Under the pieces are notes generated by a model. The model was not told the origin of the DNA and searched no databases. It was given only the letters and a program-made list of their open reading frames with translations. 46,184 nt of DNA from Lachnospiraceae bacterium (lineage in GTDB: Bacteria > Bacillota > Clostridia > Lachnospirales > Lachnospiraceae): the NCBI GenBank assembly GCA_017623295.1, contig JAGAPK010000042.1, positions 1 through 46,184 on the forward strand, given 5' to 3'. A program made the translations under genes and the position numbers. This document shows positions 1-46,184 of the stretch, piece after piece (within the stretch, counting starts at the first letter, position 1; each line of letters begins with the position of its first letter).

Positions 1-168
1 AGAAGTGAGCAAATGGTTGAAAAAGATACCATTCAGTCAATGTTCCTGTTTGAGCTGGCAAAGTTGGAATTACCATTTGTGTTTAAGGGTGGAACTTCAC
101 TTTCTAAGTCATATAATCTGATAGATCGTTTTTCGGAAGAAATACAGTCACGGTATTTCTCTTATTAA
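1..168 (+). pseudogene. AbiEii-type nucleotidyltransferase toxin, truncated remnant
   Basis: The open frame at the left edge reads through a segment like the N-terminal half of AbiEii/AbiGii toxins (type IV toxin-antitoxin), with the nucleotidyltransferase signature FKGGTSLSK followed by LIDRFSEEI. In intact members the metal-binding acidic pair comes directly after this point. Here the family sequence ends after SEEI and the frame closes a few codons later with TAA. The catalytic acidic motif and the whole C-terminal half (normally more than 200 residues) are missing, so the fragment should be inactive. Its start lies outside the window, and no AbiEi antitoxin gene is visible here. The family assignment rests on one motif region and is moderately sure. 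Confidence 0.6.
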
Positions 169-340
169 AGAGGCTACATATGATTTGTTTTATTGTAATA
201 TTATTGCCACAAAAGCAGTTCCAGATGCTAAAGAAAGATTGAAGGCATTACATGCGTTAGGTTTTATTGCTTCTGAAAAAATAATTGTTGGTCAAGATGG
301 AACTAAGTATAGAGATTATTATATTTTAGAAAATAAATAG
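149..340 (+). pseudogene. orphan C-terminal fragment, unrecognised
   Basis: A frame of about 63 codons, overlapping the end of the AbiEii remnant in another frame, ends at TAG. Its residues look protein-like, with HGISLIKEA near the beginning and RLKALHALGF, QDGTKYRDYY and ILENK towards the end. It has no start codon or ribosome site at its 5' end, so it looks like the tail of a gene whose front was removed by the same deletion that cut the toxin. I do not recognise the family. The two fragments meet near position 145, which is probably a deletion joint. Confidence 0.4.
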
Positions 341-359
341 AAGTGGAATTGAAAACTTA

Positions 360-388
360 TTGCATAAATTCGTTTTTCTGCATATAAT
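360..388 (+). promoter_or_regulatory. sigma-A promoter of the leader RNA / DUF3800 unit
   Basis: A -35 box TTGCAT (360-365) is followed after exactly 17 bases by a consensus -10 box TATAAT (383-388). Transcription should begin near 395, inside a dyad TGTAAACAAGTTTACA (394-409) that could also be an operator. The only gene directly downstream is the DUF3800 gene, and a terminator lies between. Confidence 0.75.
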
Positions 389-394
389 AATAGT

Positions 395-470
395 GTAAAC
401 AAGTTTACAATGGGCTGGTCGAAAGACCCAGGTCCAACCTATTTGGCGGGGAGACTCCCCGCCGTTTTTT
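395..470 (+). ncRNA. short structured leader RNA upstream of a DUF3800 gene
   Basis: A promoter and a strong terminator define a transcript of about 75 nt. It contains a 5' hairpin made from the TGTAAAC/GTTTACA arms. A central hairpin at 411-436 has a GGUC stem capped by a GAAA (GNRA) tetraloop and flanked by UGG/CCA pairing. The terminator hairpin closes it. Structured RNAs upstream of DUF3800 genes have been described by comparative genomics (the DUF3800 RNA motifs of Weinberg and colleagues). Whether this sequence belongs to one of those classes cannot be settled without a covariance search. It could be an attenuator, a free small RNA, or an RNA partner of the downstream protein, as in type III toxin-antitoxin pairs. 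Confidence 0.55.
445..470 (+). terminator. rho-independent terminator between leader RNA and DUF3800 gene
   Basis: Perfect 8-bp stem GGCGGGGA / TCCCCGCC with a 3-nt GAC loop, then G and six T. It ends only 14 nt before the DUF3800 start codon, so most transcripts from the promoter at 360-388 should stop here, and expression of the gene depends on read-through. Confidence 0.85.
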
Positions 471-484
471 ATTTTAGAGGTATT

Positions 485-1165
485 ATGAAGGAATTAAGTG
501 TATTTGTAGATGAATCCGGGGATTTCGGTGAATATGAAAAGCATGCACCATATTATATTATTACCATGATTCTGCATGACCAGAGTGTTGATATATCAGC
601 AGAAATTGGGAAATTAAATGAAGCATTAAAGAATATGGGGTACGGTAACGAACAGGCGATTCATACAGAACCGCTAATAAGGAGAGAAGACCCTTATAGA
701 TATTTTCAACCAAATGAAAGACGTGCGATATTTTCGAAGTTATTTTACTTCACGCTTGGATGTGATATTAAGTATAAGTCGTTTGTCTATAGAAAATCTG
801 AGTATGAAAATATATTCAAGTTGGAAGCAAGAATGGCGAGAGATTTATCACGGTTTATTAGAGACAACCTTACATATTTTCAGAGCTTCAGCAAGGTCAT
901 TTTATATTATGACAATGGGCAACATGAATTAAATCGTATTCTTAATACTGTGTTTGCGACACAGTTGGTTGATTATGATGTGCGAAAAGTTATTCCAAAC
1001 GAATATCGTTTATTTCAAGCTGCAGATTTGATTTGTACTTTGGAATTATTACGAGTGAAAACGGAACATCAAGATTTATCAAATTCAGAGAAGAGAATTT
1101 TTCATTCCAAGAGAGATTTGAAGAAAGATTTCTTGAAAGGAATTAAGAAGAAAGAGTTTATATAG
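485..1165 (+). CDS. DUF3800 domain protein (RNase H-like fold)
   Basis: 226-residue protein of the DUF3800 family. The family signature FVDESGDFG lies at residues 6-14. A second conserved acidic motif, YYDNGQ, lies in the middle, and FQAADLICTLELL is near the C-terminus, which is basic. These acidic motifs form the putative metal site of an RNase H-like fold. Biochemical function is not established for the family, although it is often found in defence and mobile regions. ATG at 485 is preferred because AGAGG sits 4 nt upstream. An in-frame ATG at 410 lies upstream of the terminator hairpin and would translate through it, so it is rejected. The gene sits behind its own RNA leader and terminator, between toxin debris and other accessory genes. 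Confidence 0.85.
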   Translation: MKELSVFVDESGDFGEYEKHAPYYIITMILHDQSVDISAEIGKLNEALKNMGYGNEQAIHTEPLIRREDPYRYFQPNERRAIFSKLFYFTLGCDIKYKSFVYRKSEYENIFKLEARMARDLSRFIRDNLTYFQSFSKVILYYDNGQHELNRILNTVFATQLVDYDVRKVIPNEYRLFQAADLICTLELLRVKTEHQDLSNSEKRIFHSKRDLKKDFLKGIKKKEFI

Positions 1166-1213
1166 AGCAGAGTGAGCTGATATTAAGGTTCGTTAAGTAA
1201 AGGAGTGAAAATT

Positions 1214-1801
1214 ATGTATCATTCATGGGATAAACTCTTGCATATAAAAACAACCGGCAGGGATGATTCGAACTCTGACCAATATCGTTATCCATATGAA
1301 CCTACCCCATATAGCGTTTTGGTGCGATTAGCTAATAGTGGCTTTATTCGTAAAAGAGATGTGCTTTTAGACTATGGTTGTGGGAAGGGGCGTGTCGATT
1401 TTTTCCTGTCCTATCAAACCAAGGCAAATACTATCGGGATTGAATATGATGAACGCATTTATCAGAGTGCGCTGGAAAATCAGAAGACTGCCGTTTCGGG
1501 AGCAAAGACAGAATTTGTACTGGCGAGGGCAGAAGAATATGAAGTGCCATCGGAAGTCAATAGGTACTATTTTTTCAATCCTTTTTCTGTGGAGTTACTT
1601 CGAAAAGTGATGGCAAGAATTATAGAATCCTATTATGAGAAACCGAGAGAAGTGTTTTTGTTTTTTTACTATCCGTCAGAGGATTATATTTCATATCTTA
1701 TGACAGTGGAAGAGTTAGAATTTTATGATGAGATAGTTTGTGGTGACTTGTTTGGAGAAAATGACATGCGGGAACGGATTGTGATTTTTTTATTAGCTTA
1801 A
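1214..1801 (+). CDS. class I SAM-dependent methyltransferase
   Basis: 195-residue Rossmann-fold methyltransferase. Motif I, LLDYGCGKGR, is the glycine-rich S-adenosylmethionine loop. It is followed by IGIEYDERIY, the acidic end of strand beta-2 that binds the ribose, and FFNPFS at the motif IV position. The substrate is unknown. NPFS resembles the NPPY-type motif of some amino- and base-methyltransferases, but that alone does not identify a target. ATG at 1214 is chosen because AAAGGAG ends 8 nt before it; a GTG at 1205 overlaps that site. The gene follows the DUF3800 gene by 48 nt and could be read from the same transcript. It looks intact, unlike its neighbours on either side of the patch. 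Confidence 0.8.
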   Translation: MYHSWDKLLHIKTTGRDDSNSDQYRYPYEPTPYSVLVRLANSGFIRKRDVLLDYGCGKGRVDFFLSYQTKANTIGIEYDERIYQSALENQKTAVSGAKTEFVLARAEEYEVPSEVNRYYFFNPFSVELLRKVMARIIESYYEKPREVFLFFYYPSEDYISYLMTVEELEFYDEIVCGDLFGENDMRERIVIFLLA

Positions 1802-1815
1802 TATAAAATTAGGAA

Positions 1816-1844
1816 TGAAACTTAAAACTTTGAAATTGTATAAT
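1816..1844 (+). promoter_or_regulatory. possible promoter of the QueG-like gene
   Basis: A consensus -10 TATAAT (1839-1844) lies 40 nt before the QueG-like start codon. The hexamer 17 bases upstream, TGAAAC, is a poor -35 match, so this is tentative. Confidence 0.35.
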
Positions 1845-1884
1845 ACAATACATTGATGTTAGTGATAGAATATAAGGAGAAGAA

Positions 1885-2547
1885 ATGGTTGCAAAAAAAA
1901 TACAACAAATATTTGCCAAAGTACCCGAAGTAAAATATGGTTATACAGATATTTCTTATAGTTCATTTTCAGAGGAATATAGGTTTGCATTGGTGTTTGC
2001 AGTTCCATATGAAGAACAACTTAACTTAGACAGTTATACAGAAGAAAGGTTCGAAAATAGTATCCTGAATGCAAGGAATAAATTAGAAATAATTTTGAAA
2101 GATATTGAAATTGTATTGAAGGAAGAATGTATAAAGTATTATATTCCACCTGTAGCTCAACAAAATGAAGAAGATTTATTAGCAGTATTTTCATTCAAAT
2201 ATGCTGCTGTTAATGCTGGGTTAGGATGGATTGGAAAAAATGATGTACTGATTACAGAAAAATATGGACCAAGAGTAAGACTGTCGGCAGTTTTGGTTGA
2301 TTATCCTTTTGAAACTGGAAGAAAAATTACTGAAAGCAGATGTGGTTCTTGTAATAGATGTGTTGATATTTGCCCACACAAAGCATTAAAAGGATTGAAT
2401 TGGGATATTAATGCATTAAGAAATAATTTAATAGATTACCATTTGTGTAATCAGAAAAGAAGTGCGTATATTGAAAAGCACGGAAGAAAAAATGCATGTG
2501 GTTTATGCATGGTAGTATGTCCTTTTGGAATGGGAGAAACTATATAG
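1885..2547 (+). CDS. QueG-like protein with double 4Fe-4S cluster domain
   Basis: 220-residue protein with two ferredoxin-type cysteine clusters near the C-terminus, RCGSCNRCVDICPHKA and CGLCMVVCPFG, predicted to bind two 4Fe-4S clusters. The middle segment GLGWIGKNDVLITEKYGPRVRL is the conserved core of the epoxyqueuosine reductase (QueG) family. True QueG proteins are roughly 310-380 residues and have a C-terminal HEAT-like extension, which is absent here. This is therefore the short form common in Clostridia, often called epoxyqueuosine reductase without proof. No queuosine genes lie nearby. ATG at 1885 is preceded by AAGGAG at good spacing. Confidence 0.75.
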   Translation: MVAKKIQQIFAKVPEVKYGYTDISYSSFSEEYRFALVFAVPYEEQLNLDSYTEERFENSILNARNKLEIILKDIEIVLKEECIKYYIPPVAQQNEEDLLAVFSFKYAAVNAGLGWIGKNDVLITEKYGPRVRLSAVLVDYPFETGRKITESRCGSCNRCVDICPHKALKGLNWDINALRNNLIDYHLCNQKRSAYIEKHGRKNACGLCMVVCPFGMGETI

Positions 2548-2645
2548 TGATTTTGCTAAATTAGATTTAGAAAATACTCGGAAAATTTCAGTCTTGTGGA
2601 GAGATTGAAAGCACGCATGAATTTGAATTTTAGTGAGGCGGTAAA

Positions 2646-3009
2646 ATGGACGTAACCTTATATTAACGTGAAAAAGGGAATAAAGAGCCGTTTATTCTTT
2701 TACATGGAAACGGCGAGGATGGTACATATTTTAAACATCAAATAGATTATTTTAGGTTTTTCTGATGGAGCCAATATCGCAATGGAATTTGCGTTAAAAT
2801 ACCCTCACAAAATAAAGGCATTAATACTAAATGCAGGAAATCTGAATCCAAAAGGTGTCAAAAGAACAATACAGATTCCTGTTGAATTAGGATATAAGAT
2901 AGCAACAAGGTTTTCATCAAAATCACAGAGGGCTAAGGAAAATGCGGAAATGCTTAGATTAATGGTTAATGAACCTAATATTGTTCCATACGAAGTTAGC
3001 TATTGTTAA
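2646..3009 (+). pseudogene. alpha/beta-hydrolase, broken by internal deletion
   Basis: Two parts of one hydrolase lie in different frames. The first, from an ATG at 2646, is interrupted by TAA at 2664 and carries FILLHGNGEDGTYF, the HG oxyanion-loop region. About 90 nt later the frame shifts and GFSDGAN appears, the nucleophile elbow with the catalytic serine, followed by MEFALKYPHKIKALIL as in the helix and strand after the elbow. The 40 or so residues normally between oxyanion loop and elbow are gone. The protein also ends at VSYC before the usual Asp and His of the triad. Stop codon, deletion, frameshift and lost C-terminus make it a clear pseudogene. Confidence 0.75.
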
Positions 3010-3023
3010 GGGCAATGCATAAG

Positions 3024-3878
3024 TTATAGCATTTCTGTTCCCAGCACTTCTCTTTTAATGTAAACAGGATAAACAGGCGGGCATTTCTTGTATATATCAT
3101 AGAAATGCTCGCTTTTTTCTGCGCTGCTGCACCATTTTACAAGATTCATGCGATAACCGCACAGTTCAATACAGGTAATACATTTCGGATGAACGCAGCT
3201 GCCACAATTGCAGTAAGGAGAATCCGTATTACCGAGAGTTGGTCTGTGTGTATGACCGGTCAGAAGAAGGCAGTTTGTATCTTTGGCATATTCAATATAT
3301 CTTTTTTCCAGTTTTTGTTTTTTCGTATTATTCTTAGCAGCACTGGTTGGGTCCAGAACACCAAAGTATTCTAAAGGTGTCCACAGGTGTCTTACCAGAA
3401 ATTTTGCAAGTCTCCAGAAAACAGAATTAAGTAAATCAGCCTGATGCCCATGTGTAACACGTAGTTCCATAGGAAAGGATTCACTTTTCAGAATAAGACT
3501 TTCGTAATATCGAAAATCATCAAACAGAGGAACCTGGTTTTTCTTAGCCATATCATGATTTCCATAGAGCATATATAAGCGCCCCTCTTTATGAAAATGA
3601 CATAGCAGAGAAAATACATCCGGATGTATTTCCATAATCTGCTCCATACAGCAGTTTTCCCAAAGCTCATCCCCATCGCCGACTTCAATATAATGAAAGC
3701 CATATTGATAATAGTATTGCAGAGCCGCAAAATAGCTGTTGGCATTTTTGAGAAAATTGTCATTGTTTGTGCCGATTCCCCTATGACAGTCGCTGAAAAA
3801 GACATATTGCGTATGAGGAGTAATTGGCAGCATGGGAGCATTTTCAAAAGCATGATTAAGGCGCTTTATATAACTCAT
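3024..3878 (-). CDS. calcineurin-like metallophosphoesterase
   Basis: 284-residue dinuclear metallophosphoesterase with all five family motifs: FSDCHRG (Asp30, His32), VGDGDE (Asp68), YGNHD (Asn107, His108, Asp109), THGHQ (His143, His145) and GHTH (His209, His211). The layout resembles UDP-2,3-diacylglucosamine hydrolase-like and related phosphoesterases, but the organism is not expected to make lipid A, so the substrate is unknown. A cysteine-rich stretch, CNCGSCVHPKCITC, follows GHTH and is unusual; it might bind a structural metal. The gene lies 27 nt downstream of the DUF4474 gene on the same strand, with GGAG before its start, suggesting one transcript. Confidence 0.85.
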   Translation of the reverse strand: MSYIKRLNHAFENAPMLPITPHTQYVFFSDCHRGIGTNNDNFLKNANSYFAALQYYYQYGFHYIEVGDGDELWENCCMEQIMEIHPDVFSLLCHFHKEGRLYMLYGNHDMAKKNQVPLFDDFRYYESLILKSESFPMELRVTHGHQADLLNSVFWRLAKFLVRHLWTPLEYFGVLDPTSAAKNNTKKQKLEKRYIEYAKDTNCLLLTGHTHRPTLGNTDSPYCNCGSCVHPKCITCIELCGYRMNLVKWCSSAEKSEHFYDIYKKCPPVYPVYIKREVLGTEML

Positions 3879-3905
3879 AATAAAAACTCCAATCTGAATA
3901 TAAGT

Positions 3906-4817
3906 TTATTTGTTTGCTTTTGATTTCAACATATGTCTTACGACAAATGGCAGATAGTAATATAGATAAAGCAATTTGTCACCACTGTTTGTATAGGCTC
4001 TGGTAAGAAATCGGAACAGTTTGCAATACACATAGCATGCCATAAGTGCTATGGGGCGTACCATACGTTTGAAAACCGAGTATTTACGATGGCTTTGATA
4101 AAAAGTAAAGTATACTGTCAGACCATTGGATTTATAAGGTATGTCAGGCATGGTTGCTTCAAAACTATCCAGAAACTGATTCATCATGTAGTAATTTTTA
4201 AAATGGATAGAAGTATTGACGAAAATATTATTTGGATTGGTATAAGTGCCCATTTTAAAGATAGTGAGCCACCAATGTTTTCGCTTGGCGTAGCCAAGGT
4301 CAGTGCCTGAATTAAGTAGATGAGTTCTTTTATCAGGATAGCGGTTTAACTCTAAAGAGATATCTAACATATCTTTGCTCTCTACTGCATGAAAAAGCGT
4401 AGTAGAGTATTCTTCCGGGGAAGCAATGGTGTCAGCATAATATAGGCCAAGTTCGCATCCGGTATTAATGCCATACTGTCCTTTCCACATCTCGATCAGC
4501 CACGTCTTTTCATTGTAGTCAAAATAAATAGTTTCATAGTCGAATACCATATTGAAATAGGGTGCTGAAAAATCATAGAATGATGTGTATCCGAAGACTT
4601 TTTGAGGAGCATCCAATCTTGCTACAAAAATATCCTGATGAGAATTATAGGAGTAGCCAACGGGTCTTGTTAGATTATTCAGCAAATCCTGCTTTTGGGG
4701 CATGCTGAAAGAATTTACTTTTTCGATGACTGACTTTTTCTTAAAATGCAGTACAATCAGGAGAAGCAGAATCAGGATTAAAAAGCTAATGGGTATCAAA
4801 AAGTATATAGCTTTCAT
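3906..4817 (-). CDS. DUF4474 domain membrane-anchored protein
   Basis: 303 residues. An N-terminal hydrophobic helix (about residues 4-25) is followed by a lysine stretch, giving a single anchor. The body matches the DUF4474 family, with YNSHQDIFVARLDAPQ, YTSFYDFSAPYFN and KTWLIEMWKGQYGINTGCE as the conserved core. DUF4474 has no known biochemical role. It occurs in many Clostridia, usually as an anchored protein. The ATG used has little ribosome-site signal upstream, which suggests weak translation. The metallophosphoesterase gene follows it in the same direction. No function is proposed. Confidence 0.7.
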   Translation of the reverse strand: MKAIYFLIPISFLILILLLLIVLHFKKKSVIEKVNSFSMPQKQDLLNNLTRPVGYSYNSHQDIFVARLDAPQKVFGYTSFYDFSAPYFNMVFDYETIYFDYNEKTWLIEMWKGQYGINTGCELGLYYADTIASPEEYSTTLFHAVESKDMLDISLELNRYPDKRTHLLNSGTDLGYAKRKHWWLTIFKMGTYTNPNNIFVNTSIHFKNYYMMNQFLDSFEATMPDIPYKSNGLTVYFTFYQSHRKYSVFKRMVRPIALMACYVYCKLFRFLTRAYTNSGDKLLYLYYYLPFVVRHMLKSKANK

Positions 4818-4920
4818 GATTTTACCAATTTCGTACTTTTGTTATATTTTATGCAGAAATGAAAAAATGTTTTTTTTGTAAAACAATAGTAAAAAATAGG
4901 AAAAATTTCCTAAAAGTGTA

Positions 4921-4949
4921 TTGACAACAAAAATAAATAGTGTTAAAAC
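4921..4949 (+). promoter_or_regulatory. promoter of the first chemoreceptor gene
   Basis: Consensus -35 TTGACA (4921-4926), 17-bp spacer, -10 TAAAAC (4944-4949). The start codon is 38 nt downstream, behind AAAAGGAGA. The flanking region 4820-4920 is very A-rich and could act as an UP-like element. I see no sigma-28-type box. Confidence 0.6.
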
Positions 4950-4987
4950 TTTAACGAATAAAAATTGCTAGAAAAGGAGACAAGAAG

Positions 4988-6667
4988 ATGTTAAAGAAGC
5001 TAGACAGCATGAAAATGGGGAAAAAAATTAACTACGGATACTTTATTGTTATTATTCTTATGATTATTTCCGGTGTTTTAAGTATGATCGGACTCGGTAC
5101 TTCTTACGCGAATCTGATGTCTTACATCAACGGCTCTCAGAGAGCAGATACAGCAGTTAAAATCTGTAAAGTAGACATTAACATTGCAGCAAGAAATATT
5201 CGAGAGATGGTCTTAAATGAAGACACAAGCAGTTACAGTGATTACAAAGCAGTTGTAGATGCAAATATGGAAGAGGTTGGTGTTGAACTGGAAACTCTGA
5301 AAGCAACCGGAATGGTTTCAGAAGAACTTTATACAAGTTTTGAAACAGCATTGAGCAACTGGGGAAGTGTAGGTTATGAAATTATTGCTGAAATCGAAGC
5401 GGGAGAAAAAGAAACTGCTATTACAAGAATTATGGATGAATGTGCTCCGGCATTAGACGAAGTAGAAGAACTTGCAAATCAGTTGGATGATGAAACTGCT
5501 GTGCGGAAAGAAAAATCAATTCAGACTGCAATGATTTCCTTAATCATATTCATTGCGATTATTGTCATTTTTGTTGTGCTTGCGGTAATTATGGCAGTTA
5601 AGATTGGTAAGCATATTATTAGTTCTATTATGACTCCGCTTCAGGAGATTGAAAATGTAGCAACTGATTTGTCAGCCGGAAATCTTCACAGCCATTTGGA
5701 TTTCCACTCTGATGATGAGCTTGGTATGCTGGCTCACAGTTTGAGAAAATCAATTCGTACCTTAAGTTCTTATGTAGATGATATCGATCATGCAATGCGT
5801 GAATTCTCAAGTGGTAACTTTACGGTAAATGCAGAGGTGGATTGGAAAGGTGATTTTGTAGGAATTCTGAATGCTTTTATGGATTTTGAAGATAACATGT
5901 CAGAAGTTGTGAAAGGAATTCAGAATGTTGCAGATCAGGTAAAAGGCGGTGCAGAACAGGTTGCAGCAAGCGCTATGGAACTGGCACAGGGAGCGACAGA
6001 GCAGGCAAGCATTACAGAAGAAATTTCGGCTACTGTTGAAAACATATCTGAGCGAGTATCCCAGAATGCAGAAAATGCAAAAGAAATCAGTAAAAAAGTA
6101 GAAGATGTTACAGTTGAAATTGATAATAGTAATACAATGATGAAGGAAATGGTTGATTCTATGAATGATATCAACAATGCTTCCAGAGAAATCAGCAAAA
6201 TTATTGCTACTATCAATGATATTGCATCCCAGACTAACCTATTGGCATTGAATGCATCTATTGAAGCAGCAAGAGCTGGAGAAGCTGGTAAAGGTTTTGC
6301 AGTTGTTGCAGATCAGGTATCTTTATTGGCTGCGCAGAGTGCTGATGCAGCGCATGAATCTACTACATTGATTGAATCTTCTGTAAGAGCGGTAGAAAAA
6401 GGTATGGTAATTGCAGAAGAAACCGCACAGCATCTTGAAAGTGTTGTAGCTGGTGCAAAGATAATTACAAAAGAAGTAAGCGGTGTTGCAGATGAGTTAG
6501 AGGAACAGACAACAGCAATCGTACATTTGAACGATGGAATCCAGCACATCAATGATGTTGTTCAGACAAACTCTGCAACTTCCGAAGAATGTGCAGCAGC
6601 AAGTCAGGAAATGAGCAATCAGGCCATTTCACTGGAAAAGCACATTGGCAAATTTATTGTAAAATAA
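4988..6667 (+). CDS. methyl-accepting chemotaxis protein, four-helix-bundle sensor type
   Basis: 559-residue transmembrane chemoreceptor that passes ligand binding to a CheA/CheW array. TM1 is at about residues 17-37. An extracellular, mostly helical sensor of about 140 residues follows and fits a 4HB_MCP-type bundle. TM2 is at about 181-204 and HAMP at about 205-258 ([18 protein letters not shown]). The long cytoplasmic coiled coil has the hairpin tip [21 protein letters not shown] near residues 411-431. There is no C-terminal NWETF-type tether for CheR. The gene is monocistronic, with its own promoter and terminator. No che genes occur in the window, so the signalling partners are elsewhere. 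The ligand is not predictable. Confidence 0.95.
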
Positions 6668-6692
6668 TTTTTGATACATATCTGGCAATTAG

Positions 6693-6725
6693 AACACCCT
6701 GCATGGTATATGCGGGGTGTTTTTA
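6693..6725 (+). terminator. terminator after the first chemoreceptor gene
   Basis: Stem ACACCCTGCA / TGCGGGGTGT (10 pairs, one T-G) with a 7-nt loop, followed by TTTT. Confidence 0.85.
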
Positions 6726-6739
6726 CATTTGGAGAAGTC

Positions 6740-6771
6740 TGTGAAAACTTTGTGAAAAGATTGTGAAAAAA
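6740..6771 (+). promoter_or_regulatory. three phased TGTGAAAA repeats, likely response-regulator site
   Basis: TGTGAAAA begins at 6740, 6751 and 6762, giving three direct copies spaced exactly 11 bp, about one helical turn. They end 12 bp before the -35 box of the efflux operon. Direct repeats with an 11-bp period upstream of -35 are typical of OmpR/PhoB-family activators, but no such regulator is encoded in the window. Confidence 0.55.
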
Positions 6772-6783
6772 GTGGTAACAGCA

Positions 6784-6812
6784 TTGCAGTTTGAAAAGAC
6801 ATACTTTAAGAT
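6784..6812 (+). promoter_or_regulatory. promoter of the MacAB-like efflux operon
   Basis: -35 TTGCAG (6784-6789), 17-bp spacer, -10 TAAGAT (6807-6812). Both boxes are below consensus, fitting a promoter that needs an activator at the phased repeats just upstream. The transcript start would be about 20 nt before the AAAGGAGG ribosome site. Confidence 0.5.
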
Positions 6813-6839
6813 AATTTTTGATATAAAGGAGGATATACA

Positions 6840-8801
6840 ATGAAGTCAATATTAGAAAAAATCGGCAGACATAAGAAAATCGTAATTGCACTTGTGGCAG
6901 TGCTTATCATTGCGGTTACAGCTTCTGTAGTTGTAAGCAATGCGAAAGAGAAGCAGAAAGCGATGATGGCAGAAATGTCGAAGCTGGAAACAGAGCAAAT
7001 TGAGAAACGTACATTGGTTGAAAGTATATCAGCTACCGGTACGGTAACAAGTACAGGCAGTAAGAGTGTTACAACAGATGTAACCGGGGTTGATGTTTTA
7101 GAAGTTAATGTAGAAGTTGGAGATACAGTAAACGAAGGAGATATCCTCTGTACACTTGATACAACAGAACTGGAATTGGATTTGGCAGATGCGCAGACTT
7201 CCTTGAATGCAACACAAGGAACAACCAATATAAAGGTGTCCGAAGCAGAAAGAAGTCTCAGTGAAGCAGAGGAAAGCAGAGATATCAATCTGGAAAGAGC
7301 GGATGAAGATGTAGCAGATGCATGGAATGATTATTTGTTAGCATTAACCGATTTAGAAGAAGCGGAAGATGCATATAATGATGCACAGGCAGCAACAATT
7401 TCTAAAAGTGCAGAATATGAATTAAGTAAAACGAAACTGGCAGAAGCCGAAACAGCTATGAATAATGCGGCAGCAGGTTCCGGTAAAGGTAGTACATATG
7501 AAACCCAGTTTAGCGTGGAAGTAAAAGCACTGCAGGAATATATCAAAAGTCAAAATTTAACTAATATACCGGGTGCACTGGATAAATTATATATTTCTAA
7601 TACAGAATTACAAACATATACTGCAAGTTCGATTGTAGACAGTGCCGCGATGACTGCAGATCAGACGACAGCAATCGATGGATATTTAGGTACTTTAAAA
7701 GGTTATCAGACTGCCTATTTGTCAGCAAGTTCAGCCGATGTAGCATATCAGCAGGCACAGGCTGAGTATCAGACCTTACAGGCAGAAACGACAGAATGGC
7801 AGACCAAATATAATTCAGCAAAACAGACAGAATCAAGCTGTGAAAGTGCTTATGAACAGGCAATTACAGCAGCTAATTCCAAATTGGATGCTTATAATCA
7901 GCAGGTTAGAAGTAAAGAAGATACGGTTCGTAATAGTGACAGTACTGTAAGTACACAGGAAAGCAGTCTTGCATCAACTAAAATAAGTGCAACAACATCC
8001 GGTACTTCTGAAAAGAAGCAGATTAGACAGTACGAAGACCAGATTGAAGCTTGTACGGTAACAGCGCCAATGAGTGGTGTGATAACAGAAGTAAATGTAG
8101 AAGCTGGTGATTCCTATGCGGGTACGACTATTGTTACAATTGAAGATACCAGTGCATATGAAGTTACGGTTGAAATCAGTGAATATGATATCAATAAAGT
8201 AGAAGTAGGGCAGCAGGTTGTTATCAAAACCAATGCAACCGGAGAAGAAGAACTGAAAGGTACGGTAAAAGAGATTGCACCAAGAGCAACCGAAGGTTCT
8301 TCAGAGGTTACTTATACGGTTATTACTTCTATTGATACTCCTTGTGATGCCTTGAAAATGGACATGACAGCAAAACTCAGCATTATTCTGGAAAGCAAAG
8401 AAAATGTCTTGACCGTACCTTATGATGCGGTACAAGAAGACGAAGAAGGAAATTATTATATCGAAGTGGTATCAGAAGATACAACAGCAGTAGCACCGGA
8501 AAATGCAACTGAAATGCCGGAAGATGCACAAATGCCGGAAGGGGAAGCCCAGACAGGAGAAACTTCATTTGAAATGAAGAATAAGGCAATGCCGGGTGGA
8601 GCACCGGATAGTGAAGGAATGCCTTCTACTCAGACAAAAAGAATTATCATTACCAAGGGTATTGAGAGTGATTATTATATTGAAGTCATCAGTGATGAAG
8701 TGACAGAAGGAATGGAAGTCGTTATTCCGGCTACTGAGGGAACAGGCGGATTTGATATTCAGAATATGATGCAGCGTCAGGGACCGATGGGAGGATTCTA
8801 A
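6840..8801 (+). CDS. HlyD/MacA-family membrane fusion protein
   Basis: 653-residue periplasmic-adaptor-type protein anchored by one N-terminal helix (about residues 14-33). The order is a first half of a lipoyl/biotinyl-like domain (VLEVNVEVGDTVNEGDILC), a very long Ala/Glu/Gln-rich alpha-helical hairpin (about 105-395), the second lipoyl half (CTVTAPMSGVITEVNVEAGD), then beta-barrel and membrane-proximal domains. A Met/Pro/Glu-rich insert (APENATEMPEDAQMPEG and onward) interrupts the C-terminal domain, and the protein ends in a Met/Gly-rich tail. In Firmicutes such adaptors work with MacB-type transporters across the single membrane (compare YknX). The next gene starts on the base after its stop. 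Ribosome site AAAGGAGG. Confidence 0.9.
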   Translation: MKSILEKIGRHKKIVIALVAVLIIAVTASVVVSNAKEKQKAMMAEMSKLETEQIEKRTLVESISATGTVTSTGSKSVTTDVTGVDVLEVNVEVGDTVNEGDILCTLDTTELELDLADAQTSLNATQGTTNIKVSEAERSLSEAEESRDINLERADEDVADAWNDYLLALTDLEEAEDAYNDAQAATISKSAEYELSKTKLAEAETAMNNAAAGSGKGSTYETQFSVEVKALQEYIKSQNLTNIPGALDKLYISNTELQTYTASSIVDSAAMTADQTTAIDGYLGTLKGYQTAYLSASSADVAYQQAQAEYQTLQAETTEWQTKYNSAKQTESSCESAYEQAITAANSKLDAYNQQVRSKEDTVRNSDSTVSTQESSLASTKISATTSGTSEKKQIRQYEDQIEACTVTAPMSGVITEVNVEAGDSYAGTTIVTIEDTSAYEVTVEISEYDINKVEVGQQVVIKTNATGEEELKGTVKEIAPRATEGSSEVTYTVITSIDTPCDALKMDMTAKLSIILESKENVLTVPYDAVQEDEEGNYYIEVVSEDTTAVAPENATEMPEDAQMPEGEAQTGETSFEMKNKAMPGGAPDSEGMPSTQTKRIIITKGIESDYYIEVISDEVTEGMEVVIPATEGTGGFDIQNMMQRQGPMGGF

Positions 8802-9506
8802 ATGGATAAAAAAGCAATGATTGAGCTGCATAATATTGTCAAACGATTTTACATCGGAACACCGAATGAGTTAGAGGTTTTAAAGGGAATTGATCTGACT
8901 GTTTACGAAGGGGAGTTTGTAGCGATAGTCGGAGCCTCCGGTTCCGGTAAATCTACTTTGATGAATATTATCGGGGCGCTGGACAGACCGACTCAGGGAA
9001 CCTATACACTAGATGGAGTAGATGTCATTGCAGCGAAAGATACTGAGTTGTCCAAAATCAGAAACCGAAAAATCGGATTCGTTTTTCAGACCTATAATCT
9101 GATTTCCAAAACGAATGCGATTCGAAATGTAGAAATGCCGATGTTGTATGCAGGGATGTCTGGCAGAAAACGAGTAGAAAGAGCGAGAGAACTTCTGGAA
9201 CTGGTTGGAATGGGTGACAGAATGAGACATTTGCCGGAAGAACTTTCCGGTGGACAGAAGCAGCGTGTTGCGATTGCGCGGGCTATGGGAAATGATCCGG
9301 CGATTATTCTGGCAGATGAGCCAACGGGCGCGCTGGACTCCCAGACGGGCAGAAAAGTAATGGACCTTTTTCATAAATTACATGAGGAACAGGGTAAAAC
9401 AATTGTGTTAATTACCCATTCGCCGGAGCTGGCAGAGGAAACACAGAGGGTTATTACCATAAAAGATGGTTGCATTACCGGTGAAAGGAGTGGAACAGGC
9501 AGATGA
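8802..9506 (+). CDS. ABC transporter ATP-binding protein, MacB/LolD type
   Basis: 234-residue nucleotide-binding subunit with Walker [11 protein letters not shown]-loop FVFQTYNLI, signature [14 protein letters not shown], Walker [17 protein letters not shown] and switch His in [10 protein letters not shown]. The FQTYNL and EPTGALDS forms are typical of the MacB/LolD (type VII) ABC branch that works with FtsX-like permeases. It is sandwiched between the adaptor (zero gap) and the permease (4-nt ATGA overlap), so the three are translated together and probably form one complex exporting a peptide, lipid or toxic compound. The substrate is unknown. Confidence 0.95.
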
Positions 9507-10792
9507 TGATATTTTATGAAAATATCAGACTGGCATTGTTTAGTCTGAAAGCTAATAAAATGCGTGCTCTTTTGACTATGCTTGGCATTATCATTGGTAT
9601 TGCTTCGGTTATTGCCATTATGACGGTTGGTAATTCATTGACAACTACGGTAACGGATTCCATGTCTTCGATGGGCGCCAATAATATTACTGTCGGATTG
9701 CAGCAGAAAGAACAGGAAGAAGAAGTAACAGATGAGGGGATGAGCTTCGAAGGTAGAAAACCGATGAAAACAGCTGAGGAATCTGATTATTTTACAACAG
9801 AAATGTTAGAGAATTACTGCGAAACCTATGCAGATTCTATTGTAGCACTTTCTGCGACAGAAACATTGGGAAGCGGTCAGATATTGGATGGAGACTTATA
9901 TGCGAACGTGGCGGTTGTAGGAACCAGTCTGGGCTATTTTGCGGCAAATGATACGACTCTTTTATCCGGAAGAATGTTTAGTGAAAAAGAAATGAATGAG
10001 AATGCAAAAGTAGTATTGATTTCGGATAAAGCAGTTGATAATATGTTTGAAGGAGATATTGAAGCAGCAGTTGGAAGTATCGTACAGATTAGCGTAAACG
10101 GACAATATTATAATTTTACGGTTGTAGGTGTATATGAATATGTAGAGTCGGCTATGAGCTTTTCGTCTTCTTCTGATAAAGATGTATCGACGAATTGTTA
10201 TATTCCGCTTCGAACAGCGAAGGACATCAATCATACTACCGGTTATTCACAGTTTACGGTTGTTACAACAGCTGATGTAGATTCGGAAACATTTGCAGAA
10301 GATACGGAACAGTTCTTTAATGTATATTATCGGAACAATCGATACTTTGAAGCATCTGCATTCAGTATGGCATCAATGGTTGAAACGATGACAGATATGT
10401 TGTCTACGATTACAACAGCAATCGCTGTTATTGCAGGAATTGCACTGTTGGTAGGTGGAATCGGTGTTATGAACATTATGCTTGTGTCTATTACGGAGCG
10501 TACGAGAGAAATTGGTACCAGAAAAGCACTTGGTGCACCAAACAGTTCCATTCGTCTGCAATTTATTGTGGAATCTATCGTTATTTGTCTGATTGGTGGT
10601 ATTTTAGGCATTATTCTGGGTGTGATACTGGGAATTGCATTTGCTGATTTCTTAGGAACAGCAGCAGTACCTTCCATAGAAAGTATTATTATATCCTTAA
10701 GCTTTTCTATGGCAATTGGTGTGTTCTTCGGATATTATCCGGCAAACAAAGCAGCCAAAATGGACCCCATTGAGGCGTTGCGATATGAATAA
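9503..10792 (+). CDS. MacB/FtsX-family ABC permease
   Basis: 429 residues. TM1 is at about residues 20-42 with the MacB signature KMRALLTMLGIIIGIASVIAI preceding a large extracellular domain (about 45-300). Three C-terminal helices follow, with GVMNIMLVSITERTREIGTRKALGA and the ending PANKAAKMDPIEALRYE. This is the standard MacB topology (four helices, one big extracytoplasmic domain) and acts by mechanotransmission rather than by a transmembrane channel. The start overlaps the ATPase stop codon. No terminator was found after it, and the aminotransferase gene begins 28 nt later. Confidence 0.93.
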   Translation: MMIFYENIRLALFSLKANKMRALLTMLGIIIGIASVIAIMTVGNSLTTTVTDSMSSMGANNITVGLQQKEQEEEVTDEGMSFEGRKPMKTAEESDYFTTEMLENYCETYADSIVALSATETLGSGQILDGDLYANVAVVGTSLGYFAANDTTLLSGRMFSEKEMNENAKVVLISDKAVDNMFEGDIEAAVGSIVQISVNGQYYNFTVVGVYEYVESAMSFSSSSDKDVSTNCYIPLRTAKDINHTTGYSQFTVVTTADVDSETFAEDTEQFFNVYYRNNRYFEASAFSMASMVETMTDMLSTITTAIAVIAGIALLVGGIGVMNIMLVSITERTREIGTRKALGAPNSSIRLQFIVESIVICLIGGILGIILGVILGIAFADFLGTAAVPSIESIIISLSFSMAIGVFFGYYPANKAAKMDPIEALRYE

Positions 10793-10820
10793 ATTCAGCA
10801 AATTATGAGAGGGAAGAAAG

Positions 10821-11981
10821 ATGCAGAAATTATCGGATAGAACGGCAGGATTTACGGATTCTGTTATCAGACGTATGACAAGAATCTCCAATCAGTATGG
10901 AGCAGTTAATTTATCACAGGGATTTCCTGATTTTGAACCGCCGAAGGAGATTTTGGACAGACTGGAGCAGGTAGCGCATGAAGATTTTCACCAGTATTCC
11001 ATTACCTGGGGAGCACAGAATTTCCGTGAGGCATTGGCAGCGAAGCAGTCACCACTTATGGGAAGAAAAATCGACCCAAGCAGTGAAATCGTTGTTACTT
11101 GTGGTAGTACAGAGGCGATGATGGCAGCAATGATGACGGTTGCCAATCCGGGTGATAAAGTAATTGTATTTTCTCCTTTTTATGAGAATTACGGAGCGGA
11201 CACTATTTTGTCAGGGGCAGAACCGATTTATGTGCCGCTTTATCCGCCGACGTTTCAGTTTAATCCTGATGAGTTGGAAGCGGCTTTTAAGCAGAAGCCG
11301 AAGGCGCTGATTCTGTGTAATCCATCCAATCCTTGTGGCAAGGTTTTTACATACGAAGAGTTAAGTATTATTGCCGATTTAGCGAAGAAATATGATGCGT
11401 ATGTTATTACGGATGAGGTTTATGAGCATATCGTGTATGCGCCGCATAAGCATGTTTATTTTTCATCATTGCCGGGTATGTGGGAGAGAACCATTTCCTG
11501 TAGTTCCCTTTCTAAGACATATTCGATTACCGGCTGGCGTTTGGGTTATATCATTGCTCCACCGGAAATTATAGAAGTAGCGAAGAAAGTACATGATTTT
11601 CTGACAGTAGGAGCAGCGGCACCTTTGCAGGAAGCTGTGATTCCGGGCTTACAGTTTGGGCAGTCCTACTATGATGATTTACAGACAAAGTACACGCACA
11701 AAAAAGATTTGTTCTTAAAAGGACTGGATGATATTGGTCTTGTGCACACCAATCCGGAAGGCGCATATTATGTACTGTTAGATATTTCTGAATTTGGTTA
11801 TGAAAGTGATTTGAAATTCTGTGAAGATTTAGCAAGAGAAGTAGGCGTAGGCGCTGTGCCGGGTTCCAGCTTTTTCAGAGAACCGGTAAATCACTTGATT
11901 CGATTCCATTTTGCGAAGAAGGATGAGACGTTACAGGAAGCTTTAAATCGCTTAGCCGATATTCGGAAAAAATTAAAATAG
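10821..11981 (+). CDS. PLP-dependent aminotransferase, class I/II
   Basis: 386-residue fold-type I aminotransferase. The PLP lysine is Lys232 in SSLSKTYSITGWRLGY. Asn170 in CNPSNPCGK and Asp198 in ITDEVYE contact the cofactor, and the C-terminal LIRFHFAK arginine should bind the substrate carboxylate. NLSQGFPDFEPP near the N-terminus is typical of the subgroup acting on aspartate, methionine or aromatic amino acids. The exact substrate cannot be read from sequence. It sits close behind the efflux operon and just upstream of the Trp T-box leader, so a role with aromatic amino acids is possible but unproven. Ribosome site GAGAGGGAAG. Confidence 0.88.
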   Translation: MQKLSDRTAGFTDSVIRRMTRISNQYGAVNLSQGFPDFEPPKEILDRLEQVAHEDFHQYSITWGAQNFREALAAKQSPLMGRKIDPSSEIVVTCGSTEAMMAAMMTVANPGDKVIVFSPFYENYGADTILSGAEPIYVPLYPPTFQFNPDELEAAFKQKPKALILCNPSNPCGKVFTYEELSIIADLAKKYDAYVITDEVYEHIVYAPHKHVYFSSLPGMWERTISCSSLSKTYSITGWRLGYIIAPPEIIEVAKKVHDFLTVGAAAPLQEAVIPGLQFGQSYYDDLQTKYTHKKDLFLKGLDDIGLVHTNPEGAYYVLLDISEFGYESDLKFCEDLAREVGVGAVPGSSFFREPVNHLIRFHFAKKDETLQEALNRLADIRKKLK

Positions 11982-11983
11982 TA

Positions 11984-12012
11984 TTGACGTAACAAATAGG
12001 TTATGCTATATT
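11984..12012 (+). promoter_or_regulatory. promoter of the trp operon
   Basis: -35 TTGACG (11984-11989), 17-bp spacer, -10 TATATT (12007-12012), starting right after the aminotransferase stop codon. The predicted start near 12019 gives a leader of about 420 nt before trpE. Confidence 0.75.
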
Positions 12013-12231
12013 CTTTTTAACTTAAAAAATAAAATCAGTGAGCAAAAAGAGTACCGGAAGCTGGGACATTACAGAGAGTCGGCGTTGGTGGAAGTCGATA
12101 TGAAGCACTTTTGGGAATGGGTTTGTGAGATGCAGGTTGAAATGTGAAGAGTAGACTGAGCCGTACCTCTGCGTTAAAGAGAAGGATATCGAAGTTGTAT
12201 CCGTAATGAGTCAGATGATTGAATTGGTGGC

Positions 12232-12263
12232 AAGGTATTTTCCGATTGGAAGATACCTTTTTT
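12232..12263 (+). terminator. terminator-like hairpin inside the T-box leader
   Basis: AAGGTATTTTCC / GGAAGATACCTT forms 12 pairs (one T-G) with a 4-nt loop and runs into TTTTTT (12258-12263). It occupies the place of T-box Stem III, but the U-tract makes it look like a working terminator ahead of the regulated one. Confidence 0.55.
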
Positions 12264-12328
12264 GTTTATCAGAAAAGAGGATATCTGATAGGAAGAATTA
12301 CTACCATGAAATGATATGAGAAACAGGG

Positions 12329-12383
12329 TGGCACCACGTGACATACGTCCCTACGAGGAAGTAGTCAGTGTGCCGCTTTTTTT
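12329..12383 (+). terminator. T-box regulated terminator
   Basis: The segment from GGCAC through CGTGAC pairs with GTCA-GTG-TGCC upstream of seven T (12377-12383). It overlaps the T-box element, so terminator and antiterminator are mutually exclusive, as in the standard mechanism. Confidence 0.8.
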
Positions 12384-12440
12384 ATGAAAAATTTTTCAAA
12401 CTCAAAATGCTAAATCGCTTAAGGAAGGCAGGGCATAAAT

Positions 12441-13856
12441 ATGAAAAGAAAATTACGCGCTTACAAAAAGACAGTCAGCATCGTGAATGAAAAAGCAATT
12501 TCTATGTTTGAAGGAATTACCAAAGGGAAAAGGAGTTTTCTGCTGGAAAGTTATGACAAGGACAATGGTCGTTATTCATTCTTTGGCATTGACCCGGAAG
12601 AAATCATTACTTCCAAAGGAAACAGCCTTGTAATTACCAAAGCAGATGGCAGCAGCGAAGTACAGGAAGGAAATCCGTTAGAACTGTTAAAATCGTATTA
12701 TGATACTTTTGAAGTTACCAAAGATGATGGCGAACTGGCAATGATTGGTGGACTGGTAGGAAGCCTTGCTTATGACTTTGTGCGATATTCAGAAGTGCTT
12801 CCGGATAACAACCCGGATGAAATTGGCATTGAAACAATACAGCTTATGTATACGAAAGAGTTTATTATCATCGACCATCAGGCAGAAACCATGACAGGTG
12901 TTGTATTGGAAGAGGATACACCGGAGGGCAGAGTCGTAGGAGAGGCAAAGGCAGCAGATCTGATAGCACTTGTTCGTGAAAACATGAAAGAGAACGAGGA
13001 AAAAACAGTTTTTGTCCATGATGGTAAGATTATTAATAAAACCGATACCTTGGAAGAGTACAGTGAAAAGGTAGAAAAGATTAAGCATTATATCAAAGAA
13101 GGTCACATTTTCCAGACGGTTTTATCTCAGCGTTGGACTATCGAAACAGGACACGATGGATTGACACTTTATAAGGAACTTCGTGAATTGAATCCATCCC
13201 CTTACTTGTATTACTTTAACTTTGGCGATTTCGAAATCATTGGTTCCAGCCCGGAGATGTTAGTAAAACAGACGGATAATAAAGTTTATACATGCCCGAT
13301 TGCAGGAACCAGAAGAAGAGGTCGTGACGAAGAGGAAGACCAGTTACTTCGGGATGAACTTTTACAGGATGAAAAAGAGCGTGCAGAGCACGTAATGTTA
13401 GTAGACCTTGCCAGAAATGATATGGGTAGAATTGCAGAATTTGGTACGGTAAAAGTAACACAGTTTATGAATGTACAGAATTATTCCCATGTTATGCATA
13501 TCGTATCTTTGGTAGAGGGTAAGAAAAAAGGCGAAAGACATCCACTTGATTTGGTAGCTTCTTTCTTACCGGCAGGAACCTTGAGCGGAGCACCGAAGAT
13601 TCGTGCAATGGAGATTATCGATGAATTAGAAAGTGTGCGACGAGGGTTATATGGCGGAGCAACCGGATATATTGGCTTCAACGGTAATATGGATTTGTGT
13701 ATTACAATCCGAACCATGATTAAGAAAGGCAACAAGGTTTATTTACAGGCAGGTGCAGGAATCGTAGCCGATTCCATTGGTGAAAACGAATATCAGGAAT
13801 GTTGTAACAAGGTTATGGCATTAGCCAAAACGCTTGTAGAGGAGGAAAATTTATGA
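12441..13856 (+). CDS. trpE: anthranilate synthase component I
   Basis: 471-residue chorismate-binding enzyme that makes anthranilate with TrpG. The N-terminal LLES motif (34-37) is part of the tryptophan feedback site. Catalytic-domain motifs include FGDFEIIGSSPEMLV, CPIAGTRRRG, ERAEHVMLVDLARND, PAGTLSGAPK and LYGGATGYIGF. The length is near the family norm, and no salvage-type or PabB-type divergence is evident. It is the first gene after the Trp T-box, with ATG 57 nt past the terminator U-run. Its last codons carry GAGGAGG for trpG, whose ATG overlaps the trpE stop (ATGA). Confidence 0.95.
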   Translation: MKRKLRAYKKTVSIVNEKAISMFEGITKGKRSFLLESYDKDNGRYSFFGIDPEEIITSKGNSLVITKADGSSEVQEGNPLELLKSYYDTFEVTKDDGELAMIGGLVGSLAYDFVRYSEVLPDNNPDEIGIETIQLMYTKEFIIIDHQAETMTGVVLEEDTPEGRVVGEAKAADLIALVRENMKENEEKTVFVHDGKIINKTDTLEEYSEKVEKIKHYIKEGHIFQTVLSQRWTIETGHDGLTLYKELRELNPSPYLYYFNFGDFEIIGSSPEMLVKQTDNKVYTCPIAGTRRRGRDEEEDQLLRDELLQDEKERAEHVMLVDLARNDMGRIAEFGTVKVTQFMNVQNYSHVMHIVSLVEGKKKGERHPLDLVASFLPAGTLSGAPKIRAMEIIDELESVRRGLYGGATGYIGFNGNMDLCITIRTMIKKGNKVYLQAGAGIVADSIGENEYQECCNKVMALAKTLVEEENL

Positions 13857-14422
13857 TATTACTCATTGATAATTACGATTCTTTTACTTATAATTTATAT
13901 CAGTATTTCGGTACTTTTACGACAGATATTCACGTGGTGCGTAATGATAAGATTACGATAGAAGAGATAGAAGCATTAAACCCGGATAAAATCGTTTTAT
14001 CTCCGGGGCCAAAAAAACCGAAGGAAGCCGGTATCTGCATGGATGTAGTAAAGCATTTTTTCGATAAAAAGCCGATTCTTGGTATCTGTTTGGGACATCA
14101 GTGTATCGGGGAAGCGATGGGCGGTACGGTTTCTTATGCGAAGAAGATTTTTCATGGAAAACAGAGTAAGATAGAACATGATGGAACCAGTATTTTTACC
14201 GGAATTAATTCTCCAATCAAAGTAGCCAGATATCATTCACTGGCAGTACAGCAGGAAAGTTTACCGGAGTGTCTGAAAATTATGGCTCAGACGGAGGATG
14301 GCGAAATTATGGCAATCCGCCACAGGGAATATCCGGTTATCGGATTGCAGTTTCATCCGGAATCCATCTATACAGAGCATGGGAAAAGACTGATTGAGAA
14401 CTTTGTGAATGATGTTATATAA
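13853..14422 (+). CDS. trpG: anthranilate synthase glutamine amidotransferase, component II
   Basis: 189-residue class I glutamine amidotransferase that supplies ammonia to TrpE. The catalytic triad is visible: Cys79 in GICLGHQ, and His168 and Glu170 in LQFHPES. LIDNYDSFTYNL at the N-terminus and LSPGPKKPKEAG are the usual family motifs. The protein ends right after the amidotransferase domain, so it is not a TrpG-TrpD fusion. This matters because no trpD follows. It may also serve PabB, as in many Firmicutes with a single copy. A 37-nt gap separates it from trpC. Confidence 0.95.
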   Translation: MILLIDNYDSFTYNLYQYFGTFTTDIHVVRNDKITIEEIEALNPDKIVLSPGPKKPKEAGICMDVVKHFFDKKPILGICLGHQCIGEAMGGTVSYAKKIFHGKQSKIEHDGTSIFTGINSPIKVARYHSLAVQQESLPECLKIMAQTEDGEIMAIRHREYPVIGLQFHPESIYTEHGKRLIENFVNDVI

Positions 14423-14459
14423 ATTGATAATTGTGTATTGTAAGAATTGAGGGGGCAGC

Positions 14460-15233
14460 ATGATTTTAGATAAGATTGTGGAAGATAAAAAGAAACGTTT
14501 GGTAGAGCATAAGGCCCGGATTTCCGAAGAAGAGATGAAGGAACTGGCCGCGAATTGTGAAAGAGAAAGTATCAGCTTCTATAATGCACTTGCCAAAGAC
14601 GGACTTTCTATTATCGGAGAATTTAAGAAAGCATCACCAAGTCACGGCAAAATGGATAATAAACTGGAGCTGACTGACCGAATTGATATGTACAATGCTT
14701 CGGTGGATGCGATTTCCTGTCTGACTGAGGAAGATCATTTCCTAGGAAGTGTGGATTATTTCAAGCAGATTCGCAGTATTTCCAATCTGCCGATGATTCG
14801 TAAGGATTTCATTATCGACCCTTATCAGATTTTTGAGGCAAAGGTCATTGGGGCAGATTGTATTCTTTTAATTGCAGCGATTTTAAGTGATCGAGAGTTG
14901 AAATTATTTTATGAGCTTGCGTATGCACTTGGTATGGATGTACTGGTTGAAGTGCATGATGAGCAGGAAATGATGCGTGCGATTGGTCTGGATGCTAAAA
15001 TTATTGGTGTAAACAACCGCAATCTGAAAGATTTCTCGATTGATTTAAATACAACCAAGAAACTGGCAGAAATGTTACCGGAAGAGACGATTCTGGTATC
15101 GGAAAGCGGTGTAATGACCGATGAAGATATCCTTTTTTTGAAACAGTCCAGGGTGGATGCACTGTTAATTGGAACTGTATTTATGGAAGCAGAAAATCCA
15201 CAGGAATTGGCGAAGCATTGGAAGGAATTGTAG
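14460..15233 (+). CDS. trpC: indole-3-glycerol phosphate synthase
   Basis: 257-residue TIM-barrel enzyme that closes the indole ring from CdRP. Motifs include IIGEFKKASPSHG (catalytic Lys), RKDFIIDPYQIFEA (second Lys), LVEVHDEQE, IIGVNNRNLKDF and LVSESGV plus LIGTVFM at the phosphate site. The length is normal. ATG is preceded by GAGGGGG. It follows trpG directly, where trpD would be expected in the common clostridial order. It is separate from TrpF rather than fused. Confidence 0.95.
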   Translation: MILDKIVEDKKKRLVEHKARISEEEMKELAANCERESISFYNALAKDGLSIIGEFKKASPSHGKMDNKLELTDRIDMYNASVDAISCLTEEDHFLGSVDYFKQIRSISNLPMIRKDFIIDPYQIFEAKVIGADCILLIAAILSDRELKLFYELAYALGMDVLVEVHDEQEMMRAIGLDAKIIGVNNRNLKDFSIDLNTTKKLAEMLPEETILVSESGVMTDEDILFLKQSRVDALLIGTVFMEAENPQELAKHWKEL

Positions 15234-15286
15234 AAGAAGGATTGAAAGGCAAAGGTTAAGCTGGAAAATAAAGCAGGGAGAAGCAG

Positions 15287-15973
15287 ATGCGACAGAAGAA
15301 AACCCGGATTAAAATATGTGGTCTGACCTCGGAAGAAGAAGTACGTTGGGTGTTAGAAGAAAACGTGGATTATCTTGGCATGGTACTTTTTTTCCCGAAA
15401 AGCAAACGCAATATCAGTATCGAAAGAGCGAAACAACTACTCGCTGTGTGCAAAGGGATGTGCAGCCATACAGACAATGGTGCAAAGAAGTCTAAGGCAC
15501 AGAAAAAATGTCCGCAGGTGGTTGCTGTTACGGTATCCCCTACACCGGAACAGGTGCAGGAAATTGAGCAGGCAGGATTTGATTTGATACAGATTCATGG
15601 AAAACTTTCGAAGGAAACCTATGAGGCAGTTACAATACCAATTATCCGTGCCATTCAGGTAAAAGAAGGTATGCGAGTAAAAGATAGCGCGCTATCAGAC
15701 ACAGACAATAAAATAGTCGCATATTTGCTGGACGCACCGACACCTGGCAGCGGAAAATCTTTTGACTGGGATGTGCTTGCGAAATTACCAAGAAACGATA
15801 AAATGCTTTTTCTGGCAGGTGGTTTAAACAGTGAGAATGTCAGAGAAGCGATAGCGAAAGGAAATCCCGATGTGGTAGACGTATCAAGCGGGGTAGAAAT
15901 AGATGCAAACGTAGTTGGAAAAGACAGAAATAAAATCAAAGAATTTGTAAGAAAGGTGGAGACAAATGAGTAA
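15287..15973 (+). CDS. trpF: phosphoribosylanthranilate isomerase
   Basis: 228-residue TIM-barrel isomerase. The catalytic Cys is in [10 protein letters not shown] and the catalytic Asp in [16 protein letters not shown]. Phosphate-binding [10 protein letters not shown] and VDVSSGVE complete the site. An insertion rich in Lys and Cys (about residues 64-80, including [14 protein letters not shown]) precedes the strand that usually reads VGVFVN and here reads VAVTVSP. This explains the somewhat large size (family about 205). The 3' end overlaps trpB by 8 nt. Confidence 0.92.
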
Positions 15974-17150
15974 CACGTATTATGGAGAATTTGGTGGACA
16001 GTATGTTGCCGAAACATTGATGAACACATTAAATGAGCTGGAGAAAGCTTTTGAGGAGGTTATCAAAGACCCTAAGTTCTGGGATGAATATAATTATTAT
16101 TTAAAGGAATATGTAGGACGTGAAACACCGCTTTACCTTGCAGAACGTCTGAGTGAAAAATATGGTACCAAGATTTATCTCAAACGTGAAGACCTAAACC
16201 ATACAGGTGCTCATAAAATTAACAATGTTATTGGTCAGATTCTTCTGGCAAAACGTATGGGCAAAACCAAAGTAATTGCAGAAACCGGAGCAGGACAGCA
16301 TGGTGTGGCAACGGCAACCGGAGCAGCACTGTTTGGCATGGGCTGTAAAGTTTATATGGGTTCGGAGGACATTGAAAGACAGCATTTGAACGTTATGCGT
16401 ATGGAAATGCTTGGTGCAGAAGTTGTCAGTGTACAATCCGGAAGTAATACATTAAAAGATGCAACCAACGAGGCAATCCGTACCTGGGCAAAAGAAGCAG
16501 AAGATACTTTCTATGTTATCGGTTCTGCGGTAGGCCCTCATCCATATCCGAAGATGGTAAAAGAGTTCCAGAGATGTATCAGTGTGGAAGCAAAAAGACA
16601 GTTTATGGAAAAAGAAGGCAGACTGCCGGAAGTTGTCATGGCCTGTGTTGGTGGCGGTTCTAATTCCATTGGTATGTTCGCAGAGTTCATCGACGAACCG
16701 GGTGTGGAGTTAATTGGTGTAGAAGCAGCCGGTATGGGAATTGAATCCGGAAAACATGCTTCTGCTATGGCACTTGGTAAACCGGGTGTTTTGCACGGTA
16801 TGCGTTCTTATTTGTTACAGGATGAAGATGGTAACGTACAGTTAGCACATTCTATTTCTGCCGGACTGGATTATCCGGGCGTTGGACCGGAGCACGCTTA
16901 TCTGCGTGACAGCGGCAGAGCACAGTATGTTTCCATTACCGATGATGAAGCAATGGCAGCCTTATCGGAACTTTGCAAACTGGAAGGAATTATTCCGGCA
17001 ATTGAAAGCGCACATGCGCTTGCTTATGCATTTAAAAAGGCTAAAACAATGACAAAAGATCAGGCGATTGTACTTTGTCTGTCAGGACGTGGTGATAAAG
17101 ATGCACATACCATTGAGTCTTATTTCAGTGGTAACGGATATCTGAATTAG
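15966..17150 (+). CDS. trpB: tryptophan synthase beta chain
   Basis: 394-residue PLP enzyme that joins indole and serine. The PLP lysine is Lys84 in HTGAHKINN. The phosphate loop [10 protein letters not shown] and AETGAGQHG (with the catalytic Glu near the substrate) are intact, as is the monovalent-cation and C-terminal region LSGRGDKD. It is of the standard TrpB1 type that pairs with TrpA, not the longer TrpB2. It overlaps trpF, and trpA follows within the same transcript. Confidence 0.96.
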
Positions 17151-17185
17151 GACGAAATCAGAAAAAGAAAGGTATGGTGACAAGA

Positions 17186-17980
17186 ATGAATAGAATTGAA
17201 GCAAGATTGCAACAGGTTCAGGCAAAAGGCGAAAAAGCTTTTGTAACATACATAACAGCAGGACTTCCGGATATGGAAGGCTGTGCAAAGCTGATAAAAG
17301 CACAGGAAGAAGCAGGACTTGATGTTCTGGAACTGGGGATTCCTTTTTCAGACCCGGTAGCAGATGGTCCAACCATTCAGGCAGCTTCTTATAAATCCAT
17401 TCAGCAGGGCACAAATTTGAAAAAAGTATTTGATATGGTAGAAAAGCTTCGTGGCGAAAAATGTGAACTTCCAATCGTTTTCATGATGTATTTTAATACG
17501 GTACTGTATTATGGCTTAGAAGCTTTTGCAGCAAGATGTGCAGAAGCAGGCGTGGATGGTGTCATTATTCCGGATTTGCCATATGAGGAACAGGAGCAGT
17601 TACAGAGTATTCTGGACAAAACAGAGAATGCTCCAATTCTTCTTCAGTTGATTACTCCGGTTTCCAGACAGAGAATTCCGATGTTAGTAGAGAAAGCAAG
17701 AGGTTTCGTATATTGTATTTCTTCTATGGGCGTTACCGGTCAGTCGGCAGATTTCCATAAGGATGTTGTGACCTATTTACAGGACGTAAAAAAGGTATCT
17801 AAGGTTCCGGTTATGTTGGGCTTTGGTATCCGTACCGCCCAAGATGTATCTTCTTTGAAGGATACCATTGATGGCTGTATCGTTGGTTCTCATCTCATTA
17901 AGATGATGGAAGAAAGTAATTATGATTTGGAAAAAGCCAAAGACTATATCAGAACGTTCAAGAAGGAGCTAAATGCCTGA
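17186..17980 (+). CDS. trpA: tryptophan synthase alpha chain
   Basis: 264-residue TIM barrel that releases indole from indole-3-glycerol phosphate. Catalytic Glu49 is in LELGIPFSDP and Asp60 in VADGPTIQ. GFGIRTAQDV and the GSHLIK phosphate site are present. ATG at 17186 gives the usual MNRIEARL beginning. An in-frame ATG at 17174 lies only 1 nt after AAAGG, too close to serve it, though neither start has ideal spacing. Last gene of the operon. No clear terminator follows it before 18063. Confidence 0.94.
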   Translation: MNRIEARLQQVQAKGEKAFVTYITAGLPDMEGCAKLIKAQEEAGLDVLELGIPFSDPVADGPTIQAASYKSIQQGTNLKKVFDMVEKLRGEKCELPIVFMMYFNTVLYYGLEAFAARCAEAGVDGVIIPDLPYEEQEQLQSILDKTENAPILLQLITPVSRQRIPMLVEKARGFVYCISSMGVTGQSADFHKDVVTYLQDVKKVSKVPVMLGFGIRTAQDVSSLKDTIDGCIVGSHLIKMMEESNYDLEKAKDYIRTFKKELNA

Positions 17981-18062
17981 TTGAAAAAGCCAAAAATGTA
18001 GCTGTTCTGTAAACATTTTGCATGATTTTGACGAAATAGTAATTAACAGGAAGGTGATGTAT

Positions 18063-18689
18063 ATGTTAATTACAAATGCTACACAGGGAAATGGAACAAA
18101 ACACATAGCGGCAAGTAATTCCTCTGCGCAAAATATAAAGAGTCAGAATATGGTGCAAGACCTAAATATGGTGCAAAATCAGAGTAAGGTACAATGTCAG
18201 ATGGCGGCAGCTAAGTTACAAAATGCCGAGACTGGTGCAACGGTATCCATTTCTGCCGAGGGGCTTGGCTTATCGCAAGAGAACAAAGATGAAAAAGCCA
18301 TGTCTTTGCAGGAAGCCTATGAGAAGAATATATATCAGGAAATGATGGAAAGCACCAGGGAAAATACTGAGGCGCAAAGTGAAGGTTTTCAGGATATGGG
18401 TAAAGCTTTGGAAATTGCCAGACGAATTATGGATGGTGATATTGTACCGCCGGAAGATGAAGAGTTTCTGATGGAGTACGATAGCGAATTGTATATGCGT
18501 GTAAAGAGTATGGCAAAACCAAAAGAGGACCCGAAAGAGTATGATTCTCTTGTAGAAGAGGAAGATAAGGACCAAAGCGTAATAAATGGTGACGGAATTT
18601 GTAAAGTTATAGATGGCAGTCATCTGGCAAGTAGCACTTCTGACTTTCCGTCAGGAAATATTGAAAAAATGAAGGTGTCTCAAGTTTAA
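18063..18689 (+). CDS. conserved-looking acidic protein, unrecognised
   Basis: About 208 residues, no membrane segment, signal peptide or catalytic motif seen. The first 60 residues are Gln/Asn/Ser-rich and low in complexity (NMVQDLNMVQNQ). The central part (ALEIARRIMDGDIVPPEDEEF and DSELYMRVKSMA) looks folded and well conserved in composition, and the rest is acidic and probably disordered. The Gln/Asn-rich beginning and short motifs such as GATVSISAEGL recall small cytoplasmic proteins of Lachnospiraceae, but no function is known to me. ATG at 18063 is used with AGGAAGG 8 nt upstream; ATG at 18057 is also possible. The stop codon lies in the loop of the terminator hairpin. Confidence 0.65.
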   Translation: MLITNATQGNGTKHIAASNSSAQNIKSQNMVQDLNMVQNQSKVQCQMAAAKLQNAETGATVSISAEGLGLSQENKDEKAMSLQEAYEKNIYQEMMESTRENTEAQSEGFQDMGKALEIARRIMDGDIVPPEDEEFLMEYDSELYMRVKSMAKPKEDPKEYDSLVEEEDKDQSVINGDGICKVIDGSHLASSTSDFPSGNIEKMKVSQV

Positions 18690-18703
18690 CTTGAAACACC
18701 TTC
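18671..18703. terminator. bidirectional terminator shared by convergent genes
   Basis: Hairpin of 13 pairs with one mismatch and a 5-nt loop (arms GAAGGTGT and ACACCTTC outermost). On the minus strand it is followed by ATTTTTTC, a good U-tract; on the plus strand by the weaker CTTATTTTG. The TAA of the plus-strand gene is in the loop. Confidence 0.8.
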
Positions 18704-18733
18704 TTATTTTGTGTGCAGTTCTGTTATAAAAAA

Positions 18734-19045
18734 CTAGCTATACTCCCGCATGTTGATAAAATTGCAAAAAGGAAGTGCATTTTTGGTATAACCATTGGTA
18801 TAAATCTGAATATCTTTTTGCTGTTCCTTTTTACAAGCTTCATCTAATACTTCAGAGAAAAATTTCTTTGAAACGGTATCAGATGAATTCTGATTGGACT
18901 GGTGATTTTTATCTTCGGAAGAAAGCTTCTTCAGAGAGGGTATCACCGTAACCGCTTCAACTTTATAAAGCCTTTCATATCCATATACTGCGACTAATCC
19001 CTCCTTGGATTTATAATATATCCCTTCTACTATTTTTATCGGCAG
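18734..19045 (-). CDS. small conserved-looking protein with no standard start codon
   Basis: The frame is open for about 114 codons, and the residues look coding throughout. The N-terminal part reads KIVEGIYYKSKEGLVAVYGY and the C-terminal part FFSEVLDEACKKEQ, then IYTNGYTKNALPF and NFINMREY. The only standard start is a GTG at 18946, which would drop 33 protein-like residues. Upstream are only CTG (19045, chosen here as the outer limit, giving LPIKIVEG) and ATA codons, with no ribosome site beside them. An AAGGAGG lies inside the frame, encoding KEG. Either the start is non-canonical, the true ATG has mutated, or the gene is newly broken. The function is unrecognised. It ends facing the neighbouring gene across a shared terminator. 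Confidence 0.5.
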   Translation of the reverse strand: MPIKIVEGIYYKSKEGLVAVYGYERLYKVEAVTVIPSLKKLSSEDKNHQSNQNSSDTVSKKFFSEVLDEACKKEQQKDIQIYTNGYTKNALPFCNFINMREYS

Positions 19046-19204
19046 AAAAAAGAATTACTTTAGGGAAAATGCAAGAAAATTTTTAATATTTTTATAAGTT
19101 GTCCGAAAATTACAAAAATAAATGAAAACAGAAAAAGGAAGATATATTATTTTAGGGATAGTCGATAGAGATTATTTTTTGTAAAATACTTTTTAGGAGA
19201 GTGT

Positions 19205-19220
19205 TCGAAAGACACAGGTC
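19205..19220 (+). repeat. second copy of the TCGAAAGAC(C/A)CAGGTC motif
   Basis: TCGAAAGACACAGGTC differs by one base from TCGAAAGACCCAGGTC at 419-434 in the DUF3800 leader RNA. Both lie in the 5' untranslated leader of a gene and both put GAAA in the loop of a small hairpin. Here a possible -10 (TAAAAT, 19182-19187) would place the motif about 10 nt after the transcript start. The rest of 19046-19243 is AT-rich and holds no other gene. Confidence 0.45.
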
Positions 19221-19243
19221 ATAAGTTATAGGAGGATACAAGT

Positions 19244-19861
19244 ATGAAAGTTATGTTAGTAAACGGCAGTTCCAGAAGCAATGGCTGCACTTATACTGCA
19301 CTGAACGAAGTGGCTAGAGCATTGCAGGAGGAAGGCATCGAAACAGAAATCTTTTTCATTGGCAATGAGCCGTTGGCAGATTGTGTTGCGTGTGGAAGCT
19401 GCAAGACGACCGGTAAGTGTGCGATAGATGATAAAGTAAATGAGTTTGTGGAAAAAGCAAGAGAGTGTGACGGATTCGTATTCGGTTCACCTGTTTATTA
19501 TGCGCATCCAAGCGGAAGATTACTGAGTTTCATGGACAGAGCATTTTATTCCGGTAAAAGTGCATTTGCTTACAAACCGGCGGCTTCTGTACTTAGTGCA
19601 AGAAGAGCAGGAACAACTTCTTCTTTTGATGTGATTAACAAATACTTTACGATTTCTTCTATGCCGGTGGTTTCTTCCAATTACTGGAATCAGGTATACG
19701 GCAGCAAGGCAGAAGATGTTTTACAGGACAAAGAAGGTCTTATGACAATGTATAATCTTGGCAAAAATATGGCATGGATGATAAAATGCATTGCGCTTGG
19801 CAAGGAGAATGGAATTGCAGCACCACAGAATGAAAAGGTAACAACAAGTTTTATACGATAG
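19244..19861 (+). CDS. NADPH-dependent FMN reductase / iron-sulfur flavoprotein-like
   Basis: 205-residue flavodoxin-fold protein. The FMN phosphate loop is NGSSRSNGCTYTAL near the N-terminus. A compact cysteine motif, DCVACGSCKTTGKC (about residues 46-59), matches the 4Fe-4S-binding motif of iron-sulfur flavoproteins. FGSPVYYAHPSGRLLSFMDR is the second flavin-contact segment. Such proteins shuttle electrons or reduce quinones, nitro compounds or oxygen species in anaerobes, but the partner is unknown. The ribosome site is AGGAGG, and the leader carries the motif shared with the DUF3800 RNA. A BlaI-type regulator follows 150 nt downstream. Confidence 0.85.
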   Translation: MKVMLVNGSSRSNGCTYTALNEVARALQEEGIETEIFFIGNEPLADCVACGSCKTTGKCAIDDKVNEFVEKARECDGFVFGSPVYYAHPSGRLLSFMDRAFYSGKSAFAYKPAASVLSARRAGTTSSFDVINKYFTISSMPVVSSNYWNQVYGSKAEDVLQDKEGLMTMYNLGKNMAWMIKCIALGKENGIAAPQNEKVTTSFIR

Positions 19862-19926
19862 GAAGCTACAATAATCAGGAACTTGAAAACGCGAAATATA
19901 AAATCTGGTTATAAATGTTTTTCAAA

Positions 19927-19987
19927 GGTTGACAAATGACTACCTAATTTTTATACTATATGCATAGGCGGTAGGCAAATGTCAACC
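19927..19987 (+). promoter_or_regulatory. promoter and operator dyad of the BlaI/BlaR-like operon
   Basis: Promoter TTGACA (19929-19934), 17 bp, TATACT (19952-19957). Two inverted arms flank it: GGTTGACAAATGACTACC (19927-19944) and GGTAGGCAAATGTCAACC (19970-19987), matching at 15 of 18 positions. The left arm covers the -35 box and the right arm lies just past the expected start, an arrangement suited to repression by a dimeric winged-helix protein. BlaI, encoded next, is the obvious candidate for autoregulation. Confidence 0.65.
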
Positions 19988-20011
19988 TTTTTGCGTGAAT
20001 GGAGGAAACAA

Positions 20012-20386
20012 ATGATTAAATTATCAGAAGCAGAATGGAAGGTTATGAATCTGTTATGGGAGGAGGCACCTTTAACCATGATGCAGATTACAAATAAATT
20101 AAAAGATGTAACAGGATGGACGAAACATACGGTTATGACTTTTTTGCGCCGCATGGAAGAAAAGGGAGCAATCCATTACGAAGAAGGGGAGCGTGCCAAA
20201 CAGTATTATCCTGATGTAGAAAAAGAAGAGGCTGTTTTGCAGGAAACGGAAGAATTTCTGGACAAGGTATTTGGCGGTCGTATGGGACTTATGCTAAATA
20301 CGATGGTGGAAAAGAAAGCTCTGTCCAAAGAAGAAATTTCGGAACTGTATGAAATTCTAAGAAAAGCAGAGGAGGAGAATTTATGA
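20012..20386 (+). CDS. BlaI/MecI/CopY-family transcriptional repressor
   Basis: About 124 residues. The N-terminal winged helix (KLSEAEWKVMNLLWEEAPLT, then TGWTKHTVMTFLRRMEEKG as recognition helix and wing) and the C-terminal dimerisation helix match the BlaI/MecI group, which repress their own operon and are cleaved by a BlaR1/MecR1-type protease. ATG at 20012 is chosen for GGAGG 6 nt upstream and the typical MIKLSEAEW beginning; a longer in-frame start at 19979 lies inside the operator. Its stop overlaps the protease start (ATGA), so the pair is co-translated. No beta-lactamase gene is near. Confidence 0.92.
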   Translation: MIKLSEAEWKVMNLLWEEAPLTMMQITNKLKDVTGWTKHTVMTFLRRMEEKGAIHYEEGERAKQYYPDVEKEEAVLQETEEFLDKVFGGRMGLMLNTMVEKKALSKEEISELYEILRKAEEENL

Positions 20387-22368
20387 GAGATATCATTATA
20401 ACATCATCGGTACTGATTTTGGCGATTTTGTTGATTCGTTATCTGGTAAAAGGCAAAGTACATCCTCTTTTGCAATACGCACTCTGGTTACTTGTAGTAG
20501 TGCGGCTTGTACTTCCGGTGTCATTATGGAACAGTCCGGTAAGTGTACTGAATCTGTTTCCAGAAGTGCAGCAACAAAGCGTATTGAAATCCATAGAGGC
20601 ACAGAAAGATGAAAAATACGCCCAATATTTAGAGCAGGTGCAAAATGCGAAAGCAGCATCAGATGTAGAAGCAATGCCGGTCAAAGAAGTTGTGGAGATA
20701 GAGATATCGGAATTATCTGAATTGAGCGAAAGTGATGCCATAGTTAGTGAAATGGCTGATGAAACATGGAATGTGGTCTGGCAAGAAGTATTGATGTGTA
20801 TATGGTTTGCAGGTATTTATATCGTTGGCGGTTATATGCTTTTTTACCAGATAAAATGGAAACGATATTTGTATGCAAATCGTAAACCGTTAAAATCACA
20901 GAAAGTATATCATGGGCTGGCAGTATATACCGTAAAAGGACTGCCGTCACCGTGTTTGTCCGGAAAAAGCATTTATCTGACGAAGGAAATGGCAGCAGAT
21001 GAAAAGCGACTTTCCCATATTTTGGCGCATGAGTATTGTCATTATAAGCAAGGCGATTCTGCATGGGTTATTATCCGGTGTGTGTTAATAGCAGTGTACT
21101 GGTTTCATCCGCTTGTGTGGGTGGCAGCCTATGTATCGAAACAGGACAGTGAGCTTGCTTGTGATGAGGCGGCAATTCGTCTGTTGGGAGAGGAAGAACG
21201 TTTTTCTTATGGGAAAACCTTGCTAAAGCTGATTTCAAAAGAAACCTTTGACAGAAAGCGAATCGGGATTGCTTCGACCATGAGTGGAAAGGAGAATGGT
21301 ATCCGGGAGAGAATTTCACGGATAGCAGGAGAAAACAGATATTTTCCGATGATAACAGGTCTTGTAATGGCAGTGGCAGTTGTAGTGGCTGGTATGACTT
21401 TTGCCGGAGCGGATGTAGTGCAAAATGAAAGCGAACAGGAAGAAGCTGCCGTGAGCGAAGAAGTTGTAAAGCAAGAACAGGCAGCACTGGAAAATGTCGT
21501 AGAGAAGACAGAAACCGAAGCAGAACACCAGGCAGTTCTGGCACTGCTTGATTCTTATGATGAACAGATAGCAGCAGATGGTTTTCATAATGCAAGGAAA
21601 CCACAGGATTTTGTACAGGCTTATGCGGAACAGGGAGCATCTGCGTTGGAGGAAGGTTTGTATCTTCTGGAGAAAACAGTAGGAGATGATGGAAAAGCTA
21701 TCAATATTTATGGTATATACAGCGAAGCTTATGGATGTCGTGGTATAACTATTTATCGGGATGGAGATTCGAATAAGTATGATATGTCGTGGATTCCAGG
21801 TGGTGGATATTTATCCGAAGAAAAACTGGTGATTTATGAATCGGAAGAAAAAGGTGAACCGAGAACTTTTGCATGGAAGCAGCCCGTTGTCAATCGTTCT
21901 GATTCTGAAATCTGGAATCTGTATCTGTGTGATCGATATGATACGGGTACGATAGAGGTAAATGAATTTCGTTCAGCCGATTATCTGCATCAGATACAGG
22001 AAAGAGTCAGTTTTGAGGTGGTACAGGATGAGGATAAGATTTATGTATATGATAAGGCACCTGATGAAGAAGAACCGGTTTTGGTGGGGACGATTGATTT
22101 TGCTTTTGCGGAAGTGGCAGGTAGAGAAGTGGAGGATGTCATTCTGGATGGCAGCGTAATAAGCTTTAGACTTGGCAGTAGTGAGGCGGAATTGCAATTA
22201 GTTGCCGGAATCGGCTTGAAGTTTGAAGGGGTGGAAGAAATCTGGTATCACAGACTTAATCTGATTAGCTTTCCGGTAGAATGCGGAACTTTCGGAGAGA
22301 GAAATTTTATCCTTGGTAAGGCAAACGTGGAAACAGAGTATGTGAATGGTATGTTACAGAGTAAGTAA
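20383..22368 (+). CDS. BlaR1/MecR1-like M56 metallopeptidase with atypical sensor domain
   Basis: 661 residues. Membrane segments lie near 4-22, 31-49, 135-155, 228-250 and 322-342. The zinc site HEYCH (216-220) and a downstream acidic ligand region DSELACDEAA (255-264) define an M56 gluzincin that cleaves the BlaI partner when signalled. The extracellular part beyond residue 345 (about 315 residues) lacks the SxxK and KTG motifs of penicillin-binding BlaR1 sensors. It begins with a Glu/Gln-rich linker and then a beta-rich, acidic domain of unknown type. The signal is therefore probably not a beta-lactam. It is co-translated with the repressor. Confidence 0.88.
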   Translation: MRDIIITSSVLILAILLIRYLVKGKVHPLLQYALWLLVVVRLVLPVSLWNSPVSVLNLFPEVQQQSVLKSIEAQKDEKYAQYLEQVQNAKAASDVEAMPVKEVVEIEISELSELSESDAIVSEMADETWNVVWQEVLMCIWFAGIYIVGGYMLFYQIKWKRYLYANRKPLKSQKVYHGLAVYTVKGLPSPCLSGKSIYLTKEMAADEKRLSHILAHEYCHYKQGDSAWVIIRCVLIAVYWFHPLVWVAAYVSKQDSELACDEAAIRLLGEEERFSYGKTLLKLISKETFDRKRIGIASTMSGKENGIRERISRIAGENRYFPMITGLVMAVAVVVAGMTFAGADVVQNESEQEEAAVSEEVVKQEQAALENVVEKTETEAEHQAVLALLDSYDEQIAADGFHNARKPQDFVQAYAEQGASALEEGLYLLEKTVGDDGKAINIYGIYSEAYGCRGITIYRDGDSNKYDMSWIPGGGYLSEEKLVIYESEEKGEPRTFAWKQPVVNRSDSEIWNLYLCDRYDTGTIEVNEFRSADYLHQIQERVSFEVVQDEDKIYVYDKAPDEEEPVLVGTIDFAFAEVAGREVEDVILDGSVISFRLGSSEAELQLVAGIGLKFEGVEEIWYHRLNLISFPVECGTFGERNFILGKANVETEYVNGMLQSK

Positions 22369-22371
22369 TGA

Positions 22372-22400
22372 TGCACAAAAGGATAATTATGTGGTATGAT
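22372..22400 (+). promoter_or_regulatory. possible promoter of the HD-domain gene
   Basis: Extended -10 TGGTATGAT (TATGAT at 22395-22400) with TGCACA 17 bp upstream (4 of 6 bases of -35). The start codon is 26 nt on, behind AAGGAGA. Confidence 0.45.
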
Positions 22401-22425
22401 AGAGCAAAATTAGAAGGAGATAACC

Positions 22426-23217
22426 ATGTTTCAAATCAACCGAGAGAAGGCACAAGAAGTTTTCGATAATTATGTAAACCAATTTGATGTACAGGATGAT
22501 AAAGTACGATTAAAAATTGAGCATACAGCAAGAGTAACAGAATTATGTGAGCGGATTGCGAGGAGTCTTAAGTTGTCAGAAGAAGATGTAAATCTAGCAT
22601 GGATTATGGGACTTTTGCATGATGTAGGAAGATTTGAGCAGTTGAAGGATTTTGGAACCTTTAATGATGCGCAGTCAATCGACCATGCCAAATATGGCGT
22701 AAAACTTTTATTTGATGAAGGGCATATCAGGGATTATTTAGAGGATAAGAGTTGTGACAGCCTTATCCGCATTGCTATCTGGAATCATAATGTATTTCGG
22801 ATGCCTGAGGAATTGACGGAGAGAGAACTTCTTTTCTGCCAGATTCTGCGTGATGCGGATAAAATTGATATTTTGCGTGTAAATGTAGAGATACCGATTG
22901 AAACGATTTATAACTGTACGACCGAGGTACTGAAAAATGCAGTTGTAACAGAAGAAGTTATGCAAAGCTTCTCAGAAGAACATGCGGTGGAGCATCGCTT
23001 GAAGAAAACACCGGTAGACCATGTGGTAGGTCACGCCTCGCTTGTGTTTGAACTTGTTTATCCGATCAGTATTTGTATTGTAGAAGAACAGGGATATTTG
23101 GAGCAAATTCTGCAATTTCAGTCAGGGAATGTGAAAACTACAGAACAGTTTGTATGCATTGCGAATATAATGCATTCTTTTATGGAAAAAAGAAAATTGC
23201 GCGATGGGAATTGTTAG
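22426..23217 (+). CDS. HD-domain metal-dependent phosphohydrolase
   Basis: 263 residues. His33, the His65-Asp66 pair (GLLHDVGRFEQ) and Asp in RDADKIDIL form the H...HD...D metal site of the HD superfamily. DHAKYGVKLLF and WNHN supply the extra histidines typical of the larger HD hydrolases. Family members hydrolyse nucleotides or other phosphoesters; the substrate here is unknown. A single-domain cytoplasmic protein, no membrane segment seen. It lies between the BlaR-like gene and mecA, with its own probable promoter. Confidence 0.85.
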   Translation: MFQINREKAQEVFDNYVNQFDVQDDKVRLKIEHTARVTELCERIARSLKLSEEDVNLAWIMGLLHDVGRFEQLKDFGTFNDAQSIDHAKYGVKLLFDEGHIRDYLEDKSCDSLIRIAIWNHNVFRMPEELTERELLFCQILRDADKIDILRVNVEIPIETIYNCTTEVLKNAVVTEEVMQSFSEEHAVEHRLKKTPVDHVVGHASLVFELVYPISICIVEEQGYLEQILQFQSGNVKTTEQFVCIANIMHSFMEKRKLRDGNC

Positions 23218-23325
23218 CAATAGAATAACAGGCACTTTCCCAATTTTTCTTTCTGTGATACAATGAAAGCAAAACTAACATTTTATTATGATTTTAGTAA
23301 AGCACATAGAAGGTAGTTGAGATAA

Positions 23326-24018
23326 ATGAAATATAAGAAAATCAATGAAGCAACGGTTCAATGCATTATTTCCGAAGAGGATATGGAAGAATACGGCTTG
23401 ACCCTTGCAGATATTTTTGAGCGGAATGAGAAGGGTGAAGGCTTCTTGCGAGATGTTGTGGAAAGAGCGCATGATGAAGTCGGCTATAAGGTTAGTGGTG
23501 ATAATATTGCAATGCAGATTACACCGATTCGGGATGAAGGACTTGTAATTACTTTTTCAGATGAAGGCCCGGCGGGATTCCAGCATATGTTAGAACATAT
23601 TAAAGAAGTGTTGACGGGAATGGACCCGGAGGCAATGAAGGAAGCCATAGAAGAACATGAAAAAGAGAAGAAGCGGGAAGTGTCTAAATCGGAAGAAAAG
23701 CCGAGGGATGAAGTTAATGATACTTGCCGGATGTTTGTTTTTTCTTCCATGAATAGTCTGATACGGTATTGTGCGGTTATTCCGACAAGTATGTCTGTGA
23801 GGAGTCAGCTTTACAAGCTGAATGAAGCGTATTATCTGATTATTGAGAAAAATCGTATTTCACAGAAAAATTTCAATAAAATCAGTGCACAGGCAGTAGA
23901 ATTTGGAACTTTGTCAGCGGTTTCAGAAGAAAAATTATTATATCTGGAAGAACATGGCGAATGTCTGATTGAAGAAAAAGCAGTGACAAAACTGCGAAAA
24001 ATATGTTTGTCCAAGTAG
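23326..24018 (+). CDS. mecA: MecA-type adaptor protein for ClpC
   Basis: 230 residues in the two-part MecA layout. The N-terminal domain (MKYKKINEATVQCIISEEDMEEYGL, a recognisable start of the family) binds targets. A charged Glu/Lys linker (about 105-133) follows, then a C-terminal domain (CRMFVFSSMNSLIRYCAV and onward) that contacts the ClpC ATPase. In Bacillus, MecA hands ComK and other proteins to ClpCP; the target in this organism is unknown. An extended -10 TGATACAAT ends 61 nt before the start. Its 3' end overlaps the esterase gene by 16 nt. Confidence 0.88.
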   Translation: MKYKKINEATVQCIISEEDMEEYGLTLADIFERNEKGEGFLRDVVERAHDEVGYKVSGDNIAMQITPIRDEGLVITFSDEGPAGFQHMLEHIKEVLTGMDPEAMKEAIEEHEKEKKREVSKSEEKPRDEVNDTCRMFVFSSMNSLIRYCAVIPTSMSVRSQLYKLNEAYYLIIEKNRISQKNFNKISAQAVEFGTLSAVSEEKLLYLEEHGECLIEEKAVTKLRKICLSK

Positions 24019-24665
24019 AACAGCACAGGGCAGTCTGTTATTTGCCGCAGTCAGGGCAGATACATCAGGTGGTCTATTTACATACAGCTGCAGAGGAAGC
24101 GGCAAAAGTATGGGAGCTATCGACGAAAGATTTTGCCCTGATTGCAATAGAGGGGATAAATTGGAATCGTGATTTATCTCCTTGGTATCATGAAAAGGTA
24201 TTTGCTGGAGGCGAAGATTTTGAGGGAAAAGCAGATGAATATCTGCATCTGCTTACGAACAGTCTTCTTCCGAAAATCGAGGAAGCTTGCGGCATAGTAC
24301 CAAAGCAACGTTATTTAACAGGGTATTCTCTTGGTGGATTATTTGCAGTCTATGCAATGTATCATACATCTATATTTGAGGGTATTGGCTCTATATCAGG
24401 TTCCTTATGGTATGATGGATTTTGTACATATGTAGAAAATCATACAATCATGTGTAATCCCGGTAAAATTTATTTTTCATTAGGTGATAAGGAAGCAGCA
24501 TCTGCACGCGGTAGCATGCGGACTGTTTTGTCATGCACAGAAAAGATAGCAGAAAAATTCAGACATGATGGCATAAAGACGATTTTTGAAATGAATCCGG
24601 GGAATCATTTTAACGAGGTGCCGATGCGAATCTGGAAGGGAATTCGGTGGCTGTTACAAGAATAA
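24003..24665 (+). CDS. alpha/beta-hydrolase, esterase-like
   Basis: 220 residues. The catalytic serine is Ser109 in GYSLGG, an Asp lies in LGDKEA, and the His is in PGNHFNE, giving a complete triad in the right order. The layout resembles the IroE/Fes-like and esterase-D-like branch, but the enzyme is cytoplasmic and the substrate is unknown. The start overlaps mecA by 16 nt, and no separate ribosome site is seen, so translational coupling to mecA is likely. The pairing with an adaptor protein has no evident functional link. Confidence 0.78.
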   Translation: MFVQVEQHRAVCYLPQSGQIHQVVYLHTAAEEAAKVWELSTKDFALIAIEGINWNRDLSPWYHEKVFAGGEDFEGKADEYLHLLTNSLLPKIEEACGIVPKQRYLTGYSLGGLFAVYAMYHTSIFEGIGSISGSLWYDGFCTYVENHTIMCNPGKIYFSLGDKEAASARGSMRTVLSCTEKIAEKFRHDGIKTIFEMNPGNHFNEVPMRIWKGIRWLLQE

Positions 24666-24701
24666 AATAATCAATAAAGAAGAAAGATAGGTAAAAGCAA
24701 A

Positions 24702-26186
24702 TTGGAAGAAAAGCAGAAACAGGAAACAACAGCAATAAAATATCAGGAGTCCGGAATTGATGCAAGAATTATCCGGGCAGTAGAAGAGATGGGATTTGAA
24801 CATATGACTCCGATTCAGGAGCAGGCAATCCCTGTTTTTATGTCCGGCCAGGATGTGATTGGACAGGCACAGACAGGAACCGGTAAAACAGCAGCATTCG
24901 GGATTCCGATTTTAGAGAAAATAAATCCGGAAAATAAGAGCTTACAGGCAATTATTTTGTGTCCGACCAGAGAACTTGCAATGCAGGCAGCAGATGAACT
25001 TCGTAAATTTTCCAAATATATGCATGGTATCAAAGTGCTCCCGATTTACGGAGGCCAGGATATTGTAAAACAGATTAAAAACTTGAAATGTGGTGTGCAG
25101 ATTATTGTCGGTACACCCGGTCGTGTCATGGACCATATGCGCCGTCATACTATTAAGTTAGAACAGGTGCATACAGTTGTTTTGGATGAAGCGGACGAAA
25201 TGTTAAATATGGGATTTCGGGAAGATATTGAAACGATTCTGAAAGAAGTACCAGAAGAACGTCAGACAGGTCTGTTCTCGGCAACAATGCCGAAACCGAT
25301 TCTGGATATCACCAAGAAATATCAGAAAAATGCAGCCTTTTTAAAAGTTACTCCTAAGGAAGTGACGATGCCGCTTATAAAGCAGGCATATTACCAGGTA
25401 CAGCGCAAAGACAAGGAAGAAGTGTTGTGTCGGTTGATGGATTATTATGATCCGGCAAGGGCACTTATTTTCTGTAATACGAAACGTATGGTAGATGAAC
25501 TGACTGAGAATCTGAAAAAACGTGGTTATGCGGTAGAAGGATTGCACGGAGATTTATCACAGCATCAGAGAGATACAGTAATGAACCTTTTTAAGAGTGG
25601 ACATGCAGCCATTCTGATTGCAACGGATGTAGCAGCAAGAGGAATTGACGTTGATAATGTGGAAGCTGTTTTCAATTTTGATGTACCGGAGGATATCGAA
25701 TACTATGTACATCGAATCGGAAGAACCGGCCGGGCAGGTAAGACAGGTCGCTCCTTTACGCTGGTAGTTGGTAGAGAAATTTATAAAATGCGTGAGATTG
25801 AGCGTATTTGTCATACCAAGATTAAAGAACGTAAGATTCCTTCCGCAGCAGATATCACAGCAAGGAAAGCTGATAAAATCTTAAAAGAAGCAGAAAACGT
25901 TATTCAGGAACAGAATATTGAAAAAGCGTTGGAGTTTATCGAAGAAAGATGTATGCAGGGCGAGTATGATGCACTTTTGTATGCGGCAGCTTTCATGAAG
26001 ATGAAACTGGGGGATGAAATTGAGGATATCAAAGTAGAAAAGTTAAAACCTGAGTGGAAGCCGAAGGGCAGAAGAGAAAAAACTGCAGGTGGAGATAGAG
26101 GACGTAGAAGCGGCAGAACTTCCGGCTTGCGTATCAAGACGAAGAAACAGGAAAAGCATAAAAAGCAAAAAAGAGATAAGTGGTAA
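24702..26186 (+). CDS. DEAD-box RNA helicase
   Basis: 494 residues with the full motif set: Q motif (MTPIQEQAIP), motif I AQTGTGKT (56-63), Ia PTRELAMQA, II VLDEADEM, III FSATMPKP, then domain 2 with IFCNTKRMVDEL, IATDVAARGID and the HRIGRTGRAGKTG motif VI. A basic tail rich in Lys and Arg (KKQEKHKKQKRDKW) should aid RNA binding. This is the CshA/DeaD type involved in ribosome assembly or mRNA decay. The only start that keeps the Q-motif spacing is TTG at 24702, with GATAGG 10 nt upstream. Confidence 0.93.
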   Translation: MEEKQKQETTAIKYQESGIDARIIRAVEEMGFEHMTPIQEQAIPVFMSGQDVIGQAQTGTGKTAAFGIPILEKINPENKSLQAIILCPTRELAMQAADELRKFSKYMHGIKVLPIYGGQDIVKQIKNLKCGVQIIVGTPGRVMDHMRRHTIKLEQVHTVVLDEADEMLNMGFREDIETILKEVPEERQTGLFSATMPKPILDITKKYQKNAAFLKVTPKEVTMPLIKQAYYQVQRKDKEEVLCRLMDYYDPARALIFCNTKRMVDELTENLKKRGYAVEGLHGDLSQHQRDTVMNLFKSGHAAILIATDVAARGIDVDNVEAVFNFDVPEDIEYYVHRIGRTGRAGKTGRSFTLVVGREIYKMREIERICHTKIKERKIPSAADITARKADKILKEAENVIQEQNIEKALEFIEERCMQGEYDALLYAAAFMKMKLGDEIEDIKVEKLKPEWKPKGRREKTAGGDRGRRSGRTSGLRIKTKKQEKHKKQKRDKW

Positions 26187-26199
26187 GCAACACGGAGTG

Positions 26200-26796
26200 T
26201 CAGAGCACTAATTCGTGTCCATGTTCTTTCAGCCATTTTCTGGCAGTTTTGTAGTCTGGATAGACGGATTCTACGGCAGCCCAGAAAGCGGCAGAATGGT
26301 TCATATGAGTTAAGTGGCAGAGCTCGTGCACAACGACATAATCTAAAATGGCAGGTGGTGCGAGCATCAGCCGCCAGTTGAAAGAGAGAGTACCGTTGCC
26401 GCTACAACTTCCCCAGCGGGTTTTCTGGTCGCGAATCGTAATGCGGGCATACTGACCGCCTGTCATGGTTTGAAAGTAGGCAACACGTTTGGGAATATAG
26501 TCGCGGGCAGCATCTTTATATCTTTTTTCTAAAGCAGCTTTTTGTACAGCAGACAAATCAGTATGAGGTCTGCTGTTTTTCTTTTCTAGGGCTTTCAGAT
26601 AATGTGTAATAATCCAGTGTTCCTTTTCTTCGGCAATTTCCATAACCTGCTTTTCGCTGGTGCGCAAAGGAACGCGAAAAATAACAGTACCATCTTCTTC
26701 AATGGAAATGGCATATGTTTTCCGGTTGCTTTTGATTACTGTGAAAGGAAGCTCATAGGAAGTTTCGCGATAAGTGATATTGAGAGTTTTTGTCAT
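26200..26796 (-). CDS. SprT/YgjP-like zinc metallopeptidase domain protein
   Basis: 198 residues. Zinc motif VVVHELCHLTHMNHSAAFW contains His157, Glu158, His161 and a third ligand His167. RWGSCSGNGTLSFNWRLMLAP is the conserved segment of the YgjP/WLM-like (DUF45) family. An N-terminal beta-strand domain precedes it. Members are predicted intracellular metalloproteases with little biochemical data. The gene converges on the helicase gene, with only 13 nt between the stops and no good terminator hairpin seen there. Confidence 0.85.
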   Translation of the reverse strand: MTKTLNITYRETSYELPFTVIKSNRKTYAISIEEDGTVIFRVPLRTSEKQVMEIAEEKEHWIITHYLKALEKKNSRPHTDLSAVQKAALEKRYKDAARDYIPKRVAYFQTMTGGQYARITIRDQKTRWGSCSGNGTLSFNWRLMLAPPAILDYVVVHELCHLTHMNHSAAFWAAVESVYPDYKTARKWLKEHGHELVL

Positions 26797-26867
26797 ATAG
26801 GCTCCTTTCCGGTAGAAAATACAGTGTTTTGTGTGTAATATATGGCTTATTTTATAACATAAATCAT

Positions 26868-26896
26868 TTGTAAATCAATAGGAGTTATGATACTAT
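26868..26896 (+). promoter_or_regulatory. promoter of the TPR-thiN-gpmI run
   Basis: -35 TTGTAA (26868-26873), 17 bp, -10 TACTAT (26891-26896). Ribosome site AGGAGA ends 8 nt before ATG 26947. Confidence 0.5.
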
Positions 26897-26946
26897 AAAC
26901 AATGAGTGTGTTTTGACGAGGGGTTATATTATAGGAGAAGAGTAAG

Positions 26947-28299
26947 ATGGAAGTAGTGGAAAGCAGAGCAGAACGTGTCCGGATAAGAGAGGAAGAACGG
27001 GCAAGAAAACGTGAGATTCGTAGAAAAAGAGTAAGAATGCAGAAAATTGCCATTGTTGTAACAATGGTTGTTCTGGTTGTTGGAATTGGCGTTGGGATTC
27101 TATTCGGGCTTCCGGCTTTGAAGGTTTCCAGAAAGTTATCTGCAGGGGATAAATATACACAGAATGGTGATTTTGCGATGGCACAGACTTCTTATGAAGA
27201 AGCATTGCAAATTGAACCGACAACGGTAAAAGCTTATTGGTGTCTGGCACAGAATGATTTAGAGCAAAATGACAGTGCAGCAGCCAAAGAAATTCTGTAT
27301 ACCGGATGGGAAACAACACAGGACGAAAGCCTTTTAAATTATTATTGTACGGTTGTTTTAAATGAGGCTGTTGCAGAACTGAATAATCAGGTCTGCAATA
27401 TGGGAACAGTTGAGAAAATTGTTCAGGTATTAGAGCAAAATCCGGCAAATGAGGATGCACTTTCTTTATTAGATACCTGTTATAAGAGATTGTTTGTCGG
27501 AAGTGAAGAGAACAATACATGTACACTCTTTTTGGATAGCGATGCACAGACTGAAAGCTGCCAATACGAGGCTTATGAGCAGAATGTCCGTAGATTGTTT
27601 GCGGTGTATCAGGCACAGCCTTCCGATGCTTTGAAGGAAAGACTGATAAATTATTTGCAGTTTGATATGGAAGAACTGCAGATTAGTAATGCACATTTAG
27701 AAAATTACCGGGCATTACTGAATGATGTGAATCAGGTTACTGCTGATGAAGGAGTAACGGATTTGATTGCTTGTCTTAATAAGGCAATGGAGATAAAACA
27801 GTATTTTGCAGGAATGTTTACAGAATTTGAAAACGGTAACTTTGAAAGTGCGAAGGATTTTATTCTGACGGATGAATATCAGGCACTTCGCGATAGTTTT
27901 ATTAATGCAGAAGCTGGTTATTGGGCCGGTTCTGATTTTATTCCGGTGAATCAGGATAATCTGGTATTACATCATGGCGAAAATGGATACCAGTTCTCCT
28001 TCTTAGATTATAATGAATATGAGAATACACAAGGTGTTATTACGGTATGGGGAAATGTGCAGACAGATGATGGTGTACAAAGAACCAGTATTTCTTATGA
28101 ACCGGCAAGCGAAAATGGTGAATATTATCCACATACAGAATATGTTATTATTTATTGTTACACCAATGTTGGAACAGCAGCAGAGCATATGCCGCAGATG
28201 AATTTCCATTTTGAAACCAGAACAACAACAGAGGACGGCATGACGACCGAAGCAATTTTTGACTGGGGCGGCGAGCATGAATGGGAGAAAAGCTACTAA
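26947..28299 (+). CDS. membrane-anchored TPR-repeat protein
   Basis: 450 residues. A highly basic N-terminus (about 30 residues, RIREEERARKREIRRKR) precedes one transmembrane helix (about 33-55), giving an inside-positive anchor. Residues 65-130 form at least one TPR-like helix pair (GDKYTQNGDFAMAQTSYEEA and WCLAQNDLEQND), with further helical repeats to about 310. The last 120 residues are beta-rich (YQFSFLDYNEYENTQGVITV) and end near a Trp-rich tail. This suggests an extracellular scaffold. No enzyme motif is visible. The stop codon is directly followed by the start of thiN. Confidence 0.65.
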   Translation: MEVVESRAERVRIREEERARKREIRRKRVRMQKIAIVVTMVVLVVGIGVGILFGLPALKVSRKLSAGDKYTQNGDFAMAQTSYEEALQIEPTTVKAYWCLAQNDLEQNDSAAAKEILYTGWETTQDESLLNYYCTVVLNEAVAELNNQVCNMGTVEKIVQVLEQNPANEDALSLLDTCYKRLFVGSEENNTCTLFLDSDAQTESCQYEAYEQNVRRLFAVYQAQPSDALKERLINYLQFDMEELQISNAHLENYRALLNDVNQVTADEGVTDLIACLNKAMEIKQYFAGMFTEFENGNFESAKDFILTDEYQALRDSFINAEAGYWAGSDFIPVNQDNLVLHHGENGYQFSFLDYNEYENTQGVITVWGNVQTDDGVQRTSISYEPASENGEYYPHTEYVIIYCYTNVGTAAEHMPQMNFHFETRTTTEDGMTTEAIFDWGGEHEWEKSY

Positions 28300-28944
28300 A
28301 TGAGTACCTGTATCATAATAGGAGCCGGTAATTTTTCAGAGATAGAAATTCCGGTAGGAAAAGATGATTATGTGATTGCGGCAGATGGTGGTTATCAATA
28401 TTGTAAACGGATGCAGATAGTGCCGGATTTTGTTCTTGGAGATATGGATTCGATTGCCGGAGAGATGAGGCAAGAGATAGATGCGTTTCAGGCAGAACAT
28501 CCGGACAAGGTAAAAATTCTGCCGTGTATGAAGGATGACACAGACATGATGAGTGCCATTCGTATGGGTCTTTCAAAAGGCTATAAGAAATTCGTTCTAT
28601 ATGGAGCAATGGGCGGCAGGCTGGAGCATACGATAGCCAATATACAATGTCTGATTTACTTGAAAAATCAAGGTGCACATGGCTGTATGATAGAAAAAGA
28701 GTGTACGGTTATGGTGGTACAGAATGAAACCATACATTTCCAGAAAGAAAAAGAAGGTTTTTTTTCGATGTTCGCTTTACAACAACGGGCAGAGGGAGTT
28801 ACTATAAGAGGGATGAAATATCCACTTGAAGATGCAGTAGTAACAGATGACTTTCCGATTGGAATCAGTAATGAGTTTATTGGAGAAGCTTCTGAGATTA
28901 CGGTGAAGAAGGGTACTTTGTTACTTATATTAAGTATTAAGTGA
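28300..28944 (+). CDS. thiN: thiamine pyrophosphokinase
   Basis: 214 residues. The ATP and thiamine site motifs are all present: AADGGYQYC, VLGDMDSI, KDDTDMMSA and GAMGGRLEHT. It makes thiamine diphosphate from thiamine and ATP. The length is typical. It begins on the base after the upstream stop codon, so it is translated with the TPR gene, and gpmI starts 32 nt downstream. Nothing in the sequence shows thiamine (TPP) riboswitch control here. Confidence 0.9.
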   Translation: MSTCIIIGAGNFSEIEIPVGKDDYVIAADGGYQYCKRMQIVPDFVLGDMDSIAGEMRQEIDAFQAEHPDKVKILPCMKDDTDMMSAIRMGLSKGYKKFVLYGAMGGRLEHTIANIQCLIYLKNQGAHGCMIEKECTVMVVQNETIHFQKEKEGFFSMFALQQRAEGVTIRGMKYPLEDAVVTDDFPIGISNEFIGEASEITVKKGTLLLILSIK

Positions 28945-28976
28945 TTTTAATGTATAGAAGAAAAGGAGAAAGAAAA

Positions 28977-30518
28977 ATGGGAAAGAAACCAGCAGTATTG
29001 ATGATTTTAGACGGTTATGGTCTGAATGAAAAAAATGACGGCAACGCAGTTGCACAGGCTAAAACACCGGTTATGGACAAGTTAATGGCAGAATGTCCTT
29101 TTGTAAAGGGTAACGCAAGTGGTATGGCAGTTGGTCTGCCGGACGGACAGATGGGTAACTCTGAAGTTGGACATTTAAATATGGGTGCAGGACGTATTGT
29201 ATATCAGGAACTTACCAGAATTACCAAAGAAATTCAGGATGGCACATTTTTTGAAAATCCGGCACTTATGAACGCAGTAAAGAACTGTAAAGAGAAAGAT
29301 TCCGCACTTCATATGTTCGGTCTTTTATCTGATGGTGGTGTACACAGCCACAATACACATCTTTACGGACTTTTAGAATTAGCAAAAAGAAATGGTTTAT
29401 CCAAAGTATATGTACATGCTTTCTTAGACGGACGTGATACCCCTCCGGCAAGCGGTAAAGATTTCGTAGCTGACTTAGAAGCAGAAATGAAGAAAATCGG
29501 TGTTGGTGAAGTTGCTTCTGTAACAGGTCGTTACTATGCAATGGATAGAGATAATAACTACGATAGAGTAGAAAAAGCTTATGTAGCTTTGACAAAAGGT
29601 GAAGGTTTAACTGCAGACAGTGCAACAGGTGCAGTTCAGGAATCTTATGATAGAGAAGAAACAGATGAATTCGTAAAACCTACTGTTGTTTTGAAAAATG
29701 GTGCTCCGGTAGCAACCATCAAAGACGGCGATTCCGTTATCTTCTTTAACTTCCGTCCTGACAGAGCAAGAGAAATTACAAGAAGCTTCTGTGATGATGA
29801 CTTTACAGGATTTAACAGAGGAAGCAGACTGGATATTAAATATGTATGCTTCTCTGATTATGACCCAACCATTCCGAACAAGGAAGTTGCATTCCACAAG
29901 ATTGCAGTTACCAATACATTCGGTGAATGGCTTGCAGCAAACAATATGAAACAGGCAAGAATCGCTGAAACAGAGAAATATGCTCACGTTACTTTCTTCT
30001 TTAATGGTGGTGTAGAAGAACCAAACGAAGGTGAAGACAGAATTCTTGTTAACTCTCCTAAGGATGTAGCAACCTATGATTTGAAACCTCAGATGAGTGC
30101 TTATGAAGTTTGTGATAAATTAGTAGGCGCAATCAAATCCGGTGAATATGATGTTATCATTATTAACTTCGCAAACCCGGATATGGTTGGTCATACCGGT
30201 GTAGAAGAAGCTGCTATTAAGGCAGTAGAAGCAGTTGATGAATGTGTAGGCAAAGCAGTAGAGGCAATCAAAGAAGTAGATGGCGTTATGTTTATCTGTG
30301 CGGATCATGGTAATGCAGAGCAGCTTGTCGATTATGAAACAGGTGCGCCTTTTACAGCACATACAACAAATCCGGTTCCATTTATCTTAGTGAATGCAGA
30401 GCCTTCCTATAAACTTCGTGAAGGTGGTTGTCTGGCAGATATCGTTCCAACAATCATTGAACTGATGGGCAAGGAACAGCCGGTAGAAATGACAGGTAAA
30501 TCTTTACTTGTAAAATAA
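28977..30518 (+). CDS. gpmI: 2,3-bisphosphoglycerate-independent phosphoglycerate mutase
   Basis: 513 residues, the standard length. ILDGYGLN (metal-binding Asp12), the catalytic serine Ser62 in GNSEVGH, FLDGRDTPP, VTGRYYAMDRDNN, FFNFRPDRARE and ICADHGNAEQ (metal ligands) identify the manganese-dependent glycolytic enzyme that interconverts 3- and 2-phosphoglycerate. ATG at 28977 is used because AAGGAG is 8 nt upstream; an in-frame ATG nearer thiN has no ribosome site. A terminator follows. The next glycolytic gene, enolase, is about 11 kb further along and separately transcribed. Confidence 0.97.
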   Translation: MGKKPAVLMILDGYGLNEKNDGNAVAQAKTPVMDKLMAECPFVKGNASGMAVGLPDGQMGNSEVGHLNMGAGRIVYQELTRITKEIQDGTFFENPALMNAVKNCKEKDSALHMFGLLSDGGVHSHNTHLYGLLELAKRNGLSKVYVHAFLDGRDTPPASGKDFVADLEAEMKKIGVGEVASVTGRYYAMDRDNNYDRVEKAYVALTKGEGLTADSATGAVQESYDREETDEFVKPTVVLKNGAPVATIKDGDSVIFFNFRPDRAREITRSFCDDDFTGFNRGSRLDIKYVCFSDYDPTIPNKEVAFHKIAVTNTFGEWLAANNMKQARIAETEKYAHVTFFFNGGVEEPNEGEDRILVNSPKDVATYDLKPQMSAYEVCDKLVGAIKSGEYDVIIINFANPDMVGHTGVEEAAIKAVEAVDECVGKAVEAIKEVDGVMFICADHGNAEQLVDYETGAPFTAHTTNPVPFILVNAEPSYKLREGGCLADIVPTIIELMGKEQPVEMTGKSLLVK

Positions 30519-30563
30519 GTAAATCAGCATTCAAATGATGATAAAATATACTATAACAATAGG

Positions 30564-30596
30564 ATTCCACAGGAGCTTTTCCTGTGGAATTTTTTT
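30564..30596 (+). terminator. terminator after gpmI
   Basis: Arms ATTCCACAGGA / TCCTGTGGAAT (11 bp) with a 5-nt loop, followed by TTTTTT. Strong. Confidence 0.92.
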
Positions 30597-30652
30597 GGGA
30601 TTTTAAAACCTGTTACAGAGTGTACAAATTTTCGTAAAGTTTAGAAAAGTAA

Positions 30653-30687
30653 TTTTCAGAAAGGCTCATATGTGGTACAATAGTACC
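30653..30687 (+). promoter_or_regulatory. promoter with overlapping dyad before the solute-binding lipoprotein gene
   Basis: -10 TACAAT (30676-30681) with TTTTCA 17 bp upstream as a weak -35. A perfect dyad GGTAC-AATA-GTACC (30674-30687) overlaps the -10 box and could be a repressor site. The start codon is 37 nt further, behind AAGGGAG. Confidence 0.5.
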
Positions 30688-30723
30688 AGGGGTTTGAAAA
30701 AGTACAAAGAAAGGGAGAACGTC

Positions 30724-32010
30724 ATGAAAAAGAAAATTCAAGCAGTAATTGCAATTATCATGGTACTTTGTATGAATTTATGTGGATGCGGAAATGCAGC
30801 ACAGACAACAGCAGATACAGGGTCTACAGCACAAAACGGAGAAACAACGGAAAGTGGTACAACAGATGATGGAGTTGTACAGTTGACGGTATGGGCAGAA
30901 GAAGCAAACTGGGATGTTCTGAATCAGATGATTGAGAGTTTTAAGCAGGAACATGCAGGAGAAGCAGAGTTTGAAATTACGCTGGTACAGAATGCCGATG
31001 CAGAGACCAAAAATGTACTCTTAAGTGATATTTATAACGGAGCAGATATTTTCCCGATACCGGATGATCAGATGACTTCACTTGTTGCAGCAGGAGCATT
31101 GGCACCGGTGCCGAATGCAGAGGAAGTAAAAGCAGCCAATATGGAGGATGCCGTAGCAGCAGCTTCTATCGATGATGTGTTATATGCTTATCCGATGACA
31201 GCAGATAATGGATATTTTATGTATTATGATAAACGATATTTTACAGAAGAAGATTTACAGACCTTAGATGGTATGCTTGCAGCAGCCGAAGCTGCCGGTA
31301 AGAAAATCACGATGGACTGGAGTTCGGGCTGGTATTTATATGCATTCTTTGGTGGAACCGGTCTTGAATTTGGTATCAATGAAGATGGCGTTACGAATCA
31401 TTGTAACTGGAACAGTACAGATGGCGCGATTAAGGGAACTGATATAGCCGAAGCTATGCTTGCGATTAGTGCACATCCGGGATTTGCCAATATGACGGAT
31501 GCTGATTTTATGGCGGGAGTGCAGGATGGCAGTGTAATTGCAGGTATTAGTGGTGTGTGGAATGAAGTAGAAGTCAGAAAAGCATGGGGTAGCAATTACG
31601 GTGCGGTAAAACTTCCTACTTATACCTGTGCCGGCAAACAGGTGCAGATGTCATCTTTTAAAGGATACAAAATGATGGGAGTAAACTATTATTCCGAACA
31701 TAAAGACTGGGCATTAAAGCTGGCTGACTGGTTTACAAATGAGCAGAATCAGGCGCTTCGTCTGGCAGAAAGAAGTCAGGGACCTTCAAACAAAAATGCA
31801 GCAGCATCTGATGCACTGAATGAAGTTCCGGCTATCCAGGCAGTAATTGCACAGTCAGAATACGGAGTTCTTCAACGTGTTGGTAACAGTTATTGGGAAG
31901 CAATGACCGAATTCGGTGGTATCATGGCATCCGGTAATTCTTCGGGAAGAGATTTACAGGAAATTATGGATGCGACGGTAACGGAAATTACTGCTTCCAC
32001 AGTACAGTAG
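30724..32010 (+). CDS. ABC-type solute-binding lipoprotein, family 1
   Basis: 428 residues. A lipoprotein signal with lipobox LCGC (lipidated Cys22) is followed by a Thr/Ser/Gln-rich linker (about 25-50) and then a family 1 extracellular solute-binding fold (VQLTVWAEEANWDVL, DIFPIPDDQM, YPMTADNGYFMYYDK, SGVWNEVEVRKAWG, YSEHKDWALKLADWF). Such proteins usually deliver sugars or oligosaccharides to an importer, but no permease or ATPase gene is adjacent; the next gene, 22 nt away, is a chemoreceptor. ATG 30724 is chosen because it starts the signal peptide. It may present ligand to that receptor. Confidence 0.88.
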   Translation: MKKKIQAVIAIIMVLCMNLCGCGNAAQTTADTGSTAQNGETTESGTTDDGVVQLTVWAEEANWDVLNQMIESFKQEHAGEAEFEITLVQNADAETKNVLLSDIYNGADIFPIPDDQMTSLVAAGALAPVPNAEEVKAANMEDAVAAASIDDVLYAYPMTADNGYFMYYDKRYFTEEDLQTLDGMLAAAEAAGKKITMDWSSGWYLYAFFGGTGLEFGINEDGVTNHCNWNSTDGAIKGTDIAEAMLAISAHPGFANMTDADFMAGVQDGSVIAGISGVWNEVEVRKAWGSNYGAVKLPTYTCAGKQVQMSSFKGYKMMGVNYYSEHKDWALKLADWFTNEQNQALRLAERSQGPSNKNAAASDALNEVPAIQAVIAQSEYGVLQRVGNSYWEAMTEFGGIMASGNSSGRDLQEIMDATVTEITASTVQ

Positions 32011-32032
32011 TAAAAGACAGGAGGACTCGTGA

Positions 32033-33766
32033 ATGAAAAAGAAAGGTTATTTAAGCATTAAAGTTATTATTTTAGTGCCGGTATTTATTTTAGGATTAGT
32101 ATCCATTCTTTCCAATGTTACGGCAATTTATAATACCCGTAATGTGAATATCACTGCTTCTGAAATTGCAGATGAATATATGGTAAGTATTTCCAAACTG
32201 GGTGCAATTCAGGAACAGACACAGGAAATTCACAGACTTGCTTTATCTCATATCCTGGCAACCGATTTGGATACAATGATTACATTGGTAGATTCCATTC
32301 GTGCAGAGGAAGCAGAATTGGAAGAGAAACTGGAAGAGTATGAACAGTACTTGTTGGAAGAAGACAGTGCTACTTATGAACAGCTTTTGGTTAGTTACGA
32401 TAATTTCAAATATCAGATAGGCAATCTGATGGCATACAGCGGTGCCAGCAATAATGAAGCAGCCTATGCTTGTGCAAATGGTGAACTTGCAACTTATGGT
32501 GCAGAAATGCAGGCAGGGATTGATACTATGGTTGCTTCTGCAAATGAAGCGGCAGCAGAAGCCAGAGAAGAACTTTCTTCTGTATACAGCAGAGCGCTTA
32601 TGATAAATGCCGCTACCATTGTTGTCAGCGTGGCAGCATTAGTATTTGCATTGTTTAGTGTATTGTACAAGGTAATTCGTCCACTTACCAAGACAAAACG
32701 TGAAATTACAGAAATTATTAAAGATATCGATAACAGACAGGGTGACTTGACGAAACGTGTTTCCATTCTTTCCAATGATGAAATTGCAGCGCTTGGAAAT
32801 GGTATTAACCTGTTTATGAGTAAATTACAGGACATCTTCAAGATGATTACTGCTAACTCCCAGAAAATGGAAGTGGTGGTTAATGAAGTATTGGAAAGCG
32901 TTACAACTTCCAACAGCAGCGTTGCTGATTTGTCTGCATTGACAGAAGAGTTGGCAGCTACCATGCAGGAAATGTCAGCCAATGCTTCTCTGATTAACAC
33001 AAATGCTGAATCTGTGAAAGATGAAGTAGATGCCATTGCAGAGAGAACGAACGAAATTAACAACTATACCAAGGAAATGAAAGAACATGCTGATAACATG
33101 GAAAATACTGCACGTTCTAATATGGAATCTACAAGTGTCAAAGTGAGTGAGATTTTAGAGGTATTGAATAAAGCAATCGAAGATAGTGACAGTGTAAATC
33201 AGGTTAATACTCTTACCGGTGATATTTTAAATATTGCCAGCCAGACAAACTTGCTTGCACTAAATGCTTCTATTGAGGCAGCAAGAGCCGGAGAGGCAGG
33301 AAAAGGATTTGCGGTTGTGGCAACAGAAATCAGTCAGCTTGCAGCAGCAAGCCAGCAGGCAGCGAACCGTATTCAGGAAATCAACAGCGTAGTAACCGCA
33401 GCAGTACATAATCTGGCGGATAATGCAACCGGACTTGTAAATTACATGAACGATTCCATTTTACCGGAATTTGAAGCTTTTGTAGAATCCGGAAGTGAAT
33501 ATAAGAAGAATGCTACTTATATTGAAAGTGTCATGAATGAGTTTACAAGGAAGACTGACAATTTGCAGAAAGAAATGTTGGAAATTGCCGGCTCAATCAA
33601 TACCATTGCAAATGCGATTGAAGAAGGTGTAAACGGTGTAAGCAGTGCAGCAGACAGTACACAGGTATTTGTTGGCGATATGGAAAATATCACACATCAT
33701 ATGGATGATAACCAGTCTATTGCAGCAGCACTCAAACAGGAAACAGAAATTTTTGTTAACTTATAA
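32033..33766 (+). CDS. methyl-accepting chemotaxis protein paired with a binding protein
   Basis: 577 residues. TM1 is at about 8-29. The external helical domain (about 30-188) is Glu-rich and contains [21 protein letters not shown]2 is at about 189-212 and HAMP at about 213-266. The signalling hairpin [23 protein letters not shown] is intact. The gene follows the lipoprotein gene by 22 nt, with GGAGG before ATG, so the two are co-transcribed. The compact sensor and this neighbour suggest that the receptor detects the ligand-loaded binding protein rather than free ligand. No CheR-binding pentapeptide at the C-terminus. Confidence 0.95.
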
Positions 33767-33805
33767 AAATAATATTAATAGAAGAAAATTGATAGAAAAA
33801 CAAGT

Positions 33806-33840
33806 AAAAGTGTCATTGTGAAAACAGTGGCACTTTTTTT
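33806..33840 (+). terminator. terminator after the second chemoreceptor gene
   Basis: Arms AAAGTGTCATTG / CAGTGGCACTTT (12 pairs, two G-T) with a 6-nt loop and a T-run to 33840. Confidence 0.9.
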
Positions 33841-33857
33841 ATAATTAAAATTGTTGC

Positions 33858-33886
33858 TTGACAGAGCATTTACAGTAATATATACT
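33858..33886 (+). promoter_or_regulatory. promoter of the GntR-ABC operon
   Basis: Consensus -35 TTGACA (33858-33863), 17 bp, -10 TATACT (33881-33886). The operator dyad begins inside the -10 box. Confidence 0.8.
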
Positions 33887-33917
33887 AAGTGTACTAATAT
33901 AAATAGTACACTTAGTA
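33883..33917 (+). promoter_or_regulatory. perfect inverted-repeat operator for the GntR/YtrA-type repressor
   Basis: TACTAAGTGTACTA (33883-33896) and its exact reverse complement TAGTACACTTAGTA (33904-33917), separated by 7 nt. It covers the -10 box and the transcript start, 15 nt before the regulator gene. YtrA-family regulators bind AGTGTA...TACACT-like dyads of this kind, so autoregulation of the whole operon is likely. Confidence 0.85.
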
Positions 33918-33932
33918 GAGTGAGGTGAGCCT

Positions 33933-34298
33933 ATGATTATCATAGATTATAAAGATACCAGACCAATCTATGAACAAGTTGTGGAGAAATTCAAAGAGTT
34001 GATTTTGAAAGGTGCCATGCAGCCGGATGAGCAGATGCCGTCTGTCAGAAATCTGGCGATGGAATTGTCGATTAATCCAAACACCATTCAAAAGGCATAT
34101 GCCGAGTTAGAAAGACAAGGTTTCATCTATACAATAAAAGGAAGGGGAAACTTTGTGTCAGGTAGTGAATTACTTCTGAAAGAGCGAAAAGAAAGTTATA
34201 TGAATCAGATTCTTGCACTGGTAAAAGAAGCAATTGGATATGGCATCAGCAGAGAAGAAATCCTGGCAGAAATTGCGAAAGGAGCGGAGGGAGTATGA
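33933..34298 (+). CDS. GntR-family (YtrA subfamily) transcriptional regulator
   Basis: 121 residues. The winged helix-turn-helix (PIYEQVVEKFKELILKGAM, SVRNLAMELSINPNTIQKAY, RQGFIYTIKGRGNFV) is followed by a short C-terminal helical tail, with no FCD or UTRA effector domain. That is the YtrA type, which normally represses an ABC transporter operon beginning with itself, as seen here. Ribosome site GAGGTGAG. The stop overlaps the ATPase start (ATGA). The inducer is unknown; in Bacillus the YtrA operon responds to cell-wall antibiotics. Confidence 0.93.
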   Translation: MIIIDYKDTRPIYEQVVEKFKELILKGAMQPDEQMPSVRNLAMELSINPNTIQKAYAELERQGFIYTIKGRGNFVSGSELLLKERKESYMNQILALVKEAIGYGISREEILAEIAKGAEGV

Positions 34299-35200
34299 TA
34301 GAAGTTTACAACGTAACCAAGACATTTGAACAGATTAAAGCAGTGGATGCTGTCAGTGTTACGATTAAGGAAAATACCGTATTTGGTTTGATTGGAACGA
34401 ATGGAGCAGGAAAAAGTACAATGCTTCGTATGATAACAGGCATTTTAAAACCGGATGATGGAACGATAGCAATAGACAACATGCCTGTTTATGACAATAT
34501 TGAAGCGAAGAAGAAGTTCTTCTTTATTGCGGATGAACCATACTTTTTTGCAAATGCGAATGCAGGTACTATGGAGCATTATTACAGCAGCATTTATGAG
34601 AATTTTAACAAAGAAGAATATAACAAATATCTGGAAAATTTTAATCTGGACAAACGTAGAAAAATAGCTACTTATTCCAAGGGAATGAAGAAACAGCTTG
34701 CTTTAATTCTTGGCATTTGTGCACATACGAAGTATCTTTTGTGTGATGAAACGTTTGACGGATTAGACCCGGTAATGCGCCAGGGAATCAAAAGTATTCT
34801 GGCAAAAGAGATGGAAGAAAACGGACTCACACCGGTAATTGCTTCTCACAACTTACGAGAACTGGAAGATATTTGTGATCATGTAGGTTTATTGCATAAG
34901 GGCGGTGTACTTTTGTCCAAGGATTTAGAGGATATGAAATGCAATATTCAGAAGGTACAGTGTGTATTTTCATCCATAGAGGATGAATTAAAAGCACTAA
35001 GCGGATTGGATGTTTTGAAAAAAGAGCAGAGAGGTTCTCTTAGAACAATTACGGTTCGAAGTACCAGAGAAGAAATTATAGCGCATTTTGCAACCGTATC
35101 AACCGTATTTTTTGAGGTACTTCCATTATCCTTAGAGGAAATCTTTATTAGTGAAACGGAGGTAGTAGGTTATGACATCAAAAAACTTATTCTGGGTTAG
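34295..35200 (+). CDS. ABC transporter ATP-binding protein
   Basis: 301 residues. Walker A is GTNGAGKST. The Q-loop region is degenerate in type (FIADEPYFFANANAGT). The signature ATYSKGMKKQLALI has SKGM in place of LSGG, common in ABC-2-type exporters. Walker B is LLCDETFDGLDP, and SHNLRELEDICDH holds the switch His. A C-terminal extension of about 80 residues follows. This suits an ABC-2-type exporter together with the next gene, which starts 29 nt before this stop. Its operon is headed by the YtrA-type regulator. Confidence 0.92.
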   Translation: MIEVYNVTKTFEQIKAVDAVSVTIKENTVFGLIGTNGAGKSTMLRMITGILKPDDGTIAIDNMPVYDNIEAKKKFFFIADEPYFFANANAGTMEHYYSSIYENFNKEEYNKYLENFNLDKRRKIATYSKGMKKQLALILGICAHTKYLLCDETFDGLDPVMRQGIKSILAKEMEENGLTPVIASHNLRELEDICDHVGLLHKGGVLLSKDLEDMKCNIQKVQCVFSSIEDELKALSGLDVLKKEQRGSLRTITVRSTREEIIAHFATVSTVFFEVLPLSLEEIFISETEVVGYDIKKLILG

Positions 35201-37310
35201 ATGTAAAGAAAATAATAAACGTAGAATCTGGGTGTGGATTGTCAGTATTTTATTACAGCTTGTTTCCTATCCGGCTGTTATGACAGTATACTTAAGCAGA
35301 ATTCAGTTCTGGAACAAAGAAGGAATGTATGCAACTAAGGACATATATAAAACGGCATTATATGAAGCGACAGCAGATGCAATTGGTTTTCAGCCTAAAA
35401 CGTATATGTTTGTTATAATACTGGCCTTGTTAATCGGAATGCAGGGATTTTCTTACCTGTATGATAGGAAAAAGGTAGATATGTATCACAGTGTACCGAT
35501 TCCTATGGAAAGCCGTTATGCAACAATCTACTGGAATGGTATTGCAAGTTATCTGATTCCGTGTATTGCAAGCATTTTTATTGCGATTTTAATTGCGCTG
35601 ACACAGGGAGCTATGGGAGGTACTGTGTTAGCAGAATGTGGTTATGCTTTTGTGTTGAATTTATTATTTTTCCTGGTAATTTATCATACGACGATTTTAG
35701 CAGTGATGCTTACCGGAAATAAAGTAATTACAGGATTTTTGATTTTTGGATTCTTATTTTTAGAGTACTTTGCAGTTCAACTGTATAATGGATTGAAATA
35801 TACATTCTTTGATACAGCGGATAACTATTTTACGAATCTGGAACCACAGCTGTCTCCGATTTATGACTATTCTATGAAGGTTTATGAGTTAAAATGGGAG
35901 ACAGATTTGACCAAAATAGGCGATATCATTTTCCCTATGTATATCAAATGGTTTGTTCTGATGGCTGTGTTGGGTGTTATTGCTTATTTATGCTATTGGA
36001 AAAGACCGGCGGAATCTGCTGGAAAGGCAATTGCTTTTGGAAAAGCAAAGCCTGTTTTGAAGGTAGTTATTGCCACTATGGTTGGGGCTGCGATTTGCTA
36101 TTTGGTATATGAGTCTGCTTATTACAATGTGTGGATTACTGTACTTGCGATGCTTGCCGGAACGATATTATGCTGTGGAGCACTGGAGGTTATTTTCGAA
36201 TTTGATATTCGTGCAATGATAAAACATCTTGTTTCTTCAGGTGTATCCATAGGTATTGTTCTTATCATATTCTGCATCTATCATTTTGATATTTTGGGAT
36301 ATGATACTTATGTACCGGATGTGGAGGATGTGGAAAGTTTTGCATTATATACGGGTACTTACTATCAGGACTATTTCCGTGAGGGAGATGGTTATGATTA
36401 TATTACAGAGAATGAATACTATAAACAGAACATGTTCTTAACCAGTGTGGAAGAAATATGTGAACTGGTTAAAAAATCGCAGAATATAGAAGGCGAAGAG
36501 ATGGGAGAAGGCCGTCAGTTCTATGTATTATATCGTTTAAAATCCGGAAGGGAAGTCAGCCGTAGGTTTTATGTAGATTTTGATGATGCTTCTAATGAAG
36601 AACTGTTAAATGAGATTGTCGGAAATGAAGAGTATATAAATGGTGTATATCAGATTGCAAAGGCAGAAAAGGTTCTGGAGAATAAAACGCTGGAAATAAG
36701 TTATTCCAATGGTACGGTAGAGAAAGCCTTGCCATCTGTTGATGCAGAAAAGATTAAGGAAGCATGGTTAAAAGATATGGAGCAGTTTGATTTCTCTCTT
36801 GCAAGACACAACAGACCATGCGGCAAGATAGAATTATTGTTTACCGATTGCTATAATATCTGGAATCTTCCTGTTTATGATTCCTTTACCAATACAATTG
36901 ATTATCTGAAAGAAAACAATGCTTATTATCCATTAGAATTGAATCCGGAAGATATAGCAAGTGTTACGGTTACGAATTATCATTACAGTCTGTATGAGGA
37001 AGCAACGCTGTATGAAGAAAGCACGATAAACTCCAAAGTAGTAGCAACAAGTGTTACAGCTGCAACCGATGTTACTGAGACATTTACCGAGCCGGAAGAA
37101 ATCGCTGAAATTGTTGCACATATTTATCCGACTAACTTGGATTTGAACTGGAACAGTGTGGATGAATTAGAACAGGATTATGAGATTACTATTGCATTCA
37201 AAGCCGGTGCAGATTATCCTTATGGAGCAGGTTATTATTATTACCAGTTTATTAACGGAGAAGTGCCGGGTTTTGTAGAAGAAGCAACAGCATGGACACC
37301 GGAAGAGTAA
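35172..37310 (+). CDS. ABC transporter permease, large, with extracytoplasmic C-terminal region
   Basis: 712 residues. About nine hydrophobic segments occupy the first 375 residues (near 17-40, 76-96, 118-142, 155-180 and others). An acidic, Tyr- and Glu-rich region of about 330 residues follows with no membrane helix (YVPDVEDVESFALYTGTYY, then many YxxE patches) and ends in EATAWTPEE. The membrane part resembles ABC-2-type exporters. The large tail is a feature of some clostridial permeases in YtrA-controlled operons, perhaps a sensor or shield, but I cannot assign its fold. The start overlaps the ATPase gene by 29 nt. Confidence 0.82.
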   Translation: MTSKNLFWVRCKENNKRRIWVWIVSILLQLVSYPAVMTVYLSRIQFWNKEGMYATKDIYKTALYEATADAIGFQPKTYMFVIILALLIGMQGFSYLYDRKKVDMYHSVPIPMESRYATIYWNGIASYLIPCIASIFIAILIALTQGAMGGTVLAECGYAFVLNLLFFLVIYHTTILAVMLTGNKVITGFLIFGFLFLEYFAVQLYNGLKYTFFDTADNYFTNLEPQLSPIYDYSMKVYELKWETDLTKIGDIIFPMYIKWFVLMAVLGVIAYLCYWKRPAESAGKAIAFGKAKPVLKVVIATMVGAAICYLVYESAYYNVWITVLAMLAGTILCCGALEVIFEFDIRAMIKHLVSSGVSIGIVLIIFCIYHFDILGYDTYVPDVEDVESFALYTGTYYQDYFREGDGYDYITENEYYKQNMFLTSVEEICELVKKSQNIEGEEMGEGRQFYVLYRLKSGREVSRRFYVDFDDASNEELLNEIVGNEEYINGVYQIAKAEKVLENKTLEISYSNGTVEKALPSVDAEKIKEAWLKDMEQFDFSLARHNRPCGKIELLFTDCYNIWNLPVYDSFTNTIDYLKENNAYYPLELNPEDIASVTVTNYHYSLYEEATLYEESTINSKVVATSVTAATDVTETFTEPEEIAEIVAHIYPTNLDLNWNSVDELEQDYEITIAFKAGADYPYGAGYYYYQFINGEVPGFVEEATAWTPEE

Positions 37311-37365
37311 AAGATCAGCAAAGGGAATTCAGTAAAAAGGATTAAAAAAATTAGGAGTTGAAGAA

Positions 37366-38112
37366 ATGGAACTTGCAGAACCGGTTATTGAAGTGAAAAA
37401 TTTATATAAGATATACCGGGTAGGTGAAACGAAAGTTCGAGCATTAAACGGTGTGGATTTTACGATTAACAGAGGTGATTTCTGTTCGATTGTCGGAACT
37501 TCAGGTTCCGGCAAATCCACACTGCTCAATATGATGGCTGGCTTGGAGAAACCGACCAAAGGCGAGATTGTGATTGCCGGGGAACATATGGAAAATAAAA
37601 CAGAGAATCAGTTGGTTGCTTTCAGACGGGAGCACATAGGTTTCATTTTTCAGTCTTTTAATTTGCTGGGAACCATGAATGCGATAGAAAACGTTGCTTT
37701 ACCCCTTACTTTTCAAGGAATGGATAAGAAACAGCGCAATCAGAAGGCGGAAGAAATGCTTGATTTGGTCGGACTTACGAAGCATAAGTTACATAAGCCA
37801 AATCAGATGTCCGGTGGACAGCAGCAGCGTGTAGGAGTAGCCAGAGCTTTGGTTGTAGAACCGGAAATTATTTTTGCAGATGAACCTACCGGAAATCTGG
37901 ATTCCAATACTTCAGTAGAAGTCATGAACTTGATGAAGAAAGTAGTAAGAGAGAAAAAACAGACATTGGTTATGGTTACACATGATAATTATCTGGCGGG
38001 ATTTGCCGATATTATTTTTCATATAAAGGATGGAAAAATCGTTCAGATAGAGGATAAAAGAGAAGAGAATAAGAAAAAGGAAGAAAACGAGGAACGAAAC
38101 GAGAAAGAGTAA
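37366..38112 (+). CDS. ABC transporter ATP-binding protein, MacB/LolD type
   Basis: 248 residues. Walker A GTSGSGKST, Q-loop FIFQSFNLLG, signature MSGGQQQRVGVARA, Walker B IIFADEPTGNLDSNTS and switch MVTHDNYLA. The FQSFNL and EPTGNLDS forms mark the MacB/LolD (type VII) branch, matching the FtsX-like permease encoded two genes later. The C-terminal tail is very rich in Lys and Glu (RKEENKKKEENEERNEKE-like). It follows the large permease by 55 nt and may start a separate unit; no terminator was found between. Confidence 0.94.
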   Translation: MELAEPVIEVKNLYKIYRVGETKVRALNGVDFTINRGDFCSIVGTSGSGKSTLLNMMAGLEKPTKGEIVIAGEHMENKTENQLVAFRREHIGFIFQSFNLLGTMNAIENVALPLTFQGMDKKQRNQKAEEMLDLVGLTKHKLHKPNQMSGGQQQRVGVARALVVEPEIIFADEPTGNLDSNTSVEVMNLMKKVVREKKQTLVMVTHDNYLAGFADIIFHIKDGKIVQIEDKREENKKKEENEERNEKE

Positions 38113-38134
38113 ATGCCTGAAGAGGGGACAAGAA

Positions 38135-39988
38135 ATGTACAGTTATAAAGTTTTAAAGAATAAAATGAAAATTGCGAAGAATTGGAAAAAGGGTGTATTG
38201 GGACTGAGTATTGCAATTACCTGTTTTTTGGCAGAATCTTCTGTTATGAGTGTGTATGCAACTTCCGGTGATCAGACGAATACGCAGCAGCCAGACAATA
38301 CGCAACAAACGGACAATACACAGCAATCGAACAATGCACAGACAAACACAACACATACTGCGACACCGGTAGTTGATAACAGTAGCCGTATTATCAACGA
38401 CGATGACAGATTTGATGCCGATGCGGATTTATTGTATTATATGCAAAGTCTGGAGGTTCGATATCGTTTGGATGAAAAGATGATGGAGAATCTGCATAAA
38501 GTATTTGATAGTGCAGTGTATTATATTGCAAATACAGAAATGACCGTATCCGAATTGGAATCCTATGTAGCACAGGCAAAAGGAAGTCTGGAAGCGGCGG
38601 CAGTAGCAAATGTCAGTATTACTACCAGTGAATTTTTGCAAGTGGGTGATAACTGGTCTACACCAACCGTTAGTTATGGACAAACGGTAGCCATTGTGCT
38701 TCCGGTTATCAATTTTGGTACAGAAGAGCTTAATGACTTAATTATTGAGCCAAAGACTTCCACAGTTGTTTCGGAGTGGCCTTTTGTGCCGGATAAAACA
38801 AGCTATTTGCAGACAGAACCATATATTCCCGGCAATCAGACTTATGCGGCAGCAATGGAGAATCGAAGAGAATTCACCTTTTATTTTACGGCAAGAGATG
38901 ATGTGATGAGCGGATATTATCCGCTGACCTTTAATATATGGTATACCAAGTCCGGTATTCGATGTGAGGAACCGGCAGAACTGACCGTGTATGTGAAAAC
39001 AATTGGAAAAGCGGGAAGTGGTACTATTGGCGGAAGCGGAGAAGAAACGAATGGGGCGAAGCCGAGAATTATTGTGACAGGATTTGAAACAACTCCGGAG
39101 AAGGTTTATGCCGGAGATACTTTTGTACTTACGGTGCATGTGAAAAATACTTCCAAAGAAATGGCGGTTACCAATTTGCTTTTTGATATGCAGGCAGCTG
39201 TGGAAGGAGAAGATAAAACGAATACCTATGCAGCCTTTCTGCCAACATCCGGTTCCAGTTCTTTTTACATGGAACAGATATCACCAAATACGGAAGCAAA
39301 TATTGAAATTGAGATGACTGCCAAAGCAGATTTGGCGCAAAAACCATATGTACTGGATGTCAATATGACATATGATGCAGGCAATATGTTTGATTTGACG
39401 GATAAGGCAAGTGTATCTATTCCGATTTTACAGGAAAGCCGATTTGATATCAGTACGCCGGAAATTGTACCGGCGGATATTACGGTAGGGTCTCAGTCTA
39501 ATGTGATGTTTAGCATTTATAATACAGGAAAAACTACGTTATATAATGTGCAGGTAAAGTTTAAAGCAGACTCTATTGAGGAAGCATCTTCTTTTGTAGG
39601 TAATCTGGCATCCGGAGCAACCGGTAATGTTGATGTCATGTTGACAGGTATTGCTCCGACGATGGATGATGGTACAGTTAATGTAGAAATTTCTTATGAA
39701 GATGATGCCGGTAATGTTACATTTGTTACAGAAACAGTTAGTTTATTTGTAATAGAAGAAGTTTATGAGGATTACATGATGGGCGATATGATGATGGAGA
39801 TGGAAGAAGAGAAAAAAGCACCGGTCGGACTGATTGTTGCGATAGTAGTTATTGTGCTTCTGGCAGCAGGTGTAGGTGTATTTCTTTTCATGAAGAAACA
39901 GAACAAGAAAAAAGCAGAGAAGCTTCTGGAAGATGATTTGCTGGAGATAGAAGAAGACGAGAATAAGGAAGAACACAAAGAGGATTAG
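38135..39988 (+). CDS. secreted, membrane-anchored CARDB-like surface protein of an ABC system
   Basis: 617 residues. A signal peptide (about 1-43, VYA before the cut) leads to a Gln/Asn/Thr repeat (NTQQPDN, NTQQTDN, NTQQSNN), then a helical part and at least two immunoglobulin-like modules of CARDB type (about 310-430 and 440-545, with TPEKVYAGDTFVLTVHVKN and VPADITVGSQSNVMFSIYN). A C-terminal anchor helix lies at about 562-586, followed by a short acidic cytoplasmic tail. It sits between MacB-type ATPase and permease genes, with a gap of only 2 nt to the permease, in the place where an HlyD-like adaptor normally lies. It probably works with that transporter. Confidence 0.75.
   Translation: MYSYKVLKNKMKIAKNWKKGVLGLSIAITCFLAESSVMSVYATSGDQTNTQQPDNTQQTDNTQQSNNAQTNTTHTATPVVDNSSRIINDDDRFDADADLLYYMQSLEVRYRLDEKMMENLHKVFDSAVYYIANTEMTVSELESYVAQAKGSLEAAAVANVSITTSEFLQVGDNWSTPTVSYGQTVAIVLPVINFGTEELNDLIIEPKTSTVVSEWPFVPDKTSYLQTEPYIPGNQTYAAAMENRREFTFYFTARDDVMSGYYPLTFNIWYTKSGIRCEEPAELTVYVKTIGKAGSGTIGGSGEETNGAKPRIIVTGFETTPEKVYAGDTFVLTVHVKNTSKEMAVTNLLFDMQAAVEGEDKTNTYAAFLPTSGSSSFYMEQISPNTEANIEIEMTAKADLAQKPYVLDVNMTYDAGNMFDLTDKASVSIPILQESRFDISTPEIVPADITVGSQSNVMFSIYNTGKTTLYNVQVKFKADSIEEASSFVGNLASGATGNVDVMLTGIAPTMDDGTVNVEISYEDDAGNVTFVTETVSLFVIEEVYEDYMMGDMMMEMEEEKKAPVGLIVAIVVIVLLAAGVGVFLFMKKQNKKKAEKLLEDDLLEIEEDENKEEHKED
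38279..38347 (+). repeat. 18-bp tandem repeat inside the surface protein gene
   Basis: Three full units (38279-38296, 38297-38314, 38315-38332) and a partial fourth, each encoding N-T-Q-Q-x-D/N. It codes for the linker just after the signal peptide. Units differ at a few positions, so the copy number may vary between strains. Confidence 0.75.
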
Positions 39989-39990
39989 AT

Positions 39991-42787
<2,797 letters not shown>

Positions 42788-42806
42788 TTAAAAATCAGTA
42801 ATTATA

Positions 42807-42835
42807 TTGACAAAAACTAACAAAACAAATATAAT
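42807..42835 (+). promoter_or_regulatory. fully consensus promoter of the third chemoreceptor gene
   Basis: TTGACA (42807-42812), 17-bp spacer, TATAAT (42830-42835). Transcription should begin near 42842, giving a leader of about 89 nt. Confidence 0.85.
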
Positions 42836-42854
42836 TATTTTATAAAATTTCGTT

Positions 42855-42896
42855 AAAATAAACAAAAGGACTGACCTACGTCTTTTTGTTTATTTT
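42855..42896 (+). other. long AT-rich hairpin in the 5' leader of the third chemoreceptor gene
   Basis: AAAATAAACAAAAGGAC / GTCTTTTTGTTTATTTT, 17 pairs (one G-T), 8-nt loop. It lies after the predicted transcript start and before the ribosome site. The T-rich right arm could make it an attenuator or a weak terminator for the upstream unit. Confidence 0.6.
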
Positions 42897-42930
42897 CGCA
42901 TTAGAACAAAAATCGATAGGGGGACAAGGT

Positions 42931-44412
42931 ATGCAGGTACAATCAATAAGAAGTGAGGAAAAATTAGTAAACAACATTATGTTTGCGTACATACTTGGAG
43001 TGGGAATTTCAGGTTTTTCTTTTGTTATGTTATTTTTAAATGGAGGGCCGCGTGAGTGTATTTTCCTTTTGTCGGGTCTGGCAGCCATTTTAACCAAAGT
43101 TTTTGAAAAGAAATTGGACAGTGTGGCGAAGTATGTATATGCTTGTATTCCGCCGATTGTCGGTGCCATAACGGTGGCTTTTTGTTGTACGGGTGAAAGT
43201 GAAGGCTATGTGTGTATAACCCACTATTACTTTGTAACAACATTATTATTAGTACCTTATTATGATTTGAAATTAATCAAGACGAGTGCGATTGTGACGG
43301 TAATCGTTAATGCAGCAGCAATGATTCTGTTTCCTGCAGGTTTCTTACATTTGCATAGTGTTATTGGATGGATATTTACCGCAATCGTTTATGTAGTATT
43401 GACGGCAGCATGTATTTTTATTAGTTACCGTGCAAATTCCTTATTTGGAATTGTAGAGGAAAAGGGACAGGAATCAGAAGAAGTATTACATAATGTGCAG
43501 AATGCTTTTGAAAGCTTAGAAGCATCTTCTGCTGAGATTTTTGATTCTCTTCAGGAAATGGAAGCCAAAACTGAGAAAATTGCTGCATCTACGCAAGAGA
43601 TTACCGGTAGTGCCGATATTCAGATAAGAGAAGTGGAAAGCAGTATGGCAATATTCGGCGAGTTGAGCGAGAAGATTGCTAATTCAGAAAATCGTGTAAG
43701 TCAGACCGTAGATATTATGAAAAACTTAAAAGAGAAAAACGATGAAGGAATTGCAGCCATCGAAGTATTGTCCAAGAAATTTGAGGAAAATATCAAAACG
43801 ACAAAAGTTGCTTCTGAGGGTGTGGCTGACTTGTCTGAAAAATCCAGTTCCATTGGCGGCATCATTGAAAGTATTCGTAATATTGCAAAACAGACCAATT
43901 TGCTTGCTTTAAATGCAGCGATTGAGGCAGCAAGGGCTGGAGAGGCCGGTAAAGGATTTGCAGTAGTAGCAGATGAAATTAATTCCTTATCTTCGGAATC
44001 CTCTAGTGCGACAGAGCAAATTGATACTATCTTAAAAGATATTATTGAAACAGTAGACGATACGCATGAAGTGATGGATTGTAATACCAAAGTAGTTATC
44101 GAGTCAAATGAGAAGTTAGACGATACGGTAGAAATCTTTAAAACTATTTTGGCATCTTCGGAAGAAGTTATTGAAGTTACAGAACTGTTACAGAGTGAAC
44201 TGAAAGATATCGTGGCAATTAAAGAAAAGTTGTTGAGTGCAATGGAACAATTAGAAGAAAGTTCACAGCAATCGGTAAGTGCAACAAACGAAATCAGTTC
44301 TGCAATAGAAGGTCAGGTAGCAGAAGTGGAAAAGGTTGTGACAAACATGGAAATGGTAAAAGATGGTATGAATTGTTTGTCGGATGTATTAAGTAATAAA
44401 GCAAATTCATAA
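42931..44412 (+). CDS. chemoreceptor with six N-terminal membrane helices
   Basis: 493 residues. Six predicted helices fill the first 165 residues (about 13-36, 41-58, 67-86, 97-110, 118-138, 142-165), with only short loops and no extracytoplasmic sensor domain or HAMP. The cytoplasmic part is a normal methyl-accepting domain with [21 protein letters not shown] and [12 protein letters not shown]. It should sense something within or at the membrane, or act with another sensor. ATG at 42931 is preferred, with AGGGGG upstream; an in-frame ATG at 42886 lies inside the leader hairpin. No che genes are nearby. Confidence 0.92.
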
Positions 44413-44420
44413 TGAAATTT

Positions 44421-44460
44421 AGGAAAGCAGCTACCTTTGGGCAGTTGCTTTTCTAATTTT
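44421..44460 (+). terminator. terminator after the third chemoreceptor gene
   Basis: AGGAAAGCAGCT / AGTTGCTTTTCT, 12 pairs (two G-T), followed by AATTTT. Confidence 0.75.
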
Positions 44461-44484
44461 ATAAAAAGCTTTTTGGATAAGACA

Positions 44485-44513
44485 TTGATAGCCTTTCTTA
44501 AAACGTGTATAAT
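44485..44513 (+). promoter_or_regulatory. promoter of hemZ
   Basis: -35 TTGATA (44485-44490), 17 bp, -10 TATAAT (44508-44513). The start codon is 37 nt downstream, behind AAAGGAACAAAGGA. Confidence 0.8.
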
Positions 44514-44550
44514 CCGATAAGAGATAAACCAAGCAGAAAGGAACAAAGGA

Positions 44551-46032
44551 ATGTTAATCGTTAAAACCAATAAAGCTCAATATGAATATGACATCCATTC
44601 TCTAATCAAAGCCTTTTATCCGGAACAGGAAGTAAAGGTTTTGACACCGGAATCGGTTATCAAAGATAGAAAAATACTGGAACTGCCGGTTGCTATTTCT
44701 CTGGATTTCTCCGAGAAAGAAGTGGTTTTAAAATTTTTACAGGCAAATAACGCCCAAATTGGAACAAGCCATGCAGATACCTACATATGGCAGATTTCCG
44801 AAACGGATTTGGCAGATTATAAGAATGTCTTTAAACGTTTTCTGTACACTTCTTTGCGGGAGCAGACAGGCATTTCTCTGCCTTGGGGTAATCTGACCGG
44901 TATACGCCCGACGAAGATTGCAATGACGATGATGGAGCAGGGCAAAAGTGATGAAGAAATTGCTGCTTTTTTGCAGGACAAGCATCTGGTAAGTAAGGAG
45001 AAGACAGAGCTGGGTATCGATATTGCCAAAAGAGAGAAAGCCCTGTTAGATGAACTTCATTACGAGGATGGTTACAGTTTATATATTGGTATTCCATTTT
45101 GTCCGACGACCTGCTTGTATTGTTCCTTTACATCATTTCCTATTTGTGTCTGGAAGGACAGAGTGGGAGATTATTTGGGCGCATTAGAGAAAGAGATTGA
45201 TTATATCGCTGATGCTTATCGGGAGAAAAAATTAGATACGATTTATATTGGCGGTGGTACACCGAGTTCCTTATCAGCAGAGGAACTTGACAGACTCTTA
45301 ACCAAAGTCAGAAATACACTGGATTTTACTTATGTGAAAGAATTTACGGTAGAAGCAGGACGTGCTGACAGTATTACCAAAGAGAAACTGCAGGTGCTTT
45401 ATAAACATGGTGTAACCAGAATTTCTGTCAATCCGCAGACCATGAAACAGGAAACGCTGGATTTTATTGGTAGACGACATACCGTAGAACAGGTTGTGGA
45501 AGCGTTTCATATGGCACGCGAGATTGGATTTGATAATATCAATATGGACATTATTCTGGGGCTTCCGGGAGAAACAGCGGCCGATGTAGAAGCCACCATT
45601 GAGGCAATCAAAGAACTGGCACCGGATAGTTTGACAGTACATTCTCTTGCGGTAAAAAAGGCTTCTAAATTAAGCCAGTGGATTGAGCAAAACGGCATTG
45701 AGATGTTAAATAACACCGAAGAAACCATGCGAATTGCGGCACAGGGCGCAGCGGATATGGAAATGTTGCCATATTATCTTTACCGCCAGAAAAATATGTC
45801 CGGTAATTTTGAAAATGTAGGTTATGCAAAAGAAGGAAAGTATGGTATTTACAATATTTTGATTATGGAAGAGAAACAGACCATAGTAGCCTGTGGTGCC
45901 GGGACCATCAGTAAAAGAGTTTATCCGGACGGACGCATTGAGAGATGCGACAATGTGAAGGATGTTGCCCAATATATCGAAAGAATCGAGGAAATGATTG
46001 AGCGTAAGAAAGAGCTTTACAAAGATTCTTAA
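44551..46032 (+). CDS. hemZ: coproporphyrinogen dehydrogenase HemZ, radical SAM
   Basis: 493 residues. An N-terminal HemZ-type region of about 170 residues (YEYDIHSLIKAFYPE, LPWGNLTGIRPTKI) precedes the radical SAM core. Cys184, Cys188 and Cys191 in FCPTTCLYCSF bind the 4Fe-4S cluster, and TIYIGGGTPSSL, RISVNPQTM and NMDIILGLPGE are SAM-barrel motifs. HemN-like enzymes decarboxylate coproporphyrinogen III without oxygen. HemZ forms are common in Firmicutes, and some members may not act on porphyrins. No other heme genes are in the window, so the heme assignment is by family only. Ends 152 nt before the window edge. Confidence 0.9.
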   Translation: MLIVKTNKAQYEYDIHSLIKAFYPEQEVKVLTPESVIKDRKILELPVAISLDFSEKEVVLKFLQANNAQIGTSHADTYIWQISETDLADYKNVFKRFLYTSLREQTGISLPWGNLTGIRPTKIAMTMMEQGKSDEEIAAFLQDKHLVSKEKTELGIDIAKREKALLDELHYEDGYSLYIGIPFCPTTCLYCSFTSFPICVWKDRVGDYLGALEKEIDYIADAYREKKLDTIYIGGGTPSSLSAEELDRLLTKVRNTLDFTYVKEFTVEAGRADSITKEKLQVLYKHGVTRISVNPQTMKQETLDFIGRRHTVEQVVEAFHMAREIGFDNINMDIILGLPGETAADVEATIEAIKELAPDSLTVHSLAVKKASKLSQWIEQNGIEMLNNTEETMRIAAQGAADMEMLPYYLYRQKNMSGNFENVGYAKEGKYGIYNILIMEEKQTIVACGAGTISKRVYPDGRIERCDNVKDVAQYIERIEEMIERKKELYKDS

Positions 46033-46184
46033 GTCGATTTTTAATTGAATATTATTGAGTGTAATGACACGAAAAGGTACTAAAAATACTCCAAAGTGCA
46101 ACATAAGTGCAACAGATTTTTGTTGAATAATATGTAATAATACTTAATATTACATTTTTAACGGTAATGAGTTCGAGGAGATGG
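46033..46184 (+). other. right-end intergenic region
   Basis: AT-rich. A direct repeat AAGTGCAACA occurs twice near 46095-46115. GAGGAG at the extreme end may be the ribosome site of a gene that begins outside the window. No terminator with a clear U-run was seen directly after hemZ. Confidence 0.3.

Follow-up and report, generated by a model that had tools for sequence, protein, structure and literature searches.

The leader of a DUF3800 gene in a 46,184-nt Lachnospiraceae contig (hereafter the window, meaning the whole stretch of DNA analyzed) encodes a short structured RNA of the DUF3800-XI family. The proposal of the initial annotation that this RNA and the gene product form an RNA-protein pair is well supported: homologues of the DUF3800 gene retain the leader, and its stems covary. 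The sequences show the architecture of the unit, a dependence of the gene on the RNA in one bacterial family, covariation, a predicted fold with invariant acidic residues, and solo RNAs of conserved structure in viral contigs. Beyond this, we give somewhat better than an even chance to a two-component module in which the RNA would bind and restrain a putatively toxic RNase HII-fold nuclease in a type III-like manner, with phages mimicking the RNA as a putative counter-defense. New here are the censuses, the covariation and the 5′ stem, the fold with its invariant acids, and the gene-less RNAs in viral contigs, which together supply a proposed partner logic for DUF3800 RNAs, namely that the RNA restrains an RNase HII-like nuclease.

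Architecture of the RNA-DUF3800 unit in the window

A GNRA-capped hairpin and a GC-rich terminator followed after a 14-nt gap by a DUF3800 gene had been described in the initial annotation, and all are present in the sequence (Table 1). The label of a consensus promoter held only in part: the −10 hexamer is perfect, but the label is generous because the −35 hexamer has only three of six consensus matches. The promoter was absent from the output of a simple promoter scan. Homology to a near-identical unit (L005) begins at window position 357, in support of the promoter. The predicted RNA starts at about position 395 and extends to 470 (approximately 75 nt), folding into three stems, the palindromic 5′ stem, hairpin 1, and the terminator hairpin, at −31.6 kcal/mol (z = −3.6; 1 of 200 shuffles was equally stable). 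Hairpin 1 has a GAAA loop and a 2-nt bulge on its 3′ side, and the terminator hairpin (444-464) has nine pairs, after which the U-run reaches 470. Because the 14 nt between the end of the U-run and the ATG at 485 are too few for a further promoter, the DUF3800 gene is presumably made by read-through past the terminator. An N-terminal extension of the protein from an ATG at 410 through the RNA was also considered and rejected: although this frame is open in the window, its counterpart is uninterrupted in just 28 of 64 homologous units, and we therefore took 485 as the start.

Table 1. Features of the RNA-DUF3800 unit and a neighboring fragment in the window
Feature	Position	Strand	Basis
AbiEii N-terminal fragment, neighbor outside the pair	13..168	+	Pfam 2.1e-8, PADLOC 1.3e-17
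Promoter: −35 TTGCAT (360-365), 17-nt spacer, −10 TATAAT (383-388)	360..388	+	sequence; prediction
16-nt palindrome TGTAAACAAGTTTACA, optional 5′ stem of the RNA, outside the Rfam model	394..409	+	inverted-repeat statistics, fold
Hairpin 1, UGGGCUGGUC-GAAA-GACC-CA-GGUCCA, DUF3800-XI core (RF02975)	411..436	+	Rfam, covariation
Hairpin 2, GGCGGGGA-GAC-UCCCCGCC plus U-run; intrinsic terminator (predicted), conserved second hairpin	444..470	+	sequence, covariation
Ribosome-binding site AGAGG (predicted)	476..480	+	sequence
DUF3800 gene, 226 aa, predicted RNase HII-like nuclease	485..1165	+	PF12686, alignment, structure model

A covariance search of the leader, one of the checks proposed with the initial annotation, matched Rfam RF02975 (DUF3800-XI) at 411-460, scoring 66.2 bits where the gathering threshold is 37.8 (E = 1.4e-12). 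The RNA family was thus known beforehand, in keeping with the earlier remark that RNA motifs linked to DUF3800 genes exist. RF02975, which has the Rfam type “Gene; sRNA,” shares with the window RNA its sequence, structure, and position upstream of a DUF3800 gene on the same strand, but the Rfam match ends inside the terminator stem and omits the variable 5′ stem. The DUF3800 RNA motifs were reportedly first described by Weinberg et al. in 2017; to our knowledge, no function has been assigned to DUF3800-associated RNAs, DUF3800-XI included, since then. Tandem Repeats Finder, applied to positions 300-1300, listed only a repeat at 1109-1131 within the gene and no tandem antitoxin repeats, and each aligned relative has one core hairpin per unit. 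The toxin debris reported nearby is real and corresponds to the AbiEii fragment.

The DUF3800 protein is predicted to adopt an RNase HII-like fold

Pfam found only DUF3800 in the protein encoded by 485-1165 (PF12686, 38 bits against a cutoff of 21), and PADLOC gave no match for this protein. The best PDB matches of its structure model (pLDDT 92.5) were RNase HII enzymes, and we predict on the basis of the model that the protein is a nuclease of RNase HII-like fold. Residues D9, E10, D143, and D181 are invariant among 35 aligned sequences and are candidate active-site acids. RNase HII carries a DEAG motif. As a check for a ToxN/AbiQ-like fold, we consulted Pfam, which gave only DUF3800, and the best PDB matches, which were to RNase HII.

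The RNA is conserved with the gene across phyla and covaries

Scanning species genomes for relatives of the protein yielded 54 loci in Lachnospiraceae, Treponema and other Spirochaetaceae, Fibrobacter, Flexilinea, Erysipelotrichaceae, and a Lentisphaerae bin. The hairpin lies upstream of the gene in 51 of these loci, with the exceptions of L048, where the match begins mid-gene at residue 94, and of L054 and L055, which have a different leader. From the start of the match, the frame spans at least 200 aa in 43 of the 54 loci; it runs off the contig in L033 and is shorter in ten others through frame breaks, deletions, or partial matches. L054 and L055 are divergent DUF3800 relatives (L054 at 37% identity), and their hairpin-rich leader has no Rfam name.

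Alignment of the leaders, also suggested with the initial annotation as a search for compensatory changes, revealed that the leader is kept with DUF3800 homologues and that its hairpins covary. Among 59 units classed as intact, 94.3% of pair cells were standard and 14 of 18 pairs, including all eight pairs of the hairpin 2 helix, had changed on both sides; none of 500 shuffles scored as high on any of five measures, and this alignment includes five rows with a 3-nt bulge that are misaligned by one base and count against the structure. In the 45 nt preceding hairpin 1, 56% of 62 units of the intact class have an inverted repeat of at least 6 bp, compared with 13% of shuffles. Because this repeat is common and its sequence variable, it likely forms a 5′ stem of the RNA that the Rfam model does not include. 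By eye, the 5′ stem is missing and the promoter abuts hairpin 1 in the Treponema/Fibrobacter units L017, L019, L020, L034, and L035, with L051 as the exception in which the stem is not missing. Beyond the loops and the bulge, unpaired sequence amounts to one short linker; no long variable guide segment was seen, and both hairpins are conserved.

In one family, every full-length gene with readable upstream DNA has the RNA, but many RNAs lack the gene

We took two censuses in 299 genomes of the family of the window, drawn from a larger group, in which RF02975 identified 62 RNAs (56 above the cutoff) and PF12686 gave 68 matches. Excluding three RNAs at contig ends left 59 evaluable RNAs, of which 25 (window included) are followed by an intact gene, 11 by a remnant or frame-broken gene, and 23 by no detectable gene. 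Genes were detected by tblastn at E of 1e-3, so very short gene stubs would be missed, and frameshifts in MAGs may inflate the broken-gene count. Counting instead from the gene, we obtained 28 full-length clade matches (window included). One of them (G039:C142) runs into a contig end; the RNA is present at 27 of the 27 with readable upstream DNA. Two of these RNAs, at G224:C30 and G041:C44, had been missed by the family scan; the sequence of the former recurs in L217, whose RNA scores 32.4 bits with the XI-based covariance model, and the latter fits the RNA alignment. Eighteen non-clade DUF3800 loci of the census scanned with Rfam had no XI RNA, one having DUF3800-I and one DUF3800-VII. With RNA at all 27 genes but an intact gene behind only 25 of 59 RNAs, these sequences indicate a one-way dependence, of gene on RNA and not the reverse, in this one bacterial family. 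Target size by itself would produce some of this asymmetry: observing no RNA-first loss among 34 has p of about 0.006 for a 110-bp target of RNA plus promoter versus 680 bp, and p = 0.03 for a 75-bp target, under simple assumptions and uncorrected for shared ancestry.

Bacterial solo RNAs retain their structure

The bacterial RNAs lacking a detectable gene adjoin ordinary chromosomal genes. Pairing in helix 1 is 93.9% in these 23 RNAs versus 94.4% in the 59 units classed as intact, with 22 double-change cells, a count matched by none of 500 shuffles; less striking were the numbers of covarying pairs and pair types, for which 19 and 63 of 500 shuffles were as high. Rfam scores did not differ significantly between intact and solo RNAs (p = 0.11), and promoter scores were lower for solo RNAs than for intact units (p = 0.018). 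We sought orthologues of two solo loci and found no conserved solo locus: for the first, one sister genome has the right flank but no RNA, and for the second there was no syntenic match.

There is a considerable possibility, though clearly below an even chance, that the bacterial solo RNAs are leftovers of decaying cassettes whose promoter, hairpin, and terminator have survived only by being a short target. The estimate from target size, the gene remnants behind 11 RNAs, the lower promoter scores, and the sister genome without the RNA at its flank are all consistent with decay, which is compatible with our preferred reading of an RNA that restrains a nuclease but leaves unexplained the solo RNAs of viral contigs described below, in which hairpin 2 and the inner stem show paired changes.

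Pairing of solo RNAs with another recurrent gene was tried as an explanation and rejected: for 10 of the 23 solo RNAs we scanned one neighbor apiece, and of these neighbors eight hit different Pfam families, two had no Pfam match, and none had a typical phage domain. At L162 (902-2077), the terminator of a solo RNA is followed by an acyltransferase gene starting ATGAAAGAA where DUF3800 would be. In L123 and L125, from two genomes, the RNA and leader are 99% identical over 101 nt, and the two sequences part at a point about 19 nt inside the gene.

Viral contigs carry the RNA without the gene

The DUF3800 protein family occurs in 18 IMG/VR contigs. We scanned 17 of them with the RNA model, which located the RNA in 14 at E below 1e-4; contigs that bear the gene could be host DNA. 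With a search pattern that fixed the outer stem, we recovered 31 IMG/VR stretches, 7 with DUF3800 similarity and 24 without it, where absence of the gene refers to the DNA stretches examined and not to whole genomes. The covariance model matched 22 of the 24 gene-less stretches at E below 1e-4 (L255 and L257 are not matched), and these 22 stretches represent 13 contexts by flank homology. A control pattern with reversed arms returned five stretches, none of which the model matched at the pattern site. Among variants of the pattern, GAGCTG/GGTTCA gave five stretches lacking a model match, which we took as chance, and two others gave no stretches. One search of 50,697 GenBank phage records gave five short weak matches, and a second gave no match in these records. 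Among the titles and abstracts listed by our literature searches, none dealt with solo DUF3800-XI RNAs in phages.

Eight of the 13 viral contexts have a tRNA gene on the same strand within 600 nt of the solo RNA; none was seen near the RNA in the other five, some of which have little flank. One viral solo RNA abuts a drum RNA, one array also contains ROOL, and L262 has two XI RNAs. In L264, the tRNA island by the solo RNA includes a tRNA-Pyl with a CTA anticodon according to ARAGORN (4566-4654). A PHROGs scan matched 15 of 20 proteins from 10 or so viral contexts, with L254 and L261 outside the scan. Structural phage genes were present in four contexts (terminase in L251, L248, and L270, portal in L251, and tail in L258), and three further contexts (L260, L256, and L252) have replication or repair genes. 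The viral RNAs of L243 and L246 agree at 52 of 54 positions with the bacterial RNA of L121, which lies beside a gene remnant.

Because the search pattern set the viral outer stem, only the inner stem and hairpin 2 provide independent evidence, and some of the 17 aligned rows come from homologous loci. The inner stem of these 17 viral solo RNAs is 98.5% paired with eight double-change cells; 0 of 500 shuffles reached this percentage, cell count, or score, and the numbers of covarying pairs and pair types did not stand out, with 200 and 205 of 500 shuffles doing as well. Hairpin 2 has a mean of 7.4 pairs in the 17 representatives versus 5.0 in shuffles, and its arms change in pairs across homologous viral loci (GACGUGG/CUGCGUC in L244, GGUGGGG/CCCCACC in L263, and GGAGGGG/CCCCUCC in L259). 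A decoy would be a solo RNA found in phages without its partner gene and kept by selection, and these 22 stretches in 13 contexts, with their covariation, have that character.

The U-run after hairpin 2 is often weak in these RNAs: at least six U in eight nucleotides follow hairpin 2 in 3 of the 17 viral representatives versus 88% of 67 intact units, compared with 65% of 23 bacterial solo RNAs and 57% of 21 remnant units, and at least five U in eight in 7 of the 17 versus 93% of intact units. Since viral hairpin 2 persists mostly without a strong U-run, it seems from these sequences to be kept for more than termination.

The cow-rumen-3 RNA resembles DUF3800-XI at its 3′ end

The window has a weak match to Rfam RF03083 (cow-rumen-3), which led us to search viral stretches for this RNA. 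A loose cow-rumen-3 pattern gave 60 stretches, four of which (three contexts) have an XI-like hairpin and pass the Rfam cutoff; they lie in contigs of 23 to 188 kb with tRNA genes within about 550 nt. Like XI RNAs of viral contigs, cow-rumen-3 thus occurs near tRNA genes, and it closes at the 3′ end with a hairpin of XI type (UGGGCUGG...GGUCCACC), but it differs in having an extra 5′ domain, about 110 nt long. These stretches score only weakly with the XI-based model (E = 0.002 to 0.09). From these features we propose that cow-rumen-3 may be a phage RNA carrying an XI domain. No cow-rumen-3 was found in 200 family genomes, in a search whose controls also gave no signal. The contig of L282 holds a cow-rumen-4 RNA (9488-9551) together with a cow-rumen-3 RNA.

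A model for an RNA-restrained nuclease and its alternatives

Two kinds of known systems resemble the unit. In AbiF/RCd22 of Clostridioides difficile, a toxic protein is expressed by read-through from a SigA promoter past a short RNA and its terminator, and the RCd22 RNA neutralizes it by direct binding (PMC12373285). The window shares with it a SigA-type promoter, a short RNA, an intrinsic terminator, and an effector without its own predicted promoter; the differences are that the AbiF effector belongs to Abi_2, linked to Cas13 ancestry, rather than to an RNase HII fold and that its RNA carries two abiF motifs. Type III toxin-antitoxin loci (ToxIN, CptIN, and TenpIN) express an RNA gene, a terminator, and an effector gene from one promoter (PMC5086642), and the window has the same arrangement with a predicted promoter and terminator. 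The likeness to type III loci drawn in the initial annotation is apt for the order of RNA, terminator, and effector on one strand; the window RNA lacks tandem antitoxin repeats, DUF3800 is the only domain that Pfam finds in the protein, and the predicted fold is RNase HII-like. Phage copies of such RNAs have precedents in the pseudo-ToxI of phage PhiTE, a mimic of an RNA antitoxin (PMC3475682), and in Racrs, phage mimics of CRISPR repeats (PMC10651486). They resemble the viral XI RNAs in being solo phage copies of the RNA partner of a host defense protein; the viral XI RNAs differ in that mimicry is suggested by sequence, across 13 contexts, often near tRNA genes.

Because the layout matches AbiF/RCd22 and type III loci and phage RNA mimics are known, we favor an RNA-restrained nuclease whose RNA phages mimic. 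One promoter would make an excess of short RNA of about 75 nt ending at its own terminator and consisting of a variable 5′ stem, a nearly invariant bulged hairpin, and a GC-rich second hairpin, and occasional read-through would yield the mRNA of the RNase HII-fold nuclease. The RNA would bind the nuclease in trans and hold it idle, as in type III and AbiF/RCd22 systems, until phage takeover or stress depletes the RNA and frees a nuclease that may then halt growth or damage nucleic acid. Large phages would carry the two-hairpin RNA alone, often in tRNA islands, as a mimic that keeps the nuclease bound. The defense or addiction role supposed in the initial annotation is a conjecture that the phage-borne copies help. 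To the fuller proposal, in which XI is the antidote RNA of an anti-phage RNase HII-fold nuclease encoded by a cassette crossing phyla and phage copies, including cow-rumen-3, serve counter-defense, we assign nearly but not quite an even chance. If true, RNA-neutralized effectors would extend beyond ToxN-like and AbiF folds, two Rfam families (DUF3800-XI and cow-rumen-3) would be linked to the phage-host arms race, and some noncoding RNAs of phage tRNA arrays would be disarming keys for host RNA-protein systems.

We consider it unlikely that the RNA is instead an obligate cofactor of the nuclease, as guide, scaffold, or activator, with phage copies loading a defective RNA like Racrs. The presence of the RNA at every full-length clade gene with readable upstream DNA agrees with a cofactor, as do the Racr precedent (PMC10651486) and the occurrence of DUF3800 proteins alongside some CRISPR effectors, for which a role in interference or crRNA handling is proposed (PMC10910872, PMC12669027). 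The lack of a long variable guide segment and the conservation of both hairpins argue against it, and a terminator before the gene favors an excess of RNA over protein, as for RNA antitoxins (PMC5086642). The phage RNA would be a decoy under both the inhibitor and the cofactor readings.

A purely cis-acting attenuator or riboswitch, in which the leader would sense a ligand or the DUF3800 protein and set read-through, had also been raised in the initial annotation, and the position of the RNA 5′ of the gene and its end in a terminator would suit it. We judge this improbable because the RNA persists with no detectable gene behind 23 of 59 evaluable bacterial RNAs and in 13 viral contexts and because viral hairpin 2 mostly lacks a strong U-run (present in 3 of 17 representatives). 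Equally improbable is that phages and bacteria use the RNA as a trans-acting regulatory sRNA with a target of its own, DUF3800 being a co-traveling processing enzyme. This would fit the solo RNAs in viral tRNA islands, by a drum RNA, within an array that includes ROOL, and next to ordinary chromosomal genes, but not an unpaired stretch reduced to a short linker, nor a gene never found without the RNA when the RNA occurs without the gene.

Mobility and genomic neighbors of the unit

In several cases, homology between near-identical units of different genomes is confined to the stretch from approximately the promoter to a few bases from the stop codon, which suggests that the unit often moves as a small cassette. 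Identity is 95% over 811 bp between the window and L005, 88% between L005 and L007, 91-93% among L017, L019, and L020, and 98-99% among L030, L031, L032, and L043, the last three of which share 50-110 bp more downstream while L030 stops at a contig end. Sharing between the window and L006 extends about 180 bp further upstream, L005 and L006 share a displaced 2.7-kb left segment, and synteny is longer in L034/L035, L040/L042, L021/L023, and L209/L210.

To look for the ends of a mobile element around the cassette, we screened 10 loci for direct repeats. Direct repeats of 53-102 nt in L031 (1564-1665 and 4685-4786) and L032 (385-437 and 4739-4791) have one copy just past the DUF3800 gene and the other upstream and could mark how the cassette was inserted; L043, L019, L020, L005, and L007 had no direct repeats, and in the remaining searched loci the repeats were elsewhere or formed an array.

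Neighboring proteins matched 95 PADLOC families among 148 proteins versus 13 among 73 control proteins; because these families overlap and the figures count families rather than proteins, the enrichment for defense is only suggestive. In L027, from a Spirochaetaceae bin (519-8133), the RNA-DUF3800 unit lies between a cas9-like ORF of 1115 aa and a CRISPR array. The array has about 33 repeats, each 36 nt long and containing TTGACA...TATAAT, separated by spacers that are mostly 30 nt, and cas2-like and cas1-like ORFs follow it on the minus strand; these cas names were assigned by eye. The window itself also contains a small methyltransferase-like gene (1205-1801) with a weak PADLOC match to mad2 and a T-box leader at 12029-12355 (102 bits).
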